Assembly: GCF_025642135.1 (NCBI RefSeq) | Contig: NZ_CP106793.1 | Span: 2,711,001-2,775,000 of the forward strand | DNA length: 64,000 nucleotides | From: Streptomyces cynarae | Lineage (GTDB): Bacteria; Actinomycetota; Actinomycetes; Streptomycetales; Streptomycetaceae | Reading direction: 5' to 3' | In this document: piece after piece, positions 1-64,000 of the stretch | Position numbering within the stretch: position 1 is the first letter of the stretch | How the letters are laid out: every line of letters starts with the position of its first letter | Program-made: the position numbers and the translations under genes | The notes under the pieces: model-generated | What the model was told of the DNA's origin: nothing | Database searches by the model: none | Seen by the model: the letters and a program-made list of their open reading frames with translations, nothing else

Positions 1-2
1 TC

Positions 3-539
3 GTCCTGGAGGAGTACGAGGCCGCCAAGGCCCGCGGCGCGCACATCTACGCCGAGGTCACGGGCTACGCGACCCGTTCGAACGCCTACCACATGACCGG
101 TCTGAAGAAGGACGGCCGGGAGATGGCCGAGGCCATCCGCCGGGCGCTCGACGAGGCGCGCCTGGATCCCACCGCCATCGACTACATCAACGCCCACGGA
201 TCCGGCACCAAGCAGAACGACCGGCACGAGACCGCCGCCTTCAAGCGCAGCCTCGGCGATCACGCCTACCGGATCCCGGTCAGCTCCATCAAGTCGATGG
301 TCGGGCACTCGCTCGGCGCAATCGGCTCCATCGAGATCGCCGCCTGCGCGCTCGCCATCGAGCACAACGTGGTGCCCCCGACGGCCAACCTGCACCAGGC
401 CGACCCGGAGTGCGACCTCGACTACGTCCCGGTCACCGCGCGCGAACACCGTACGAACGCCGTGCTCACCGTCGGCAGCGGCTTCGGCGGGTTCCAGAGC
501 GCGATGGTCCTCCAGCGACCCCAGGAAGTGACGGCATGA
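3..539 (+). CDS. type II PKS ketosynthase alpha (KS-alpha), 5' truncated by window edge
   Basis: This is the C-terminal part (about 178 residues) of the beta-ketoacyl synthase that performs decarboxylative Claisen condensations of malonyl-ACP in an aromatic PKS. Two catalytic histidine motifs of the thiolase fold are visible, [11 protein letters not shown] and [13 protein letters not shown]; the active-site Cys lies upstream of the window. The C-terminal [13 protein letters not shown] signature is typical of KS-alpha. Its TGA overlaps the ATG of the chain length factor (ATGA at 536-539), the normal arrangement because the two proteins form an obligate heterodimer. The identification as a type II PKS subunit rather than FabF rests on the CLF, ACP and aromatase that follow. 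Confidence 0.96.
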
Positions 540-1753
540 GCAAGCGGACAGTCATCACCGGAATCGGGGTCGTGGCCCCGAACGGCCTCGGCACGGAGGC
601 GTATTGGAAGTCGGTGCTCGCGGGCAGCAACGGCATCACCGAGCTGGACCGCTTCGACACCGCCGGCTACCCCTCCCGCCTCGCGGGCCAGATCACCGAC
701 TTCCACGTCGAGGACCACCTGCCCGACCGGCTGCACGCGCAGACCGATGTCTCCACCCAGTACGCGCTCGTCGCCGCCGACTGGGCGCTGAAGGACGCGG
801 GCATCGGCGCGGACGCCCTCGCCGACTACAGCATGGGCGTGGTCACCTCGACCGCGCAGGGCGGCTTTGCCTTCACCCACAACGAGTTCGACAAGCTGTG
901 GAGCCGCGGACCCGAATTCGTCAGCGTCTACGAGTCGTTCGCGTGGTTCTATGCCGTCAACACCGGCCAGATCTCCATCCGCAACAAGATGCGCGGTCCG
1001 AGTGCCGCCCTCGTCGGGGAGCAGGCCGGCGGTCTCGACGCCCTCGGCCACGCCCGCCGCACGGTGCGCCGCGGCACCGAAGTGGTGGTCTCCGGCGGTG
1101 TCGACTCAGCTCTGGACTCCTGGGGTTACGCCGCCCAACTGGCCGGCGGCCTGGTCAGCACGGTGTCTGATCCGGCCCGCGCCTACCTGCCCTTCGACGC
1201 CGCCGCCTGCGGCCATGTGCCGGGCGAGGGCGGGGCGATCCTCATCGTCGGGGACGAGGAGTCGGCGCGGGCGCGCAGCGTGGAGCACCTCTACGGCGAG
1301 GTGGCCGGCTACGCCTCGACCTTCGATCCGGCCCCCGGCTCCGGCCGCCCCCCGGGCCTGCGCCGCGCGATCGAACTGGCCCTCGCCGACGCCCACTTGG
1401 CTCCCTCCGACGTCGACGTTGTGTTCGCGGACGCGGCCGGCAATCCCGGCCTCGACCGCGCCGAGGCCGCCGCGCTGCGGGAGGTCTTCGGCGCGCGCGG
1501 CGTGTCGGTCACCGCCCCCAAGGCCCTGACCGGCCGCCTCGCGGGCGGCGGCGGCCCACTGGACGTCGCCACCGCACTGCTCGCCATCCGGGACAGCGTC
1601 GTCCCGCCGACCGCCCACACCACCGACGTACCCGAGGAGTACGGCCTCGACCTGGTCCTCGGCCAGGCGCGCGAACTGCCGGTCCGTACCGCCCTGGTGC
1701 TCGCCCGCGGCCGCCGCGGCTTCAACTCGGCGCTGGTCGTCCGCGCGGTCTGA
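536..1753 (+). CDS. type II PKS chain length factor (KS-beta / CLF)
   Basis: A 405-residue ketosynthase homologue that pairs with KS-alpha and sets polyketide chain length. It begins [17 protein letters not shown] at the ATG overlapping the KS-alpha stop. The position normally held by the catalytic Cys is Gln163 (motif [12 protein letters not shown]), the hallmark of a CLF that acts as a malonyl-ACP decarboxylase/length gate instead of a condensing enzyme. The C-terminus ([12 protein letters not shown]) matches the family. I cannot predict chain length from sequence by eye; the accompanying C-9 ketoreductase and didomain aromatase would fit an octaketide or decaketide route. Confidence 0.96.
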
Positions 1754-1803
1754 TCCCGTCACACGCCTGTCACAAGGCACGTACAGAGAAAGAGAGACCT
1801 CTC

Positions 1804-2076
1804 ATGACCGTCCAGACCGTCACCGGCCTGAACATCGACGACATCCGGCGGATCCTGATCGAGAGCGCGGGCTTCGACGGCGCGCCCGATCCGGCCACCG
1901 ACATCAGCGACATCCCCTTCGAGGAGCTCGGCTACGACTCGCTCGCGCTGATGGAGAGCGCCGCGCGGATCCAGCAGGAGTACGGCATCCGCATACCCGA
2001 CGACGAGATCACCGAGGTCGAGACGCCCCGCGCCCTTCTCGGCCTGGTCAACACCGGCCTCTCCGCCGCCGCCTGA
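1804..2076 (+). CDS. type II PKS acyl carrier protein
   Basis: A 90-residue carrier protein that tethers the growing polyketide through a phosphopantetheine arm. The attachment serine is Ser46 in the motif EELGYDSLALMES. A good Shine-Dalgarno (gagaaagagag) precedes the ATG, and the gene lies 50 bp after the CLF in the usual KS-alpha/CLF/ACP order of minimal PKS operons. Length and acidic helix pattern match PKS ACPs. The Sfp-type transferase at 8451-9341 is the likely activating enzyme (inference). Confidence 0.96.
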   Translation: MTVQTVTGLNIDDIRRILIESAGFDGAPDPATDISDIPFEELGYDSLALMESAARIQQEYGIRIPDDEITEVETPRALLGLVNTGLSAAA

Positions 2077-2160
2077 CCCCCTCCCCCTCCGGCTCCGGAC
2101 TCCTGCCATCCCCCACAGGAGTCCGGAGCCGGACCCGCATCCACTGAGGAGTAAGGACTT

Positions 2161-3120
2161 ATGCCCTTCCGTCAACAGCACTACACGGAACACACATTGA
2201 CCGTGAACGCTCCCGCGCGGTCTCTCTACGGCCTGGTCGCGGACGTGACCCGGTGGCCGGCCGTGTTCGGGCCGAGCGTGCACGTGGACCTCCTGGAGCA
2301 CGACGAGTACGGCGAGCGCTTCGAGATCTGGGCCGTGGTCAACGGCGAAGTGGGCAGCTGGGTATCGCGCCGCACCTTCGACGCCGACGCCCTGCGCATC
2401 ACCTTCCAGCAGGAGCGCAGCCGCGCCCCGATCGCCTCCATGGGGGGCGAGTGGCTCTTCCGGGAGCTGGACGGGGGACGTACCGAGATAGTCCTGCGCC
2501 ATGACTTCACCGCGGTCGGCGACGACCCCGAAACGGTGCGCTGGATCAACGAGGCCCTCGACCGCAACAGCCCCGACGAGCTGGCGGCGCTCGGCCGGAT
2601 AGCGGAGTCCGGCCACCCGGTGGACGACCTCGTCTTCTCCTTCACCGACACGGCCGAACTGCCGGGCTCCGCCGCCGACGCCTACGACTTCGTCCACCAC
2701 GCCGAGCACTGGGCCGAGCGGCTGCCGCACGTGAGCCGGGTCCGGCTGAGCGAGCCCTCGCCGGGGGTGCAGGACCTCGAGATGGACACGGTGACCTCGG
2801 ACGGCTCGGCGCACACGACGCGGTCGATCCGCGTGTGCCGGGGCCAGGAGTGGATCGCGTACAAGCAGCGGGTCGCCCCGCGTCTGCTGCTCGGGCACAG
2901 CGGCCGCTGGAACTTCGCCGAGGGCCGCGAGGGCAGCCTGGTCACCGCCACGCACACCGTGGCGATCAATCCCACCGCGATCACCGAGGTGCTGGGCGAG
3001 GGCAGCACCCTGGCCGACGCCCGCGCCTACCTGCGCGACGCGCTGGGCCGCAACAGCCTCGCGACGCTGACGCACGCCGGCGAGTACGCGGCGGCGCGGC
3101 TGACGGTGGGCGTGGACTGA
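2161..3120 (+). CDS. didomain polyketide aromatase/cyclase
   Basis: A 319-residue protein with two tandem SRPBCC/START-like helix-grip domains (about residues 5-150 and 160-315). The first opens with a hydrophobic strand and the characteristic VADVTRWPAVFGPS segment; the second repeats the pattern at AYDFVHHAEHWAERLPHVS. Didomain ARO/CYCs cyclise and aromatise the first ring (C7-C12) of polyketides already reduced at C-9, as in the actinorhodin family. That matches the ActIII-type ketoreductase at 5312-6097. The ATG follows a clear RBS (gaggagtaagga). It closes the + strand PKS operon and is followed by a terminator hairpin. Confidence 0.93.
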   Translation: MPFRQQHYTEHTLTVNAPARSLYGLVADVTRWPAVFGPSVHVDLLEHDEYGERFEIWAVVNGEVGSWVSRRTFDADALRITFQQERSRAPIASMGGEWLFRELDGGRTEIVLRHDFTAVGDDPETVRWINEALDRNSPDELAALGRIAESGHPVDDLVFSFTDTAELPGSAADAYDFVHHAEHWAERLPHVSRVRLSEPSPGVQDLEMDTVTSDGSAHTTRSIRVCRGQEWIAYKQRVAPRLLLGHSGRWNFAEGREGSLVTATHTVAINPTAITEVLGEGSTLADARAYLRDALGRNSLATLTHAGEYAAARLTVGVD

Positions 3121-3140
3121 ACCGGCCGACGGCCGAAAGG

Positions 3141-3170
3141 GCCGGGCACCTCATGAAGAAGGTGCCCGGC
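3141..3170 (+). terminator. intrinsic terminator hairpin after the minimal PKS operon
   Basis: A perfect 10-bp inverted repeat (gccgggcacc / ggtgcccggc) with a 10-nt loop, followed by tcttgt. It lies between the convergent aromatase stop and the 3' end of the truncated oxidoreductase gene, so it may act in both directions. Confidence 0.8.
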
Positions 3171-3183
3171 TCTTGTACGTCAC

Positions 3184-3654
3184 TCAGCCTTCCGCTCCCG
3201 ACAGGTCCAACGTGTCTGCCGCAAGACGCAGTTGCTCGAAGCGCCCCGTGACGTCCGTGGCCGTCGCCGAGATCATCGCGCCGAGCGTGGTCACTCCCGC
3301 CTCCGCACACGCCCGCATCCGCCGCGCGATCCGCCGCACGGGCCCCGCGAGCGCCGTGGCGTCGACGAACTCGGCCGGCACGGCGGCGGCCGCCACCACC
3401 CGATCGCCCGCCACCAGCCGTCGTCGTACCTCTGCCGCCTGCCGTGCGTGGCCGAGGGTTACGGCCAGCCGGTAGTGGCGGTTGGCGTCGGGGTCGCCGA
3501 TGCCACGGCGAGTCGCCCCCGCCACCAGTCCGAGTACGCTCGGCGTGTCCGAGCGCATGCCTTCCGGGGCGAGGGCGAGGGAGTATCCGAGATCCTCTGC
3601 GGCGCGGGCCGGCCGGCCCGCGCCCTGATAGCCGAGGTTGACGCCGAGACGCAC
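3184..3654 (-). CDS. internally deleted LLM-class (luciferase-like) F420-type oxidoreductase remnant
   Basis: A 156-residue protein whose start (MRLGVNLGYQGAG) resembles the N-terminal strand of F420-dependent luciferase-like monooxygenases and whose residues about 30-156 resemble their C-terminal helices (RRRLVAGDRVVAAAAVPAEFVD, then a GPVRRIARRM segment). The intact paralogue type in this window (40766-41773) has 335 residues. The central TIM-barrel part, including the F420/flavin pocket, is missing without any stop codon. It is last of a - strand run (KR, DUF6081-like, SDR, this gene). The GTG start is supported only by a GGAAGGA about 11 nt upstream. It may be a decayed tailoring oxidoreductase or a small structural protein; redox catalysis is doubtful. 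Confidence 0.6.
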   Translation of the reverse strand: MRLGVNLGYQGAGRPARAAEDLGYSLALAPEGMRSDTPSVLGLVAGATRRGIGDPDANRHYRLAVTLGHARQAAEVRRRLVAGDRVVAAAAVPAEFVDATALAGPVRRIARRMRACAEAGVTTLGAMISATATDVTGRFEQLRLAADTLDLSGAEG

Positions 3655-3689
3655 GGCCTACGTTCCTTCCGCTCGGCGGCTCGTCCGTC

Positions 3690-4418
3690 TCACAGGAGGT
3701 GGGCACCGCCGTCCACGCTCAGCACGGCACCGGTCGTGTAGGCGGAGGAGACCAGGCCGAAGACCGCGTCGGCCACGTCCTCGGGGTCGCCGACCCGGCG
3801 CAGCGGGGTGGCCTCGCGCACGTGCTCGGCGATCGCGGTGAAGTCCTTGGTCCACGGGGTGTCGATGAGCCCGGGGGCCACCGCGTTGACCCGGATCTCG
3901 GGGCCCAGCACATTGGCGAGGAGCCGGGTGAGGTGCTCGATCGCGGCCTTGCTGATCGCGTACGGGATGCAGCTGCCGGCGGGGCGGCTGCCCGCGACCG
4001 AGGAGACGCTGACGACGACGGCGTCGCCCGCGGCCTTCAGGTGCGGCACGGCGGCCACGGTGGTCTGCCAGGTGCCGATGACGTTGAGTCCGAGGATCTC
4101 GCGCCAGATGTCGGGGGTGGCGGCCTCCAGGTCGGCGTGCGGGATGAGGCGGGTGGTGCCGGCGTTGTTGACCAGGATGTCGAGCCGTCCGTAGTGGTCG
4201 ACGGTCTCGGCGACCAGGCGCCGGGCTTCGGTCTCGTCGCCGATGTCGGCCTGGATGTAGTGGGCGTCGGGCAGCTCGGCGGCGAGCTTCTCGCCCGCCT
4301 CCACCGAGCGGGTCGAATTGATCACCACGCGGATGTTCTCAGCGGCCAGGCGGCGGGCGACGGCCTCGCCGATGCCGGACGTGGAGCCGGTCACCAGGGC
4401 GACGCGATGGGCGGACAT
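3690..4418 (-). CDS. SDR-family oxidoreductase (FabG-like)
   Basis: A 242-residue short-chain dehydrogenase with the NAD(P)-binding motif TGSTSGIG near residue 11, the NNAG motif, and the catalytic Ser-Tyr-Lys set (SVSSVAG, then YAISK). The C-terminal SVDGGAHLL is a classical FabG-type ending. It lies between the DUF6081-like gene and the truncated oxidoreductase on the - strand of the PKS cluster, suggesting a tailoring ketoreductase acting on a cyclised intermediate. A GGGAG about 9 nt upstream supports the ATG. Substrate cannot be read from sequence; it is distinct from the ActIII-type KR two genes upstream. Confidence 0.88.
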   Translation of the reverse strand: MSAHRVALVTGSTSGIGEAVARRLAAENIRVVINSTRSVEAGEKLAAELPDAHYIQADIGDETEARRLVAETVDHYGRLDILVNNAGTTRLIPHADLEAATPDIWREILGLNVIGTWQTTVAAVPHLKAAGDAVVVSVSSVAGSRPAGSCIPYAISKAAIEHLTRLLANVLGPEIRVNAVAPGLIDTPWTKDFTAIAEHVREATPLRRVGDPEDVADAVFGLVSSAYTTGAVLSVDGGAHLL

Positions 4419-4448
4419 GCGGGGTAGCTCCCTCGGGTGAGAAGTGGG

Positions 4449-5303
4449 TCAGACGGGTTGCGTGGTGACGCGTAGGCCCCTGCTTTCGAGGCGGATGCCC
4501 TGCCCAGCGGGTTCTGCGGCGAACAGGGAGAAGCCGAAGTCGAGTTGACGTGGCGTCACCGCCTCCTCCGCACCCGGGACGTCCCACATCAGGAAGGAGT
4601 CGTGGAAGTCCTGGTACCCGATGCTCGCCACGCTGAGGACCTCGCTGCCGTCCAGCGTCCAGGTCACGGTGGAGGCGGTTCGGTCCAGGGTCAGGGCGCA
4701 GTGGTGGAAGCGGCCCGGGCGCACCCCGGCAAGGGGGACGGCGCAGGAGAACGCCCGGTGCGTGCGCCCCGCGACGGGCAGCCGCTCGTAGATCGCGTAG
4801 ACCGCGCTGCCGGTGAGGGCGAAGTCGAAGACCATGCCGGTCTCGCGGTCGAAGGCGAGCAGGACTCCGGCGGCCCGGGCGACATCGCGGGCCGGGTCGG
4901 CCGCGGTGCCGTCGGCGGGGGATCCTCCGGTACCGAAGGCCCGTACCGCCAACTCGGCCTCCGCGGTGAGCAGTCGTCCGGGCTCGGCGTCGAAGCCCGG
5001 CGCGCCCGAGCTCGCGGTGGCCCGCAGGGCCGCCGTCCAGCGCAGCAGGGCGCTGGGCGGTTCGGGTCCGGTGGGCCGGGCGAAGGCGGGTTCGCCGGTG
5101 GCCGGGTGCAGGTCGGTGGGGACGACCGCGAAGCCGTCCGGCGTGCGGTGGACGATCCCGTCGCCGTGCGGGAAGCCCCCCGCGGGCCGCAGCTCCCAGG
5201 GGGCGTCGTCGCCCGTGTGCCGCAGGCCGTCCTGGAAGTCGTCCTGGAACAGGGTGTGCCCGGCCTCAGCGGCCGGCAGGAGTGAGTGCTGCTGCGTGAT
5301 CAC
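4449..5303 (-). CDS. DUF6081-like protein with concanavalin-like beta-sandwich features
   Basis: A 284-residue protein of unknown function starting at a GTG preceded by AGGGAGA, 8 nt after the ketoreductase stop, so almost certainly co-transcribed and coupled. It opens with TLFQDDFQDGL, and the segment FHHCALTLDRTASTVTWTLD resembles the strand pair of LamG/concanavalin-type jelly-roll folds. No signal peptide is seen. I recall similar uncharacterised proteins (DUF6081) near Streptomyces aromatic PKS genes, but cannot confirm the assignment here. A role as binding or accessory protein for a polyketide intermediate is only a guess. Confidence 0.7.
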   Translation of the reverse strand: MITQQHSLLPAAEAGHTLFQDDFQDGLRHTGDDAPWELRPAGGFPHGDGIVHRTPDGFAVVPTDLHPATGEPAFARPTGPEPPSALLRWTAALRATASSGAPGFDAEPGRLLTAEAELAVRAFGTGGSPADGTAADPARDVARAAGVLLAFDRETGMVFDFALTGSAVYAIYERLPVAGRTHRAFSCAVPLAGVRPGRFHHCALTLDRTASTVTWTLDGSEVLSVASIGYQDFHDSFLMWDVPGAEEAVTPRQLDFGFSLFAAEPAGQGIRLESRGLRVTTQPV

Positions 5304-5311
5304 GGCTCTCC

Positions 5312-6097
5312 CTAGTAGTTGCCGAGACCGCCACACACGTTGAGGGCCTGCGCGGTGACGGCAGCTGCGTCGTCGCCGACCAGGTACTCGACCATGGCGG
5401 CCACTTCCCGGGTGGTCACATAGCGGCCCAGCGGCACGCGGGCGGTGATCCGGTCGTGGGTCTCCTGCTCGCTGACCCCCCAGATCCCGGCGTAGTGCTC
5501 TCGCACCCGCTCGGCCATCGGCGTCTCGACGAAGCCGGGGCAGACGGCGTTGACGGTGATGCCCGTGCGGGCCAGCTCGAGGCCGAGGGCCTTGGTGAAG
5601 CCCACGACGCCGTGCTTGGAGGCGGAGTAGGGTGCCGCGTGCACCACGCCCTGCTTGCCCCCGGTGGAGGCGATGCTGATGATGCGGCCGCGGCCGGCGG
5701 CGAGCATGCCGCCCGTGGTGAGGACTTCCTTGGTGATCAAGAAGACGCTGTTCAGGTTGGTGTTGATCACATCGAGCCACAGCTCGTCGGGGATCTCGGC
5801 GGTCGCGCCGCCGCCGCTGCGGCCGGCGTTGTTGACCAGGATGTCGACGGGCCCGAACCGGTCGACGGCCGCGCGCACATAGGCCCGGATCTGCTCCGCG
5901 CTCGCCACGTCGCACACGGTGCCGTCAGCCTCATACCCCTTGTCCTGAAGGGACTTGATGGTGCTGGTCAGCTCCTCGGTGTGCCGTGCGCACAAATAAA
6001 CCCGTGCGCCGAGCGAGCCGAGGCGCTCGGCGATCTCCAGGCCGATGCCGCTGGTCGCACCGGTCACCAGCGCCACCGGCGCCGCAGTCTGCGTCAT
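5312..6097 (-). CDS. ActIII-type polyketide C-9 ketoreductase
   Basis: A 261-residue SDR that strongly resembles actinorhodin ketoreductase ActIII: TGATSGIG at residues 12-19, Ser144, Tyr157 and Lys161 as catalytic triad, and an identical C-terminus (ALNVCGGLGNY). It would reduce the C-9 carbonyl of the nascent poly-beta-ketone with NADPH. The ATG at 6097 is preceded by GGAGGAGAG. An upstream in-frame ATG at 6115 lacks an RBS and would add a non-family MDHGGE. The ActIII stereocontrol motif Pro94-Gly95-Gly96 reads Ser94-Gly-Gly here. It heads the - strand run and is divergent from the SnoaL-like gene across a repeat-bearing promoter region. Confidence 0.95.
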   Translation of the reverse strand: MTQTAAPVALVTGATSGIGLEIAERLGSLGARVYLCARHTEELTSTIKSLQDKGYEADGTVCDVASAEQIRAYVRAAVDRFGPVDILVNNAGRSGGGATAEIPDELWLDVINTNLNSVFLITKEVLTTGGMLAAGRGRIISIASTGGKQGVVHAAPYSASKHGVVGFTKALGLELARTGITVNAVCPGFVETPMAERVREHYAGIWGVSEQETHDRITARVPLGRYVTTREVAAMVEYLVGDDAAAVTAQALNVCGGLGNY

Positions 6098-6162
6098 CTC
6101 TCCTCCATGGTCCATGCGTCGGACGGTTCCCTCCGAGACTCGGCAGGCGGTCTGGAGCCCCC

Positions 6163-6218
6163 CTCAAGGCGCCCTTGAGCAGCGGGTTCGATCAGCGGGC
6201 TTCAAGCCTCGTTCGAGG
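6163..6218. promoter_or_regulatory. candidate SARP-binding repeats in the divergent KR / SnoaL-like promoter region
   Basis: This region holds an inverted repeat CTCAAGG-CGC-CCTTGAG (6163-6179), then TTCGATC (6187) and two heptamers, TTCAAGC (6201) and TTCGAGG (6212), separated by exactly 4 bp. SARP activators bind direct heptamer repeats with 11-bp spacing, and a SARP gene lies at 9346-10163. No convincing -10 box at the canonical distance was seen, so this is only a candidate operator. Confidence 0.4.
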
Positions 6219-6280
6219 CGGCCCGGGGACGGTGGGGAGGTCGATGTGCGCCTGGAGCCGGCGGAAACAGGAGAGTTCAG

Positions 6281-6721
6281 ATGACCCAGACCTTCGCGAC
6301 GCCCGATGTGACGACCGATGTGTACTCGCGCGTGCAGCACTTCTACGCCCACCAGATGCAGGCCCTGGACAGCCTGCGCTTCGAGGACTACGCGGCCACC
6401 TTCACCGAGGACGGGACCTTCCAGCACTCCCCGCAGGCCGAGCCCGCCCGCACCCGGGCCGGGATCGTCGCGGAACTGGTGGAGTTCCACAAGCGCTTCG
6501 ACGGCGACCCGGTGCAGCGCCGCCACTGGTTCACCCACATCGCGCTGACTCCGCAGCCTGACGGCTCCCTGGCGTCCACGGTGTACGCCCTGGTCGTCAC
6601 CGTCCGTCCGGGCGGCAAGCCGGAGATCGCGCCGAGCTGCGTGGTGCACGACGTCCTGGAGATCGACGAGGGCCGGGTGCTCACCCGCTCTCGGCTGGTG
6701 ACACACGACCAGATGTTCTGA
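6281..6721 (+). CDS. SnoaL-like / NTF2-fold protein of the PKS cluster
   Basis: A 146-residue protein with the alpha+beta cone features of the NTF2/SnoaL superfamily: an N-terminal helix pair (VQHFYAHQMQALDS), FEDYAATFTEDGTFQHSP, and strands ending in EGRVLTRSRLVTHD. Members in aromatic PKS clusters include ring cyclases, hydroxylases and ActVI-ORFA-type accessory proteins. The ATG has a strong RBS (acaggagag, 7 nt). It starts a + strand operon with the acyl-CoA-dehydrogenase-like gene 26 bp downstream. The exact chemistry cannot be told from sequence. Confidence 0.82.
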   Translation: MTQTFATPDVTTDVYSRVQHFYAHQMQALDSLRFEDYAATFTEDGTFQHSPQAEPARTRAGIVAELVEFHKRFDGDPVQRRHWFTHIALTPQPDGSLASTVYALVVTVRPGGKPEIAPSCVVHDVLEIDEGRVLTRSRLVTHDQMF

Positions 6722-6747
6722 GGCGAACCGGAAGAGGAGGAACGGCC

Positions 6748-8454
6748 ATGCTGCCATCGGCGGACCCGGCGGGCCGCGTGCGGGCCCTGGAGGAGCTGCT
6801 CGGCGATCCGCTGGACGCGGCGAACCCGGTCGGGCACAGCGCGGTGCTGGACGCCGACCGGCAGCGTGAACTGCTGCCGGGCGGGGAGGAGTTGCTGAGC
6901 AAGGCCGGACTGCACCATGAGCTGGTGCCCACCGGGCTCGGCGGGCGGCTCGACCGGCTAGACGCGCCGGCCCGGCTGCTGCGCGCGGTCTTCCGGCGGG
7001 ACTTCTCGCTCGGACTTGGCTTCGGCGCCGCGTCCCTCGTGGCCGCGGTCGCCGTGTGGGTCCACGGCTCGGCCGCCCAACGGGCCCGCATCGCCGAGCT
7101 GTTGCTGGACGGCGGCCGGATCTCGGTGATGTTCCACGACATCGCCCACGGCAACGACTTCAGCACCAGCAGCGTCACCGCCTTTCCCGACGGGGCGGGT
7201 GGTTTGCTGCTGCAGGGGCACAAGCCGGTGGTGACCAACGCGGCCCGGGCCGGCGCCCTGGTGGTGCTGGCCCGCACCGGGGCGGGGCGGGCGGGTGGTG
7301 CGCACTCGGCCATCCTCGTCGAGCGCGCCCGGGTGCCCGCCAGGACGCTGCGCGACCTGCCCCGCTACCGGGCCGACGGGATCCGCGGCTGTCCAGTCGG
7401 CGGGATCGAGTTCGCCGCCTGCCCGGCTCCGGCCGAGGCCCTGCTCGGCACGGCGGGCTGCGGCACCGAGGTGATGCTGCGCTGCCTGCAGATCACCCGC
7501 CCGCTCATCCCCGCGATGGCGCTCGGCTGCGCCGACACCGCACTGCGTACCGTGGTCGAGCTGTCCGGCTCGGGCGGCGCGGACGGGGTGCGCTCCCTCG
7601 ACGCCCGCTACACCCGCGCGGCCGTCGCCGGGGCCTTTCTGGATCTGCTCCTGTGCGACTGCCTGCTGCTCGCCGCGATCCGCGCCCTGCATGTGGCGCC
7701 AGGGGATTCGAGCATGCCCGCGGCGGCGGCCAAGTACCTGGTGCCGAGGGTGCTGCAGGAGGCGGCCGACGATCTCGCGGCGATCCTCGGGCCCCGGGTG
7801 CACCGGGAGGAGGGCGCGTACGGCACCTTTCGCAAGCACCTGCGGGACCTCGCCGGCATGCCGCCCGGGCATGCGGGCGCCGCCGCGAGCCTGGCCAGCC
7901 TGCTCCCCCAGCTCCCCTCGCTGGCGCGGCGTTCCTGGCCCGTCGCGGAAGCGGCGCCCGACGCCCTGTTCCACGCCGACGGACCGCTGCCGCCCTGGGA
8001 TCCGGCCGCCCTCGCCCTCGCCGCCCGGCACGACCCCCTGGCCGCCGCCCTGCGCGAGGCTCCGGCCCGGCTGGGCTCCCGACGGACGCCACTCGCCACG
8101 CTCGTACGGCAACTGGCAGACGAACTGGCCATGCTCGGCGAGGAGTGCCGCCGTCTGCCCGAGGGGGAGCCGGCCCTGCTCGCGAACCCGCGCGGTTTCG
8201 CCCTCGCCGAGCGGTACACGCTGCTCGCGGCGGCCGGCGCGTGCCTTGGTGTGTGGCAGCAAGGAAACCAACCGGCTGATCCTGTCCTGTTGTTGGGCGT
8301 GCTCGGCAGGACAGCCGTGCGGCTCGGGCTGCCCGTGCCCGCTGAGGTCGCCGACAGCGCCGCCGCGGCGATGACAGAGGTTTTGTCCCGCTGCGCGCGG
8401 CGCCGCACGCTCGATCTGTACGACGAACCACTGGCAGGAGGCACCACCGTATGA
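6748..8454 (+). CDS. acyl-CoA-dehydrogenase-like flavoprotein with long C-terminal extension
   Basis: A 568-residue protein. Residues about 40-370 follow the acyl-CoA dehydrogenase layout: helical N-domain, a central beta domain with ISVMFHDIAHGNDFSTSS, and a C-terminal helical domain from RCLQITRPLIPAMALGCA. About 190 further residues, rich in Ala, Leu and Arg, follow and are not part of ordinary dehydrogenases (about 380-400 residues). Homologues in polyketide clusters are used as dehydrogenases or as reduced-flavin hydroxylases; the flavin reductase at 12847-13359 could serve the latter role. I did not identify the catalytic Glu with certainty. Its stop overlaps the next start (ATGA at 8451-8454). 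Confidence 0.75.
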   Translation: MLPSADPAGRVRALEELLGDPLDAANPVGHSAVLDADRQRELLPGGEELLSKAGLHHELVPTGLGGRLDRLDAPARLLRAVFRRDFSLGLGFGAASLVAAVAVWVHGSAAQRARIAELLLDGGRISVMFHDIAHGNDFSTSSVTAFPDGAGGLLLQGHKPVVTNAARAGALVVLARTGAGRAGGAHSAILVERARVPARTLRDLPRYRADGIRGCPVGGIEFAACPAPAEALLGTAGCGTEVMLRCLQITRPLIPAMALGCADTALRTVVELSGSGGADGVRSLDARYTRAAVAGAFLDLLLCDCLLLAAIRALHVAPGDSSMPAAAAKYLVPRVLQEAADDLAAILGPRVHREEGAYGTFRKHLRDLAGMPPGHAGAAASLASLLPQLPSLARRSWPVAEAAPDALFHADGPLPPWDPAALALAARHDPLAAALREAPARLGSRRTPLATLVRQLADELAMLGEECRRLPEGEPALLANPRGFALAERYTLLAAAGACLGVWQQGNQPADPVLLLGVLGRTAVRLGLPVPAEVADSAAAAMTEVLSRCARRRTLDLYDEPLAGGTTV

Positions 8455-9341
8455 CCATCGCATCGCTCCCGGAGACCTACCGCCCGGGCCCCGACCCCAC
8501 GTTCGCCCCGGGTCCCCGCACACCCCTGCCCGGCCTGGACCAGGCTCTGGCGGCCACGGGCTACGCGCTGGTGTGGGGACGCCCGGCCGACTGGGCGCCC
8601 GAACCCGCGGCCATCAGGCGCCTGCTGGGCAGGGAGTTCGGCCGGTACGAGAGGATCGGCAGCCCGGAGCACCGGCACCGGTTCGCGGCCTCACGGATGC
8701 TGCTCAAGCACGCGGCGGCCGCGGCCCTCGGCGCCGAGCCCGAGCAGCTGGAGCTTGCGCGCAGGCCGGGCGGGCGACCCTATGTCCGGGGCTGCGACCA
8801 GCTGGAGGTGAGTCTCAGCCACACCGGGCGGATGCTGGTCGTCGCGGTGAGCCAGCTCGGCCTGGTCGGGGTGGACGTGGAGGCGGCCGACCGGCCCGTC
8901 CTCGGCAGCCCGGTCGAGCGTGACATCTGCATCGCGCGGGAGGCGGAGGACATCGGCCGTCTGCCCGCCGAGCGGCGCAACGCCGCGCTTGTGCGGCTGT
9001 GGACGCTGAAAGAGGCGTACAGCAAGGCGCTCGGGTTCGGGATGCGGCTGCCGTTCACGTCGTTCGGTTTCGAGCCCGTCGGCGGCGAGGGCCCCGGCCG
9101 GCTTCTGCGGGCCGACGGGGTGCCGGTGGAGCAGGGCGGATGGTCGTTCCAGTCGCATGTGCTGGACGGCGCGTACACGGCGAGCGCCGCGATCTCGCGC
9201 CGCGCCCTCGGTCCCACTCGTGACACACAGGCCCGCACGATGCTCGACGGCGACCTCGCGGCGACGGTCCTGGCGGCCGCCGCACACCGCGCCGGACCGG
9301 AACCCGCACGCGACGGCGCGGAGTCCGGTCCCGGGCGGTGA
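8451..9341 (+). CDS. Sfp-type 4'-phosphopantetheinyl transferase
   Basis: A 296-residue enzyme that transfers phosphopantetheine from CoA to carrier-protein serines. The family signatures are present: FAASRMLLKHAAAAALG, then the Mg/CoA motif GLVGVDVEAADRP, and the helix motif LWTLKEAYSKALGFGM with its Glu and Lys. Translation is coupled to the preceding gene by an ATGA overlap. Its location makes activation of the ACP at 1804-2076 the likely task, though such enzymes are often promiscuous. It ends 4 bp before the convergent SARP gene. Confidence 0.94.
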   Translation: MTIASLPETYRPGPDPTFAPGPRTPLPGLDQALAATGYALVWGRPADWAPEPAAIRRLLGREFGRYERIGSPEHRHRFAASRMLLKHAAAAALGAEPEQLELARRPGGRPYVRGCDQLEVSLSHTGRMLVVAVSQLGLVGVDVEAADRPVLGSPVERDICIAREAEDIGRLPAERRNAALVRLWTLKEAYSKALGFGMRLPFTSFGFEPVGGEGPGRLLRADGVPVEQGGWSFQSHVLDGAYTASAAISRRALGPTRDTQARTMLDGDLAATVLAAAAHRAGPEPARDGAESGPGR

Positions 9342-9345
9342 CGCG

Positions 9346-10163
9346 TCAGGCGGACAGCCTGGCCGGCATTCCGTAGCCCGTGTCCTCGGGCAGGTCCAGG
9401 GAGGGGCAGCCCGCCAGCATCCTGCCGTGCAGGTCCTGCAACCGGGCCGAGGGCTCGATGCCCAGCTCCTCCACGAGCGTGCCGCGCAGCCGCTGGAAAG
9501 CCTCCAGGGCCCGCCACGTGCTGCCGGAGCGGTGCAGCGCCAGCATCAGGTGCGCCACCAGGCTCTCCTGCATCGGGAACCGCTCCGCCAGCATGCGCAG
9601 TTCGGCGAGGAGCGTGGCGTGCCGGCCAACGGCCAGGTCGGCCTCGATGCGCTGCTCCAGCGCGCGCATCCGTGCCTCCTCCATCCCCACCAGATCCAGG
9701 CCCAGCACCGGCCCCACGGGTACGTCCGCGAGGGCCGCGCCGCTCCACAGGCCGAGCGCGCGGGCCAGCAGGTCGGCGGCCGCACGGGCGTCGCCCCCTC
9801 CAGGGCGGCGCCGCCGGCGGCCGACAGGCGCTCGAACTGCCGCAGGTCACTGTCCTGCGCCTCCGCCTTCAGCAGGTAGCCGCCGTAGTTGGTGACGAGC
9901 ACGTCCTTGGGTGTCAGGCCCGGCGCGTCCCCGAGCGCGGTCGCGATCTTCCTGCGCAGCTGCAGGATGTAGGTCTGCAGTGTGGTCGCCGCACTGCGCG
10001 GGATGTCCTGGCCCCAGATCTCCTCCATGAGCGTGGCGGCCGGCACGACCCGGCCGGCGCGCAGCGCGAGCACGGCGAGGATCTGTCGTGGTTTGCCTGC
10101 GCTGGGCACGATCGACATGCCCCGTTCACGGACCACCAATGGTCCGAGCACCTTGATCTCCAC
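9346..10163 (-). pseudogene. SARP-family pathway activator, broken by a one-base frameshift
   Basis: The frame-corrected product (about 272 residues, the size of ActII-ORF4) has an OmpR-like winged-helix DNA-binding domain (VEIKVLGPLVV to NYGGYLLKAE) and a bacterial transcriptional activation domain (ALEAFQRLRGTLVEELGIEP). The GTG start at 10163 has a perfect AGGAGG 7 nt upstream. The frame is lost between residues about 123 and 127. Reading continues correctly if one G is added to the five-G run (C5 at 9794-9798 on the + strand), restoring ALEGGDARAAADLL. Without correction the protein ends as a DNA-binding domain plus unrelated tail. It would be the cluster-situated activator; either the cluster is crippled or the base call is wrong. 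Confidence 0.85.
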
Positions 10164-10333
10164 AGCGATACCTCCTAGGTCCTCGCCATGGATCGTCACA
10201 TTCGGCCACCGTCGCTTCCCAGTGTCCTCGTCACCTTCCGAGGCGTGAACATCTCACCCCTCCCGCATGAGCCGTTCACTGCCCCCCGCTCACGCTGCGG
10301 CCCGATACTCACTGCGGTTACTGGAGGTACCGC

Positions 10334-10975
10334 GTGTCCTGCGATCCTGAGGTTCCGCAGACCGGCCCCCGTACGCTGCCGCTGTGGTCCCTGCGCGAAG
10401 AGGTGACCGTCGAGGCGTACACAGACGGGGAGTTGGTGCTGCGCTGCGGCGGCGCCGCCGAGGCCGTACGGTGTGCAGACCCGGTTCTGCGCGAGGTGCT
10501 GCGCCGGATGACGTTGGGTCCCGTACTGCTGTCGAACGTGGACGCGTCCCTGGCCCACCCGGCCACCCGCGACCCCGGCACACGGCCGGCAGAAGCCTCC
10601 CCGGTGTGGTCGGTGCTGCGCCGTCTGTCTCATCTGGTGGTGCGCAGCCTGGGCACAGACGACGAAAAAGGCCCGCTCCTCTCCGTCTTCACACTGACGC
10701 GTGACACGGCCTTCGATCCGGTACGACTACCCGCGGCGGTCCCGCTGAGACTGTCACCGTTCGCCACGTCGCGCAGCGAGGCGGGCGCGCTGGTCGTCGA
10801 GTCGATCCTCACGCCGTTCCGCGTGGTGCTGCACCGCCCCGAGGCGGCGTGGTCGGCACAGGTACTCGCGCGTCCGACGAGCCCGGCGAAGGTGCTTGCG
10901 CTTCCGCTGGCTCCCGCGACGGCGGCGGATGTTCTGGCCTACCTGGCCGCCACCGGAATGACGGACAAGGGGTGA
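10334..10975 (+). CDS. stand-alone SagB-type N-terminal (peptide clamp) domain protein
   Basis: A 213-residue protein resembling the N-terminal half of SagB-type (thiazole/oxazole dehydrogenase) enzymes: an opening strand pair (VTVEAYTDGELVLRC), LRRMTLGPVLLSNV, LRRLSHLVVRSLG, and the typical ESILTPFRVVLHRPEA. The FMN-binding nitroreductase domain that should follow is absent. GTG start with ctggaggt 6 nt upstream. With the YcaO cyclodehydratase and precursor nearby, I infer a peptide-recognition or scaffold protein for the RiPP pathway, or a decayed dehydrogenase. The family call comes from remembered sequence patterns and needs a profile search. Confidence 0.6.
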   Translation: MSCDPEVPQTGPRTLPLWSLREEVTVEAYTDGELVLRCGGAAEAVRCADPVLREVLRRMTLGPVLLSNVDASLAHPATRDPGTRPAEASPVWSVLRRLSHLVVRSLGTDDEKGPLLSVFTLTRDTAFDPVRLPAAVPLRLSPFATSRSEAGALVVESILTPFRVVLHRPEAAWSAQVLARPTSPAKVLALPLAPATAADVLAYLAATGMTDKG

Positions 10976-11005
10976 GTGCCGCGCATGGTCATCGGGTGTC
11001 TGCGG

Positions 11006-11050
11006 GTATGTCATGGCTGTTCGCGCAGTTCACCGCGCCCCTGTAGGGGG
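11006..11050. repeat. degenerate Streptomyces intergenic repeat with terminator-like hairpin
   Basis: The stretch contains tgttcgcgcagttcaccgcg followed by cccctgtagggg and a short T run. It resembles a cgcgcagttccccgcgcccc-type element that I recall in many Streptomyces intergenic gaps. It separates the convergent clamp-protein gene and response regulator, and its small hairpin may terminate both. Confidence 0.45.
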
Positions 11051-11052
11051 TT

Positions 11053-11661
11053 TCAGATCAGCCAACCCGATTCGCGGGCGATTCGCACCGCGTCCACCCT
11101 GTTGCGGCCGTTCACCTTGGCGACCACGCTCGTCAGATAGTTCCGTACCGTACCCACCGATAGATGCAACATAGCCGCGATCTCCGACGCCTCCGCCCCG
11201 TCCGCCGTCAGCCGCAGGACCTCCAGCTCCCGGTCGGTCAGAGGGCTTTCCGCGCCTCCCCACGCGTCCATGGCGAGCTGCGGGTCGATCACCCGGTGCC
11301 CCGCGCGCACCCGCCGCACCGCCTCGGCGAGCTCCTTGGGCCGGGCATCCTTGAGGAGGAAGCCGGAGACCTTGGAGGCCAGGGCCCGGCGCAGGGTGCC
11401 GGGGCGGCCGAGGCTGGTGAGGATCAGGCACCGGCACTCGGGGAGCCGGTCGTGCAGCTGGGCCGCGGCGGTCAGTCCGTCCACGCCGGGCAGGTCGATG
11501 TCGATGATGGCGACGTCCGGCCGCTCGTGGAGGGCGGTCGGCACGATCCGGTCGCCGCGCTCCACCTCGGCGACGACTTCGAAGTCGCTCTCCAACTGCA
11601 GCAGGGCAACCAGAGCGCCGCGGACCATGTGCATGTCCTCGGCCAGCAGGATGCGTATCAA
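11053..11661 (-). CDS. NarL/LuxR-family response regulator (DesR-like)
   Basis: A 202-residue regulator: receiver domain with ILLAEDMHMVRGAL, phospho-acceptor Asp in AIIDIDLPGVDGL and the conserved Lys in GFLLKDA, then a LuxR helix-turn-helix (LTDRELEVLRLTADGAEASE to LSVGTVRNYL). I prefer a TTG start at 11661, which has GGGGAG 7 nt upstream; further in-frame sequence upstream lacks family similarity. The likely partner is the DesK-type kinase at 13481-14740, separated from it by the MBL gene and the flavin reductase. Targets are probably local biosynthetic genes (inference). Confidence 0.92.
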   Translation of the reverse strand: MIRILLAEDMHMVRGALVALLQLESDFEVVAEVERGDRIVPTALHERPDVAIIDIDLPGVDGLTAAAQLHDRLPECRCLILTSLGRPGTLRRALASKVSGFLLKDARPKELAEAVRRVRAGHRVIDPQLAMDAWGGAESPLTDRELEVLRLTADGAEASEIAAMLHLSVGTVRNYLTSVVAKVNGRNRVDAVRIARESGWLI

Positions 11662-11864
11662 AGCGTGTCTCCCCGTCGCAGGCTTGAACCGCTCACACTG
11701 CTCCGTGCAGTCCAACGATCGTAATCAACCAACCGTTCCCGATCGCAGACCACTTCAGCGAAACAGGTACCGCATCGCGTTCCCGATCCGCCCGGGTTCG
11801 ACCGGCCCTCGATGCCGGACGGTCACCGTGGTCGTCCTGACCACGAGCAGACCAGGAGACGGCT

Positions 11865-12785
11865 GTGACAGTGCTGCGTACGGAGTCGGAACCCAGGTTG
11901 GAGGAGGTCGCGGACCAGGTCTTCGCCTATGTCCAGCCGGACGGGGGCTGGTGCCTGAACAACGCCGGCCTGATCGTGTCCGGCGGCGAGTGCGCCCTGG
12001 TGGACACGGCGGCCACCGAGTCCCGCGCCCTCGCGCTGCGGGACGCCGTGTGCCGAGTGTCGCCCGGCGCGCCGCGGACCGTGGTCAACACTCATTTCCA
12101 CGGCGACCACACCTTCGGCAACTTCGTCTTCGCGCCGCAGGCCGTGGTGGTGGCGCACGAGCGCACCCGGGCCGAGATGGCCGGCGCCGGCCTGCATCTG
12201 ACCACCCTGTGGCCGGACGTGGAGTGGGGCGGGCTCTCGCTGGCGCTGCCCTCGTTGACGTACCGGGACCGGCTGACGCTGCACGTCGGCGAGGTGACCG
12301 CCGAACTGCTGCACCTGGGACCCGGACACACGACGGACGACACCGTGGTGTGGCTGCCCGAGCAACGTGTGCTGTTCACCGGTGACTTGGTGATGTCGGA
12401 CGTCACCCCGTTCTGCCCCATGGGTTCGGTGTCCGGTTCGCTCGACGCCATCGCCGAGCTGCGGAGGCTGGGTGCGCGGACGGTGGTGACCGGGCACGGG
12501 CCGGTGGCGGGACCCGAAGTCCTCGACCGGGCCGATGGGTATCTGCGATGGGTGCAGGAGCTGGCGCGGCAGGGGCTGGAGGCGAAGCTCGGCCCGCTGG
12601 AGCTGGCGCGGGAGACGGATCTGGGCGAGTACGGGGAACTCCTCGATTCCGAACGGCTCGTGCCGAACCTGCATCGTGCGTACGCGGAGGCGCTCGGCGG
12701 GCTGCCGGGTGAACGGTTGGACATCGGGGTGCTGTTCGGCGAGATGGTGGAGTTCCACGGGGGGCTGCCGGCCTGTCACGCCTGA
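11865..12785 (+). CDS. metallo-beta-lactamase-fold hydrolase/cyclase
   Basis: A 306-residue MBL-fold protein with the metal motif THFHGDH (His77, His79, Asp81, His82), a later FTGDLVMSD and VTGHGPVAG. GTG start with aggag about 8 nt upstream. MBL-fold enzymes in aromatic PKS clusters (ActIV type) cyclise the second ring and release the polyketide from ACP, so this gene may belong to the polyketide pathway although it lies among the RiPP genes. A general thioesterase or glyoxalase-II-like role is the alternative. It ends at a strong bidirectional terminator. Confidence 0.85.
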   Translation: MTVLRTESEPRLEEVADQVFAYVQPDGGWCLNNAGLIVSGGECALVDTAATESRALALRDAVCRVSPGAPRTVVNTHFHGDHTFGNFVFAPQAVVVAHERTRAEMAGAGLHLTTLWPDVEWGGLSLALPSLTYRDRLTLHVGEVTAELLHLGPGHTTDDTVVWLPEQRVLFTGDLVMSDVTPFCPMGSVSGSLDAIAELRRLGARTVVTGHGPVAGPEVLDRADGYLRWVQELARQGLEAKLGPLELARETDLGEYGELLDSERLVPNLHRAYAEALGGLPGERLDIGVLFGEMVEFHGGLPACHA

Positions 12786-12802
12786 GCGCCGTGGGTAACG
12801 CT

Positions 12803-12838
12803 GAGCGGGCCTCTCCGGGGTTCCGGGGAGGCCCGCTC
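12803..12838. terminator. bidirectional terminator between convergent MBL and flavin reductase genes
   Basis: Inverted repeat gagcgggcctc / gaggcccgctc with inner ccgggg/ccgggg around a short ttc, giving a long GC-rich hairpin in the 61-bp gap between the two convergent stops. Confidence 0.85.
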
Positions 12839-12846
12839 GTTCAATG

Positions 12847-13359
12847 TCAGCCGGGCGTGCCCGCCAGTTCGGCGGTGGGGTCCCAGACGCTGTAGGCGCG
12901 TCGGTGGTAGAGCAGGGGCCGGCCGGAGAACACCTCCGCGGCCTCCACCCGGCCGATGAGGATCCAGTGGTCGCCGGCCTCCACCCGCTGCACGACCGTG
13001 CACTCGGCATGGCCCAGTGCGATGTCGCTCAGCACCGGCGCACCGCCCGCGACCGCAGAGGGACGCCACGGGTGGCCGGCGAACTTGTCGGCCGACTTGC
13101 CCGCGAACCGCTCCGAGGCGTCCTGCCCGCCGTCGGCCAGGACATGGACGACGAAGACGCCGGAGTGCTGCAGGGCCGGCAGGCTGCGCGACCCCTTGTC
13201 GACGCAGATGAGCAGCAGCGGCGGGTCCATCGATACCGCGGACACCGCGTTGCACGTGAATCCGCGGGGATCGCCCGTACGGTCCAGCGTTGTGACGATC
13301 GAGACGGATGTCGGGAAGGAGCCGAAGAGCTCCCGGAACCGTCCTGAGTCCACGGCCAT
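12847..13359 (-). CDS. flavin reductase (NADH:flavin oxidoreductase, HpaC/ActVB type)
   Basis: A 170-residue flavin reductase domain protein: FRELFGSFPTSVSIVTTLD, GFTCNAVSAVSMDPPLLLIC and GHAECTVVQRVEAGDHWILIG are family hallmarks. It would supply reduced FMN/FAD to a two-component monooxygenase. Possible partners here are the acyl-CoA-dehydrogenase-like protein (6748-8454) or an enzyme outside the window. The start at 13359 (MAVDSGRF) has GGTGAGG upstream; an in-frame ATG-less extension to 13425 is less likely. It lies downstream of the sensor kinase on the same strand. Confidence 0.92.
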   Translation of the reverse strand: MAVDSGRFRELFGSFPTSVSIVTTLDRTGDPRGFTCNAVSAVSMDPPLLLICVDKGSRSLPALQHSGVFVVHVLADGGQDASERFAGKSADKFAGHPWRPSAVAGGAPVLSDIALGHAECTVVQRVEAGDHWILIGRVEAAEVFSGRPLLYHRRAYSVWDPTAELAGTPG

Positions 13360-13480
13360 TTGAGCCTCACCGTCGCTTTCTCCATCCGGCTCGCACGGCA
13401 CGGCGCCGCGCCTGGCACCGAGCATCGGCGAGCCGGGTGGAGGGCCGCTGGATGCGGACTGGAGGTGGGCCGGGGCCGCC

Positions 13481-14740
13481 TCAGGCCACGGATTCCGACT
13501 CCGGCACCGCCACCGGACCGGCCGGTGGCAGCGGCGTCTCGGCCAGGATCTCGAAGCAGCCGTCTTCGCGCACGGACGCGATCAGTGAGCCGCCGACGTC
13601 GCTGAGGCGCACGGCCAGGTTGCCCAGGCCGCTGCCGCGGTGCGGCGACAGATCGCGGCGGCCGGGGTCGACCCCGTCGTTGACCACGGACAGCATGGCC
13701 TGACCGCCCTGCTCCCAGGCCCTGATCGTGCAGCGCCCCACCTCACTGTGGCGCAGGGCGTTGGTGATGCCCTCGCGCAGCACCGTGGCGAGGACGGTGT
13801 CCACCTGCGGGGTGAGCGGCCCCAGCCGGATGTCGACCTCCACGTCGACCCCCGCGGCGCCCAGCACCGAGTCGGCCGACGCGGCCTCCTGGGAGAGCGA
13901 CATCTTCCGGTACCCGCTGGCCACCATCCGCACGTCGGCCAGGGACTGGCGCGAGATGGTGAGCACCGACTCGATCTCCTCACGGGCCCGTTCGGGATGG
14001 CTGAGCGCGATGCGGTGGATCAGCTCGCACTTCAGCGTGATGGCGGAGAGGCTGTAGCCGAGCAGGTCGTGCAGGTCGCGGGCGAAGCGCAGGCGTTCGT
14101 TGGCGACGGCGGTGCGGGCCAGTTCACCGCGGGTGGCCTGGACCCGCACCACGAGGTCGGTGAGCCAGGTGAAGCCGTACACGACGAGCCCGCACAGCAG
14201 CGTCGACTCCGCGTAGTAGGCGCTGTCCGACAGGGGTTTGCCGTCCTCGATCGGCAGACACAGCATGGTGAGCCCGATGATCCCGTACAGGGTCCAGCCG
14301 ACCCGGGCCGGCAGGACCAGCAGCACGGAACCCGCGAGGAAGCCCGCCATCGCACCCCATTCGGAGCGGAAGAAGAACAGCGGCAGATACGTGAGCGCGG
14401 CCTGCAGGCCGAGGGTCACCAGCTTGCGGCGCCCCGGCGCGCGGGCGGCCCCGGCCGCCGAGTGCCGCAGCTGCAGGGCGAAGATCAGCCCCAGGCTGAC
14501 CAGACCGATGATGAGCATGTGCGGGCGTAAGTGCTGGCGCGTGATGTTCAGGAAGGTGATCAGCAGAAAGCTGAGCAGCACCGCGATCAGCATCGCGCGG
14601 GCGAGCCTGGGGGCCGGAACCTCCCCGGCGGTACCCGGTCCGCGTCCGGGCGGGTCGGCGACCGGGTCACCGGCTACCTCCGGTGGTTCGTGCTGTGACG
14701 TTTCGCCTGGCACGCTCCGGTGCGCTTCGCCGCGTGACAC
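13481..14740 (-). CDS. DesK-type sensor histidine kinase
   Basis: A 419-residue kinase with a cytoplasmic N-terminal tail, five or six membrane segments (about residues 50-190), a HisKA_3 dimerisation helix with phospho-His in FARDLHDLLGYSLSAI, and an HATPase_c domain (REGITNALRHSEV, then GSGLGNLAVRL). I place the start at GTG 14740 because GGGGGGT lies 6 nt upstream; a TTG at 14755 is possible. It lies between the cyclodehydratase and the flavin reductase, and probably pairs with the response regulator at 11053-11661. The signal is unknown. Confidence 0.92.
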   Translation of the reverse strand: MSRGEAHRSVPGETSQHEPPEVAGDPVADPPGRGPGTAGEVPAPRLARAMLIAVLLSFLLITFLNITRQHLRPHMLIIGLVSLGLIFALQLRHSAAGAARAPGRRKLVTLGLQAALTYLPLFFFRSEWGAMAGFLAGSVLLVLPARVGWTLYGIIGLTMLCLPIEDGKPLSDSAYYAESTLLCGLVVYGFTWLTDLVVRVQATRGELARTAVANERLRFARDLHDLLGYSLSAITLKCELIHRIALSHPERAREEIESVLTISRQSLADVRMVASGYRKMSLSQEAASADSVLGAAGVDVEVDIRLGPLTPQVDTVLATVLREGITNALRHSEVGRCTIRAWEQGGQAMLSVVNDGVDPGRRDLSPHRGSGLGNLAVRLSDVGGSLIASVREDGCFEILAETPLPPAGPVAVPESESVA

Positions 14741-14845
14741 GTAGGTACCCCCCAAGTACGGCTACGACCACGCAGCATCATACGGAGGTCGTGTCAACGC
14801 ATGGCAAAAATCCGTCCACCGGACCGCCGGTCCGGAAGTGGTCGG

Positions 14846-17122
14846 TCATACGAACAAAGGGATGGGGTTGAGCTGCTCGTACGGCGTCGGCGCGGCGAGC
14901 CGCCCTGTCCGGACCGGGACGTCGTACAGCCGCCCGGGAGCGAATCTCGCCCAGAAGTGCCGAAGGCCCGGAACGATCACCTTGACCACAGGAAGCCCGA
15001 TGTCGGGGCGGGTCTGGTCGAGCACGAGGAGCTCCAGTCCGTGGCGCCGGGTCAGGGCGAGGATGTCGGTGACGTCGTCGGCGAAGTCGGCACGCGGGGT
15101 GTGGGACCAGTGTCCCGGGGTGCGCGGCGTCTGCTGCGGATGGGCTCGCAGATAGGGCTGGTTGGCGAGTGTGGCGTGCTGCCACCAGGCGCGCGGCTCG
15201 GGGTCGGTGAGGGTGTAGCCGGTGCCGTCGGGCCGGGCTTTGGCAGCGGCCGGCAGCAACTGGGCCATCTCGGTCAGGGCGCGGCGCAGGGCGATCGCGG
15301 GGTCGAAGTGGGCGCCGAAGCCGAAGACCACGTCCTCGGCGGGTTTGTCGGTGCGCCGGGAGAGCGCGACCACCACCGGAATGCCCAGGTCGGAGGTGAG
15401 GTCGAGGGCCCAGACCTCGCGGTTGATCAGCCGGCAGCCGTGCTTGATCCGCTCTACCCACGGCGCGTCGAAGGCGTCCAGGTCGACGGCCGCGTGGCGG
15501 GTCCTGTTGTACCACCACAGGGCGACCGCGTCCCGCTCCACAAGCTCCAGGAAGCCCTGGACCAGGGCGTCTTCGAGGGTGGAGCCGGCGGCGTTGCCGT
15601 TGGAGTCCGCGCACACCGAGTCGGGGCCGGACTCCGCGTCGAAGTAGAGGAACGATGTCGGCAGCAGCCGATGGGTGCCGGCGGTGAGCGACCAGACGGG
15701 GGTCCAGTCCGTCGGCCGGTCGACGTCGAAGGGCCGCGGCACGTACTGGAAGTGCGACCGCGTCCGGTTCCAGGCCTCACGGTCGCGGTACTGGCGTACG
15801 TCGTAAAGCTGACAGGCGTTGGGGTGCAGGGCCGCATCGCCCAGTGCGTGGAACGTGTCCCGCACCACGGGTTCGTCGCCGTGCCGCGATCCGCAGTACC
15901 GCTCGACGGCCTCGCCGAGCGCGCTCGCCCGCGCTTCGAGGGGGCTGAGTCCCTTGCCGCCGCTCAGGTTGCGCAGTCCAGCCCTCAGCCCGGCGAGCGT
16001 ACGGGCGTCGACGGCCAGGTTCTGCCCCGACACATAGCTGTCGACGAACTCGCAGCCCGCCGGGTCACGCCGTATCTCGCTTACGATCCCGGTAACCGGT
16101 CCCACCAAATTGCCGTACGTCTCGAGAAATTGGCCGGACGTCAGAAAACGCTCGCCGTTGCCTGCGTTGTGCCCCTTGGCCCGCGACACCGGGACCACCG
16201 CACTGTGGACCCGCTCGGCGACGAGGCCGGGGTCGCCGCACGCCGGGCACTGCGGTCTGCGCCGCACCTCGTGGCCGGCGCCGCGCAGGGTGAGGGTGTT
16301 GTAGGTGAAGACGGCGTCCTGGCGGTCGTAGCGCATGCCTGCCAGCCACTTGGCGGCTTCCAGGACGGCGATCTGCAGACCGAGCCCGCGCCCGGCTGAG
16401 GGTGAGGCCGTGGGCCGGGGCACGGGTCCGGTCAGACCCAGCGCCCGCTGCACGGGCCGCTCGGAGCGTCGGTGGCCGCGGAGCCGGTCCGCCAGGCAGT
16501 TCCAGCAGGGCCCGCCGTCGGGGCGGAGGACGGGGCCGGTCCAGGGTTCGAAGCCGCCGGGCTTGGCCAGCAACCAGGGCTGCCCGTCGGCCCGTTGGGC
16601 GGCATCCACGTCGAAGAGGGCCGGGTCGAGATAGTCGCCGCAGACCACGAGGGTGAGCGCCGCGGGGCCGTCGTCCACGCGCAGCCCCGCGCTCTCGCAC
16701 GCCTCGGCGACCTCGCCCGGATCGACGCCGTCCAGACAGCGCACCCGGACCGGGGTGCCGGCCACCTGCGCGGCGGCCTGCGCCCCGTCGAGCCCTGCCA
16801 GGTCCCAGTAGGCCTCCGTGTCGAGGGTGCCCGGCGTCCAGAAGGCCTCGTCGGCGTCGGCCGCCCCCTGTGCCCGGACCAGGCCGGCCTCGGCGAGGCG
16901 CCGGATGGCATCCTCGGCCTGCGGCAGGGGGACGGCGCGGGACGCCTCCGCCAGGATCCCGGACAGCGTCCGGGTCCCGTCGAGCAAGGGCGCCAGCGCC
17001 TCGGCGTCCACGCCCCGCAGCACGGTGACCCCCTGTGCCGACATGAGGTAGGCGGCCTCTCCCGGGACCACCTCCACCCTGAGGTGCTTCTTGAACCCGA
17101 CCCGCGGCTCCCTTCCCTCCAT
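14846..17122 (-). CDS. TOMM cyclodehydratase, fused ocin-ThiF-like and YcaO protein
   Basis: About 758 residues. The N-terminal half is an E1/ThiF-like (C-protein) region with a leader-binding winged helix at the start and two Cys pairs of a zinc site (GPCWNCLADRL and PQCPACGDP). The C-terminal half is a YcaO domain with the ATP-binding segments LGEAVERYCG, STLEDALVQGFLELVERDAV and RRALTEMAQLL. It ends LNPIPLFV, matching the proline-rich C-terminus of azoline-forming YcaO enzymes. It should convert Cys/Ser/Thr of a precursor to azolines using ATP. A GTG at 17131 overlaps the precursor stop (GTGA), giving coupling and an alternative start. No dedicated nitroreductase for oxidation to azoles was seen in the window. 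Confidence 0.93.
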   Translation of the reverse strand: MEGREPRVGFKKHLRVEVVPGEAAYLMSAQGVTVLRGVDAEALAPLLDGTRTLSGILAEASRAVPLPQAEDAIRRLAEAGLVRAQGAADADEAFWTPGTLDTEAYWDLAGLDGAQAAAQVAGTPVRVRCLDGVDPGEVAEACESAGLRVDDGPAALTLVVCGDYLDPALFDVDAAQRADGQPWLLAKPGGFEPWTGPVLRPDGGPCWNCLADRLRGHRRSERPVQRALGLTGPVPRPTASPSAGRGLGLQIAVLEAAKWLAGMRYDRQDAVFTYNTLTLRGAGHEVRRRPQCPACGDPGLVAERVHSAVVPVSRAKGHNAGNGERFLTSGQFLETYGNLVGPVTGIVSEIRRDPAGCEFVDSYVSGQNLAVDARTLAGLRAGLRNLSGGKGLSPLEARASALGEAVERYCGSRHGDEPVVRDTFHALGDAALHPNACQLYDVRQYRDREAWNRTRSHFQYVPRPFDVDRPTDWTPVWSLTAGTHRLLPTSFLYFDAESGPDSVCADSNGNAAGSTLEDALVQGFLELVERDAVALWWYNRTRHAAVDLDAFDAPWVERIKHGCRLINREVWALDLTSDLGIPVVVALSRRTDKPAEDVVFGFGAHFDPAIALRRALTEMAQLLPAAAKARPDGTGYTLTDPEPRAWWQHATLANQPYLRAHPQQTPRTPGHWSHTPRADFADDVTDILALTRRHGLELLVLDQTRPDIGLPVVKVIVPGLRHFWARFAPGRLYDVPVRTGRLAAPTPYEQLNPIPLFV

Positions 17123-17127
17123 GACGG

Positions 17128-17355
17128 TCACGCAGCGGCGCGCTCGGCCGGGACGCTGCGCACGCACAGACCGGCGGTCATCGGGCGGGTGCCGTCGAAC
17201 ACATCGAGCTCCTCGATGTCCAGCCGCGCGGCGGACTCTGCGCGCGGGGCGCTCGGCCGCGGGGCGACGGTGCCGGGCAGCAGCCCGAGCCGGACCAGCT
17301 CGCCGTACGGGTCGACCTCGAAGATGTTCGCTGCGGTGGTGACGTTCTCCGTCAT
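17128..17355 (-). CDS. candidate TOMM/RiPP precursor peptide
   Basis: A 75-residue peptide encoded immediately upstream of, and overlapping, the cyclodehydratase start. The leader carries LDIEELDVFDGTRP, resembling LDIEEL-type leaders of thiazolyl peptides. The putative core region MTAGLCVRSVPAERAAA has only one Cys (residue 64), one Ser (67) and one Thr (60) as cyclisable residues, far fewer than thiopeptides or linear azol(in)e peptides. Good RBS (gagagaggggaac). The upstream frame stays open for another 100 codons but has no better start. Function and cleavage site are unknown; coupling to the YcaO gene is the main support. Confidence 0.72.
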   Translation of the reverse strand: MTENVTTAANIFEVDPYGELVRLGLLPGTVAPRPSAPRAESAARLDIEELDVFDGTRPMTAGLCVRSVPAERAAA

Positions 17356-17658
17356 GGCGTTCCCCTCTCTCGCTCTGCCTCGATGCGTTCCGGACGGACA
17401 CCCGTCGTCCGCCCTGGAGAGAATCTTGCGAAGAGGCCGGCGATCACGGACAGTGCCGTCCTCACCACTCGAACATGAACTTTTCATGGGTCTGCGAATG
17501 TCCGGACGGACCTTGCGTTGCGGCTGTTTCCGCTGGGTTACGGAGAAGTTCGTTGCTCCGGCCAGGGGTTCTGTCCGAACCTGCGCGGCACTCGCTGGGC
17601 GACTCCGTCGACGAGCCAAGTCACGCCCCGCCAGCCGCTCCCCACCACAGCCGTTGCA
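17356..17658 (-). promoter_or_regulatory. 300-bp leader/promoter region of the TOMM operon
   Basis: No gene recognised. It holds a perfect 15-bp palindrome catgaa-ctt-ttcatg (17474-17488), about 120 bp upstream of the precursor ATG, that could be an operator. The region is less GC-rich than its surroundings and follows the rnpB terminator, so the operon promoter should lie here. No -35/-10 pair is convincing by eye. Confidence 0.4.
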
Positions 17659-17701
17659 CAAAAAAGGCCCTGCTCCGGGCGACTCCCCAGATCAGGGCCA
17701 T
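17659..17701 (-). terminator. rnpB terminator
   Basis: On the - strand, ggccctg ... cagggcc forms a stem (17666-17672 with 17693-17699), followed directly by a run of six or seven T (17659-17665). It lies just past the 3' end of RNase P RNA. Confidence 0.88.
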
Positions 17702-17706
17702 AAAAG

Positions 17707-18118
17707 CAGACGAGTCGGGCTGTACGCCGGGTTCTGTTCTCCAGGGTCCTCGCGGGCCCTGGAGCGACGGCCATCCATCTAGGACCGACGTTGCCGCCGG
17801 TCTCGTGCGGTCTACCCGCGGACTCGGGCGGGCAGCCCTCCAGCGTCCGCGCAGAGCGCCTTTTACAGCGCTCCTTTTGACCTTGCTCCGGGTGGGGTTT
17901 ACCTAGCTGCCCAGGTCACCCTGAGCACTGGTGGTCTCTTACACCACCGTTTCACCCTTACCGTGGACCGAGGTCCCCGGCGGTTTGCTTTCTGTGGCAC
18001 TGTCCCGCGGGTCACCCCGGGTGGCCGTTAGCCACCACCCTGCCCTGTGGAGCCCGGACGTTCCTCGGGAAGCTCCCCGTCAGGGGGACTCCACGCGGCC
18101 GTCCGCCCGGCTCGTCTG
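17707..18118 (-). ncRNA. rnpB: RNase P RNA, bacterial class A
   Basis: A catalytic RNA of about 412 nt that trims tRNA 5' leaders. Ends were set by the P1 helix: 5' cagacgagccgggc pairs with 3' gcccgactcgtctg. Universal elements are present on the - strand, including ggtaagggtgaaacggtg and gtgtaagagaccaccagtgc, plus the conserved agaacagaacccggcgtac near the 3' end that pairs with tRNA CCA. High similarity to remembered Streptomyces rnpB sequences. The 5' 39 nt overlap the end of the EamA coding sequence read on the same strand. Confidence 0.97.
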
Positions 18119-19021
18119 CCGTGTGGACCATGGTACCGGGCGTGCGGCCCGCTTCGGGGCGGTGGCGGCGGGGCCGGCCGTCGCGAGGACCGAGCCCGCC
18201 AGGATCAGGGTGAAGGCGATCAGCATGCCTGCCGTAAGTTGCTCGCCCAGGAACGTCGCGCCCGCCGCCACCGCGACCGCCGGGTTGACGTACGTGATCA
18301 CCGTCGCACGGGTCGGGCCCGCCTCCTTGATCAGTTCCAGGAAGGCGACGAAGGCTGCCGCCGTACAGATCACGCCCAGGCCGGCCAGGGCGGCCAGGAC
18401 GTGGGCGGAGGGGACCGTGGTGGGCCAGGTGGCCGCGGCCGCCGGGGCGTAGACCAGCGTCGCCAGGGCCAGGCAGGGGGCGATGAGCTGGAGGGTGGGC
18501 ACGTTCTTGAGGTGGCGGGCGGCTATCAGTGGCGCCGTCGCGTAGCCGATGACCGTCAGCAGCACCTCGGCCAGGGAACGGGCGTCGCCGCCGGTCAGGT
18601 GGGGGGCTGTGAGGACGCCGACGCCGGCCAGGCCCAGCGCCAGGCCCGTCAGCCGTCGTATGCCCAGGCGCTCCGTGTCACCGAGGAGCCGGGCCGCGAC
18701 CACGCCCACGATCGGGACGCCCGCGATCAGCAGGCCCGCCGTCGAGCTGGACAGGTGCCGCTCGGCGTCGGTGAGCGTCAGCCAGGGGCCGATGATCTCG
18801 ATGCACGCGAAGGCCAGCATGGGGCGCCAGTGGGTCCGTACGACCCGGGTGAGGTTCCCTTGGCGTATCGCGAACGGGAGCAGGAGCGCGGCGCCCAGTG
18901 CGCAGCGCGTGAACACCACCATGGTGGGGGACACGACGTCCACCGCCACCTTGATCATCAGATAGGGGACGCCCCAGATCACTCCCATGAGGGAGAAGAG
19001 GAACCAGCCGCGTGCAGTCAT
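18080..19021 (-). CDS. EamA/DMT-family transporter
   Basis: A 313-residue membrane protein with ten predicted helices in two EamA repeats (MGVIWGVPYLMIKVAVDVV at the start of the first; GLGVICTAAAFVAFLELIKE in the second, ending AGSVLATAGPAA). Such permeases export metabolites or amino acids. It lies 22 bp after the AraC regulator, which probably controls it. The last 13 codons run into rnpB: the stop at 18080 lies inside the mature RNase P RNA, so transcription of this gene must read into rnpB or terminate within it. The ATG has only a weak RBS. Confidence 0.88.
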   Translation of the reverse strand: MTARGWFLFSLMGVIWGVPYLMIKVAVDVVSPTMVVFTRCALGAALLLPFAIRQGNLTRVVRTHWRPMLAFACIEIIGPWLTLTDAERHLSSSTAGLLIAGVPIVGVVAARLLGDTERLGIRRLTGLALGLAGVGVLTAPHLTGGDARSLAEVLLTVIGYATAPLIAARHLKNVPTLQLIAPCLALATLVYAPAAAATWPTTVPSAHVLAALAGLGVICTAAAFVAFLELIKEAGPTRATVITYVNPAVAVAAGATFLGEQLTAGMLIAFTLILAGSVLATAGPAATAPKRAARPVPWSTRQTSRADGRVESP

Positions 19022-19043
19022 GCGGTGAGTGTGAGGCCCGGCC

Positions 19044-19871
19044 TCAGGCCGCGTCTTGAACGCTGTTGCGGTACGCCGCCGGGGTCACCCCGAGCACGCG
19101 GCGGAACCAGCGCGTCAGGTGGGCCTGGTCGGCGAAGCCGACCAGTGGGGCCACCTCGGCGGGGCGCAGGCCTGTCTCCAGCAGTCCGCGGGCCCGGGTC
19201 ACGCGGTACTGGGCGAGCCAGGCGTACGGCGGCATGCCCGTTGTCGTGCGGAAGGCGCGCAGCAACTGGTAGCGGGACATGCCCAGGTCCGCGGCCAGGC
19301 CGGCGAGAGAGGGCGGGGCGAGGAGTTCGTCGGCGAGGCGGTCGCGGACGGCGCGGGCGACCGAGGAGGCGCCGGGGATCGTGTCGGGTACCGGGCGTGC
19401 CGTGGAGTGGCGGCGGGCCAGGGCCGTGAGCAGCCACGGGAGGCGGGACTCGGCTTCCAGTGGGTCGGGGCAGGCGCTGAGTTCGGTGTGGGTGGCGCGC
19501 AGGGCGGTGACCAGTTCGGGGTCGTCGAGGAGCGGTTCGCGGAAGTGGGGCGGGCCGCCGAGGATGCCGTCGGAGAGGAGGGCGGGGTCGGCGTAGAGGG
19601 CACGGTAGGCGTAGCCGTCGGTGGTGGTGGCGGGGGCGCCGGTGTGGGTCTCGCCGGGGTCGAGGACGACGATGGTGCCGGGGCCGGTGCTGATGTGGCC
19701 GCCGCGGTAGTCGATGACCTCGGAGCCGCCGACACAGACGCCGATGGTGAACTCCGCGTGCGCGTGCGGGGCGTAGCGGTGCCGGTCGAAGCGGGCGGTG
19801 AGCAGGTCGAGGGGCGGACCGCCGGCACCGAGCCGTGCCCTGGTCCACGTGGCCTGTTCCCGTACGCCCAT
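19044..19871 (-). CDS. AraC-family transcriptional regulator with cupin sensor domain
   Basis: A 275-residue regulator: N-terminal AraC-ligand cupin (HRYAPHAHAEFTIGVCVGGS; GTIVVLDPGETHTG) and C-terminal two-HTH AraC domain (LAADLGMSRYQLLRAFRTTT; VGFADQAHLTRWFRRVLGVT). RBS AGGGGG 7 nt before the ATG. It is transcribed with the EamA transporter, a recurring pair in actinobacteria in which the regulator governs the exporter. Ligand unknown. Confidence 0.93.
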   Translation of the reverse strand: MGVREQATWTRARLGAGGPPLDLLTARFDRHRYAPHAHAEFTIGVCVGGSEVIDYRGGHISTGPGTIVVLDPGETHTGAPATTTDGYAYRALYADPALLSDGILGGPPHFREPLLDDPELVTALRATHTELSACPDPLEAESRLPWLLTALARRHSTARPVPDTIPGASSVARAVRDRLADELLAPPSLAGLAADLGMSRYQLLRAFRTTTGMPPYAWLAQYRVTRARGLLETGLRPAEVAPLVGFADQAHLTRWFRRVLGVTPAAYRNSVQDAA

Positions 19872-19913
19872 CTCGCACCCCCTGGAGTCCCAAGGGGTGC
19901 AACGCCGAGTTGC

Positions 19914-20492
19914 TCAGAGAAAGTCCTTGGTCTCCAGGCTGAAGGCGAAAGGCTCGGGGAGAGGCAAAGGATCGCCGAAGACGCGCTTGGGCAGCCGTCG
20001 GTAGTCATCCTTGTCCGGGTCGCTGAACAACGTCACCATCGAGTCTTCACGGTCCACGAGCAGGTAGAGGGGGACACCTCCGCGGGCGTGGCAACGCCGC
20101 TTGGCCACACGGTCGGTCTGGGGCTTGGTGGACGTCACCTCGACCACCATGGCGACTTCGTCACAGGGCATCCATGAGTCGGCTGTCCTGAAGAGTCCCA
20201 GTTCCAGGGGAGCAAACGTGACGTCCGGGATCACGTGGTCCTTCGGGCAGGCCTCCCCGCTTTTCAGCATCAGGCCCTTGTTCCCGGAGAAATCCATGTC
20301 GGTCTCGGACCGCCTGAGCACCTGCCGCACGATACGGCTGATGTAGTGCTCGTGCTCCCCGTCCGGCGGCGGTGTCACGACGATCTCCCGGTCGATCAGC
20401 TCCGCCCGGAAACCTTCTGGGGTCTCCAGGGCGAGAAAGCCCTCCAGCAGGTCCTCTTCCTGCGTGAGCGGCTCATGGGCCGTGGCAGTCAT
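19914..20492 (-). CDS. Uma2-family PD-(D/E)XK nuclease-fold protein
   Basis: A 192-residue Uma2 protein: EGFRAELIDREIVVTPPP, then VIPDVTFAP and the nuclease-core segment VAMVVEVTSTKPQTDRVAKR, ending with GVPLYLLVDREDS. The D...ExT...K pattern suits a PD-(D/E)XK fold. Uma2 proteins are very numerous in Streptomyces and their role is not established. The ATG at 20492 has GGAGGGG 7 nt upstream, so an in-frame upstream ATG (20531) was not used. Confidence 0.9.
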   Translation of the reverse strand: MTATAHEPLTQEEDLLEGFLALETPEGFRAELIDREIVVTPPPDGEHEHYISRIVRQVLRRSETDMDFSGNKGLMLKSGEACPKDHVIPDVTFAPLELGLFRTADSWMPCDEVAMVVEVTSTKPQTDRVAKRRCHARGGVPLYLLVDREDSMVTLFSDPDKDDYRRLPKRVFGDPLPLPEPFAFSLETKDFL

Positions 20493-20718
20493 GTCACGCC
20501 CCTCCTTCGGTCGCTCGCCAGAATGGGACATCCGCTGATCACCTGGCCGTGAGATCGGGAACCTTCCCTCGATCGTGGCACAGGATCACGACGGTCGTCA
20601 GGCGCCGAGCCGCGCGCTCGTCCCCTGCCGCGGCGTCGAAGTCTGCACTGATGGTCCGCGGCACCCCGTAACCTGGCGCAGGCCCCACCACCCGGATCAA
20701 GGTTCAAGGAGAAGACCC

Positions 20719-21519
20719 GTGCTCGTCCTGTTGCCGCCCTCCGAAGGCAAGGCGCCCTCCGGACGCGGTGCCTCGCTGAAGCTGGAGTCGTTGTCCCTGC
20801 CGGGGCTGACCGCCGCGCGGGAGGCCGTGCTCGGGGAACTCGTGGAGCTGTGTGCGGGGGACGTGGAGAAGGCGAGCCAGGTGCTCGGGCTCAGTGAGGG
20901 GCTGCGCGGGGAGGTCGCGAAGAACGCCGGGCTGCTGACGGCGGGGGCGCGGCCCGCCGGGGAGATCTACACCGGCGTGCTGTACGACGCCTTGGACCTG
21001 GCCTCCCTGGACACTGCCGCCAAGCGGCGTGCGGCCAGGTCGCTGCTCGTCTTCTCCGGGCTGTGGGGCGCCGTCCGCGTCACGGACCGCATCCCCTCCT
21101 ACCGCTGCTCGATGGGCGTGAAACTGCCCGGGCTCGGGGCGCTCGGCGCGTACTGGCGGACGCCGATGGCCTCCGTCCTGCCCGAGGCGGCCGGCGGCGG
21201 TCTGGTGCTCGACCTGCGGTCCTCCGCCTACGCGGCCGCATGGAAGCCGAAGGGCGAGGTGGCCGGACGTACGGCGACCGTGCGGGTGCTGCACTCCCAG
21301 GTCGTGGACGGGGTGGAGAAGCGGTCGGTCGTCAGCCACTTCAACAAGGCGACCAAGGGGCGGATCGTCCGCGCCCTGCTGACTGCCGGGGTCGCGCCCA
21401 AGGATCCGGCGGAGCTGGTCGAGGTGCTGCGGGACCTGGGGTACGTGGTGGAGGCCGAGGCGCCGGGCCGGGCGGGGAAGCCCTGGTCGTTGGACGTGGT
21501 GGTGACCGAGATCCACTGA
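20719..21519 (+). CDS. yaaA: YaaA family peroxide stress protein (DUF328)
   Basis: A 266-residue YaaA protein: N-terminal MLVLLPPSEGKAP, GEIYTGVLYDALD, LVFSGLWGAVRVTDRIPSYR and the terminal KRSVVSHFNKATKGRIVRAL region are diagnostic. In E. coli the family limits oxidative damage by lowering free iron and binds DNA. GTG start with aaggagaa 6 nt upstream. It stands alone on the + strand, divergent from the Uma2 gene. Confidence 0.93.
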   Translation: MLVLLPPSEGKAPSGRGASLKLESLSLPGLTAAREAVLGELVELCAGDVEKASQVLGLSEGLRGEVAKNAGLLTAGARPAGEIYTGVLYDALDLASLDTAAKRRAARSLLVFSGLWGAVRVTDRIPSYRCSMGVKLPGLGALGAYWRTPMASVLPEAAGGGLVLDLRSSAYAAAWKPKGEVAGRTATVRVLHSQVVDGVEKRSVVSHFNKATKGRIVRALLTAGVAPKDPAELVEVLRDLGYVVEAEAPGRAGKPWSLDVVVTEIH

Positions 21520-21600
21520 TCGGCCGCCCGTCGGCAGCGGGCGTTGCAGCATGTGCAATGGGCTTTGCGCATGGTGTCATTCGTGGGCAGGATGACGGCC

Positions 21601-22293
21601 ATGACCTCGCCCCTGCCCGCGTCCCCCGCGCCGTCAGCCGCGCCCTCCGCCCACCCGGTGCTCGATCTCGCGCCGGTCATCCCCGTGGTCGTCGTCAAGG
21701 ACGTCGCCGACGCCGTGCCGCTCGCTCGGGCGCTCGTGGCCGGTGGGCTGCCCGCGATCGAGGTGACACTGCGTACCCCGGCCGGTCTGGAGGCGATCCG
21801 GGCGGTGTCGGGTGAGGTCGCGGGCGCGGTGGTCGGGGCCGGGACCGTCATCACGCCCGAGCAGGTGGCGGACTGCGTAGCGGCGGGTGCGCGTTTCCTG
21901 GTCAGCCCCGGGTGGACGGACGGGCTGCTGGCGGCCATGCAGAACTCCGGGGTGCCGTTCCTGCCGGGGGTGTCGACGGCTTCGGAGGTCGTGGCGCTCC
22001 TCGAGCGCGGCGTGCGGGAGATGAAGTTCTTCCCGGCGCAGGCGGCGGGTGGCACGGCGTTCCTGAAGTCGCTCGCCGGACCGCTCCCCCAGGCCCGCTT
22101 CTGCCCGACGGGCGGCATCGGACCGGCGGACGCCCCGGAGTACCTGGCCCTGCCCAACGTCGGCTGCGTCGGCGGTACGTGGATGGTCCCCGAGGACGCG
22201 ATCGCCGGGCGGGACTGGGCGCGGATCGAGGGCCTCGCCCGGGCGGCGGCGGGGCTGCGGCGGCCGGTCAGCGCAGGTGCGACGTGTCGTTGA
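21601..22293 (+). CDS. eda: 2-dehydro-3-deoxy-phosphogluconate (KDPG) aldolase
   Basis: A class I aldolase of about 230 residues that splits KDPG to pyruvate and glyceraldehyde-3-phosphate. Visible motifs: IPVVVVKDVADAVPLARAL, GLPAIEVTLRTPAG (catalytic Glu), GAGTVITPEQV, the phosphate-binding SPGWTDGLLAA, and the Schiff-base Lys in REMKFFPA. The start is uncertain among ATG 21592, 21601 and earlier; I took 21601. An Ala/Pro-rich tail precedes the barrel. Its 3' end overlaps the convergent RNase H/phosphatase gene by 26 bp. Confidence 0.92.
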   Translation: MTSPLPASPAPSAAPSAHPVLDLAPVIPVVVVKDVADAVPLARALVAGGLPAIEVTLRTPAGLEAIRAVSGEVAGAVVGAGTVITPEQVADCVAAGARFLVSPGWTDGLLAAMQNSGVPFLPGVSTASEVVALLERGVREMKFFPAQAAGGTAFLKSLAGPLPQARFCPTGGIGPADAPEYLALPNVGCVGGTWMVPEDAIAGRDWARIEGLARAAAGLRRPVSAGATCR

Positions 22294-23470
22294 GGAGGCG
22301 GAGGCCGGCGTTGCCGTCGGAGTAGTACGCCACCGCGGAGAGGGACGCGGCGGACACCTCCATGCGGAACAGGGCCTCGGGCGGTGCGCCGAGCGCCAGC
22401 CGGACCAGGGTCTTGACGGGCGTCACGTGGGAGACGACCAGAACGGTGCGGCCCGCGTGGGAGGCGAGCAGCTTGTCCCGCGCCACCGCGACCCGGCGGG
22501 CGACGGCCGCGAAGCTCTCGCCGCCGCCGGTGGGTCGGGCCTCGGGGTCGGTCAGCCAGGCGTTCATGTCGTCCGGGTACCGCTCGCGGACCTCGCCGAA
22601 GGTGAGGCCCTCCCAGGCACCGAAGTCGGTCTCGCGCAGTCCGTCCTCGATGCCGACCTCCAGCCCGAGGCGGGCTGCCACGACACCTGCCGTCTCGCGA
22701 CAGCGGGCGAGGGGCGAGGAGACGACGGTCTGCACGGTCCCGCGCGCGGCCAGCACGCCGGCGACCAGTTCGGCCTGCCGTCGGCCGACCTCGGAGAGGC
22801 CCGGGTCGCTGCCCCCACTGCCGGAGAACCGCTTCTGCGGAGTCAGCGGGGTCTCGCCGTGCCGCAGCAGTACGAAGGTGGTGGGGGCGCCGAGGTCGGG
22901 CGGCGCCGAGGCGACGTTGCGAGCGGCCCGGATGTCGGCCGACTCCCGCTCCGACGGGCCCACGGAAGTCATCGCCGAACCCGCGGGAGCCTCTCGTCCG
23001 GAGCCCGTGGCGCCACTGGAAGCCGGCTCCGCCGTCGAACCGGACGGTTCCCAGCGCTCGCCCCGCGCCCCCGCGTCCATCGCCTCGTTGGCGAGACGGT
23101 CGGCGTGCTTGTTCTGCTCGCGCGGGATCCACTCGTAGGCGACCTGCCCGGGCGGGAAGACCGCGGCCGCCTCCACCGCCAGGGGTCTCATCGCCGGGTG
23201 CTTGATCTTCCAGCGGCCCGACATCTGCTCCACGACCAGCTTGGAGTCCATCCGCACCCGTACCCGCGCGCCCGGGTCCAGCTCGTGGGCCGCGCGAAGC
23301 CCGGCCAGCAGTCCCCGGTACTCGGCGACGTTGTTCGTGGCCGTGCCGATGAACTCGGCCCGTTCCGCGAGCGTCTCGCCGCTCGCCGCGTCGCGGACCA
23401 CGGAACCGTAGCCCGCGGGCCCCGGGTTGCCCCGGGAACCGCCGTCCGCCTCGACGATGAACTCCCGCAC
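22268..23470 (-). CDS. bifunctional RNase H / histidine phosphatase (CobC-like)
   Basis: A 400-residue fusion. Residues 1-135 are a type I RNase H domain (FIVEADGGSRGNPGPAGYG, ATNNVAEYRGLLAGL, RVRMDSKLVVEQMSGRW, HADRLANEAMD) with all four acidic catalytic positions. Residues 195-400 are a histidine phosphatase domain beginning LLRHGETPLTPQ. The linker is Ser/Ala/Pro-rich. The same architecture is found across actinobacteria (Rv2228c type), where the phosphatase half may act in cobalamin synthesis. It is followed on the - strand by the zinc-ribbon and Nif3 genes upstream, a conserved neighbourhood. Confidence 0.95.
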   Translation of the reverse strand: MREFIVEADGGSRGNPGPAGYGSVVRDAASGETLAERAEFIGTATNNVAEYRGLLAGLRAAHELDPGARVRVRMDSKLVVEQMSGRWKIKHPAMRPLAVEAAAVFPPGQVAYEWIPREQNKHADRLANEAMDAGARGERWEPSGSTAEPASSGATGSGREAPAGSAMTSVGPSERESADIRAARNVASAPPDLGAPTTFVLLRHGETPLTPQKRFSGSGGSDPGLSEVGRRQAELVAGVLAARGTVQTVVSSPLARCRETAGVVAARLGLEVGIEDGLRETDFGAWEGLTFGEVRERYPDDMNAWLTDPEARPTGGGESFAAVARRVAVARDKLLASHAGRTVLVVSHVTPVKTLVRLALGAPPEALFRMEVSAASLSAVAYYSDGNAGLRLLNDTSHLR

Positions 23471-23513
23471 GCCGTACGCCTCTTGTCGAACCTCTATAGC
23501 CTCTGGTCGCCTC

Positions 23514-24257
23514 TTACAGGCCGGACTCCGCCGTGCGCACCAGGATCCGGCGGCAGTTCTCGCAGCGCACCACCGTGTCGGGCGCGGCCTTGCGGATCTC
23601 GTTCATCTCGGTGATCGCCAGTTCCTGCCGGCAGCCCTGGCAGGTGCGCTGGTACAGCTTGGCGGCGCCGATACCGCCCTGCTGCTCGCGCAGCTTGTCG
23701 TAGAGCTTGAGCAGGTCCGCCGGCACCGACGCCGCGACGACCTCGCGCTCCTTGGTCACCGACGCGACCTCGCCGTCGATCTCCTCGAAGGCGGCGTCCC
23801 GGCGCGCCGTCGCGTCGTCGATCTTCGACTGGACGGAGGCGACACGCTCGGTCAGCTCCGCCACCCGCTCCTGCGCGGCCTCACGGCGCTCCATCACCTC
23901 GAGGACGATGTCCTCCAGGTCGCCCTGCCGCTTGGCGAGCGAGGCGATCTCGTGCTGGAGGTTCTCCAGGTCCTTGGGCGAGGTGATCGCACCGGAGTCG
24001 AGGCGCTGCTGGTCGCGGGCGGCGCGCTGGCGCACCTGGTCGACGTCCTGCTCCGCCTTGGTCTGCTCGCGGGCGCAGTCGCTCTCCTCCGTCTGCGCGG
24101 CCACCAGCAGGTCGCGCAGCTGGGCGTGGTCCTTGGTCAGGGACTCGATCTCGGCGTGCTCGGGCAGGGACCTCCGCCTGTGAGCGAGCTGCTGGAGGCG
24201 TACGTCGAGGTCCTGGACGTCGAGGAGGCGGATCTGGTCGGCGGGCGCGGCGTTCAG
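23514..24257 (-). CDS. coiled-coil zinc-ribbon protein (CT398-like / DUF164)
   Basis: A 247-residue protein: a long antiparallel coiled coil (about residues 20-180, rich in Glu, Arg, Gln and Lys) followed by a four-cysteine zinc ribbon (RTCQGCRQELAI and VVRCENCRRILV). Starts before LNAAPADQIRLLDVQ lack an RBS; the likely start is a CTG at 24257 overlapping the Nif3 stop (CTGA) with GGGAG 6 nt upstream. The family is conserved beside Nif3 and RNase H in Streptomyces; its molecular role is unknown, with proposals of nucleic-acid or transport-related functions. Confidence 0.88.
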   Translation of the reverse strand: MNAAPADQIRLLDVQDLDVRLQQLAHRRRSLPEHAEIESLTKDHAQLRDLLVAAQTEESDCAREQTKAEQDVDQVRQRAARDQQRLDSGAITSPKDLENLQHEIASLAKRQGDLEDIVLEVMERREAAQERVAELTERVASVQSKIDDATARRDAAFEEIDGEVASVTKEREVVAASVPADLLKLYDKLREQQGGIGAAKLYQRTCQGCRQELAITEMNEIRKAAPDTVVRCENCRRILVRTAESGL

Positions 24258-25110
24258 TTTGGGGCTCCCGTTGCGGTAGAGGTGGTGGCGGACGCCGCGT
24301 GGGCGGTCCAGGGGTCGGTGACCGTCTTGGAGACGTGGACGCGAAGGCCCCATCCATGCCGGTCGGAGATCTCGTCGAGCTGGGCTGCGGCCAGCTCGCA
24401 CCAGGGCCATTCGGTGGCCCAGTGCGCCGCGTCGAGCAGCGCGAGAGGACTGTGGGCGCGGGCCTCGGAGGCCGGGTGGTGGCGCAGGTCCGCGGTGAGG
24501 AAGGCGTCGACACCCGCCGCGCGGACCGCGTCGAAGAGGCTGTCGCCGGAGCCGCCGCTGACGGCGACCGTGTGGACCACCGCTTCGGGGTCGCCGGCGA
24601 CGCGGATGCCCTGCGCGGTGGCGGGCAGCCGCTCGGCGGCGCGGGCGGCCAGCTCGCGGACGGTCAGCGGGTGGTCCAGCTCGCAGACGCGGCCGAGACC
24701 CCGCCGCCCTCCGGGTCGGTGGCGTCCGGCACCAGGGGGCGCGCGACCCTGAGGTCCAGCGCGCCGGCCAGCGCGTCGCTGACGCCGGGGTCGGCGGTGT
24801 CGGCGTTGGTGTGGGCGACGTGCAGCGCGATGTCGTTCTTGATCAGGGTGTGCACGACACGGCCCTTGAAGGTGGAGGCCGCCACCGTCGTCGTACCGCG
24901 CAGATAGAGCGGGTGGTGGGTGACCAGCAGGTCGGCGCCCAGCTTCACCGCCTCGTCGACGATCTCCTGGACGGGATCGACGGCGAAGAGAACCCGGGAG
25001 ACCTCCTGGTCCGGGTCGCCGACGACCGTGCCGACCGCGTCCCAGGACTCGGCCCGCTCGGCGGGCCACAGGTTCTCCAGCGCGGCGATGACTTCAGACA
25101 GACGGGGCAC
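24254..25110 (-). pseudogene. Nif3-like dinuclear metal centre protein, frame broken by one base
   Basis: Frame-corrected length is about 285 residues. The N-terminal frame (PRLSEVIAALENLWPAERAE, LLVTHHPLYLRGT, ALHVAHTNADTA) carries the metal-binding His residues and runs from GTG 25110 to VPDATDPEGG. The C-terminal frame resumes GLGRVCELDHPLTVRELA and runs to the stop overlapping the zinc-ribbon gene. One base is missing near the CCCC run at 24699-24702 (GGGG on the coding strand). Such a conserved gene is rarely lost, so a sequencing error is quite possible. The family is a GTP-cyclohydrolase-I-type-2-like hydrolase of unclear substrate. Confidence 0.85.
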
Positions 25111-25226
25111 GGGGAAAAGGCTACCTGGCCCGGGGCGGTGACCCATCGGTCGCGGGCCGTTCCGGCGGGCAGGCGGGAGCGGCTCGTACGAGCCGGCCCC
25201 CCGAACCGTACGAGCCGGCTCCCCGT

Positions 25227-25270
25227 CCAGACGTCGTCCAGACGTCGTCCGGCCGTCGTCCAGTCGTGCG
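25227..25270. repeat. 11-bp tandem repeat array A (four units)
   Basis: Consecutive units ccagacgtcgt, ccagacgtcgt, ccggccgtcgt and ccagtcgtgcg. It follows a duplicated cgtacgagccgg. It lies in the 480-bp gap (25111-25590) upstream of Nif3, where I see no gene. Confidence 0.75.
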
Positions 25271-25387
25271 GAGGCGGCCGAGCGCTCCTGGGGAACGCGG
25301 TCCGCGGTGGCGTAGGAGGTCCGCGGGAGCCCGCGCGTCAGACGGCGTCCGAGCAGCTCCACCGCCGTGGACGTCACCCAGCCGGTG

Positions 25388-25431
25388 CCGGTCGCCGTCC
25401 GGTCGCCGTCCGGTCGCCGTCCCGTCGCGCC
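25388..25431. repeat. 11-bp tandem repeat array B (four units)
   Basis: Three exact units ccggtcgccgt plus a diverged fourth, cccgtcgcgcc. Same period and similar composition as array A, 120 bp away. One turn of B-DNA per unit would put all copies on the same helical face. Confidence 0.75.
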
Positions 25432-25590
25432 GAGGTGGTGAGTTGGCCGGACGCGCGCCCCCTTGTGCAGCACAGCCGCCCCCGTTTATTCACAGGAATC
25501 CCCGCACCGACACCCTTACGTGTGAAGCGACGGCCGGGGGATGTCACGCCTGTGCGTACGAAAACTAGCTTCGTCGCCGGAGGTGACCGA

Positions 25591-26909
25591 ATGATGACGG
25601 CCTGTGCCTTCACATCCGCCACGGCGAACGGCCCCGAAGGGGCGCCCGCGCCCGGATGCGTGATCACCGCGGACGGTTCCTACGCGGCGCGTCTCGCTCT
25701 GGACGGCGCGTCCTGGTACCCGGAGCGCTGGACCCTGGACGGCCCGGAACCGTACGCCGTACCGCTGCCCGTCAACCAGCCCGAGGAGCCCGGCACCGAG
25801 GTGCAGCCGTTGGCCGACGGGCGGGTGCTCGTCCACCGCGTCGCGGCCCGGCGGCGGCACACGTTCTCGCTGCTGTACCCGACCGGGCCGGGGACCGGGG
25901 AGCGGCTGCTGGGCGCGGTGGAGTGCCCCACGGAGGGGACCCGGCTGCGGCTGCTGCCGCCCGCGCCGACGGGGACCGCGCGTTCGCCCTGGAGGTGGGT
26001 GAGGGGACGAGCGCGGTGTGGCTGGTGGCGGGCGGCGCCAGGGGGCCCGAGCGGGTGGCTCAGGTGCCGGGCCGGTGCTCGGGCGGCGTGTGGCTGGACC
26101 GCACGGGCCGGCTGCTGGCCGTGGACCGTACGCCGCCGGACGGTGGTCCCACCAAGACCGTGGTGGTCGATCTGGAGCGGGACGGCGAGGTGTCGCCGCT
26201 GCTGCAGATCGCGGACGGCAGCAACGACCGGCTGCTGCTCGCCGACCCGGACAGCGGCCTGCTGCTGATCCGCTCGGACGCACCCTCACCGGGCCGGGAG
26301 CGGCTCGGCTGGGGTGTGTTGGGGAGCACGCTGCCGGTGCGTTTCCCCGAGTGCCTGCGGCTGGAGCGCCCGGCGACGCCGTTCGCCATTCAGCCGGGGC
26401 AGGCGTTGACACCGGAGAGCTGCGCGGTGGCGCTGCGCATCGACGGGCCGGTGGGCAGTTGGGTCGGGGTGTGGCGCCCCGCGGACCGCCGGGTGCACCA
26501 ACTCGCCGCGCCGACGGGCTGGTTGGCGGGGGCCGGGCTGTGGACGCGGGACGGGGTGCTGCGGCTGCCGTACGCGGCGGGTGCCGTGCGGTGCGGGGTG
26601 GCGCTGCTGGAGGTGCCCGGCGCGACGGTCGCGGCACCGGCCCGGGAGACGGGCGCCGCGTCGGCCCGGGAGACGGATGAACGGCCGGTTCCGGGGCCCC
26701 CGGAGCCGTCCGTGACGCGACCGGTCACGCTGCAGCAGGCGCTGTCGCCACGGCGCGCCGAGGCGGCCCCGACCCCGCTCGTGTGGATCCGCAAGAGACA
26801 GGCACCGGTGGGGAGTAAGGACGGGTTTCCCGGGCACGCGCAGGGCCAGGGCGGCAGCCGCAGCACGACACCCCCGGCCCCCGGCACGGCTGTCGTTGCC
26901 GCCCGTTAG
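25591..26909 (+). pseudogene. conserved hypothetical beta-rich protein, frame broken by one base
   Basis: Frame-corrected length is about 439 residues. The ATG at 25591 has GGAGG 7 nt upstream. The first frame (about 125 residues, to GTRLRLLPPAP) passes into the second (DGDRAFALEVGEGTSAVWL onward) if one base is added near 25961-25975. Repeated beta-strand patterns such as GGVWLDRTGRLLAVDRT and DRLLLADPDSGLLLIRSD suggest propeller-like blades. The C-terminal 100 residues are Pro/Ala/Arg-rich. No signal peptide. I do not recognise the function. Third gene in the window with an apparent one-base deletion. Confidence 0.65.
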
Positions 26910-26959
26910 ACTCGCCCGGCTGTACGAACGATCATGTTTTGACGGGGTGGACACTTCCG

Positions 26960-27142
26960 ATGAACGACACCAGCACCACACAGCCTCTGTCTGCCGAGGC
27001 CCAGGAGATCCCGGGGCACGGCAAGCACCGCGGTCCGGTCTCCGCCGAGGACCACGAGGCGGCGCCGCACGGACGGCACCGCAAGCCGTCCGGCCAGCAG
27101 CAACAGACCGGCACAGCGGCCCGAACCGCGTCCGCTGCGTGA
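26960..27142 (+). CDS. small hydrophilic protein
   Basis: A 60-residue, low-complexity protein beginning MNDTSTTQPLSAEAQEIPGH and rich in His, Gly, Lys and Gln, with repeated HGKHRGPVS / HGRHRKPSG motifs. GGGGTGG lies 11 nt upstream, a weak RBS. Codon use is Streptomyces-like. I recall similar small proteins near this housekeeping region in other Streptomyces, but no function is known. Could be intrinsically disordered. Confidence 0.5.
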   Translation: MNDTSTTQPLSAEAQEIPGHGKHRGPVSAEDHEAAPHGRHRKPSGQQQQTGTAARTASAA

Positions 27143-27305
27143 TGTGAGGTCCGTCAGCCGCCGTACCCCGTCGGCTGCCGGATCTCTTCGGCCCCGCCCG
27201 TCCCCGCGACGGGTGGGGCCGTCGCACGACGGGGGACGCCGTCCAAAGACGGGGACGCCGTCCAACGACGGAGGGCTCGCCGCTCAGCGCCCTCGCCCGG
27301 CCCCT

Positions 27306-28301
27306 TCAGCGATCCCCCGACGCCCCCTCGTGCCGCAGCCCCAGCACCTCCACCGCCGCGAACGTCTCTCCCCGCGGCCGCTCGGCGTAGTGCGGGGTGA
27401 GCAGTGCGTCGAGTTCGTCGTACGTGAAGGCGTCCTGCTTGGTCTCGAACTTCGCCCCGACCCGTGGCCGTTCGACGATCGCCACCATGCCGCCGTGCAC
27501 GACGAGCAGCTGCCCGTTGACCTGCGCGGCGGCGGGTGAGGCCAGATAGCCGACGAGGGGGGCGACATGCTCGGGCGCGAGCGGGTCCAGGCCGTCGTCC
27601 GGCGGTTCCAAGCCGGCGAACACGTCCTCGGTCATGCGGGTCCGGGCGCGCGGGCAGATCACGTTCGCGGTGACGCCGTACTTGGCGAGGGCGAGCGCCG
27701 TCGACGTGGTGAAGCCGACGATTCCGCCCTTGGCCGCCGCGTAGTTGGGCTGCCCGGCCGAGCCCGCCAGGAACGCCTCCGAGGACGTGTTCACGATCCG
27801 CCCGTACACCGGCCCGCCCTCCGCCTTCGAGCGGGCCCGCCAGTGCGCGGCGGCGAAGCGGGTGGTGTTGAAGTGGCCTTTGAGGTGGACCCGGATCACC
27901 GCGTCCCACTCCTCCTCGGACATGGAGAAGACCATGCGGTCGCGCAGGATGCCCGCGTTGTTGACGAGGATGTCGAGCTTGCCGAACTCCTCGACGGCCG
28001 ACTCGACCAGCGCACGGCCCTGTTCGAAGTCGGACACGTCCCCGGTGTGGGCGAAGGCCCGGCCGCCGGCCGCGCGGATCTCGGCGACGACCGCCTCGGC
28101 GGGGGCCGTGGAGGCCTCGCCCAAGCCTCCCCCGAGCTCTCGGCTTCGCTCGAGCAGGGGGGACCCCCATCGCCCCGGCTCCCCGTAGTCGTTGACGACG
28201 ACGGCCGCGCCGAGCCGGGCGAGTTCCAGCGCCTCGGCCCGGCCGAGTCCGCGTCCGGCGCCGGTGACGATCGCGGACAGCCCCTCCAGTGGCAGTGACA
28301 T
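27306..28301 (-). CDS. SDR-family 3-hydroxyacyl-CoA / 17-beta-HSD4-like dehydrogenase
   Basis: A 331-residue SDR: TGAGRGLGRAEALELARLGA, VVVNDYG, HTGDVSD, LVNNAGILRDRMVFSMSEE, catalytic Ser/Tyr/Lys (VNTSSEAF, NYAAAKGG). The motifs match the multifunctional-enzyme-type (17-beta-HSD4) dehydrogenases used in acyl-CoA or steroid side-chain oxidation. It is the third gene of a - strand run MaoC hydratase, Zn-alcohol dehydrogenase, SDR, all logical beta-oxidation partners. Residues about 38-62, just after the VVVNDYG strand, are an insertion encoded by a repeat element (28127-28169). RBS gagga 8 nt before the ATG at 28301. Confidence 0.9.
   Translation of the reverse strand: MSLPLEGLSAIVTGAGRGLGRAEALELARLGAAVVVNDYGEPGRWGSPLLERSRELGGGLGEASTAPAEAVVAEIRAAGGRAFAHTGDVSDFEQGRALVESAVEEFGKLDILVNNAGILRDRMVFSMSEEEWDAVIRVHLKGHFNTTRFAAAHWRARSKAEGGPVYGRIVNTSSEAFLAGSAGQPNYAAAKGGIVGFTTSTALALAKYGVTANVICPRARTRMTEDVFAGLEPPDDGLDPLAPEHVAPLVGYLASPAAAQVNGQLLVVHGGMVAIVERPRVGAKFETKQDAFTYDELDALLTPHYAERPRGETFAAVEVLGLRHEGASGDR
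28127..28169. repeat. 43-bp dispersed repeat, copy 1 (inside the SDR gene)
   Basis: Reads ctcccccgagctctcggctt then cgctcgagcaggggggacccc and ca on the + strand. It is an imperfect palindrome (ctccccc... / ...gggggg). Copies 2 and 3 are at 42365-42398 and 46149-46192. In the SDR it encodes SPLLERSRELGGG in frame. Confidence 0.85.
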
Positions 28302-28312
28302 GAGCTGCGTCC

Positions 28313-29389
28313 TCAGATCTCGATGCACGTGCGCAGGGCGGTGCCGGTACGCATCTGGTCCAGCGCTTCGTTGATCTCGGACAGCGGCACCCGGTGGGTG
28401 ATCAGCCCCTCCAGGTCGATGCGGCCCGCCCGCCACAGGGCGATGGTGCGCTCGTAGGAGCGCAGCACGTCGCCGCCGCCGTACAGGGACGGCAGGATCC
28501 GCTTCTCGTCGAAGAACAGCTCGAACATGTTGAGTTGCAGGAAGTCGTCCATGGCGCCCGCGCCGACGATCACGAGCGTGCCGCCGCGCCGGGTGTTCTC
28601 GTACGCCGTGCGGGCCGTGGCCGACTTCCCGACGACCTCGAAGACGTAGTCGAAGCCCTCGCCACCGGTGACCAGCTGTTTCGTGTCGGGCAGCTGGTCC
28701 GGTGACACGGCCCTGGTGGCGCCGAACCTCAGCGCCGCCTCACGGCGCGAGGCGACCGGGTCGACGGCGACGATCTCGGCGGCGCCCTTCAGCCGCGCCC
28801 CCTGGATCGCGGAGATGCCGACGCCCCCGCAGCCGATGACCGCCACCGACGAACCGGCCTCCAGGCCGGCGGTGTTGAGCGCCGCGCCCAGCCCGGTCGT
28901 CACCCCGCAGCCGATGAGCGCGGCGATGTCGAACGGCACGTCGTCCGGGATCGGGACCGCGCAGCCCGCGTCGACGACGACCTCCTCGGCGAAGGTGCCG
29001 GTGCCCGCGAAGCCGAAGACGTCACCGCCGGGGCGCCTGAAGTTGGGGGTGCCCGCGTTCATGAACCCGGCCAGGCACAGCTCGGTCTGTCCGCGCCGGC
29101 AGGCGGGGCAGGCACCGCAGGCCGGCAGCCAGCACACGACCACCCTGTCCCCCGGCTTCACACGGCTCACCCCCTCGCCGACCTCGAGGACCTCCCCCGC
29201 GCCCTCGTGGCCGGGCACGAACGGCCCCGGTTGCGGCAGCACCCCGCTCATCGCGGACAGGTCCGAGTGGCACAGCCCGGTGGCACGCACCCGGATCCTG
29301 ACCCTGCCGGGGCCGAAGCCCGTCGCCTCGACGTCGTCGAGGACCTCCAGCTTGTCCTGGCCGATCTCGTGCAGTACGGCTGCGCGCAT
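28313..29389 (-). CDS. zinc-dependent alcohol dehydrogenase (MDR, class III-like)
   Basis: A 358-residue medium-chain dehydrogenase: catalytic zinc ligands in ATGLCHSDLS and PGHEGAGEV, the structural-zinc loop CGACPACRRGQTELC, and the NAD fold at AVIGCGGVGISAIQGARLKG. It oxidises a primary or secondary alcohol with NAD. Its 3' end lies 11 nt before the SDR start; upstream, a tandem repeat separates it from the MaoC gene. Context suggests handling alcohol intermediates of steroid or acyl-chain breakdown. Confidence 0.92.
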   Translation of the reverse strand: MRAAVLHEIGQDKLEVLDDVEATGFGPGRVRIRVRATGLCHSDLSAMSGVLPQPGPFVPGHEGAGEVLEVGEGVSRVKPGDRVVVCWLPACGACPACRRGQTELCLAGFMNAGTPNFRRPGGDVFGFAGTGTFAEEVVVDAGCAVPIPDDVPFDIAALIGCGVTTGLGAALNTAGLEAGSSVAVIGCGGVGISAIQGARLKGAAEIVAVDPVASRREAALRFGATRAVSPDQLPDTKQLVTGGEGFDYVFEVVGKSATARTAYENTRRGGTLVIVGAGAMDDFLQLNMFELFFDEKRILPSLYGGGDVLRSYERTIALWRAGRIDLEGLITHRVPLSEINEALDQMRTGTALRTCIEI

Positions 29390-29412
29390 GGTGCGGCTCC
29401 CCTCGAGGGCTC

Positions 29413-29530
29413 AGTGGCTCAGGAGTGTTCGGCGACTCGGTGACTCAGGACTGCTTGGTCCGATCGGTGACTCAGGACCTTGGACCGATCGGTGACTCAG
29501 GACTGCTTGGACGGCTCGGCGGCTCAGGAG
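29413..29530. repeat. about 26-bp tandem repeat between MaoC and alcohol dehydrogenase genes
   Basis: Four to five imperfect copies of ggtgactcaggactgcttgg followed by (t/a)ccgatc, starting at about 29413, 29439, 29466, 29491 and 29518. The last copy runs into the 3' end of the MaoC coding sequence and contributes its final codons and stop. Confidence 0.8.
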
Positions 29531-30414
29531 TGCTCGACGACCGTGTCGGCGAGGACCGGCGCATCGCCCCGCTCGACCGCGGTCACCGTCACCCGCACCA
29601 CGCCCTTCGCCCCATGCGCCCCCTCCGTCCCCTCCGTCCCTTGAGGCCACATGCGGATGCGCAGGGTCTCCCCCGGGTACACCACCCCGGCGAACCGCGT
29701 GGCGTACGCGCGCACACGGGTCACGTCGCCGCCGAGCAGCGTGTCGACGACGGCCTTGAGCGTCATCCCGTAGGTGCACAGACCGTGCAGGATGGGCCGC
29801 TCGAATCCGGCGAGCCTCGCGAACTCCGGGTCGGCGTGCAGGGGGTTCCAGTCGCCGGAGAGGCGGTAGAGCAGGGCCTGGTCCTCACGGACGGTCCGTT
29901 CGACGACCTTGTCCGGCTCGCCTGTGGGCGCATCCAGCCGGGCGGAGGGGCCGCGGTCACCGCCCCAGCCGCCCTCTCCCCGTACGAAGATCTGGGCTTC
30001 GTTGGTCCACAGCGGCCCGTCGGCATCGGCGACCTCGGTGCGCATCACCAGGACCGCCGCCTTGCCCTTGTCGTACACGGCGGCGATGCGGGAGGTCGCC
30101 GTGGCGCTGCCCTCGGCCGGGATCGGGCGGTGGACCGTCAGTGACTGGCCGCCGTGCAGGACGCGGGCGAGGTCGACGTCCACGCCGGGCATGGACAGAC
30201 CGCTGATCACGCCCGGGGAGCCGGCTCCGGCGACGGTGGCGAAGCTGGGCAGGACGTGCAGCCGGGACTCGAGGGTGTAGCGCAGTTCGTCGGGGTCGGT
30301 GGCGGGGATGCCGGCGCCGATGCCGAGGTGGTAGAGCTGCACGTCCTTGGAGGTCCAGGTGATCTCGCCGGTCCGGGGTTCGGCCGCGAGGGCCGAGGCT
30401 TCGTCGATGGGCAT
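29524..30414 (-). CDS. MaoC-family (R)-specific enoyl-CoA hydratase
   Basis: A 296-residue double hot-dog protein: N-terminal MaoC_dehydrat_N-like domain (SKDVQLYHLGIGAG; RLHVLPSFATVAG) and C-terminal MaoC domain with the catalytic signature LYRLSGDWNPLHADPEFA and PILHGLCTYG. It hydrates enoyl-CoA esters, as in 17-beta-HSD4-type or steroid-CoA pathways. The ATG at 30414 has AGGAG 5 nt upstream. It heads the MaoC/ADH/SDR run, and an AACGCGTT palindrome lies 75-90 bp upstream. Confidence 0.92.
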   Translation of the reverse strand: MPIDEASALAAEPRTGEITWTSKDVQLYHLGIGAGIPATDPDELRYTLESRLHVLPSFATVAGAGSPGVISGLSMPGVDVDLARVLHGGQSLTVHRPIPAEGSATATSRIAAVYDKGKAAVLVMRTEVADADGPLWTNEAQIFVRGEGGWGGDRGPSARLDAPTGEPDKVVERTVREDQALLYRLSGDWNPLHADPEFARLAGFERPILHGLCTYGMTLKAVVDTLLGGDVTRVRAYATRFAGVVYPGETLRIRMWPQGTEGTEGAHGAKGVVRVTVTAVERGDAPVLADTVVEHS

Positions 30415-30488
30415 GAGGCTCCTGACGGTCGAGACCTCGGTGCGGCCGTCCGCACCGTCGGCCGCACCGAGGTCGTCACGGGCAGAAC

Positions 30489-30502
30489 AGGAACGCGTTC
30501 CA
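30489..30502. promoter_or_regulatory. KstR-like operator upstream of the MaoC/ADH/SDR run
   Basis: AGGAACGCGTTCCA contains the perfect 12-bp palindrome GGAACGCGTTCC and fits TnnAACnnGTTnnA with one mismatch (first base). It sits about 75 bp before the MaoC ATG. Confidence 0.5.
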
Positions 30503-30660
30503 GTCCGGCGGACCCTGTATAGCCCAGCGGTCCCGCGTTGTGAAGGCTCCTGACGCCGTGTCAGCTCGACCTGTCCGGGACAGGAGCGGGACATTTGTCC
30601 TGCCGGATCGCTGACAAACGCCTCTGCCGGGCGGTACCGGCCCCGCATAGCGTCGTATGC

Positions 30661-31572
30661 ATGACGAAGACGACTGGGACACCACCGGCGGTGTCCTTCA
30701 CGGGGGCGGTCAAGACCTACGGTGCCGTGCGCGCCGTGGACGGCATCGACCTGCGGCTGGAGCACGGCGAGACGGTCGCACTGCTCGGCCGCAACGGCGC
30801 CGGGAAATCGACGACGATCTCGCTGCTGCTCGGCCTGAACGAGCCGGACCAGGGGACGGTCGAACTCTTCGGCGCGCCCCCGGAGCACGCCGTGCGCGCG
30901 GGCCGGGTGGGCGCCATGCTCCAGGAGGCGCGGGCTGTCCCCCGGGTCACCGTTCGCGAGCTGGTCTCCTTCGTGGCCGGCCGTTACCCCGACCCGATGC
31001 CCGTCGCCCGGGCCCTGGAGCTGGCCGGGATCGCGGACCTGGCCGGGCGGCGCGTGGACCGGCTCTCCGGCGGCCAGACCCAGCGGGTGCGGTTCGCCGT
31101 GGCGCTCGCCGGGAATCCCTCGCTGCTCGTGCTGGACGAGCCGACCGCCGCGCTGGACGTGGAGGCGCGGCACGCGTTCTGGGACTCGATGCGGTCCTAC
31201 GCCCGGCGCGGCCACACCGTCCTGTTCTCCACGCATTACCTGGACGAGGCGGACGCGCACGCCGACCGGATCGTCGTCATCGACCGGGGCCGGGTCGTCG
31301 CGGACGGCACGGGGGAGCAGCTGAGGCGCGCCGCGGGCGGCAACCTGGTCTCCTTCGACCTGGCGGGGCACGGCACGGCGGGCCTGGAGCTGCTGCCCGG
31401 CGTGCGGTCGGTGGAGGTGCGCGGCGACCGGGCGCTGCTGCGCACGGACGACTCCGACGCGACCGTGATCGCCCTGGCCCGACTGGACGCGATACGGGGC
31501 CTGGAGGTCGTCCCGGCGTCGCTGGACGACGCGTTCCTCGCCCTGACCTCACGTGAGAAGGAGACGGTGTGA
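30661..31572 (+). CDS. ABC-2 type transporter ATP-binding protein
   Basis: A 303-residue ATPase: Walker A GRNGAGKST, signature LSGGQTQRVRFA, Walker B LLVLDEPTAALD, and the switch His in FSTHYLDEADAHADR. The C-terminal 70 residues form the extra domain common in drug-export ATPases (DrrA type). Its stop overlaps the permease start. With the permease and the two-component genes that follow, it forms a DesK/R-ABC module often used for antibiotic or lipid stress in actinobacteria. Confidence 0.95.
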   Translation: MTKTTGTPPAVSFTGAVKTYGAVRAVDGIDLRLEHGETVALLGRNGAGKSTTISLLLGLNEPDQGTVELFGAPPEHAVRAGRVGAMLQEARAVPRVTVRELVSFVAGRYPDPMPVARALELAGIADLAGRRVDRLSGGQTQRVRFAVALAGNPSLLVLDEPTAALDVEARHAFWDSMRSYARRGHTVLFSTHYLDEADAHADRIVVIDRGRVVADGTGEQLRRAAGGNLVSFDLAGHGTAGLELLPGVRSVEVRGDRALLRTDDSDATVIALARLDAIRGLEVVPASLDDAFLALTSREKETV

Positions 31573-32288
31573 TGTGGGACTACCTGCGGCTCGAGGTGCG
31601 CCGGACCCTGCGCGACGTGGGCTTTGTGATCGGCGGGGTCGCGATGCCGGTGATGATGTACCTGCTGTTCACCAACATCGGTGACGACAACGGCAGTTGG
31701 AGGACCGCCTCCATGGTGGGCATGGCCGCGTACGGGGCGGTCGGCTCGGCGCTGAACACCGGCGGCGGGGTGGCCGAGGACCGGGCGATCGGCTGGCTGC
31801 GGCAGCTGAGGGTGACCCCGATGACCCCGCGCCAGGTCGTCGCCGGCCGGGCGCTGACCGGATCGGTGACCGTGCTGCCCGCGATCGTCGCGGTGCTGGC
31901 GGCGGGCGGCCTGGTCAACGGCGTGCGCCTGGCGGCCTGGCAGTGGGCGGCGATCGCGCTGCTGCTGTGGCTCGGCTCGATCCCCTTCACCCTGCTCGGG
32001 CTCGGCAACGGCTACCGGATGACCGCCCAGACCACGGGCGTGACGAACATGATCTGCAACCTGGGTCTGGCGGTGCTCGGCGGCCTGTGGTTCCCGCTGT
32101 CCCTGTTCCCGGGCTGGCTGCGCTCGGTGTCCGCGTACACCCCGACCCACCGCTTCGCCGAGCTCGGCACATCGGTGGCGGACGGTCATGCCCCGGCACC
32201 GGGCGCGATCGTCGTCCTCGCGGCCTGGCTGCTGGCGTTCGGTTCCTACGCTGTGCTGTCCTACCGCAGGACCGCGGGGAACATCTGA
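31572..32288 (+). CDS. ABC-2 type transporter permease
   Basis: A 238-residue permease with six predicted helices. It begins MWDYLRLEVRRTLRDVGFV and contains the ABC-2 signature region RQLRVTPMTPRQVVAGRALTG and PFTLLGLGNGYRMTAQTTG. Coupled to the ATPase gene (ATG overlaps TGA at 31570-31574). Substrate unknown. Confidence 0.94.
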   Translation: MWDYLRLEVRRTLRDVGFVIGGVAMPVMMYLLFTNIGDDNGSWRTASMVGMAAYGAVGSALNTGGGVAEDRAIGWLRQLRVTPMTPRQVVAGRALTGSVTVLPAIVAVLAAGGLVNGVRLAAWQWAAIALLLWLGSIPFTLLGLGNGYRMTAQTTGVTNMICNLGLAVLGGLWFPLSLFPGWLRSVSAYTPTHRFAELGTSVADGHAPAPGAIVVLAAWLLAFGSYAVLSYRRTAGNI

Positions 32289-32313
32289 TCGGGGGAACGG
32301 GGGAAAGAGGGAC

Positions 32314-33600
32314 ATGTCCTGGGTGAGCAACGTCTCGTGCCGCCTCAGTGCCTGGCAGCAGGCTCGGCAGACGTGGAAAGAGCACAAGGAACGGTTCAAG
32401 GCCGAGCAGAAGGCCGCCCGGAAGGCGGGGAAGGTGCCCGAGAACCCGGGGCCGCCGCCCACCGGATTCTCCCTGCTGCCCTGGCTGCTGATGGGGATGG
32501 GCGCCTTCTCCAACCTCTTCCAGGGCAAGACCCCCAACCCGTGGATCGGCGGCCTGGGCCTGCTCGCCTTCAACTCCTGCTACATCTACGTGGTGTTCCG
32601 GGCCTTCCACAAGCAGACGCGTCAGGCCAGGTCCACGCGGACGGCGCTGGTCGTGATGGGCGTGGTGACCTTCGGCCTGGCCATCGGGTACGGCGGCAGT
32701 TGGCTGCTGTTCTTCCCGCTGCTGGGCCTTGCGACGGGAGCGGTCGTGCGAGGCCCTTGGCTCGGCAGGACGGGCCTCGCCCTCACCGCGGTCGCGGGTG
32801 CCGTCTCCTGCCTGCGCGACGGCTGGGACGGGCTGAACGTCGCGTACGGCACGTTCCTGTCGACGATGGTGACCGCGGCGATCCTGTCCCTCTCCGAGGC
32901 GGTACGGGAACTGCGCGCCGCGCGCGAGGAGCTGGCCCACCGCGCCGTGGAGCAGGAACGCCTGCGCTTCTCCCGCGACCTGCACGACCTGCTCGGCCAC
33001 ACGCTCTCGGTGATCGTGGTGAAGTCGGAGGCGGCCCGGCGCCTGGCCCCGCGTGACTTGGAGGCGGCGCTGGCCCAGGTGACGGACATCGAGTCGGTCG
33101 GGCGGCAGGCGCTCACCGAGATACGCGAGGCGGTGACCGGCTACCGCGAGGGCAGCCTCGGCACGGAACTGGACCGGGCCCGCTCGGCCCTGACCGCCGC
33201 CGGCATCGAGCCCGTGGTACGCCGCTCCGGCCCTCCCCTGGTCTCGCAGACCGAGGCGCTGCTGGGCTGGGTGGTGCGCGAGGCGGTCACCAACGCCGTA
33301 CGGCACAGCGGCGCGACCCGCTGCGAGATCACCGTAGACGGGACCCCTGAGCGCGTCCGGCTGACGGTCGCGGACAACGGGAGCGGCGCGCCCGCCGTGC
33401 CGGCCCCGGCGGGTGTCGGCGGGACCGGTCTGAAGGGCCTGACCGAACGGCTCGCGGCGGCGGGCGGCTCCCTGCGGGCCGGCCCGTCGCCGCGGGGCGG
33501 CTTCACGGTCACCGCCGAACTCCCGGTGGAGCCCGCGTCGCCCGTTCAGCCGCCCCTTCAGTCGCTGTCCCCGTCGGCTACGGCGCCCACGGCTGACTGA
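32314..33600 (+). CDS. DesK-type sensor histidine kinase of the ABC operon
   Basis: A 428-residue kinase: a charged cytoplasmic N-terminus (about 45 residues with KEHKERFKAEQKAARKAGK), five membrane segments, HisKA_3 helix with phospho-His in FSRDLHDLLGHTLSVIVV, and HATPase_c (REAVTNAVRHSG; GGTGLKGLTERL). It lies 25 bp after the permease with RBS gaaagagg. It probably senses the transported compound or membrane state and signals to the regulator at 33767-34408. Confidence 0.94.
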   Translation: MSWVSNVSCRLSAWQQARQTWKEHKERFKAEQKAARKAGKVPENPGPPPTGFSLLPWLLMGMGAFSNLFQGKTPNPWIGGLGLLAFNSCYIYVVFRAFHKQTRQARSTRTALVVMGVVTFGLAIGYGGSWLLFFPLLGLATGAVVRGPWLGRTGLALTAVAGAVSCLRDGWDGLNVAYGTFLSTMVTAAILSLSEAVRELRAAREELAHRAVEQERLRFSRDLHDLLGHTLSVIVVKSEAARRLAPRDLEAALAQVTDIESVGRQALTEIREAVTGYREGSLGTELDRARSALTAAGIEPVVRRSGPPLVSQTEALLGWVVREAVTNAVRHSGATRCEITVDGTPERVRLTVADNGSGAPAVPAPAGVGGTGLKGLTERLAAAGGSLRAGPSPRGGFTVTAELPVEPASPVQPPLQSLSPSATAPTAD

Positions 33601-33766
33601 CCACCCAGCTCACGTCGTTCGTCCATGACGTGGAGCTGTCCCATGTGTTCGAGCCGCCGTCGCTTACGGAACAATGGAGAGTCTTTGATTGCCGGATGGC
33701 GTCGGCGAGTTGGCGGCACGCTCGGCCTGCGCCCCGGACCCGGCACGCTGCCCGTACCCTTGGCTC

Positions 33767-34408
33767 GTGGACGAGATGCCCCGAAGCCACCGGCCGACGC
33801 GATGCATCCGGGTACTGCTCGCCGAGGACCAGGGGATGATGCGCGGCGCCCTCGCCCTGCTGCTCGGCATGGAGGAGGACATCGAGGTCGTCGCGCAGGT
33901 CGCGGCGGGTGACGCGATCGTGGACGCCGTGCTCACCCACCGCCCGGACGTGGCGCTGCTGGACATCGAGCTGCCCGGGAAGAGCGGCCTGGACGCGGCG
34001 GCCGAGCTGCGGGAGGAGGCTCCGGGCTGCCGAGTGCTGATCCTCACCACCTTCGGGCGCCCCGGCTATCTGCGCCGCGCCCTGGAGGCGGGCGCCGCCG
34101 GCTTCCTGGTCAAGGACGGGCCGGTGGAGGAGCTGGCCGCGGCGATCCGGCGGGTGCTCACCGGCGAGAGGGTCGTCGACCCGGCCCTGGCCGCGGCGGC
34201 CCTGAGCGCCGGCCCCAATCCGCTGACCGCCCGCGAGTGCGACGTGCTGAAGGCCTCCGTGGACGGGGCGACGGTCGCCGACATCGCCGCCAGACTCCAC
34301 CTCTCGGAGTCGACGGTCCGCAACTACCTCTCCTCCGCCATCGGCAAGACGGGCACCCGCAACCGCATGGAGGCGATGCGGGAGGCCCGGCAGCAGGGGT
34401 GGCTGTAG
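33767..34408 (+). CDS. NarL/LuxR-family response regulator of the ABC operon
   Basis: A 213-residue DesR-like regulator: VLLAEDQGMMRGALALLLG, phospho-Asp in ALLDIELPGKSGL, Lys in GFLVKDG, and LuxR HTH (LTARECDVLKASVDGATVAD to LSESTVRNYL). No clear Shine-Dalgarno precedes the GTG at 33767 or the ATG at 33776. A TACCCT box at 33755-33760, about 7 nt before the GTG, would fit a leaderless transcript. Closely similar in layout to the regulator at 11053-11661. Confidence 0.92.
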   Translation: MDEMPRSHRPTRCIRVLLAEDQGMMRGALALLLGMEEDIEVVAQVAAGDAIVDAVLTHRPDVALLDIELPGKSGLDAAAELREEAPGCRVLILTTFGRPGYLRRALEAGAAGFLVKDGPVEELAAAIRRVLTGERVVDPALAAAALSAGPNPLTARECDVLKASVDGATVADIAARLHLSESTVRNYLSSAIGKTGTRNRMEAMREARQQGWL

Positions 34409-34427
34409 GGCCGGTTGCGAAGGTGCG

Positions 34428-35858
34428 TCACCCCTGGCCGGTCCGCGTCCGCGGCAGCCACGCCAGCATCAGCACGGCCCCCACCAGCAGTACGGACCCG
34501 CTCGTCCGGAACGCCTCGGCGTACCCCTCCGTGAGGGCGTCGGCCGAGCCGCGGCCCCCGGTGCGCGTCGCCGCGATGGTGGACATCACAGCGAGGCCGA
34601 GGGAACCACCCATGGTGCGCGAGGTGTTGACGAGCCCCGACACCAGTCCGGCGTCCCCCGGCGCGGCCCCCGATGTCGCGAGCGCGGCGAGCGGGGTACC
34701 CGCCAGGCCGGCGCCCAGCATCATCAAGATGCCCGGGAACATGATCGCCGTCGGGTACGAGCCGTTCGCCGTCATCGTCGACTGCCAGCCGAACCCGGCC
34801 GCCGCGATCAGCGTCCCGAGCACCGCCAGGTTCCGCGCCCCCACGCTCCGCATCACCTGCGGCGCGACCTTCGAGCCGAGCACCACGGCCAGTGAGCTGG
34901 GCACCAGGGCGAGCCCGGCATCCAGGGGCGAGTAGCCGAGCACGTTCTGCGCGTACAGCGTCATGAAGAACCACATGCAGAACATCGCGGAGCCCGAGAC
35001 GAACATGGCCGCGTTCGCCGAGGACACCGACCGCACCCGCAGCAGCTTCAGCGGCATCAGGGGCGCCTTCGCCCGCGCCTCGACGGCCAGGAACAGGCCG
35101 ATGAGGCCGAGTCCGGCGGCGAGCGGCACCAGCGTCGCCGCCGCCGTCCAGCCCTCCGCCTCCGTCTGCACGATCCCGTAGGCGAGCGTGCCGAGGCCCG
35201 CCGTCACCAGCAGGGCGCCCGGCAGGTCCAGGCGCCGCCCGTCCCCCGCCCGGCTCTCCACGAGCCACCGTGCCGACCCGGCCAGGAGGACCGCGCCGAC
35301 CGGCACGTTGATCAGCAGCACCCAGCGCCACGACAGCCCGTCCACCAGCGCTCCTCCGACGAGCCCGCCCGCCGCGCCGCCGCCGGCGCCCACCGCGGTC
35401 CAGGTGGCGATGGCCCGGGCCCGTGCGGCGCCCTCCGGGACCGCCGCGGTGAGCAGCGTCAGCGTCGAGGGTGCGAGCACCGCCGCCCCGAGCCCCTGTA
35501 CGGCCCGGGCGAGCAGCAGCTCCCAGTCCTGCTGGGCCAGCCCGCCGGCGAGGGAGGCCAGCGTGAACAGGGCGAGCCCTATGAGGAACATCCGCTTGCG
35601 TCCGTAGAGGTCCCCGGCCCGCCCGCCGAGCAGCATGAACCCGGCGAACGCGATCGCGTACGCGTTCACCACCCACTGGAGTCCCGCCGCGCTCAGCCCG
35701 AGGTCGGCCCGCATCGACGGCAGCGCCACATTGACGACGGACACGTCGAGCACGACGAGGAACTGCCCGGCACACGCGAGCGCGACCACCACCCAGGTGG
35801 GCGGCGCGGTACGACGGGTGGGCACGGTGTCTTCGACGGCTCGCAGCATGCGCGCCAT
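34428..35858 (-). CDS. MFS multidrug exporter (DHA2 / EmrB-QacA type)
   Basis: A transporter of about 476 residues with 13-14 helices. Motifs: VVLDVSVVNVALPSMRADLG (motif D1), GRAGDLYGRKRMFLIG (motif A), RAVQGLGAAVLAPSTLTLL (motif B). Proton-coupled drug efflux is the usual role. ATGs at 35858 and 35849 are both possible; GGGAG lies 1 or 10 nt upstream respectively. Convergent with the response regulator (20-bp gap) and divergent from a second MFS gene across a repeat-rich gap. Confidence 0.92.
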   Translation of the reverse strand: MARMLRAVEDTVPTRRTAPPTWVVVALACAGQFLVVLDVSVVNVALPSMRADLGLSAAGLQWVVNAYAIAFAGFMLLGGRAGDLYGRKRMFLIGLALFTLASLAGGLAQQDWELLLARAVQGLGAAVLAPSTLTLLTAAVPEGAARARAIATWTAVGAGGGAAGGLVGGALVDGLSWRWVLLINVPVGAVLLAGSARWLVESRAGDGRRLDLPGALLVTAGLGTLAYGIVQTEAEGWTAAATLVPLAAGLGLIGLFLAVEARAKAPLMPLKLLRVRSVSSANAAMFVSGSAMFCMWFFMTLYAQNVLGYSPLDAGLALVPSSLAVVLGSKVAPQVMRSVGARNLAVLGTLIAAAGFGWQSTMTANGSYPTAIMFPGILMMLGAGLAGTPLAALATSGAAPGDAGLVSGLVNTSRTMGGSLGLAVMSTIAATRTGGRGSADALTEGYAEAFRTSGSVLLVGAVLMLAWLPRTRTGQG

Positions 35859-35926
35859 GCTCCCAACCCGGCCCCGCCTTCCGCATCGGGATTTCGCCCC
35901 ACGCCGCCTCGGCCCTGGGACGTACG

Positions 35927-36023
35927 ACATCCCTGGACGCGCCCCCGACGCATCCCCTGGCACGTCCCCGGCGCATCCCCGGACGCACCCCTTGGCACAT
36001 CCCCGACGCATCCCCTGACACAC
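35927..36023. repeat. imperfect tandem repeats between two divergent MFS genes
   Basis: Repeated cgacgcatcccctgg / cggcgcatccccgg / ttggcacatccccg units of about 11-24 bp. The rest of the 350-bp gap (35859-36208) should hold both promoters; I see no gene there. Confidence 0.65.
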
Positions 36024-36208
36024 CGTCAGCAGACGATCTCCTGACGTGCGCTCAGAAACCCATGAATCGGTCAAGGATTCGTTAGTACGCCAAAGCATCG
36101 GAATAGTTGCCTGTGCATACGTGGTTCACCCAGCACGCGTCCGCTCGGCTCCCCCTGTCCCGAGCGACCGTTCCGCACGACACCGACCAGGCCCGGAGGC
36201 CCCGATCC

Positions 36209-38730
<2,522 letters not shown>

Positions 38731-38740
38731 GGTCGCAGGC

Positions 38741-39694
38741 ATGTCGTACGTTGGACCGGACTTCGATGCCCCCGAACCCCGCCGCCGTCGGCGCGGGCCG
38801 CTGACGGTCGTGGTGGCCGCGCTGGTGCCGGCGGCGCTGCTCGGCTGGCTGGTCTACGAGGCGGTGGCCGACAGCGGCGGCGGATCGGCGGACGGGGCGC
38901 CCACGACAAGGTCCGCGGGGACCGCGCCGTCCGCCGCCCCGGGCTCTCCGGCCTCCCCGGCCGGTGGCGCGGACAACGCCGAGCAGCCGGACGCGTCGTC
39001 CACCGCACGGGCCGGTTCCAAGCCGCTCGCGGGCAAGGTCGTCGTCGTCGACCCCGGACACAACCCCGGCAACGTCCACCACACGGCCGAGATCAACCGC
39101 AAGGTCGACATCGGTACGAACTCCAAGGAGTGCGACACCACCGGCACGTCCACCAACTCGGGTTACACGGAGGCCCAGTTCACCCTGGACGTGGCGCGCC
39201 GGCTGCGCACGCTCCTGGAGCAGCAGGGTGCCACGGTGAAGTTCACGCAGGACGGCGACCGGTCGTGGGGGCCGTGCGTGGACGAGCGGGCGCGGATCGG
39301 CAACGAGGCGCACGCGGACGCGGCGATCTCCATCCACGCGGACGGCGCGGCCCAGGGCGACCGCGGCTTCCACGTCATCCTGCCGGCCTCGGTGCACAAG
39401 GGTGCCGCGGACACCCGTCGCATCGTCGGCCCCTCCCGCGACCTCGGCGAGCGCGTGGCGGGCGACTTCGTCCGCGTCACCGGGAGCGCGCCCTCCAACT
39501 ACGTGGGCGACGGCACCGGTCTCGTCGTACGGAGCGATCTCGGCGGTCTCAATCTGTCAACGGTTCCCAAGGTCTTCATCGAGTGCGGCAACATGCGCGA
39601 CACCAAGGACGCGGCGCAGCTGACCAGCGGCTCGTGGCGGCAGAAGGCGGCGCAGGGGATCTCTGAGGGAATCGTGAGTTTCCTGCGCGGGTAG
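38741..39694 (+). CDS. N-acetylmuramoyl-L-alanine amidase (Amidase_3), membrane-anchored or secreted
   Basis: A 317-residue protein: Arg-rich cytoplasmic start, one hydrophobic segment (LTVVVAALVPAALLGWLVYE), a Ser/Ala/Pro-rich linker (about residues 45-95), then a zinc amidase domain with VVVDPGHNPGN, AISIHADGA and KVFIECGNM carrying the zinc ligands and catalytic Glu. It cleaves the peptide from MurNAc in peptidoglycan. A two-cysteine pair (ECDTTG and WGPCVDE) may form a disulfide outside the cell. Confidence 0.93.
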   Translation: MSYVGPDFDAPEPRRRRRGPLTVVVAALVPAALLGWLVYEAVADSGGGSADGAPTTRSAGTAPSAAPGSPASPAGGADNAEQPDASSTARAGSKPLAGKVVVVDPGHNPGNVHHTAEINRKVDIGTNSKECDTTGTSTNSGYTEAQFTLDVARRLRTLLEQQGATVKFTQDGDRSWGPCVDERARIGNEAHADAAISIHADGAAQGDRGFHVILPASVHKGAADTRRIVGPSRDLGERVAGDFVRVTGSAPSNYVGDGTGLVVRSDLGGLNLSTVPKVFIECGNMRDTKDAAQLTSGSWRQKAAQGISEGIVSFLRG

Positions 39695-39852
39695 CGATCA
39701 TCGGCTCCGACCCGGCGGACACCCCGGCCGGGCTGACGATAGTGTCATCCCTACGATGAGGGGTCACCCCCGCGCTTCACACCGCGGCCCGAGGTCGACA
39801 TGGTGACAGCGACGCCTCCTCCGACGACGAGACGACAGACGAAGGACCCGAA

Positions 39853-40656
39853 GTGAATATCCGCTCCCTCACGAGAGGCGACGGCGTGGTGATCGGAGCA
39901 GCGGTATTGCTGTTCATCGCGTCGTTCCTCGACATCTACTCGATCGACGGGGCGCCCAGCAGCGCGGACATCCCCAGCGCCTGGGCCAGCGGACCGCTGC
40001 TGCTGAGCGTCTTCCTGGCCGGCATCATCGGCGCCGCGCTGGTCGTCGTCGCCCACGGCCTGCCGCAGGTGCCCAAGGTCGCCGGTCTCGACCTCGGTCA
40101 GTTCGGCGTCGCGTTCACGGTCTTCGCCGCATGGAGCGCGCTCGGGAACGTCTTCGATCCGATGGGCGGCGTCGACAACGTCGGCTCTGCCTCGGACAAC
40201 GGGGTCGGCGCCGGCACCGGACTGATCCTCGGCCTCGTCGCCACTGTTGTCATGGCCGCTGCGGCGATCGCCGCGCCGCTGGTCCCGGCCCTGCAGGCCG
40301 CCCTCGTCCCGGCCCCCAAGCCCGCAGCCCCGCAGCCCTACGGCGGGCAGCCGCAGGGCGGGTACGGCTACCCGGGTGCGCAGCAGTCGCCGTACGGTCA
40401 GCCGCAGCAGGGGCAGCCGTTCGGCGGGCAGCAGCCGCAGCAGACGGTTCCCGCCGCGGACTTCTCGCCGTTCTGGTTCGCGGTGCCGGTGCCGCGCCCG
40501 CTGTTCCCGGAGGACGGCTCGCCCACGCCGATCGCCGAACTGGCGCCCGGCACCTGGTACCTGGCCGTCGAACAGCGCGGCCCCGCCCTGGTGGCGCAGA
40601 CGCAGGACGGCCGCCGCGGTGTGCTGCAGGACACGAGCGGCATCCAGCGCGGCTGA
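39853..40656 (+). CDS. DUF5336-like membrane protein with Gln/Pro-rich tail
   Basis: A 267-residue protein: four hydrophobic segments in the first 150 residues (VVIGAAVLLFIASFLDIYSI; LLLSVFLAGIIGAALVVVA; FTVFAAWSALGNVF; LILGLVATVVMAAAAIAAPL). Then comes a low-complexity repeat of QPQGGYGYPGAQQSPYGQPQ type and a short conserved end (WYLAVEQRGPALVAQTQDGR). GTG start with gaagga upstream. Function unknown; the tail may mediate assembly at the membrane. Confidence 0.75.
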   Translation: MNIRSLTRGDGVVIGAAVLLFIASFLDIYSIDGAPSSADIPSAWASGPLLLSVFLAGIIGAALVVVAHGLPQVPKVAGLDLGQFGVAFTVFAAWSALGNVFDPMGGVDNVGSASDNGVGAGTGLILGLVATVVMAAAAIAAPLVPALQAALVPAPKPAAPQPYGGQPQGGYGYPGAQQSPYGQPQQGQPFGGQQPQQTVPAADFSPFWFAVPVPRPLFPEDGSPTPIAELAPGTWYLAVEQRGPALVAQTQDGRRGVLQDTSGIQRG

Positions 40657-40674
40657 GCCCCACGCCCGTCGGTA

Positions 40675-40703
40675 CGGCCCCTCGCCCTTCCGGGCGGGGG
40701 GCC
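40675..40703 (+). terminator. terminator after the DUF5336-like gene
   Basis: cggcccctcgccc / gggcggggggccg hairpin with a 3-nt loop (ttc), followed by ttgt. Confidence 0.8.
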
Positions 40704-40765
40704 GTTGTCGTAGAGTCGCTGCCGCTCCTTGGATCTGATACTTCGTCAGAGAAGTGGGTGACGGC

Positions 40766-41773
40766 ATGCGGCTCGGGCTCGCGCTCGGCTACTGGGGTCG
40801 GGGCCCCGCGACGGACCATGTCACGCTGGCGCAGGAGGCGGAGCGGCTCGGCTACGACTCGGTGTGGACCGCCGAGTCCTGGGGGTCGGACGCGTTCACC
40901 CCGCTCACCTGGATCGCCGCGCGGACGTCGAGGATCAAGCTGGGCACGGCGGTTGCCCAGATGGCGGCCCGCTCCCCCACCACCACCGCGATGCACGCGC
41001 TCACCCTGGACCACCTCTCGGGCGGGCGCGTGATGCTGGGCCTCGGCCTGTCGGGGCCGCAGGTGGTGGAGGGCTGGTACGGGCGCCCGTTCCCGAGCTC
41101 ACCGCTCACCGCGACCCGGGAGTACGTCGAGGTCGTACGTCAAGTGCTGCACCGCGAGGCGCCGGTGGAGCTGGACGGCCGCTTCCATCCCCTGCCCTAC
41201 CCTGGCCCGGACGGCACCGGCCTCGGCAAGCCCCTGAAGCCGATCACGCACCCGCTGCGCGCCGATCTGCCCGTCCTGCTGGGCGCGGAGGGCCCGAAGA
41301 ACGTGGCGCAGACGGTGCGGATCGCGGACGGCTGGCTGCCGCTGTACTGGTCGCCGACCCGCCCGGAGGCGTACGGGGTGGCGCCGGCCGACCTGCGTGA
41401 GGGGTTCGTCGTGGCCCCGATGGCGCGGGTGAAGGTGTGCGACGACGTCGCCGAAGGGCTGCTGCCGGTGAAGGCGATGCTCGGCTTCTACATCGGCGGG
41501 ATGGGGCACGCGGCCCGGAACTTCCATGCCGACCTGATGGCGCGCATGGGGTACGAGGAGGAGGCGCGCCGTATCCAGCGGCTGTTCCTTCAGGGGCGGC
41601 GCGAGGAGGCGGTGCTTGCGGTGCCGGACGCCTTCGCTGATGAGATCTCGCTGGTCGGGCCGCGTGAACGCATCGCGGAAAGGCTGGAGTTGTGGCGCAG
41701 GGGCCCGGTGACGGACCTGCTGGCGCTGGCACCGGACCCGCACACGCTGCGGGTGCTGGCCGAGCTGAACTGA
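40766..41773 (+). CDS. LLM-class F420-dependent oxidoreductase
   Basis: A 335-residue TIM-barrel enzyme of the bacterial luciferase-like family: MRLGLALGYWGRG, LGYDSVWTAESWGSDAFTPL, LGTAVAQMAARSPTTTAMHA and SGGRVMLGLGLSGPQVVEGW are typical of F420-using actinobacterial members. It would transfer hydride between F420 and an organic substrate. ATG at 40766 preferred over a GTG at 40754. It offers a full-length reference for the deleted relative at 3184-3654. Confidence 0.92.
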   Translation: MRLGLALGYWGRGPATDHVTLAQEAERLGYDSVWTAESWGSDAFTPLTWIAARTSRIKLGTAVAQMAARSPTTTAMHALTLDHLSGGRVMLGLGLSGPQVVEGWYGRPFPSSPLTATREYVEVVRQVLHREAPVELDGRFHPLPYPGPDGTGLGKPLKPITHPLRADLPVLLGAEGPKNVAQTVRIADGWLPLYWSPTRPEAYGVAPADLREGFVVAPMARVKVCDDVAEGLLPVKAMLGFYIGGMGHAARNFHADLMARMGYEEEARRIQRLFLQGRREEAVLAVPDAFADEISLVGPRERIAERLELWRRGPVTDLLALAPDPHTLRVLAELN

Positions 41774-41785
41774 CCACAGGGGGTA

Positions 41786-41819
41786 GGGCACCGCCGCGGA
41801 GCGCTGCACGGCGGTGCCC
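41786..41819. terminator. bidirectional terminator
   Basis: gggcaccgcc / ggcggtgccc stem with a 14-nt loop between the oxidoreductase and the convergent small secreted protein gene. Confidence 0.82.
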
Positions 41820-41830
41820 CGTTGGCCCCG

Positions 41831-42415
41831 TCAGCCGCGTGCGAGCTGCGCGGCGGACGGGAGCTGGTTGCGGACGGGGACGCCCGCTTTCCTGGCCGCG
41901 GCCTTCACCTTGTCGACGAGACCGGCGTAGGACGCCGCGGCCGACTCGTCGCCCTTGCTCAGACGGGACGGCAGATCCTTGAGCCCGTCGATGCCCGGCG
42001 CGAGCGGGGCGAGGCCCTTGGCCAGCGCGGGGTCGCCCTGGGCGTTGCGTGCGGCGGCTCCGAGCCGGTTGTAGGCGAAGGTGCCGACGAGTCCGGCCTT
42101 GGCCAGGGCGGTCCTGCGTCCCTTGGCGCCCTTCTTGAACGTACCGGCCTTCCATGGCTTCACGATCCACTCGTGGACGGCCCCGGCCGCGAGCCCCGCG
42201 TTCGCCGCGAACCGCGCCCTGGCGAACTTCTGCCGCTCCGCCGGGGTGGTCGGGGTGGGCGTGGGGACCGCGATGTACGCGGCGGCCCGCTGCACGGCGC
42301 TCCCGTCACCGCAGGCGGCGGCACCGGCGAACACCGTGGAGCAGAGGACGAGCGCCACGACGAGTGGGGGTACCCCCTGCTCGAAGAGCTTGGGGGAGCG
42401 TATCGGTGCGGGCAC
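41831..42415 (-). CDS. putative secreted/lipoprotein of unknown function
   Basis: A 194-residue protein. I place the start at GTG 42415 because GGAGG lies 5 nt upstream; an earlier GTG (42466) has none. The N-terminus MPAPIRSPKLFEQGVPPL is followed by a hydrophobic segment (VVALVLCSTVFAGAAACGDG) ending near a Cys that resembles a weak lipobox. Mature part: Pro/Thr linker (VAVPTPTPTTPAER), then helical Ala/Lys-rich sequence (AGLVDKVKAAARKAGVPV). Part of the signal-peptide n-region is encoded by dispersed repeat copy 2. Confidence 0.75.
   Translation of the reverse strand: MPAPIRSPKLFEQGVPPLVVALVLCSTVFAGAAACGDGSAVQRAAAYIAVPTPTPTTPAERQKFARARFAANAGLAAGAVHEWIVKPWKAGTFKKGAKGRRTALAKAGLVGTFAYNRLGAAARNAQGDPALAKGLAPLAPGIDGLKDLPSRLSKGDESAAASYAGLVDKVKAAARKAGVPVRNQLPSAAQLARG
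42365..42398. repeat. dispersed repeat, copy 2 (34 bp, inner 9-10 bp missing; inside a signal peptide)
   Basis: On the - strand it reads ctcccccaagctcttcgagc followed by agggggtaccccca. Same flanks as copies 1 and 3 but without the central cggcttcgct. It encodes SPKLFEQGVPP at the start of the secreted protein. Confidence 0.82.
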
Positions 42416-42575
42416 GGGAGCCTCCGGGACCGGGAAGCCGACTGATCCACCGACAGCTTCACCCACACCGCCCGGCCTTGCCGCCCGGGCGTGGCGATCG
42501 GGTGACCCCGGCTGCGCACGGTCGTCCCCGGACTTCTACGAGTTTGACGGGGAATCGCCGGGCAACCCGGAGGGC

Positions 42576-42869
42576 ATGTCCCCTCGATATCGCAACGGTG
42601 CGAATCAGGCCGGTACGGTCATCGCCGTGATCGCGGACATCATGGCCGTCATCCTGGGCCTGTGGATCCTGATGTACTTGCTGAACGCGAACCCCGGCAA
42701 CGATCTGGTCCAGTTCGTCCACAACGCGGCGGCGTGGCTGGCCGGCTGGTCCCACGACCTGTTCACGTTCCACGAGGCGTGGGCACGGGTGGTCGCGGGC
42801 TACGGCCTCGCCGCGGTGGTCTACCTCTTCGTGGGCCACGCCATCGCCAACCGCATCCACCGCCACTGA
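42576..42869 (+). CDS. small two-helix membrane protein
   Basis: A 97-residue protein: MSPRYRNGANQAGTVIAVIA, a first helix (VIADIMAVILGLWILMYLL), a loop with NPGNDLVQFVHNAAAWLAGW, and a second helix (VVAGYGLAAVVYLFVGHAIA) ending NRIHRH. Its RBS-like CGGAGGG is unusually close to the ATG, so the start may differ. The composition recalls conserved actinobacterial small membrane proteins. Function unknown. Confidence 0.72.
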   Translation: MSPRYRNGANQAGTVIAVIADIMAVILGLWILMYLLNANPGNDLVQFVHNAAAWLAGWSHDLFTFHEAWARVVAGYGLAAVVYLFVGHAIANRIHRH

Positions 42870-42956
42870 ACGCGGCAACTGAACGCGGCCACTGAGCACT
42901 GCCGCTGAGCGCGACAGCCCTGGGGCACCCCCACCGGCACCGAGCAGCCCGCGGAG

Positions 42957-44027
42957 CTATGGGCAGCAGTCGGTGTCCAGGCCCCGGGGCAGCTGTTCTC
43001 CGCTGAAGACCGTGCAGGTCGGTTCGTCGCCGCCCAGGGCGGCCACGGCGAGCAGCAGTGAGCCGGCCGTCCACGTGGTGAGTTCCTCGGGCCAGATCGC
43101 GCCGTCCTCGAAGACGTAGCCCGTCCAGTACAGGCCCGTCTTCGGATCCCGCAGGTGCTGGATCGACTGGAGGATCTCCAGGGCGCGGTCGGACTCGCCC
43201 ATCGCCCACAGGGTCAGGGCGAGTTCGGCCGACTCTCCGCCGGTCACCCACGGGTTGGGGACGACGCAGCGCACACCGAGGCCGGGGACGACGAAACGGT
43301 CCCAGTCCGCCTCGATGCGCTCCTTGGCCTCGGCGCCCGTCAGCGCTCCGCCGAGCACCGGGTAGTACCAGTCCATGGAGTAGCGGTCCTTGTCCAGGAA
43401 CCGCTCCGGGTGCCGGCGTATGGCGTGCCTGAGCGCGCCCACAGCCAACTCCCAGTCCGGCTGCGGCTCCTCGCGCTGCTCGGCGATCGCGAGCGCGCAG
43501 CGCAGCGCGTGGTGGATGGAGGAGCAGCCGGTCAGCAGCGCGTCGGTGACGTCCGTGCCGTCGTCCTCCCGCTTCCAGCCGATCTGCCCGCCCGGCTGCT
43601 GCAACCGCAGCACGAACTCGACCGCCGCGTACACCGTCGGCCACATGCGGTCCAGGAACGTGTCGTCGCCGGTGGCGAGGTAGTGGTGCCAGACGCCGAC
43701 GGCCACGTACGCGACGAAGTTCGTCTCGCGGCCGCGGTCGGTGATCTGCTCCGGGTCGCCGTCGGCGTAGGCCGCGTACCAGGACCCGTCCTCGTTCTGG
43801 TGGCGTGCCAGCCAGTCGTAGGCCCGCTCGGCCGCCGTGTGCTCCCCCGCCGCGTCCAGCGCCATCGCCGCCTCGACGTGGTCCCACGGGTCGAGGTGGT
43901 GCCCGCGGAACCACGGTATGGCGCCGTCCTCCCGCTGCACGGCGAGGATCCCGGCGACGGTCGCGGCGGCCTGCTCGGCGGTGAGGACCCCGGGCAGGAC
44001 GAGGTGTTCTGTCCGGGGGGTGGTCAC
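42957..44027 (-). CDS. prenyltransferase / six-hairpin-like (alpha/alpha-barrel) protein
   Basis: A 356-residue protein with repeated helical hairpins carrying W-D-H and G-S-W motifs: GAIPWFRGHHLDPWDHVEAA, NEDGSWYAAYADGDP, CVVPNPWVTGGESAELALTL, YWTGYVFEDGAIWPEELTTW. This layout is seen in proteins loosely annotated as prenyltransferases and in glycoside-hydrolase-like alpha/alpha toroids. Acidic and Trp residues suggest carbohydrate handling. GTG start overlaps the methyltransferase stop (GTGA). Last gene of a coupled three-gene operon with a glycosyltransferase, so action on a glycan or glycolipid is plausible (inference). Confidence 0.75.
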   Translation of the reverse strand: MTTPRTEHLVLPGVLTAEQAAATVAGILAVQREDGAIPWFRGHHLDPWDHVEAAMALDAAGEHTAAERAYDWLARHQNEDGSWYAAYADGDPEQITDRGRETNFVAYVAVGVWHHYLATGDDTFLDRMWPTVYAAVEFVLRLQQPGGQIGWKREDDGTDVTDALLTGCSSIHHALRCALAIAEQREEPQPDWELAVGALRHAIRRHPERFLDKDRYSMDWYYPVLGGALTGAEAKERIEADWDRFVVPGLGVRCVVPNPWVTGGESAELALTLWAMGESDRALEILQSIQHLRDPKTGLYWTGYVFEDGAIWPEELTTWTAGSLLLAVAALGGDEPTCTVFSGEQLPRGLDTDCCP

Positions 44028-44794
44028 TTGGCGGCCGCCTCGGAGGTCTCTGCGGTCCTGGCGCTCTCGGCGAGAGACGGCAGGTGCGGCTTGGTCGCGT
44101 ACGCCACGAAGCTCTTGCCGATCAGCGGGTTCAGCGCCTGCTCGGCGACGCGGGTGGCGAGCGGCTTCTTCATGATGTCCCAGACGAGCAGCTTGTGGTA
44201 CGCGCGCACCGGCAGCGCCTTGTCGTTGTCGACGCCGAACGCGCACTTCAGCCACCAGTACGGCGAGTGCAGCGCGTGCGCGTGGTGCGTGCCGTACGGC
44301 TTGAGGCCCGCCTCCCGCATCTTCGCCAGCAGTTCGTCGGCCCTGTAGATGCGGATGTGGCCGCCCTCGACCTCGTGGTAGGCGTCGGACAGCGCCCAGC
44401 AGACCTTCTCAGGGCCGTAGCGAGGCACGGTGACGGCGATACGGCCGCCCGGCTTGAGCACCCGGACCATCTCGGCGAGGACGCCTTTGTCGTCCGGGAT
44501 GTGCTCCATGACCTCAGAGATGATCACGACGTCGAAGGACTCGTCGGGGAAGGGCAGGGCGAGCGCGTCGCCCTCCATCGCCGTCGCGGTGGCACCGGCC
44601 GGAGCCTCGCCCGCCTCCTTCATCGCCGCGAACCACTTGGCGACCTCGCGGATCTCCTCGCCGTTCCGGTCCAGCGCCACGACCTGCGCGCCGCGCCGGT
44701 AGCACTCGAACGCGTGCCGTCCGGCACCGCAGCCGAGGTCCAGGACGCGGTCGCCCGGGGCGAGCGGGAACCGGGAGAAGTCGACGGTCAGCAC
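44024..44794 (-). CDS. class I SAM-dependent methyltransferase (UbiE/MenG-like)
   Basis: A 256-residue enzyme with Methyltransf_11 motifs: GDRVLDLGCGAGRHAFECYR, QVVALDRNGEE, MEGDALALPFPDESFDVVIIS, LAEMVRVLKPGGRIAVTVPR. GTG at 44794 overlaps the glycosyltransferase end by 7 nt, so translation is coupled. Middle gene of the GT/MT/toroid operon; may O-methylate a glycan or lipid. Substrate not deducible from sequence. Confidence 0.9.
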   Translation of the reverse strand: MLTVDFSRFPLAPGDRVLDLGCGAGRHAFECYRRGAQVVALDRNGEEIREVAKWFAAMKEAGEAPAGATATAMEGDALALPFPDESFDVVIISEVMEHIPDDKGVLAEMVRVLKPGGRIAVTVPRYGPEKVCWALSDAYHEVEGGHIRIYRADELLAKMREAGLKPYGTHHAHALHSPYWWLKCAFGVDNDKALPVRAYHKLLVWDIMKKPLATRVAEQALNPLIGKSFVAYATKPHLPSLAESARTAETSEAAAK

Positions 44795-46242
44795 GTGGCC
44801 CTGCTTTCGCGGTTGGGTACGACGATGTCTTCGGCGGCGGCTGCGGGGGCGGCGACTGTTTCGACGGGGGCGCCCCCGAGCGGGCCGAGCCGGGTCTGGG
44901 TGAGGGCGATGGCCTCGCGGTACCGCGCCACCGTCCCCTCCGCCGCCTTCGCCCAGGTGAAGTGCCGCAGCACCCGTTCGCGGCCCGCCGCGCCGAGCCG
45001 TGCCCTCAGCTCCGGGTCCGCCAGCAGCCGGCTCAGGCCGGCGGCCAGCGCCCCTGCGTCACCGGGCGGGACCGCCAGGCACGTCTCCCCGTCGCGGCCC
45101 GTGACCTCCGGTATGGCACCGCCCGTGGTGGCCACCAGCGGCGTACCGGTCGCCATCGCCTCGGCCGCGGGCAGCGAGAACCCCTCGTACAGCGACGGCA
45201 CGCACGCCACCTCGGCCGACCGCACCAGGTCGACCAGCTCCGCGTCGGAGATGCCCTTCACGAACTCGACGGCGCCCTCGAGCCCATACCGCTCGATGGC
45301 CTGAGCGACGGGCCCGTCCTCGGCGCGCTTGCCGACCACCACGAGATGCGCCCCGGGGTGCTCGGTCCGCACCTTGGCGAGCGCCTCGACCAGGAAGACG
45401 AGGCCCTTGAGCGGCACGTCCGCGCTGGAGGTGGTGACGATCCGGCCCGGCACCTGCGGCACCGACGCGTCCGGCGAGAACAGGTCGGTGTCAGCGCCGA
45501 TGTGCACGACGTGGACACGGTCCCGTTCGACGCCCAGGTGGTCCACGATCTCCTGGCGGGAGGTGCCGGAGACGGTGAGCACCGACGGCAGCCGGCGCGC
45601 TACCCGCTTCTGCATGCGCGTGAACGCGTACCAGCGTCGTACGGACAGCCGCCGCTGCCAGCCCTCCGCAGCGTCCAGCTCCAACTGCCGGTCCACGGTG
45701 ATGGGGTGGTGGATGGTGGTCACCAGCGGCGCACCCACATCGCCCAGCAGGCCGTAGCCGAGCGTCTGGTTGTCGTGCACGACGTCGAAGTCGCCGCGTC
45801 GGGCGCGCAGATGGCGGCGGGCGCGCAGGGAGAACGTGAGGGGCTCGGGGAAGCCGCCGGTCCACATCGTGGCGACCTCGAGGGCGTCGATCCAGTCCCG
45901 GTACTCGCCGCGCTTGGGGGTGCGGAAGGGGTCGGGCTGGCGGTACAGGTCCAGGCTGGGCAGTTCGGTGAGGGACAGGCCCTGAAGGCCCTCGCCCTCG
46001 TCGAGCACCGGGTAGGGCTGCGCGCCGATGACCTCGACCTGGTGGCCGAGCCGGACCAGCTCACGGGAGAGGTGCCGTACATAGACGCCCTGGCCCCCGC
46101 AGAACGGGTTCCCTTTGTACGTCAGGAGCGCGATGCGCAGCGGCCGGCCTCCCCCAAGTTCTCGACTGCGCTCGAACAGGGAGGGACCCCCACCGGCGGC
46201 GGAACCCCCCTCGGGACCCGCCTCCCTGCCCTCAGCGGTCAC
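44788..46242 (-). CDS. GT4-family glycosyltransferase
   Basis: A 484-residue GT-B enzyme: N-terminal Rossmann domain (LRIALLTYKGNPFCGGQGVYV, HLSRELVRLGHQVEVIG) and C-terminal nucleotide-sugar domain (RIVTTSSADVPLKGLVFLVE; VPSLYEGFSLPAAEAMATGT) with the EGFSLPAAEA motif typical of GT4. The first 33 residues before LRIALL are not part of the fold and include GGPSLFERSRELGGG encoded by dispersed repeat copy 3. GTG start with gaagggg about 8 nt upstream. First gene of the coupled operon; a KstR-like site lies between it and the divergent TetR gene. Confidence 0.9.
   Translation of the reverse strand: MTAEGREAGPEGGSAAGGGPSLFERSRELGGGRPLRIALLTYKGNPFCGGQGVYVRHLSRELVRLGHQVEVIGAQPYPVLDEGEGLQGLSLTELPSLDLYRQPDPFRTPKRGEYRDWIDALEVATMWTGGFPEPLTFSLRARRHLRARRGDFDVVHDNQTLGYGLLGDVGAPLVTTIHHPITVDRQLELDAAEGWQRRLSVRRWYAFTRMQKRVARRLPSVLTVSGTSRQEIVDHLGVERDRVHVVHIGADTDLFSPDASVPQVPGRIVTTSSADVPLKGLVFLVEALAKVRTEHPGAHLVVVGKRAEDGPVAQAIERYGLEGAVEFVKGISDAELVDLVRSAEVACVPSLYEGFSLPAAEAMATGTPLVATTGGAIPEVTGRDGETCLAVPPGDAGALAAGLSRLLADPELRARLGAAGRERVLRHFTWAKAAEGTVARYREAIALTQTRLGPLGGAPVETVAAPAAAAEDIVVPNRESRATC
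46149..46192. repeat. dispersed repeat, copy 3 (inside the glycosyltransferase N-terminus)
   Basis: Reads ctcccccaagttctcgactg then cgctcgaacagggagggacc and ccca on the + strand. About 80% identical to copy 1 and same orientation relative to its host gene. Confidence 0.83.
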
Positions 46243-46296
46243 TCTCGGCCCCTTCTTCCCTGCAGTTTCCCGCGAGACTACGCCGGGACGGTAATC

Positions 46297-46310
46297 TAGA
46301 ACAAGTTACA
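46297..46310. promoter_or_regulatory. KstR-like operator between glycosyltransferase and TetR regulator
   Basis: TAGAACAAGTTACA matches TnnAACnnGTTnnA exactly. It lies about 160 bp before the TetR ATG and 55 bp before the glycosyltransferase GTG, so it suits autoregulation. Confidence 0.6.
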
Positions 46311-46471
46311 GACTTGATCGTTCAAGAGCCTCTGAATCTACCGGCAGGTAGCCCCGCTGTGAGCGGCGGATCGGGTGATTCGCGCCACGGCCGACGCCCT
46401 GCCATGCTGTCCGACCGCCACCCCTCACCGACCTGATCATCACCCTCACCGACTGTCACGGAACGGGACCC

Positions 46472-47119
46472 ATGCCTGCGGAAGCCAAGGTGCCAGCCAG
46501 TACCGCGCGACCGGCGGCGCAGCCGGCCTCACCTCCGCTCACCGAGCGGCAGGAGGCACGCCGCCGCAGGATCCTGCACACGAGCGCGCAGTTGGCGAGC
46601 CGGGGCGGTTTCGACGCGGTGCAGATGCGGGAGGTTGCGGAGTCCTCGCAGGTGGCGCTGGGCACGCTGTACCGCTACTTCCCCTCCAAGGTGCACCTGC
46701 TGGTCGCGACCATGCAGGATCAGCTGGAGCGCATGCACGGCACGCTGCGGAAGAAGCCGCCGGCCGGTCGGACCGCGGCCGAGCGGGTGGCGGAGACCCT
46801 GATGCGCGCCTTCCGCGCCCTCCAGCGCGAGCCGCACCTGGCCGACGCCATGGTCCGCGCCCTCACCTTCGCCGACCGCAGCGTCTCCCCCGAGGTGGAC
46901 CAGGTCTCCCGGCAGACGACGGCGATCATCCTGGACGCGATGGGCCTGGACGGCGACCCGACGCCGGACCAGCTCTCGGCGGTGCGGGTCATCGAGCACA
47001 CCTGGCACTCGGCGCTGATCACCTGGCTCTCCGGCCGCGCCTCCATCGCGCAGGTGAGGATCGACATCGAGACGGTGTGCCGGCTGATCGACCTCACGGA
47101 CGCCCCGGCGCGCGACTAG
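46472..47119 (+). CDS. TetR-family repressor, KstR-like
   Basis: A 215-residue regulator with the HTH segment LASRGGFDAVQMREVAESSQ followed by VALGTLYRYFPSKVHLLVA. The phrases FDAVQMREVA and LYRYFPSKVHLLV are characteristic of KstR, the repressor of cholesterol catabolism in mycolate actinobacteria. The ligand domain (residues 80-215) includes FRALQREPHLADAMVRALTF. An exact TnnAACnnGTTnnA site lies in its upstream region, and near matches precede P450, thiolase, aldehyde dehydrogenase, MBL and MaoC genes here. Expected inducer: a CoA-thioester of a steroid or acyl acid (inference). Confidence 0.9.
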   Translation: MPAEAKVPASTARPAAQPASPPLTERQEARRRRILHTSAQLASRGGFDAVQMREVAESSQVALGTLYRYFPSKVHLLVATMQDQLERMHGTLRKKPPAGRTAAERVAETLMRAFRALQREPHLADAMVRALTFADRSVSPEVDQVSRQTTAIILDAMGLDGDPTPDQLSAVRVIEHTWHSALITWLSGRASIAQVRIDIETVCRLIDLTDAPARD

Positions 47120-47425
47120 GGCGCAGAAGGACCATGGGACCGGGGCACAAGGACACACGGGACCAGGGCACGAAAAGACCTACGAGACGGGTTCCGGTCG
47201 ACCTTCCGGTCTCTCGACCTTCCGGCCTGTCGACCGTCGATGTCGGCCACAGCGGAAGCCTAAGCTTCACGCCCCAGTCGGCATCTCCGGTCGAGTTCCT
47301 TCACTCGCCTCGTAGGCAATTTCTAGATTAGGACTTCTGCGGCCAGATGGAAGACCCCGAACCATGATTTTTATACTTTTTTCGGGCAAACCACCCACAC
47401 TCGTCGCCCGGACCCGTCGCCCCGC
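47120..47425. other. 305-bp gap without a gene
   Basis: Nothing codes here that I can support. It has two copies of tcgaccttccgg (47198 and 47214) and, at 47366-47395, an unusually AT-rich patch (tttttatacttttttcgggc) downstream of the ferredoxin stop that may help end transcription from the right. Confidence 0.5.
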
Positions 47426-47659
47426 CTACTCCCCCGGCGGGAACACCGGCTCCCCGCTTCCCGCCAGCGTGATCGTGATGGCCTCCACCGGGCAGTTCTC
47501 CGCCGCCTGAAGGATCTGCTCCCCCGCGTCGGCGTCGGGTGTGACGGGACGGGACTGACGGGCGGAGTCGAGGCGGAAGGCACCGGACGCCTGGTGCACG
47601 CACTGCGCCGAGCCGATGCAGACCGAGCGGTCGACCTCGATGTGCCAGCGGTCTCCCAT
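47426..47659 (-). CDS. P450-type [3Fe-4S] ferredoxin
   Basis: A 77-residue ferredoxin: VDRSVCIGSAQCVHQASGAF and AAENCPVEAITI give three cluster cysteines (C14, C20, C57) with the second cysteine of the usual four replaced by Ser/Ala, the [3Fe-4S] pattern of ferredoxins serving cytochromes P450. It starts 3 nt after the aldehyde dehydrogenase stop, so the two are one operon behind the palindrome at 49172-49189. The likely electron acceptor is the CYP125-like enzyme at 55979-57214. Confidence 0.93.
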   Translation of the reverse strand: MGDRWHIEVDRSVCIGSAQCVHQASGAFRLDSARQSRPVTPDADAGEQILQAAENCPVEAITITLAGSGEPVFPPGE

Positions 47660-47662
47660 GGG

Positions 47663-49123
47663 CTACGCCTCCCCGTACCCGGCCGGCAGATGGATCATCT
47701 TGTGCTCCAGGTACTCGCCGTACCCCTCGGGGCCGAACTCCCGCCCGAGCCCGGAGTTCTTGTAGCCGCCGAAGGGGCCGAGCATGTCGAGGCTGAAGGT
47801 GTTCACCGAGTACGTTCCGGTGCGGACCTGCCGGGCGACCTCGATGCCGTGCTCCACGTCCGCCGTCCACACGCTGCCGCTCAGCCCGTAGTCGGAGTCG
47901 TTCGCGATCTTCACGGCCTCGCTCTCGTCGCCGTAGGGCAGCAGGCAGATGACGGGCCCGAAGATCTCCTCCCGGGCGATCCGCATGGAGTTGTCCACGT
48001 CGCCGAAGAGCGTCGGCTCCACGTACCAGCCACGCTCCAGACCCGCGGGCCGCCCGCCGCCGGTGAGGATCTTCGCCCCCTCCTCCTGGCCGATGCGGAC
48101 GTAGTCGAGGTTGCGCTGCTGCTGCCGCCGCGCCACCAGCGGCCCGACCTGCGTCGCGGGGTCCAGCGGGTCACCGACCACGAGGGCGCTCGCCGCGGCG
48201 GCGAAGGCGTCGGCGAACTCGTCGTAGCGCGAGCGCGGCACCAGGATCCGGGTCTGGGCGACGCAGGCCTGGCCGTTGTTCATCCAGGCGGCCGGGACGA
48301 CCCCCGCCACGGTCGTCCCGACGTCCGCGTCCGGCAGCACCACGGCCGCCGACTTGCCGCCCAGCTCCAGGGTCACGCGCGTCAGGTTCCGCGCGGCGAC
48401 CTCCATGACCCGCTTGCCGGCCGCGACCGAGCCGGTGAAGGACACCTTGTCGATCCCCGGATGCCCCACGAGGTATTCACTGACCTCGCGGTCCGCGGGC
48501 AGGATCGACAGCACGCCCTCGGGCAGCCCGGCCTCACGGGCGATCTCACCGAGGAGGTACGCGTCGAGCGGAGACTCGGGCGACGGCTTCAGCACCACCG
48601 TGCAGCCGGTGAGCAGCGCGGGCGCGAGCTTGGCGGCGGCCACGAACTGCGGCACGTTCCACGGCACGACGGCCGCCACCACCCCGACCGGCTCGCGCCG
48701 CACCAGGATCCTCCCGAGAACGCCGTCCCGCCGTTCCTCATACGTGAAGTCGCGCGCGACCGTGATCGCCGCGTCCCACACCATCATCGCGCCGAGCGCC
48801 TGCGCGAGGACGCTCCAGGAGTACGGGGAGCCGTTCTCGGAGGAGATCACGCGGGCGATCTCCTCATGCCGTACCGCGATCGCGTCCTTGATCCTCGTCA
48901 CGACCCCGATCCGCTCGTCGAGCGTCATCCGCGGCCAGGGCCCCTCGTCGAAGGCGCGGCGTGCCACGGCGACGGCCCGGTCGACGTCCTCCCGCGAGGC
49001 GTGCGGCACCCGCCCGATGACCTCTTCCGTGTGCGGGGAGACCACCTCGATGACGTCCTCACCCAGGGGGTCGGTCAACTCCCCGCCGATGAACAGCTGT
49101 CCGTGTTCCACGAGCTCGGTCAT
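47663..49123 (-). CDS. aldehyde dehydrogenase (NAD(P)-dependent)
   Basis: A 486-residue ALDH: VVPWNVPQFVAAAKLAPALL and VLKPSPESPLDAY in the cofactor site, FTGSVAAGKRVME, the catalytic Glu in LELGGKSAAVV and the catalytic Cys in NNGQACVAQTRI. ATG at 49123 has GGAGG 8 nt upstream. With the ferredoxin it forms an operon preceded by a KstR-like inverted repeat. A role in oxidising the aldehyde formed after P450 attack on a steroid or alkyl side chain is likely but inferred. Confidence 0.94.
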   Translation of the reverse strand: MTELVEHGQLFIGGELTDPLGEDVIEVVSPHTEEVIGRVPHASREDVDRAVAVARRAFDEGPWPRMTLDERIGVVTRIKDAIAVRHEEIARVISSENGSPYSWSVLAQALGAMMVWDAAITVARDFTYEERRDGVLGRILVRREPVGVVAAVVPWNVPQFVAAAKLAPALLTGCTVVLKPSPESPLDAYLLGEIAREAGLPEGVLSILPADREVSEYLVGHPGIDKVSFTGSVAAGKRVMEVAARNLTRVTLELGGKSAAVVLPDADVGTTVAGVVPAAWMNNGQACVAQTRILVPRSRYDEFADAFAAAASALVVGDPLDPATQVGPLVARRQQQRNLDYVRIGQEEGAKILTGGGRPAGLERGWYVEPTLFGDVDNSMRIAREEIFGPVICLLPYGDESEAVKIANDSDYGLSGSVWTADVEHGIEVARQVRTGTYSVNTFSLDMLGPFGGYKNSGLGREFGPEGYGEYLEHKMIHLPAGYGEA

Positions 49124-49171
49124 GGCGACTGCCTCCTGCGGAGCCGGCGGTACCGTTCCTGACGGTATTTC

Positions 49172-49189
49172 AGAACTGATACCAGTTCT
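49172..49189. promoter_or_regulatory. KstR-like operator before the aldehyde dehydrogenase/ferredoxin operon
   Basis: AGAACTG-ATAC-CAGTTCT is a perfect 7-bp inverted repeat; the overlapping TGATACCAGTTCTA fits TnnAACnnGTTnnA with one mismatch. About 50 bp upstream of the ALDH ATG. Confidence 0.58.
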
Positions 49190-49404
49190 AGTTGAAGTAG
49201 TCCACGGACGACACAAGAATGTCCTGACCAGCGGTTCCCGGTGACCACGGGCGAGTTCGGAACCTTTGGGCCGTCAGGGGCCGTCGGCGGCTGCGGGCCG
49301 CGTCGGCGGCTCACGCAGGCGACGACCGAAGCGAATGGCTTGACCGGCCGCACTGCCTGCGTTCTAGTCAACGGGCGGCATCGTCGAGCGCTCGGAGGAC
49401 AACG

Positions 49405-49794
49405 GTGTTCGTCTTCAAGGATGCGGCCGGCGAGCCGATGAGTGTTCCCAAGCAGGTCTTCCTATGGGCCTGGCCGTTGCTTCCCGGCGCAATAGCCTGG
49501 GCGCGGTTCGGTACCACATGGGGACTGCTCGAAGGCACCGCGGTCTACAGTTGGTGGCTGGCGACGATCTTCGGGCGCGCCGGGGCGGCGTCGTGGCTGA
49601 GGCGCCACCTGATCACAACGTTCGTCCTCTTCGTGTTCGTCTTTGCGACTTTGTTCTTCGTGCTCCCCGCCCTGTTGCTCGGCACTGTGCTCTCGGTCTG
49701 GTGGTGTTGGGCGCTCGGACTCTCCGCAGGCGTGACCGTCACCGCCTTGCTCTGGCCTGCACAACGGCGCTTCTGGGCAAGGCTGGACGGCTAG
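49405..49794 (+). CDS. small integral membrane protein
   Basis: A 129-residue protein with three or four hydrophobic segments (QVFLWAWPLLPGAIAWARFG; LITTFVLFVFVFATLFFVLP; LLLGTVLSVWWCWALGLSAG; VTVTALLWPA). GTG start with a clear ggagg 6 nt upstream. GC at third positions is lower than in its neighbours, suggesting a less conserved or acquired gene. No family recognised. Confidence 0.72.
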   Translation: MFVFKDAAGEPMSVPKQVFLWAWPLLPGAIAWARFGTTWGLLEGTAVYSWWLATIFGRAGAASWLRRHLITTFVLFVFVFATLFFVLPALLLGTVLSVWWCWALGLSAGVTVTALLWPAQRRFWARLDG

Positions 49795-49889
49795 CGGCAC
49801 GCATGCCCCTCATGTGCCCGATCGGACGGGGAGCCATGGGGAACAACGGGGGATCCGCGGAGGCCGCCCCGGGAAGCCGTGGCCGATGA

Positions 49890-50348
49890 TCAGCCCGGCT
49901 GGAGTCGTCCCGTCGCGGTGAGGGTGACCGACGCCGTCCACCAGTCGCGCGGTCCGCACGGATCGTGCGCGGTGTGGTGCACGAGCCGCACCCGGGTGTC
50001 GGTCCGGAGTACCTGCTGTCCGGTCTGGTCCGCGGTGAGGGTGATGGTCACCATGCGGTGTGGGTCGGTGCCGGGCGAAGTCGGGACGTGCAGGTCTGCT
50101 CCGACTTCTCCGGCCGGGTACGACACGCAGTGAGTGTCGGCGCAGGCTCGCACTGTCGCCTGTGGGTGCGATCGCGTCCAGGCCGAGACGTTCAGGTCGA
50201 CGGAGGGGAGCGCCAACACCGCCGAGGCCGCGCACACCGTCGGCCGGGTGGTGCACCCGGCTACCGCACCGATCACGACCGTGCCGACCCCGAGCAGTCG
50301 GACCACGCGGAGTCGTGTCGCACCCGGCGCTGCAAAACGAGGGCTCAT
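49890..50348 (-). CDS. putative lipoprotein
   Basis: A 152-residue protein with a lipoprotein signal peptide: basic start (MSPRFAAPGATRLRVVR), hydrophobic core (LLGVGTVVIGAVAGC) and lipobox VAGC. The exported part contains SAVLALPSVDLNVSAW and two further Cys (RACADTHC) that could pair, then beta-strand-rich sequence ending TASVTLTATGRLQPG. No domain recognised. The ATG lacks a strong RBS. Confidence 0.65.
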   Translation of the reverse strand: MSPRFAAPGATRLRVVRLLGVGTVVIGAVAGCTTRPTVCAASAVLALPSVDLNVSAWTRSHPQATVRACADTHCVSYPAGEVGADLHVPTSPGTDPHRMVTITLTADQTGQQVLRTDTRVRLVHHTAHDPCGPRDWWTASVTLTATGRLQPG

Positions 50349-50496
50349 GTCCGTGAGACCTAGCTGCACCGCTTTTGGTTGCTGTCGTAGCAGCAAACTC
50401 GTGGAGCGCCCTTCGTCGACAAACCATGAAAGGCAGCGGTCACATCGGATCAGGTCGACCCGGCCGCCGACGAGATCAGTCGACCTGAGCGTCTCT

Positions 50497-50510
50497 TGAA
50501 ACCAGTTCTA
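50497..50510. promoter_or_regulatory. KstR-like operator overlapping the MBL gene promoter
   Basis: TGAAACCAGTTCTA matches TnnAACnnGTTnnA exactly. It is followed after 2 nt by TATAGT (50513-50518), a good -10 box, so a bound repressor would block RNA polymerase at the promoter of the MBL/SnoaL operon. Confidence 0.62.
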
Positions 50511-50549
50511 GTTATAGTGGGCAATGGCCAACGGCGGGGTGGAGGCGCG

Positions 50550-51605
50550 ATGACGACGAGTCAGGACGGGGAGCCGGTGGCACAGGCGCGCGACCACGGC
50601 GGGGGCGTACGGTCCTTCCGGGTTCCCATCCCGGACAACCCCCTCGGCCACACGCTCGTCCACGTCGTCGACACCGACCGCGGCCCGGTGCTGATCGACA
50701 CCGGCTGGGACGACCCGGACTCCTGGGACGCGTTCGCGCAGGGCCTGGCGGCGTGCGGCGCCTCGCCCGCGGAGGTCTTCGGCGTCGTCATCACGCACCA
50801 CCACCCCGACCACCACGGCCTGTCCGGAAGGGTCCGCGAGGCGTCCGGCGCGTGGGTCGCCATGCACGCGGCGGACACCGCGGTCGTACGGCGGACACGC
50901 GAGACCCGCCCCGAACGCTGGTACGCGTACATGGCCGACAAGCTGGCCGCGGCCGGCGCCCCCGAGGAGCATCTGACCCCGCTACGCGCCGCGCACGGCC
51001 GCCGGGACCTTCCGGGCCTCAGCCCCACGCTGCCCGACCGCGAGATCGTCCCCGGGGAACTTCTCGACCTCCCCGGGCGCCGCCTGCGCGCGATCTGGAC
51101 GCCGGGACACACGCCCGGCCATGTCTGCCTCCACCTGGAGGAGGACCACCCGGCCGGACTCCCGGGCCACGGCCGCCTGTTCTCGGGCGACCACCTGCTC
51201 CCCGAGATCACCCCGCACATCGGCCTGTACGAGGACCCGGACGACACCACCGCGACCGACCCCCTCGGCGACTACCTCGACTCCCTCGAGCGCGTCGGCC
51301 GTCTGGAGCCCGCCGAGGTGCTGCCGGCCCACCAGCACGCGTTCACCGACGCGCCGGGCCGCGTACGGGAGTTGCTGGCACACCACGGGGAGCGGCTGAG
51401 CGGGCTGCTGACCCTGCTGTCCGCCCCGCTCACCCCCTGGCAGCTCGCCGAACGCATGGAGTGGAACCGCCCCTGGGAGCAGATCCCGTACGGATCACGG
51501 CACATCGCGGTCGCGGAGGCCGAGGCCCATCTGCGCCGGCTGGTGAAGCTGGGCCGGGCGGAGGCGGTGGCGGGGAGCGATCCGGTGGCGTACGTGGCGG
51601 CGTGA
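50550..51605 (+). CDS. MBL-fold metallohydrolase
   Basis: A 351-residue MBL-fold enzyme: metal motif THHHPDHHG (His83, His85, Asp87, His88), IWTPGHTPGHVCLHL, FSGDHLLPEITPHI and VLPAHQHAF, followed by a C-terminal winged-helix-like segment (MEWNRPWEQIPYGSRHIAVA) as in the LACTB2-type branch. ATG with ggagg 4 nt upstream. Behind a KstR-like operator and followed 43 bp later by a SnoaL-fold gene. A thioesterase or lactonase step in the catabolic regulon is possible. Confidence 0.9.
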   Translation: MTTSQDGEPVAQARDHGGGVRSFRVPIPDNPLGHTLVHVVDTDRGPVLIDTGWDDPDSWDAFAQGLAACGASPAEVFGVVITHHHPDHHGLSGRVREASGAWVAMHAADTAVVRRTRETRPERWYAYMADKLAAAGAPEEHLTPLRAAHGRRDLPGLSPTLPDREIVPGELLDLPGRRLRAIWTPGHTPGHVCLHLEEDHPAGLPGHGRLFSGDHLLPEITPHIGLYEDPDDTTATDPLGDYLDSLERVGRLEPAEVLPAHQHAFTDAPGRVRELLAHHGERLSGLLTLLSAPLTPWQLAERMEWNRPWEQIPYGSRHIAVAEAEAHLRRLVKLGRAEAVAGSDPVAYVAA

Positions 51606-51648
51606 AAAAGCGCTGGCGCGGCGCGTTCCGCAGTTGGTACCCAGACAC

Positions 51649-52128
51649 ATGGACCACGAACACATGGAACACCTGGACCCCTTGGAACGCCTTCTGGCCG
51701 AACGCGCCTGTGAGCGCCTCGTCGTCGACTTCGTCCGCCGCCTCGACCTGGGCGAGCCCTCCTCCGTGGCCGAGCTGTTCACCGAGGACGGCGTCTGGCA
51801 GTGGCCGGCACCGGGAGACGGGCGGCGGTCCGAGGGACGGGAAGCACTGCGGGAGTACTTCGGGTCACGGCCGGCGGACCGGCTCTCGCGCCGGATCATG
51901 TCCAACATCCTCGTCACGGTGACGTCGCCGGACACGGCCGAGGCCACGTCGTACTTCACGACGTACCGCGTCGACGGCTACTCCGGCGCCATGGTGCCGC
52001 CCGGCCCGCCGGTCCAGGTCGGCCACTACGAGGACACGTTCCGCAAGTCCGACGGCGCCTGGCTGCTCGCCTCCCGGACCCTCCACCTGCCCTTCGGCGG
52101 CCCGACCACGCGGCTCCCGGCCGGCTGA
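51649..52128 (+). CDS. SnoaL/NTF2-fold protein
   Basis: A 159-residue SnoaL_4-type protein: LLAERACERLVVDFVRRLDL, VAELFTEDGVWQWPAPGDGR, REALREYFGSR and GHYEDTFRKSDGAWLLASRT. Similar small proteins act as isomerases, hydratases or cyclases. A second in-frame ATG (51664) is possible. Likely co-transcribed with the MBL gene. A steroid-isomerase-like role would suit the regulon but is not demonstrated. Confidence 0.85.
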   Translation: MDHEHMEHLDPLERLLAERACERLVVDFVRRLDLGEPSSVAELFTEDGVWQWPAPGDGRRSEGREALREYFGSRPADRLSRRIMSNILVTVTSPDTAEATSYFTTYRVDGYSGAMVPPGPPVQVGHYEDTFRKSDGAWLLASRTLHLPFGGPTTRLPAG

Positions 52129-52177
52129 GAGCCCGAACAAAATGGGGGCCCGGGGCTCCAAGGGCCTGTCCTTCGGA

Positions 52178-52867
52178 TCAGCGCTGGAGCAGCGCGCGGA
52201 CCAACGCCTCGGCCTCCCCGAGGGCTTCGACCTCGCGGTCGCTCATGGTGGGGTTCGCCGCGCGGCGGCTGCGGGCCTCAGCCAGACCCTCCTCGGTGAG
52301 CGCCGAGGCACCGGCCTGGCCCGCCAGCATCGCGCCCAGCAGTTCGCGCACGCCGTCCACGTGAGGTTCGCCGACCACGGCGGCCTGCGCCAGGATCACC
52401 GCGGACATGCCCCAGTCGAGCCCGGGCGACCCCTCCTCGACGTTGGCCCAGTCGATGACCCGGGGGCCGTCCGCGGCCATGATCACGTTCAGCGGGTGGA
52501 GATCGAGGTGGAGGATGCGCACGGCCGGTGCGGCGGAGCGGCGGGCGGGGAGCGCGTGCAGCTCGCGCAGCAGCCGGGCGAGGATCGTGCCGGCCCCCTC
52601 GGGACCGAGGCGGCCGGCCACGAGCGCGTCCAGCATCGTCGGGCCGTACAGCCGCTCCATCACGAGGTCGCCGCGCGTCGCAGCGCGGACGCCGGGCACG
52701 GGATAGCCGTGGTCGCGGAGGTGCCCCATCACCAGGGCCTCGGCGGCCGCGTCCCCGTGCGGGTGCCGGTAGCGGCGCAGCACCCAGGTCTCGTCGATCT
52801 CGTACACGTCCGCGCTGCGACCGGACCCGAGCAGTCTTCCGGGCTTCACGCCTGCGACGCCGGTCAC
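52178..52867 (-). CDS. aminoglycoside phosphotransferase-fold (APH) kinase-like protein
   Basis: A 229-residue protein with a minimal kinase core: glycine-rich start GRLLGSGRSADVYEID, VLRRYRHPHGDAAAEALVMG, the catalytic loop HLDLHPLNVIM and the metal-binding DWANVEEG. Shorter than classical APH enzymes (about 260-300). GTG at 52867 with GGGGGTG 6-7 nt upstream. Substrate unknown; small APH-fold proteins in Streptomyces need not be resistance enzymes. Confidence 0.88.
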   Translation of the reverse strand: MTGVAGVKPGRLLGSGRSADVYEIDETWVLRRYRHPHGDAAAEALVMGHLRDHGYPVPGVRAATRGDLVMERLYGPTMLDALVAGRLGPEGAGTILARLLRELHALPARRSAAPAVRILHLDLHPLNVIMAADGPRVIDWANVEEGSPGLDWGMSAVILAQAAVVGEPHVDGVRELLGAMLAGQAGASALTEEGLAEARSRRAANPTMSDREVEALGEAEALVRALLQR

Positions 52868-53262
52868 ATCTGCACCCCCGTTCGTGCGGCACGGGTCACA
52901 CCGCCCGATTCCGCACCGTATATCCACTATTGGCGATCCGTGACCCAAACCGTGACGAGCCCCACGTGACCGCCGTCACCTACGACGCCCGACCGTAGAT
53001 CCATCCTCATGGCATGCATGCGCCAATTGCCCGTGCGACCTGCGGTTTGAGAGCCAGATCACACACAAGACCTTTCCGGCGGATGCGACCACAACTAGTA
53101 AAAGGGGTCATTGCGGACACCTCGTCGGCCTGCTTCTCTGGATGACGTCGCCAGGCGCCGACGAGCCCACCCGGGTCGCGGCGCCGACGCATGCCCCCCA
53201 CCGCGTTCCTCGCGGTTCCGGCATGTGCGCGGCCCCCCATGTACCCGACGAAAAGGTTTCCT
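52868..53262. other. 395-bp gap: divergent promoter region of kinase-like and transglycosylase genes
   Basis: No gene seen. It is moderately AT-rich for this genome (tatccactattggcgatccg at 52920; acaactagtaaaaggggtca at 53089). I looked for the c-di-AMP (ydaO) riboswitch common before Streptomyces cell-wall hydrolases and did not find its conserved core. Confidence 0.4.
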
Positions 53263-53691
53263 GTGACCGTCTCCTTCATCCGCCGCATCGCTTCCCCGAA
53301 GAAGGCCATCGCCGCCACCGCCGTCGCCGCCGCCGCCACCGGCGCGCTGCTCACCTCGGCGCCCGCCCAGGCCGCCACCCCGACCGCGGCGCCCGGCTCG
53401 GCTTCTTCCGCCCAGGCGATCGCGCACCAGATGATCCCGGACCCGGCGCAGTACGAAGCGTTCAACAAGATCGTCTCGCATGAGAGCGGCTGGAACCCCC
53501 ACGCCACCAACGCCTCCTCCGGCGCCTACGGCCTGGTCCAGGCGCTGCCCGCCTCGAAGATGGCGTCCGCCGGCTCGGACTGGAAGACCAACCCGGCGAC
53601 CCAGATCAAGTGGGGCCTGGACTACATGAACTCCCGCTACGGCAGCCCCGCCGCGGCGTGGAACTTCTGGTCCACCCACCACTGGTACTGA
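53263..53691 (+). CDS. secreted transglycosylase-SLT-domain protein
   Basis: A 142-residue protein with a Sec signal peptide (MTVSFIRRIASPKKAIAATA, then hydrophobic core and TSAPAQA cleavage site) and a single lysozyme-like SLT domain: FNKIVSHESGWNPHATNASS (catalytic Glu), GAYGLVQALPASKMASAG, KWGLDYMNSRYGSPAAAWNF. Ends WSTHHWY, as in Streptomyces transglycosylases. GTG start with aaagg 7 nt upstream. It would cleave peptidoglycan during growth or sporulation. Confidence 0.93.
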   Translation: MTVSFIRRIASPKKAIAATAVAAAATGALLTSAPAQAATPTAAPGSASSAQAIAHQMIPDPAQYEAFNKIVSHESGWNPHATNASSGAYGLVQALPASKMASAGSDWKTNPATQIKWGLDYMNSRYGSPAAAWNFWSTHHWY

Positions 53692-53750
53692 TCGAGCCGG
53701 TCCACGCGACCACAGCGGTCCCGAGCGACCACACAGGTCCCACGACCTCA

Positions 53751-53790
53751 CGAAGGCGGCGGCCCCCGATTCCGGGGCCGCCGCCTTCGG
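53751..53790. terminator. strong bidirectional terminator
   Basis: cgaaggcggcggccccc / cggggccgccgccttcg: a stem of about 16 bp with a small loop, between the convergent transglycosylase and lipase genes. Confidence 0.9.
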
Positions 53791-53799
53791 CGTCCTGGG

Positions 53800-55053
53800 T
53801 CAGCGGCGCACCGCGTCGAAGAACCGCACCACCTGCGGCGCCGACACCGCGAACGACCCGAAGTGGTCCACCTGCCCCTGGTTCACGAGCCGCACCCGCC
53901 CGCCGTGCCCGCTGAGTCCGGTGGCGCAGCTTCGCGCGTTCCCGATCGGCACGTCGGTGTCGGCCGCCCCCGCGTACAGCCGCACCGGCACCTCGGGCTT
54001 CCAGTCGCAGGTGCCGTCGGCCGCACGCATCGCGGCCCGCAGCGCACCGCTCGGATGCCGCATCCGCTCGTGGAAGGCCGGCGTGAGCAGCTCGCCCACA
54101 CTGGGCGCCAGCGCCTTGACGACGTCCTCGTCCGCGTGGGTGCCGTCGAACAGGGCCTCCACCCGGTCCGCATACGGGGCGCGGAACACCTCGGACGGCT
54201 TGTCGTAGAGGTGGTGCAGGCGGTTCTGCGCGACCAGCCAGTACGCGGTGTACAGCACACCGCTGGTGTCGTTGACCCGGCCGTCGAACAGCGCCGGGAC
54301 CTCCTGGCCCTCGATGTCGTACGGGCCGCTGACGGGCGCCAGCGCCTTGAGCCGGAACGTCTGGTCGGCCCCTTGCCGCAGCGCGCGCCCGAGCGCCATC
54401 GCGACCTGCCCGCCCTGGGAGAAGCCCGTCACATAGACGTCGCCGGTGAGCGGCCTGCCGAGGCGGGCGGCCGCCGTACGGGCCGCGCGCAGCATGTCGA
54501 CGGACGCCGTGACGGAGGAGCGGGTGTCCATGTAGGGGTGGCGGCCGGGGCCCTCGCCGAGGCCCAGGTAGTCGGGCGCGGCGACGGCACGGCCGGCGCT
54601 CGCGTTCAGGTAGGAGGGGATGCGGCCGAAGTCGTCGCCCACGGAGGGGGCGTCACCGCGGTACACCATCGTGCCGTGCGTGTCCGACACCAGGTCGAGC
54701 CGGTGCGCGCCGCCGGCGGGCAGTGTGAGCAGACCGGTGGCTGTCGTGGGTTTCCCGTACGGGTCGACGGTCCGGTACGTCAGCCGGTATCCGGTCACGC
54801 CGTACCGCACGGTGTCCGTGGCGATGTCCCGGCCGGCCAGGAAGGTCCGTACGCCGGTGGCGCCCCGGGACACGACCGGGGTAAGCGAGACGAGGGTGCC
54901 GCGACGGGGCGCTGTGCCGTCCGGCGTGTGCGTCGCCGCGACCGCGGGGGCCGCGGCGACGCTCGCGAGCAGGAAGGCCGCGGCGGCGGCGAGCCCGCGT
55001 CCGACCGTCCAACTCGTATGGTTCTCTTGGTGTTTGTGCGTGTCCTCACCCAT
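53800..55053 (-). CDS. secreted alpha/beta-hydrolase (lipase LIP family)
   Basis: A 417-residue secreted esterase: signal peptide (Trp-Thr-Val-Gly-Arg region, AAAAAFLLASVAAAPAVAA), YRTVDPYGKPTTATGLLTLP, AVAAPDYLGLGEGPGRHPYM, nucleophile elbow VTGFSQGGQVAMALG, and Asp/His in AGAADTDVPIGN and NQGQVDHFG. The pattern fits secretory lipases with a lid insertion. It would release fatty acids outside the cell. Two Cys in the C-terminal third may form a disulfide. Confidence 0.92.
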   Translation of the reverse strand: MGEDTHKHQENHTSWTVGRGLAAAAAFLLASVAAAPAVAATHTPDGTAPRRGTLVSLTPVVSRGATGVRTFLAGRDIATDTVRYGVTGYRLTYRTVDPYGKPTTATGLLTLPAGGAHRLDLVSDTHGTMVYRGDAPSVGDDFGRIPSYLNASAGRAVAAPDYLGLGEGPGRHPYMDTRSSVTASVDMLRAARTAAARLGRPLTGDVYVTGFSQGGQVAMALGRALRQGADQTFRLKALAPVSGPYDIEGQEVPALFDGRVNDTSGVLYTAYWLVAQNRLHHLYDKPSEVFRAPYADRVEALFDGTHADEDVVKALAPSVGELLTPAFHERMRHPSGALRAAMRAADGTCDWKPEVPVRLYAGAADTDVPIGNARSCATGLSGHGGRVRLVNQGQVDHFGSFAVSAPQVVRFFDAVRR

Positions 55054-55158
55054 GGTCCGAGGCTATGGGCCGCCCCGTTCGCCCGGACATCCGAACATCC
55101 CCCGCGTCCGGGGTGTACCTGGGTACACCGCGCCCGTCACCACTGCCCGGAGGCCCCT

Positions 55159-55845
55159 ATGAGCACTGACACACCGGTGGAGGAACCCGGAACGCGCGGA
55201 CTGCGTCTGGTGCCCGCGCTCCTGGTGATGACCGTGATCAGCGGGATCGTCGACGCGGTGAGCTACCTCGGGCTCGGGCACGTCTTCACGGCGAACATGA
55301 CCGGCAACGTGGTGGTGCTCGGCTTCGCCGCCGCCGGGGCGCCCGGCTTCTCCACCTCGCACGCGGTGATCTCGCTGGGGTCGTTCCTGGTGGGGGCGGT
55401 GGCGGGCGGACGCGCGGGCCGGCGGTACGGCGGCGGGTCGCGGCGCGCCTGGGCCCGGATGGCGCTCGCGGTCGAGGCGGTGCTGCTCGGGGCGTCGGCG
55501 GCGGTCGCCTTCATCGCGCCGGGCACCACCACGACCAGGTACACGCTGATCGCGGTGACGGCCTTCGCGATGGGGGTGCGCAACGCGACGGTACGGAAGC
55601 TGGCCGTGCCCGACCTGACGACGACCACCGTCCTCACCTCGACCCTGACCGGGCTCGCCTCGGACTCCCGGCTCGGCGGGGGCACGGGCAGGCGCTCCCG
55701 GCGCCGCGCGGCCTCGGCGATCTGCCTGCTGGCGGGCGCTGTCCTCGGCGGGTGGCTGGTCGTCCACCACGGCCTGGGCTGGCCCCTGCTGCTCACGGCG
55801 GTGACGACGGCCGTGCTGGCGGTGGTCGCGTCCGAGCGGGAGTGA
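55159..55845 (+). CDS. YoaK/DUF1275 family membrane protein
   Basis: A 228-residue protein with six predicted helices and the family signature YLGLGHVFTANMTGNVVVLG near residue 37, plus AFAMGVRNATVRKLAVPDLT and TVLTSTLTGLASDS. RBS ggagg 6 nt upstream of the ATG. The family is widespread and of unknown transport or redox function. Divergent from the lipase gene. Confidence 0.92.
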   Translation: MSTDTPVEEPGTRGLRLVPALLVMTVISGIVDAVSYLGLGHVFTANMTGNVVVLGFAAAGAPGFSTSHAVISLGSFLVGAVAGGRAGRRYGGGSRRAWARMALAVEAVLLGASAAVAFIAPGTTTTRYTLIAVTAFAMGVRNATVRKLAVPDLTTTTVLTSTLTGLASDSRLGGGTGRRSRRRAASAICLLAGAVLGGWLVVHHGLGWPLLLTAVTTAVLAVVASERE

Positions 55846-55978
55846 CTGTGGGCGACCCGGACGGCGAGGCGGCTGCGCCGCGCGGGTCTCGGGGGAGGCA
55901 GGGGCGGGGCGTAGGGGGGATGCCCCTGCCTCCCTCGGGTCGGGCCGACGGCGCCTGGAGGCCGGCGGCCCGGGTCCG

Positions 55979-57214
55979 TCAGCCCGCGGTGACCGGGAGC
56001 TCCTTCACGCCGTTGATCCAGGCGGAGCGCAGGCGGCGCGGGTCGCCTGCCGGTTTGATGTCCGGCATGGTTCCGGCGACCGCGTCGAAGATGAGGTCGA
56101 TCTCCAGGACGGCCAGGGACTTGCCGAGGCAGTAGTGCGGGCCTCCGCCGCCGAACCCGAGGTGCGGGTTGGGGTCACGGGTGATGTCGAAGCCGTCGGG
56201 GTGGTCGAAGACCTCGGGGTCGTGGTTGGCGGAGGAGTAGAAGAGCCCCACGCGGTCGCCCTTCCTGATCTGCTTGCCGCCGAGCTCGGTGTCCTGGGTG
56301 GCGGTGCGCTGGAAGGCGTTGACCGGGGTGGCCCAGCGGACGATCTCCTCGGCAGCGGTACGGGGCCGCTCCCGCTTGTAGAGGTCCCACTGGCCGGGGT
56401 GGGTGAGGAAGCCGTGCATGCCGTGCGTGATGGCGTTGCGGGTGGTCTCGTTGCCGGCGACGGCCAGCATCAGCACGAAGAACCCGAACTCGTCGGAGCT
56501 GAGATTCCCCTCGTCCTCGGCGGCCACCAGCGTCGTCACGATGTCCTTCGCCGGGCACTGCTTGCGGTCGGCGGCCATGTTCATGGCGTACGCGATGATC
56601 TCGGTGGCCGACCGGGCGCCGACCTCCTCGGTGACGGCGTACTCGGGATCGTCGTACGCGATCATCTTGTTTGACCAGTCGAAGATCTTGGCCCGGTCGT
56701 CCTGGGGGATGCCGATCAGCTCGGCGATGGCCTGCAGCGGCAGTTCGCAGGCGACCTGGGTGACGAAGTCGAAGGGGCCGTCGTGGGCGAGGGCACCCTG
56801 CACGATGGCCCGGGCGCGGGCCCGCAACCGCTCCTCCAGGGCCCGGATGGCGCGCGGGGTGAAGCCGCGCTGGACGATCTGGCGGACCCGGGTGTGCTCA
56901 GGCGGGTCCATGTTCAGCATGATCAGCCTCTGGGCGTCGATCGAGTCGCGCTCGATGTGCTCGTTGAAGCGGATGATCGCGGTGTTGAGGGACGAGGAGA
57001 AGATCTCGGGGTGCGTGGAGACGTACTTGACGTCGGCGTGCCGGGTGACCGCCCAGTACCCCTTGTCCTGGAAGCCCGCGAGCCCGGCCGGCTGGGGTAC
57101 CCAGCACACCGGTTCGGCCCGGCGCAGTGCGGCGAACTCCGGCAGGGGCACGCGGTGGTGCAGCAGATCGGGATCGGTGAAGTCGAACCCGTCGGGCAGC
57201 GCGGGACAGGGCAT
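55979..57214 (-). CDS. cytochrome P450, CYP125/CYP142-like (steroid side-chain hydroxylase candidate)
   Basis: A 411-residue P450: I-helix LAVAGNETTRNAITHG, ExxR in AEEIVRWATPVNAF, and heme ligand loop FGGGGPHYCLGKSLA. Segments such as LNMDPPEHTRVRQIVQRGFT, DIPQDDR-like region and RRLRSAWINGVKELPV are close to the CYP125 family that oxidises the terminal carbon of cholesterol side chains. ATG 57214 has GGGAG 7 nt upstream. A KstR-like site lies 50-60 bp upstream and the divergent gene is a FadA6-like thiolase. Electron donor probably the ferredoxin at 47426-47659. Confidence 0.92.
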   Translation of the reverse strand: MPCPALPDGFDFTDPDLLHHRVPLPEFAALRRAEPVCWVPQPAGLAGFQDKGYWAVTRHADVKYVSTHPEIFSSSLNTAIIRFNEHIERDSIDAQRLIMLNMDPPEHTRVRQIVQRGFTPRAIRALEERLRARARAIVQGALAHDGPFDFVTQVACELPLQAIAELIGIPQDDRAKIFDWSNKMIAYDDPEYAVTEEVGARSATEIIAYAMNMAADRKQCPAKDIVTTLVAAEDEGNLSSDEFGFFVLMLAVAGNETTRNAITHGMHGFLTHPGQWDLYKRERPRTAAEEIVRWATPVNAFQRTATQDTELGGKQIRKGDRVGLFYSSANHDPEVFDHPDGFDITRDPNPHLGFGGGGPHYCLGKSLAVLEIDLIFDAVAGTMPDIKPAGDPRRLRSAWINGVKELPVTAG

Positions 57215-57262
57215 GGGCGACTCCCACCATTCTGACGGTCCATCAGGAATTGCGGTGAAGGT

Positions 57263-57276
57263 AGTAACGGGTTCTA
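57263..57276. promoter_or_regulatory. KstR-like operator before the P450 gene
   Basis: AGTAACGGGTTCTA fits TnnAACnnGTTnnA with a single mismatch (first base), 49 bp upstream of the P450 ATG. Confidence 0.55.
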
Positions 57277-57387
57277 CAAGCCGCAAGGGGCACGGCGCCC
57301 CGATTGCGTGCGAGACTCGTGCAGATCACGACTTCGGAGGCTGCACGACCCTTGCGGCCCTGGACACCCTGTCAGCAAACTGCACAC

Positions 57388-57411
57388 AGAACTAGAACGC
57401 GTACTAGTTCT
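57388..57411. promoter_or_regulatory. KstR-like operator before the thiolase gene
   Basis: AGAACTAG-aacgcgta-CTAGTTCT is a perfect 8-bp inverted repeat with an 8-bp spacer, and the centre TAGAACGCGTACTA fits the KstR pattern with one mismatch. It is the strongest palindrome of the set. Confidence 0.65.
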
Positions 57412-57451
57412 GCGTGGCGGGTGGGCCGGGACGCCCGCGCCGCGCGGGTGA

Positions 57452-58907
<1,456 letters not shown>

Positions 58908-59078
58908 AACGTCCCTCCATCACGTGCCGGATCAGCTCCGCCGAGTCCCTGAGGGAGAGCGCGGCGGCCCGATGCGCGACTTCATCGTGTGAGACGGCAG
59001 TTCCTCGGCTTCCGACGTGTGTGGCGGAGCGGATAGTTCCGCAGCGTACGATGACATGCCCTATACGAGGGGTGTGCC

Positions 59079-61661
59079 GTGGACCGAGCAGATGTCGGCG
59101 CGCTGGTTCAGTCCGCCGTAGACGGCGACGCAGCGGCGTGGAAGGCGCTGGTGGAAGCACTGAGCCCACTGGTGTGGTCCGTGGTGCGGGCGCACCGGCT
59201 CCCCGACGCCGACGGGCACGAGGTCTATCAGACCGTGTGGTTCCGCTTCGCCCAGCACCTGGGGAGGATCCCGGAACCAGAGAAGGCGGGGGTGTGGCTG
59301 GCGAGCACAGCGCGGCATGAGTGCCTGAAGGTACTCAAGAGCTCAAGACGGCTGTCCCAGACAGACGGTCCGCAGCTCCCGGACTCGGGAAGTGAAGACC
59401 GCACGACCGAGCAGTCCTTCCTCGACTCCGAGGAGGCGGCAGCCGAGGCTGAGCGAAGCCGGATCATATGGCAGGAGTTCGAGGAACTCGGGGAGCGGTG
59501 CAGGCAGTTGCTGCGCGTGCTCATTGCCTCACCGCCGCCCAGCTACGCGGAGGTTTCCGCCGCACTGGGTATCCCCGTCGGCAGCATCGGGCCCATGCGC
59601 CAGCGCTGCCTGCGCCGCCTTCGAGCCCGTATCGAGGCCAGGGAAAACAGTGGGAGCGACAGTGCTGACGACGCTGCCGCTCCCGAGCAGTCCACACCAC
59701 ACTGCAACTTCTCGTTCCCTGGCCCCGCTGCCGGTCCCCGAAAGGTATTCATTGCCGGTCACGGGAGCCATTCGCATTCGGTTCCTCTTCATGGCACGCG
59801 CGTAGCCACGTTGCCAGCACCCTTCGAACTTCGGCAACTCAACGCCGACCTCGCCGAAATCTGGGAAGCCGAAGCCACCGAAGCGCCGGATGTCCCAGCT
59901 TCGCCAGACGACGAGTCTCAGGCCTCTACGGGCCGGTCGAGGTCGGACCGGGACGGAATCCGTGGTGGGTGGACAACCTCCGACGATGAAGCCGGGGACG
60001 TCGAGAACACCACGGAGCTGACGGGCGAGTTCACGATCGACTACGTCCCACCTGCCTGGTACATGCAGAACGCCCCGGGCACCGCGGGGCCGGCGTCGCA
60101 GGTGCCGGCGGTTGGTCCCACCACCCCGCCTGCGCAGTCGCAGTCGGACACCACTTCGGCGAGTCCTCCCCAGCCTCCTGTCACTCCGCCTTCGGACACC
60201 GGCCCCCCTGAGATCGGCTCGATGGAGCCGCGCTCCCTGGTCGCGGAGTTGGTCGAGCAGACCTCGCCCGGGCGAGTGGTACCGCTGCATGTGCAGATTG
60301 TCCATGGCAGTGAAAGGGGTGTGCAGTTGCGCTCCTTCATGCTCCCGCCCGGCGGGGCCCAGGTGATGGTCACCGTTCACGCTCCTGGCCTTGAGGCCAT
60401 CGATGACCTGTACCAGGAGCTGCACCTGTGGCCCGGCCGGGACTCGGACGTGCTGCTGTTCCGGTTGAGGGCATCGAAGCCGGGGCTGCATGAGGTGACG
60501 GTGCGGGCGTTCCGGGGCGGCACCTTCCTGGGTGAAGTGACATGTCAGACGTCGGTTGGGCACGGAAGTGTCACAAGAGACGGCCCGCAACGCCATGCAT
60601 CGCTGGCCTCCATGGCCTTCGACCCCGGGGAAGTCACTCTCCAGGTCCTGAAGGAGGACGGCGACGGCGCCTTCAGCTTCCAACTGATCAGCGAGACGTT
60701 CTACGCGCGGGAGATCGTCGACTTCCGGGCCGGCGACCCCCGCAAAGCCACCGAGGCCATATACGCCGAGCTGAGGAAAGCCGCGAAGGCCGCCGCGACG
60801 GGCGGCGGAGCATCGTGGCTGCCCGACCGTTTGGAGAGTCAAGGCGTAGAGCTGTGGAAATCCGTGGTCCCGCAGCGCATCCAGAGCCAATTCTGGGAAG
60901 AGTCCGACCATGTCACGGCCTTCACCGTCCTGGGGGAGCACGACATCGTCCCCTGGGAACTGCTGTATCCGTTGAACGCGGGATACGAGAACAGAGGCTT
61001 CCTGGCGGAGTGGCTTCCCGTGGTGCGGCGGGTGCACGGGCAGGACCGAGTCCGCAGCCTGCGTCTGCCGGACGTGGCGTTCGTGGTTCCTCCCGGCTCT
61101 CCAGACGACGCGGGCGAGGAAGTGAGATCCCTTCGTGCCCGCTTGGGAACAGCCGTATCCGACGCCGGGGTGTTGACCGAGCGGGCGGCCCTTACCGCGC
61201 TGATCAAGGGCGGCCACGCCGGCCTGCTCCACTTCGCCTGCCACAACGCTTTCACGGGCACCGGCTCGTGCGTGACCATGGCTGACGGACCGTTCGACCC
61301 CATCGACCTCGCGTCGGCCGCACAACTGCGAACCCTGCGCACCCATCGCCCTCTCGTGTTCTTCAACGCCTGCAGAAGCGCCGGGGAGATCGACTGGTTC
61401 GGCGAGAGCCTGGGGTGGGCCCCCCAGTTCCTGACCGCGGGCGCGGGCGCTTTCGTCGGCACCCTCTGGCCCGTACGGTCACGATCCGCGCTGCAGTTCG
61501 CCGAAACCTTCTACGACCAGTTGATCACCCACCGGCAGCCACTCGGCAAGGCTTCGCTCACAGCCCGGCGGACCACCCACGACCTGCACGGAGGCGATCC
61601 GACATGGCTGGCGTACGCCGTGTACGGCAGTCCCGCAGCGACCGTGCACATCAGCGCATAA
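59079..61661 (+). CDS. ECF-type sigma factor fused to a CHAT-domain protease
   Basis: An 860-residue fusion. Residues 1-190: sigma-70 region 2 (LVEALSPLVWSVVRAHRLPD; VYQTVWFRFAQHLGRIPEPE) and region 4 (ELGERCRQLLRVLIASPPPS; GIPVGSIGPMRQRCLRRLRA). Residues 200-390: Pro/Ser/Thr-rich linker. Residues 395-500: beta-sandwich-like. Residues about 600-860: CHAT caspase-like domain with catalytic His722 (LLHFACHNAF) and Cys765 (VFFNACRSAG) and the terminal GGDPTWLAYAVYGSP. GTG start with GAGGGG 7 nt upstream. Operon with a hydrolase 11 bp downstream. Suggests a protease-gated transcription switch or a defence/conflict device. Confidence 0.92.
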   Translation: MDRADVGALVQSAVDGDAAAWKALVEALSPLVWSVVRAHRLPDADGHEVYQTVWFRFAQHLGRIPEPEKAGVWLASTARHECLKVLKSSRRLSQTDGPQLPDSGSEDRTTEQSFLDSEEAAAEAERSRIIWQEFEELGERCRQLLRVLIASPPPSYAEVSAALGIPVGSIGPMRQRCLRRLRARIEARENSGSDSADDAAAPEQSTPHCNFSFPGPAAGPRKVFIAGHGSHSHSVPLHGTRVATLPAPFELRQLNADLAEIWEAEATEAPDVPASPDDESQASTGRSRSDRDGIRGGWTTSDDEAGDVENTTELTGEFTIDYVPPAWYMQNAPGTAGPASQVPAVGPTTPPAQSQSDTTSASPPQPPVTPPSDTGPPEIGSMEPRSLVAELVEQTSPGRVVPLHVQIVHGSERGVQLRSFMLPPGGAQVMVTVHAPGLEAIDDLYQELHLWPGRDSDVLLFRLRASKPGLHEVTVRAFRGGTFLGEVTCQTSVGHGSVTRDGPQRHASLASMAFDPGEVTLQVLKEDGDGAFSFQLISETFYAREIVDFRAGDPRKATEAIYAELRKAAKAAATGGGASWLPDRLESQGVELWKSVVPQRIQSQFWEESDHVTAFTVLGEHDIVPWELLYPLNAGYENRGFLAEWLPVVRRVHGQDRVRSLRLPDVAFVVPPGSPDDAGEEVRSLRARLGTAVSDAGVLTERAALTALIKGGHAGLLHFACHNAFTGTGSCVTMADGPFDPIDLASAAQLRTLRTHRPLVFFNACRSAGEIDWFGESLGWAPQFLTAGAGAFVGTLWPVRSRSALQFAETFYDQLITHRQPLGKASLTARRTTHDLHGGDPTWLAYAVYGSPAATVHISA

Positions 61662-61672
61662 AGGAGTAGCAC

Positions 61673-62869
61673 GTGAAGGATCCGGTCTTCGTCATCCACG
61701 GCGTCGCCAATCGTGACCGGGACGAGTTCACCGCGGCCGTCTCGGCACTTGCTGCGGCGGCCGGAGTCGACATGGTCCCGGTGCACTGGGGTGACCTGGG
61801 TGCGCAGGACCGGTTCATCGACGCCACACTGCCCGTCTACCGCACTGATACGGACACCTTGCGTGACGGCGAGGCACCGGAGCCCGTCATGGCCAAGCAC
61901 TTTGCCGCTGCCCTGTTAACCGAGACGATCGACGAAGTGCGGCAGCTGTCGCTGCTCGATGCCGCCGTCCGCGAACAGCTGAGCGCAGGGAACGACGCGC
62001 AGGACGAGGGGCTGCGAGATAGCGGCCGCGACAAGCTCGATCCCGACGAGATCCTTGAGTACGTGAGGGAGGCGTGGGCCGACACCGAGTGGCTCTGCCG
62101 TACCGACGACGCGCAGTTGCTGCTTGAGACCGGGCGCTCTCTGGCACGGTCACTCTTGGATGAAACCGATCCCGACTACGACGACTCGTATCACGGACTG
62201 CGCGGCGGAGGAACCGATCTTCACAGCCGCGTCCGTTCCCTGGTGCGGCGTCGGCTGAAGGACCTGGACCGTGTCGCGGGCGCAGCCGTTCAGGCGGTGG
62301 GGGCACGGCTGAACCACGCCGTACGCAGCCGGTTCGGGCCCGGCACCACACGCTTCCTCGGCGACGTGCTCGTCTACCAACGCCACCGGGACGCTGTTCA
62401 CGCCCGCGTACGGCAGGTCATCGACGAAGTACACCCCGAACTCGGGCGTAGCTCCGCCCGACCGGTGCGCATCGTGGCCCACAGCCTGGGTGGCGTCATC
62501 GCCGTTGACATGGCCACCGCCACCGCACCCTTGTGGACCGAATCCCTGATCACGTTCGGCTCCCAGGCTGCCTTCTTCCATGTGTGCGATCCCAGAGGAG
62601 GGCAACTGACCCCCTACGGAGGCAGCACGCCCGTGCATCTGCCGGCTTCCCTGAACCGCTGGACCAACCTCTGGGAGCCACTGGACATTCTGGCCTTCGC
62701 CGCTTCCAAGGTGTTCCAGCTGCACGACGGAACCGCTCCGGTGGACCTCCCCGTAAGCCATCAGGCCAGCACGGGCATGTGGACCCACTCGGCGTACTGG
62801 AACCTTCCTCACGTCGCCACAGTCATCGGCGACGTCATGCGTCAGAATCGGCCGCTGGAGAACCAGTGA
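61673..62869 (+). CDS. alpha/beta-hydrolase (lipase/PGAP1-like) partner of the sigma-CHAT protein
   Basis: A 398-residue hydrolase-fold protein: N-terminal oxyanion strand DPVFVIHGVANRDRDEFTAA, nucleophile elbow VRIVAHSLGGVIAVDMATAT (Ser in AHSLGG), a downstream Asp in LWEPLDILAF and His in MWTHSAYWNLPHVA. Residues about 70-210 form a helical insertion rich in Asp/Glu/Arg. GTG start with aaggag 6 nt upstream, 11 bp after the sigma-CHAT stop, so the two are one operon. Possibly a phospholipase-like effector or a signalling hydrolase controlled by the CHAT protease (inference). Confidence 0.85.
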   Translation: MKDPVFVIHGVANRDRDEFTAAVSALAAAAGVDMVPVHWGDLGAQDRFIDATLPVYRTDTDTLRDGEAPEPVMAKHFAAALLTETIDEVRQLSLLDAAVREQLSAGNDAQDEGLRDSGRDKLDPDEILEYVREAWADTEWLCRTDDAQLLLETGRSLARSLLDETDPDYDDSYHGLRGGGTDLHSRVRSLVRRRLKDLDRVAGAAVQAVGARLNHAVRSRFGPGTTRFLGDVLVYQRHRDAVHARVRQVIDEVHPELGRSSARPVRIVAHSLGGVIAVDMATATAPLWTESLITFGSQAAFFHVCDPRGGQLTPYGGSTPVHLPASLNRWTNLWEPLDILAFAASKVFQLHDGTAPVDLPVSHQASTGMWTHSAYWNLPHVATVIGDVMRQNRPLENQ

Positions 62870-63083
62870 GCACGTGAAGCCTGACAGAGCGAAACCCTGT
62901 TGATCGGGGCAGGGCAGGCAGCAGACACCACCGCTGCAGGCGGCCGCTTGTATCCCTGCCCTGAGCTGACGACGAAGCCACTGACGCGCACGTGGATGAG
63001 GGCCGCGAACAGCGTCTTACCAGGAGCGTGAAGGCAGAGCCTTCAATGCTCTGCTGCGTACAGGCTGAACCTCTCTCACCAGG

Positions 63084-63977
63084 TCATTTTTGGGCACAGT
63101 GATGTTTCCGCCACTGGAAGAACCGGTCAGCGGTGTTGGTGATGACGCCGTCGACGCCCCACGACGTCGCGGTCCGCCATTTGCTGTCGCCGTCGACCGT
63201 CCACACGAACGTCTGCACACCGGCCGCGTGGAGTCGGCGCACCGCGTCGGGGTGCGCCTTGAGGCTGTTGAAGTTCACCGCGTAGGCGGCCAGGGAGAAC
63301 TTCCGCGCCGTCGCCACGGGGTCCGCGTCGACCCTGTCCCGGAGCAGGGCCGGCTTGATCTTGTACGGTGAGGCCGCCGCGTGCAGGACGATGTTCTCGT
63401 CGAAGGACTGGACCACGGTGCGTTCGGTCATTCCGGACTCGGAGACCAGGCGCAGGACCTGGTCGACCGCCGCGGGCGTCTGCGGCCCCTTGATCTCCAG
63501 GAGGAACCGGACCGGAAGCGCCTTGACGGCGGACAGCGCCTGACGCAGCGTCGGGACGTGCCCGCCGCCCTTCACCGTCAGCCGGGACACCTCCTGCGCG
63601 GTGAGCTGATCGATGCGGCCGGTTCCGTCGGTCGTGCGGTCCACGGTGGCGTCGTGCATGATGACCGGCTCGCCGTCCTCGGTGACCTGCACATCGGTTT
63701 CCACGTAGTCGGCTCCGTGAGCCGCCGCCGCTTGAAAGGAGGCGATCGTGTTCTCCGGCGCGCGCCGCGGAGAGCCGCGGTGCCCGATGACACGGGTGCC
63801 GGAGCAGTCGACGGCGGGGCTCTTCTGCGGCGCGTGAGCCGCGGGTGTCCCGGGCGTCCGGCCGGTCAGTGCGGAGACGCACGCGGTCGCGACCGCGGCC
63901 GTCGTCACCATGAGTGGCAGCACGTATCTCCGACGCGCTGTCGGACGGGCCGAACCGGGCGTGCCGCGCCGTCCCAT
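63084..63977 (-). CDS. secreted glycerophosphodiester phosphodiesterase
   Basis: A 297-residue GDPD: N-terminal Arg-rich region plus hydrophobic segment (YVLPLMVTTAAVATACVSAL) as signal peptide or anchor, then TIM-barrel motifs VIGHRGSPRRAPENTIASFQ, VETDVQVTEDGEPVIMHD, ATVDRTTDGTGRID and FLLEIKG. It hydrolyses glycerophosphodiesters to glycerol-3-phosphate and an alcohol. The C-terminal TVDGDSKWRTATSWGVDGVI closes the barrel. Downstream gap 62870-63083 holds no recognised gene. Confidence 0.94.
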   Translation of the reverse strand: MGRRGTPGSARPTARRRYVLPLMVTTAAVATACVSALTGRTPGTPAAHAPQKSPAVDCSGTRVIGHRGSPRRAPENTIASFQAAAAHGADYVETDVQVTEDGEPVIMHDATVDRTTDGTGRIDQLTAQEVSRLTVKGGGHVPTLRQALSAVKALPVRFLLEIKGPQTPAAVDQVLRLVSESGMTERTVVQSFDENIVLHAAASPYKIKPALLRDRVDADPVATARKFSLAAYAVNFNSLKAHPDAVRRLHAAGVQTFVWTVDGDSKWRTATSWGVDGVITNTADRFFQWRKHHCAQK

Positions 63978-64000
63978 GTACGCAATCCCCCCGTGGAAGC

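What the first reader, a model, noticed from the sequence alone, without database searches (positions are those of the whole stretch)
59079..62869. Sigma factor fused to a CHAT protease, in operon with a lipase-fold hydrolase: candidate undescribed switch or defence system
Seen directly: an 860-residue protein carries ECF-like sigma regions 2 and 4 at the N-terminus and a CHAT domain with an intact His722/Cys765 dyad at the C-terminus, joined by a long Pro/Ser/Thr linker and a beta-sandwich. Eleven bp later comes an alpha/beta-hydrolase with AHSLGG. Known: CHAT domains are caspase-like proteases used in bacterial conflict systems, often activating effectors by cleavage. Inference: the CHAT part may cut the linker to free the sigma factor, or cleave and activate the hydrolase as a membrane- or lipid-damaging effector while the sigma part drives its own operon.
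Basis: partly seen in the sequence, partly recalled or inferred. Interest (0 to 1): 0.8.

Follow-up and report, generated by a model that had tools for sequence, protein, structure and literature searches.

The report
Caspase switch with captured sigma factor
In this genome, most likely of a Streptomyces, a transcription (sigma) factor is fused to a caspase-like protease and followed by a lipase-like enzyme; related bacteria carry the same protease-and-enzyme pair with many different front ends, so the pair is predicted to be an infection-triggered suicide switch whose sensor can be swapped.

Summary
In detail: 59079-61661 encodes an ECF sigma domain, disordered linker, beta-sandwich and CHAT domain; an alpha/beta-hydrolase follows 11 bp later. 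The CHAT His/Cys dyad is kept in 176 of 176 aligned rows; the hydrolase Ser/Asp/His are near-invariant. Context changes the reading. The beta-sandwich-CHAT core and hydrolase are constant; the N-terminus is swappable (18 BLAST groups in 105 homologues; sigma in 4 of 120 listed). All 6 complete hydrolases found in 392 same-genus genomes lie beside a CHAT gene, with at least 5 kinds of N-terminus. The locus is accessory: a same-species genome has collinear flanks but lacks it. The sigma domain is up to 86% identical to standalone ECF sigmas, was captured as a whole gene and stays under purifying selection. The same sigma, in a broken frame, precedes a CHAT core of another clade. Part of the SCO5717 ATPase lies in the linker. 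Most likely: a swappable-input caspase/hydrolase conflict switch with sigma as input (bait or sensor). Neighbouring caspase and alpha/beta-hydrolase genes, and ECF sigma control by a CHAT protease, are in print; the direct fusion was not found in our searches. No activity was tested.

The parts
58970..64000 (.). segment absent from a same-species genome (G234 has about 457 bp there between collinear flanks); holds sigma-CHAT, hydrolase and a GDPD gene; it ends about 54 bp beyond the window's right end
   Evidence: right edge fuzzy (81% identity for 171 bp just beyond the window, then 97%)
58992..62871 (+). two-gene unit shared with S. violaceoruber NRRL S-981 (L005, 82% DNA identity); no further match in the stretch compared (56001-64000)
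59037..59078 (+). upstream stretch captured together with the sigma gene; GAGGGG Shine-Dalgarno-like site at 59067-59072 and a TACGAT box that could be a -10 (both by eye, inferred)
59079..59642 (+). ECF sigma domain (residues 1-188), whole-gene capture of a 191-aa standalone sigma
59643..60221 (+). disordered Pro/Ser/Thr-rich linker, fast evolving (omega 0.58 between window and L005)
59943..60077 (+). SCO5717 N-terminal module (NF041021, 76 bits) inside the linker; core motif EFTIDYVPPAWY at 60027-60062
60222..60725 (+). constant beta-sandwich (Foldseek resembles CARDB)
60732..61661 (+). CHAT protease domain; His722 codon 61242-61244, Cys765 codon 61371-61373; closest folds separase and Csx29
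61673..62869 (+). partner alpha/beta-hydrolase (398 aa); Ser271 codon 62483-62485; likely triad with Asp338 and His372

Best explanation
A constant CHAT (caspase/separase-fold) protease core and a constant alpha/beta-hydrolase, often encoded side by side and joined from locus to locus to different N-terminal domains, are likely an accessory conflict switch in which the N-terminal domain would be the input, the protease the trigger and the hydrolase the output. In this locus the input is a captured ECF sigma factor. Inferred steps: the sigma domain still folds and engages RNA polymerase or its regulators. When a phage or another stress disturbs that contact, the tethered CHAT domain is released from inhibition. 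It then cleaves the hydrolase next door, or its own linker, and the lipase-like enzyme damages the cell's own membrane or lipids so that infection aborts. Shown here: domain structure, catalytic residues, pairing, N-terminal swapping, capture of the sigma gene, accessory status, purifying selection on sigma and core. Not shown: any cleavage, lipid hydrolysis, defence phenotype or trigger.
For: The core (about 480 aa) is 58-91% identical across the 14 proteins aligned with it. N-terminal regions of at least 60 aa from 105 of 120 listed homologues fall into 18 groups by BLAST single linkage (rough: linkers can merge groups, divergence can split them, and at least two rows, P0037 and P0069, were cut wrongly). 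They include NACHT, MinD-like, vWA, kinase, response regulator-LuxR, HTH, FtsH-ternary X2/X3, DUF7144, Rho_N and sigma, and TIR, LCAT and SPFH by accession (these three names are recalled). Dyad 176 of 176; hydrolase S271, D338, H372 in at least 115 of 121 rows. Pairing from both directions: hydrolase in 15 of 22 close CHAT loci; a CHAT beside 6 of 6 complete hydrolases found in 392 genomes. The pair also occurs in Lindowbacteria, Rhizobacter and another proteobacterial MAG and on a Hymenobacter plasmid next to a recombinase. One hydrolase lies between two CHAT genes in L018, L082 and the Hymenobacter plasmid, as expected if inputs are exchangeable and the output shared. Accessory: hydrolase in 8 of 392 genus genomes, segment absent from the same-species genome, and the two genes have the lowest third-position GC (0.80) of the 28 ORFs listed around them (0.82-0.98 for the rest). 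The CHAT model matches separase (best E 4e-9) and Csx29 (best E 5e-8). Peptidase conflict proteins with diversified sensor domains are in print (PMC10907252, passages).
Against: No assay of any kind. N-termini could be outputs rather than inputs (Kaur et al. favour effector deployment for the related EACC1 layout). 6 of the 20 close loci that are not contig-end pieces have a CHAT core without a neighbouring hydrolase, so the partner is not obligatory or may act from elsewhere. In distant loci it is rare (4 of 43). PADLOC gives no defence assignment (only BovA at E 0.87). The core has no relative in the phage collection. The 13 neighbouring genes scanned are not defence genes.
Confidence: 0.5

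Rival explanations
1. Cargo release: the CHAT domain senses the signal itself, cuts the disordered linker and frees an active sigma factor that switches on a transcriptional programme; the hydrolase is a second, separate effector.
For: Long disordered linker between sigma and core. Sigma keeps 116 of 124 near-invariant positions and median omega 0.16 (window) and 0.27 (L005) against 19 standalone copies. In Craspase a CHAT protease cleaves Csx30, an inhibitor of an ECF sigma (PMC10028731 passages). Kaur et al. propose auto-proteolytic effector deployment for EACC1.
Against: Several other N-termini on the same core are not obvious cargo (NACHT, MinD-like, vWA, DUF7144). Sigma region 4 evolves faster in the one fused pair measured than in any of 166 standalone pairs (omega 0.52, but dS only 0.30). 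No promoter of the sigma was shown.
Confidence: 0.25
2. Targeting device: the sigma domain carries an always-competent protease to RNA polymerase so that CHAT cuts transcription proteins or phage factors bound there.
For: Sigma regions 2 and 4 are retained. Response regulator-LuxR and HTH front ends also exist, consistent with DNA or polymerase addressing.
Against: Does not account for NACHT, MinD-like or DUF7144 front ends or for the hydrolase partner.
Confidence: 0.12
3. Developmental regulator without a conflict role, tied to the SCO5717 growth apparatus through the linker module.
For: The linker carries the NF041021 module that 140 of 150 sampled genus genomes encode, usually once; NCBIfam names the family growth-regulating ATPase.
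Against: Hydrolase in 8 of 392 genomes and segment missing in a same-species genome; the motif was found in 9 of 120 core homologues only; N-terminal swapping is typical of conflict proteins.
Confidence: 0.1

Closest known systems
[quoted passage not shown] 2020, PMC7159879; passages read)
   Same: A caspase-superfamily domain with a neighbouring alpha/beta-hydrolase gene; variable domains; mostly multicellular bacteria.
   Different: No MoxR or vWA gene among the 13 neighbours scanned; the variable domain is N-terminal to a C-terminal CHAT; here it is a sigma factor.
EACC1 / EACC2 caspase systems (PMC7159879 section 33 read; PMC8195603 passages read)
   Same: Constant caspase plus very many swappable domains; many EACC2-type loci carry a separate ECF sigma gene.
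   Different: Polarity reversed (caspase C-terminal, variable part N-terminal); no EACC1 gene upstream; the sigma is in the same chain; a hydrolase partner.
Craspase, type III-E CRISPR (Csx29, Csx30, CASP-sigma; PMC10028731 passages read)
   Same: CHAT protease of the same fold functionally coupled to an ECF sigma factor.
   Different: No TPR hit and no such partner genes in the operon; the sigma is fused to the protease itself.
Standalone 191-aa ECF sigma beside a subtilase gene and a 160-193-aa protein gene
   Same: 80-86% identical sigma; up to 42 bp of shared upstream DNA.
   Different: No CHAT core in the 20 stretches of 12 kb examined; the downstream partner gene is absent from the fusion.

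Membership tests
CHAT protease (PF12770) | profile match over cut-off and His/Cys dyad | tested here: met
   65.3 bits vs 24; H722 and C765 in 176 of 176 rows; separase/Csx29 folds
ECF sigma factor | regions 2 and 4, no region 3 | tested here: met
   TIGR02937 over 20-184, 57.5 vs 42.9 bits; Sigma70_r2 27.7 vs 24; Pfam region 4 not hit on its own
ECF sigma factor | binds core polymerase and promoter DNA | not testable with these tools
   116 of 124 near-invariant positions kept
alpha/beta-hydrolase superfamily | fold and nucleophile-elbow Ser with Asp/His | tested here: met
VMAP ternary system (Kaur et al. 2020) | caspase domain with neighbouring alpha/beta-hydrolase | tested here: met
VMAP ternary system (Kaur et al. 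2020) | MoxR ATPase, vWA protein and VMAP gene beside it | tested here: not met
   13 genes from 50517 to about 8 kb beyond the window's right end scanned, no MoxR or vWA; not every ORF there and not the rest of the genome
EACC1 system | 5' gene with conserved TM EACC1 domain; caspase N-terminal | tested here: not met
   CHAT is C-terminal; the upstream gene is a DUF397 gene on the other strand
Craspase | TPR-CHAT with gRAMP, Csx30 and CASP-sigma | tested here: not met
   no TPR hit in the protein; two-gene unit without such partners
known defence systems in PADLOC-DB | model match | tested here: not met
   only BovA at E 0.87, nothing for the hydrolase

The most novel reading that the evidence does not exclude
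Bacterial integrated decoys: CHAT cores capture copies of the host's own regulators - here a whole ECF sigma gene plus a piece of the ATPase SCO5717 - and use them as bait for invader proteins that attack the real ones, the logic of plant NLR integrated-decoy receptors, with a hydrolase as the shared executioner. The same sigma on two CHAT cores from different clades would be convergent capture of a favoured phage target.
Probability: 0.22. Interest if true: 0.87.

Novelty: new variant of a known kind. Interest (0 to 1): 0.63.

Why it matters
If true, it shows a caspase-fold protease switch whose sensor is exchanged by capturing whole host genes, and a covalent counterpart of the CHAT-sigma link known from Craspase. 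The standalone sigma gene exists for comparison, so the direction of control (sigma as bait or as cargo) becomes testable with few mutants (C765A, S271A, sigma surface mutants, linker swaps). It also offers a natural series of proteins with one protease and many inputs for working out how CHAT proteases are switched on.

Tried and rejected
Rejected: chance fusion or assembly error (five distinct proteins, one branch); sigma as a constant part of the system; a phage- or plasmid-borne gene in Streptomyces (no phage hit for the core, one plasmid hit for the hydrolase, in Hymenobacter). Against a resident sigma that the fusion guards: G000 and the L005 genome hold no close standalone copy (2 of 2; weak evidence, since 102 of 150 genomes have no match either).

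Led nowhere: hydrolase against solved structures by sequence and by Foldseek (best E 0.22, Nir2 DDHD), so substrate class is open; literature search for SCO5717 (none in the library); the roughly 457-bp filler in G234 was not analysed. A search for the CHAT cut site was not done. The AU test does not decide whether the second sigma-CHAT (L018) is a second capture (p 0.88; the constrained tree was even better than the quick one); I infer it from 93% identity to a standalone copy against 82% to the window's sigma and from its separate core clade. The NF041021 module as a whole is poorly conserved among the five fused proteins (8 of 45 columns invariant); only a version of EFTIDYVPPAWY remains in all five. 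The CHAT model has low mean pLDDT (58.4). A masked BLAST of the own SCO5717 fragment against the 120 CHAT proteins found nothing; without masking, other SCO5717 fragments did match. P0010, which I took for an SPFH type by eye, has no such Pfam match.

Dropped rows: L134 from the selection test (an extra residue), and pairs outside dS 0.1-3 (168 of 171 pairs kept for the whole domain, 166 for region 4); every second standalone listed in the trees (60 of 120); 10 of 65 loci from the dyad count.
Full report

Constant and variable parts. A search of 5.8 billion proteins found 296 relatives, 120 listed. Only four of these match as sigma+CHAT over the whole length (69-92% identity); a sigma profile hits only the same four. 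Most others match the C-terminal half (about 54-65% of the query), at 51-90% identity. Pfam gives N-termini as NACHT with NNH1, MinD/ParA-like, vWA, protein kinase, response regulator-LuxR, HTH, FtsH-ternary X2/X3, DUF7144, Rho_N and alpha/beta-hydrolase, and further accessions that I recall as TIR, LCAT and SPFH, plus DUF6232. Of 120 proteins, 105 have at least 60 aa before the core; single-linkage BLAST clustering gives 18 groups, a rough figure since linkers merge groups, divergence splits them and at least two rows were cut wrongly. The CHAT dyad is present in 176 of 176 aligned rows; the 55 locus rows among them were fetched with a pattern holding the His motif.

The partner. From CHAT to hydrolase: 65 loci of the core came from the public genome collection. 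In the 22 Streptomyces or Kitasatospora loci with core identity of 58% or more (L005-L023, L026, and the contig-end pieces L055 and L057), 15 have the hydrolase. In the other 43 loci 4 do (L025, where it lies on the other strand, L049, L056, L062), so 19 of 65 in all. The close loci without it are L008, L010, L014, L015, L020, L026 and the piece L057. From hydrolase to CHAT: 1 of 101 and then 8 of 392 evenly drawn same-genus genomes have the hydrolase, the window's genome among them, two only as fragments; in the second run at most 4 candidates per genome were scored, so 8 is a minimum. All 6 complete copies, the window's included, lie directly beside a CHAT gene on the same strand; the two fragments do not. 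Their N-termini are sigma (window), vWA-like with VWA just under its cut-off (L081), MinD-like with Rho_N (L082), DUF7144 (L083), NNH1 with MinD-like (L084) and one unclassified (L086). In L018 and L082 a second CHAT gene with another N-terminus faces the same hydrolase from the other side. A Hymenobacter plasmid carries CHAT - hydrolase - CHAT beside a recombinase.

An accessory unit. A same-species genome (G234) is 96-97% identical in the long matches on both sides, but window 58970 to about 64054 (just beyond the window's end) is replaced by about 457 bp; its copy of the flanking thiolase gene is 97% identical. The segment holds three genes: sigma-CHAT, hydrolase and GDPD. Against the fused relative in S. 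violaceoruber NRRL S-981 (L005), homology runs from 58992 to 62871, the two-gene unit alone, at 82%. The two genes have third-position GC of 0.80, the lowest of 28 ORFs listed around them. Thirteen neighbours scanned are ordinary genes (beta-lactamase-fold, SnoaL, APH-like, SLT, lipase, P450, thiolase, DUF397, GDPD, two MFS, methyltransferase, DJC28). The core has no match in 50,697 phage records and the hydrolase one match in 72,556 plasmid records.

Where the sigma came from. The sigma domain alone finds standalone relatives of 189-219 aa at 80-86% identity (120 of 1029 listed), one cluster with 367 members. In 150 genus genomes 48 have a match, G000's fused copy among them; all 29 other loci fetched are standalone (189-192 aa); the remaining 18 were not examined as single loci. 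In 20 of 20 extended loci the sigma overlaps by 4 bp a gene for a 160-193-aa protein; a subtilase gene lies upstream (Pfam in L126; similar first ORFs in the four loci inspected); no CHAT core is in these 12-kb stretches. Homologous DNA begins 35-42 bp upstream of the window's GTG and ends at about the end of sigma. So a whole sigma gene with its likely ribosome-binding site was fused. The five fused sigmas form one side of a branch (97/89). The window's sigma keeps 116 of 124 near-invariant positions. Against 19 standalone copies its median dN/dS is 0.16 and that of L005 0.27 (standalone pairs 0.19). In the fused pair, region 4 is at 0.52, which none of 166 standalone pairs reaches, though on a dS of only 0.30. 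Neither G000 nor the L005 genome has a close standalone copy.

A second sigma-CHAT. In S. viridochromogenes NRRL 3413 (L018, reverse strand) the same sigma precedes a CHAT core that is only 62% identical to the window's core and lies in another clade of the core tree. Its sigma is 93% identical to a standalone copy and 82% to the window's. In this draft assembly the sigma reading frame is broken after about residue 40-45, so this copy may be inactive or misread. A second capture is likely but not proven (AU test p 0.88).

The linker module. NF041021 is found in 140 of 150 genus genomes, in 135 of them once. G000 has two: the sigma-CHAT linker and an SCO5717-type gene. A version of the motif EFTIDYVPPAWY is kept in all five fused proteins although the linker is otherwise poorly conserved (36 of 193 columns invariant, against 250 of 310 in CHAT). 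It also lies in MinD-type and some unclassified CHAT proteins (9 of 120 by regular expression, the four sigma types included), and BLAST adds a NACHT type (P0013). That SCO5717 belongs to the Streptomyces ESX (type VII secretion) locus is recalled, not from a call. What the module binds is unknown.

Mechanism. Constant protease, constant hydrolase and exchangeable front end fit a switch with input, trigger and output better than a fixed sigma programme. I commit to the sigma domain as input (bait or sensor), 0.5. The main rival is release of sigma by self-cleavage, 0.25, for which Craspase is the best precedent: there a CHAT protease cleaves Csx30, which inhibits an ECF sigma (PMC10028731, passages). 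All functional steps are inferred.

What is known. Kaur et al. 2020 (PMC7159879; passages; section 33) report that caspase domains in VMAP systems always have a neighbouring alpha/beta-hydrolase gene, and that EACC1 systems join a constant caspase to up to 50 variable domains. PMC8195603 (2021; passages) describes EACC2 caspase loci, the majority of one subset with a separate ECF sigma gene. PMC10907252 (passages) describes conflict proteins with CHAT domains and hypermutated sensors. Work on CATRA caspase systems is cited in PMC8195603 but was not seen. Papers holding 'CHAT domain', 'ECF' and 'sigma factor' in the held library: one, on Craspase. 'CHAT domain' with 'sigma factor', 'Streptomyces' and 'caspase-like': none. 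Four further searches (CHAT with conflict-system terms; caspase with CATRA; CHAT proteases with lipase or antiphage terms; integrated decoys) listed no paper whose title or abstract start describes this fusion; of those listed, passages of PMC7159879, PMC8195603, PMC10907252 and PMC10952713 were seen. Subscription papers are mostly missing from the library. The fusion is therefore filed as a new variant of a known kind.

Noticed in passing
window 59943-60077; G000:C1:6333965-6334090: The NF041021 module of the SCO5717 ATPase occurs in the linker of the sigma-CHAT protein and in some MinD-type, NACHT-type and unclassified CHAT proteins; 140 of 150 genus genomes carry the module, 135 of them once.
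   Followed up: partly
L018:9759-12560 (-): Same sigma family on a CHAT core of another clade in S. viridochromogenes NRRL 3413; sigma frame broken in the draft assembly.
   Followed up: partly
L123-L142: Standalone sigma sits in an uncharacterised cluster: subtilase - sigma - 160-193-aa protein with 4-bp overlap; the last has no Pfam match in the one case scanned.
   Followed up: partly
L018, L082, L175 (Hymenobacter plasmid): One hydrolase between two CHAT genes, with unlike N-termini in L018 and L082.
   Followed up: partly
L030:8276-8812, L040:8431-8946: Diverged actinobacterial CHAT cores are followed by a ~170-aa protein instead of the hydrolase; looks like a Trypco2-type protein by eye only.
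   Followed up: no
window 58626-58907 (-): DUF397 gene with two repeats at the left edge of the accessory segment; the match to G234 is split inside it.
   Followed up: no
window 63084-63977 (-): GDPD phosphodiesterase gene inside the accessory segment; the nearest G234 copy is only 77% identical and elsewhere; it is not part of the unit shared with L005.
   Followed up: partly
window 60222: Some database proteins begin at the methionine matching Met382 of the fusion and consist of the core alone (P0005, P0008); no strong ribosome-binding site precedes it in the window.
   Followed up: no
window 59079-62869: Third-position GC of both genes is 0.80, lower than in the 26 other ORFs listed around them (0.82-0.98), fitting recent acquisition.
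   Followed up: partly
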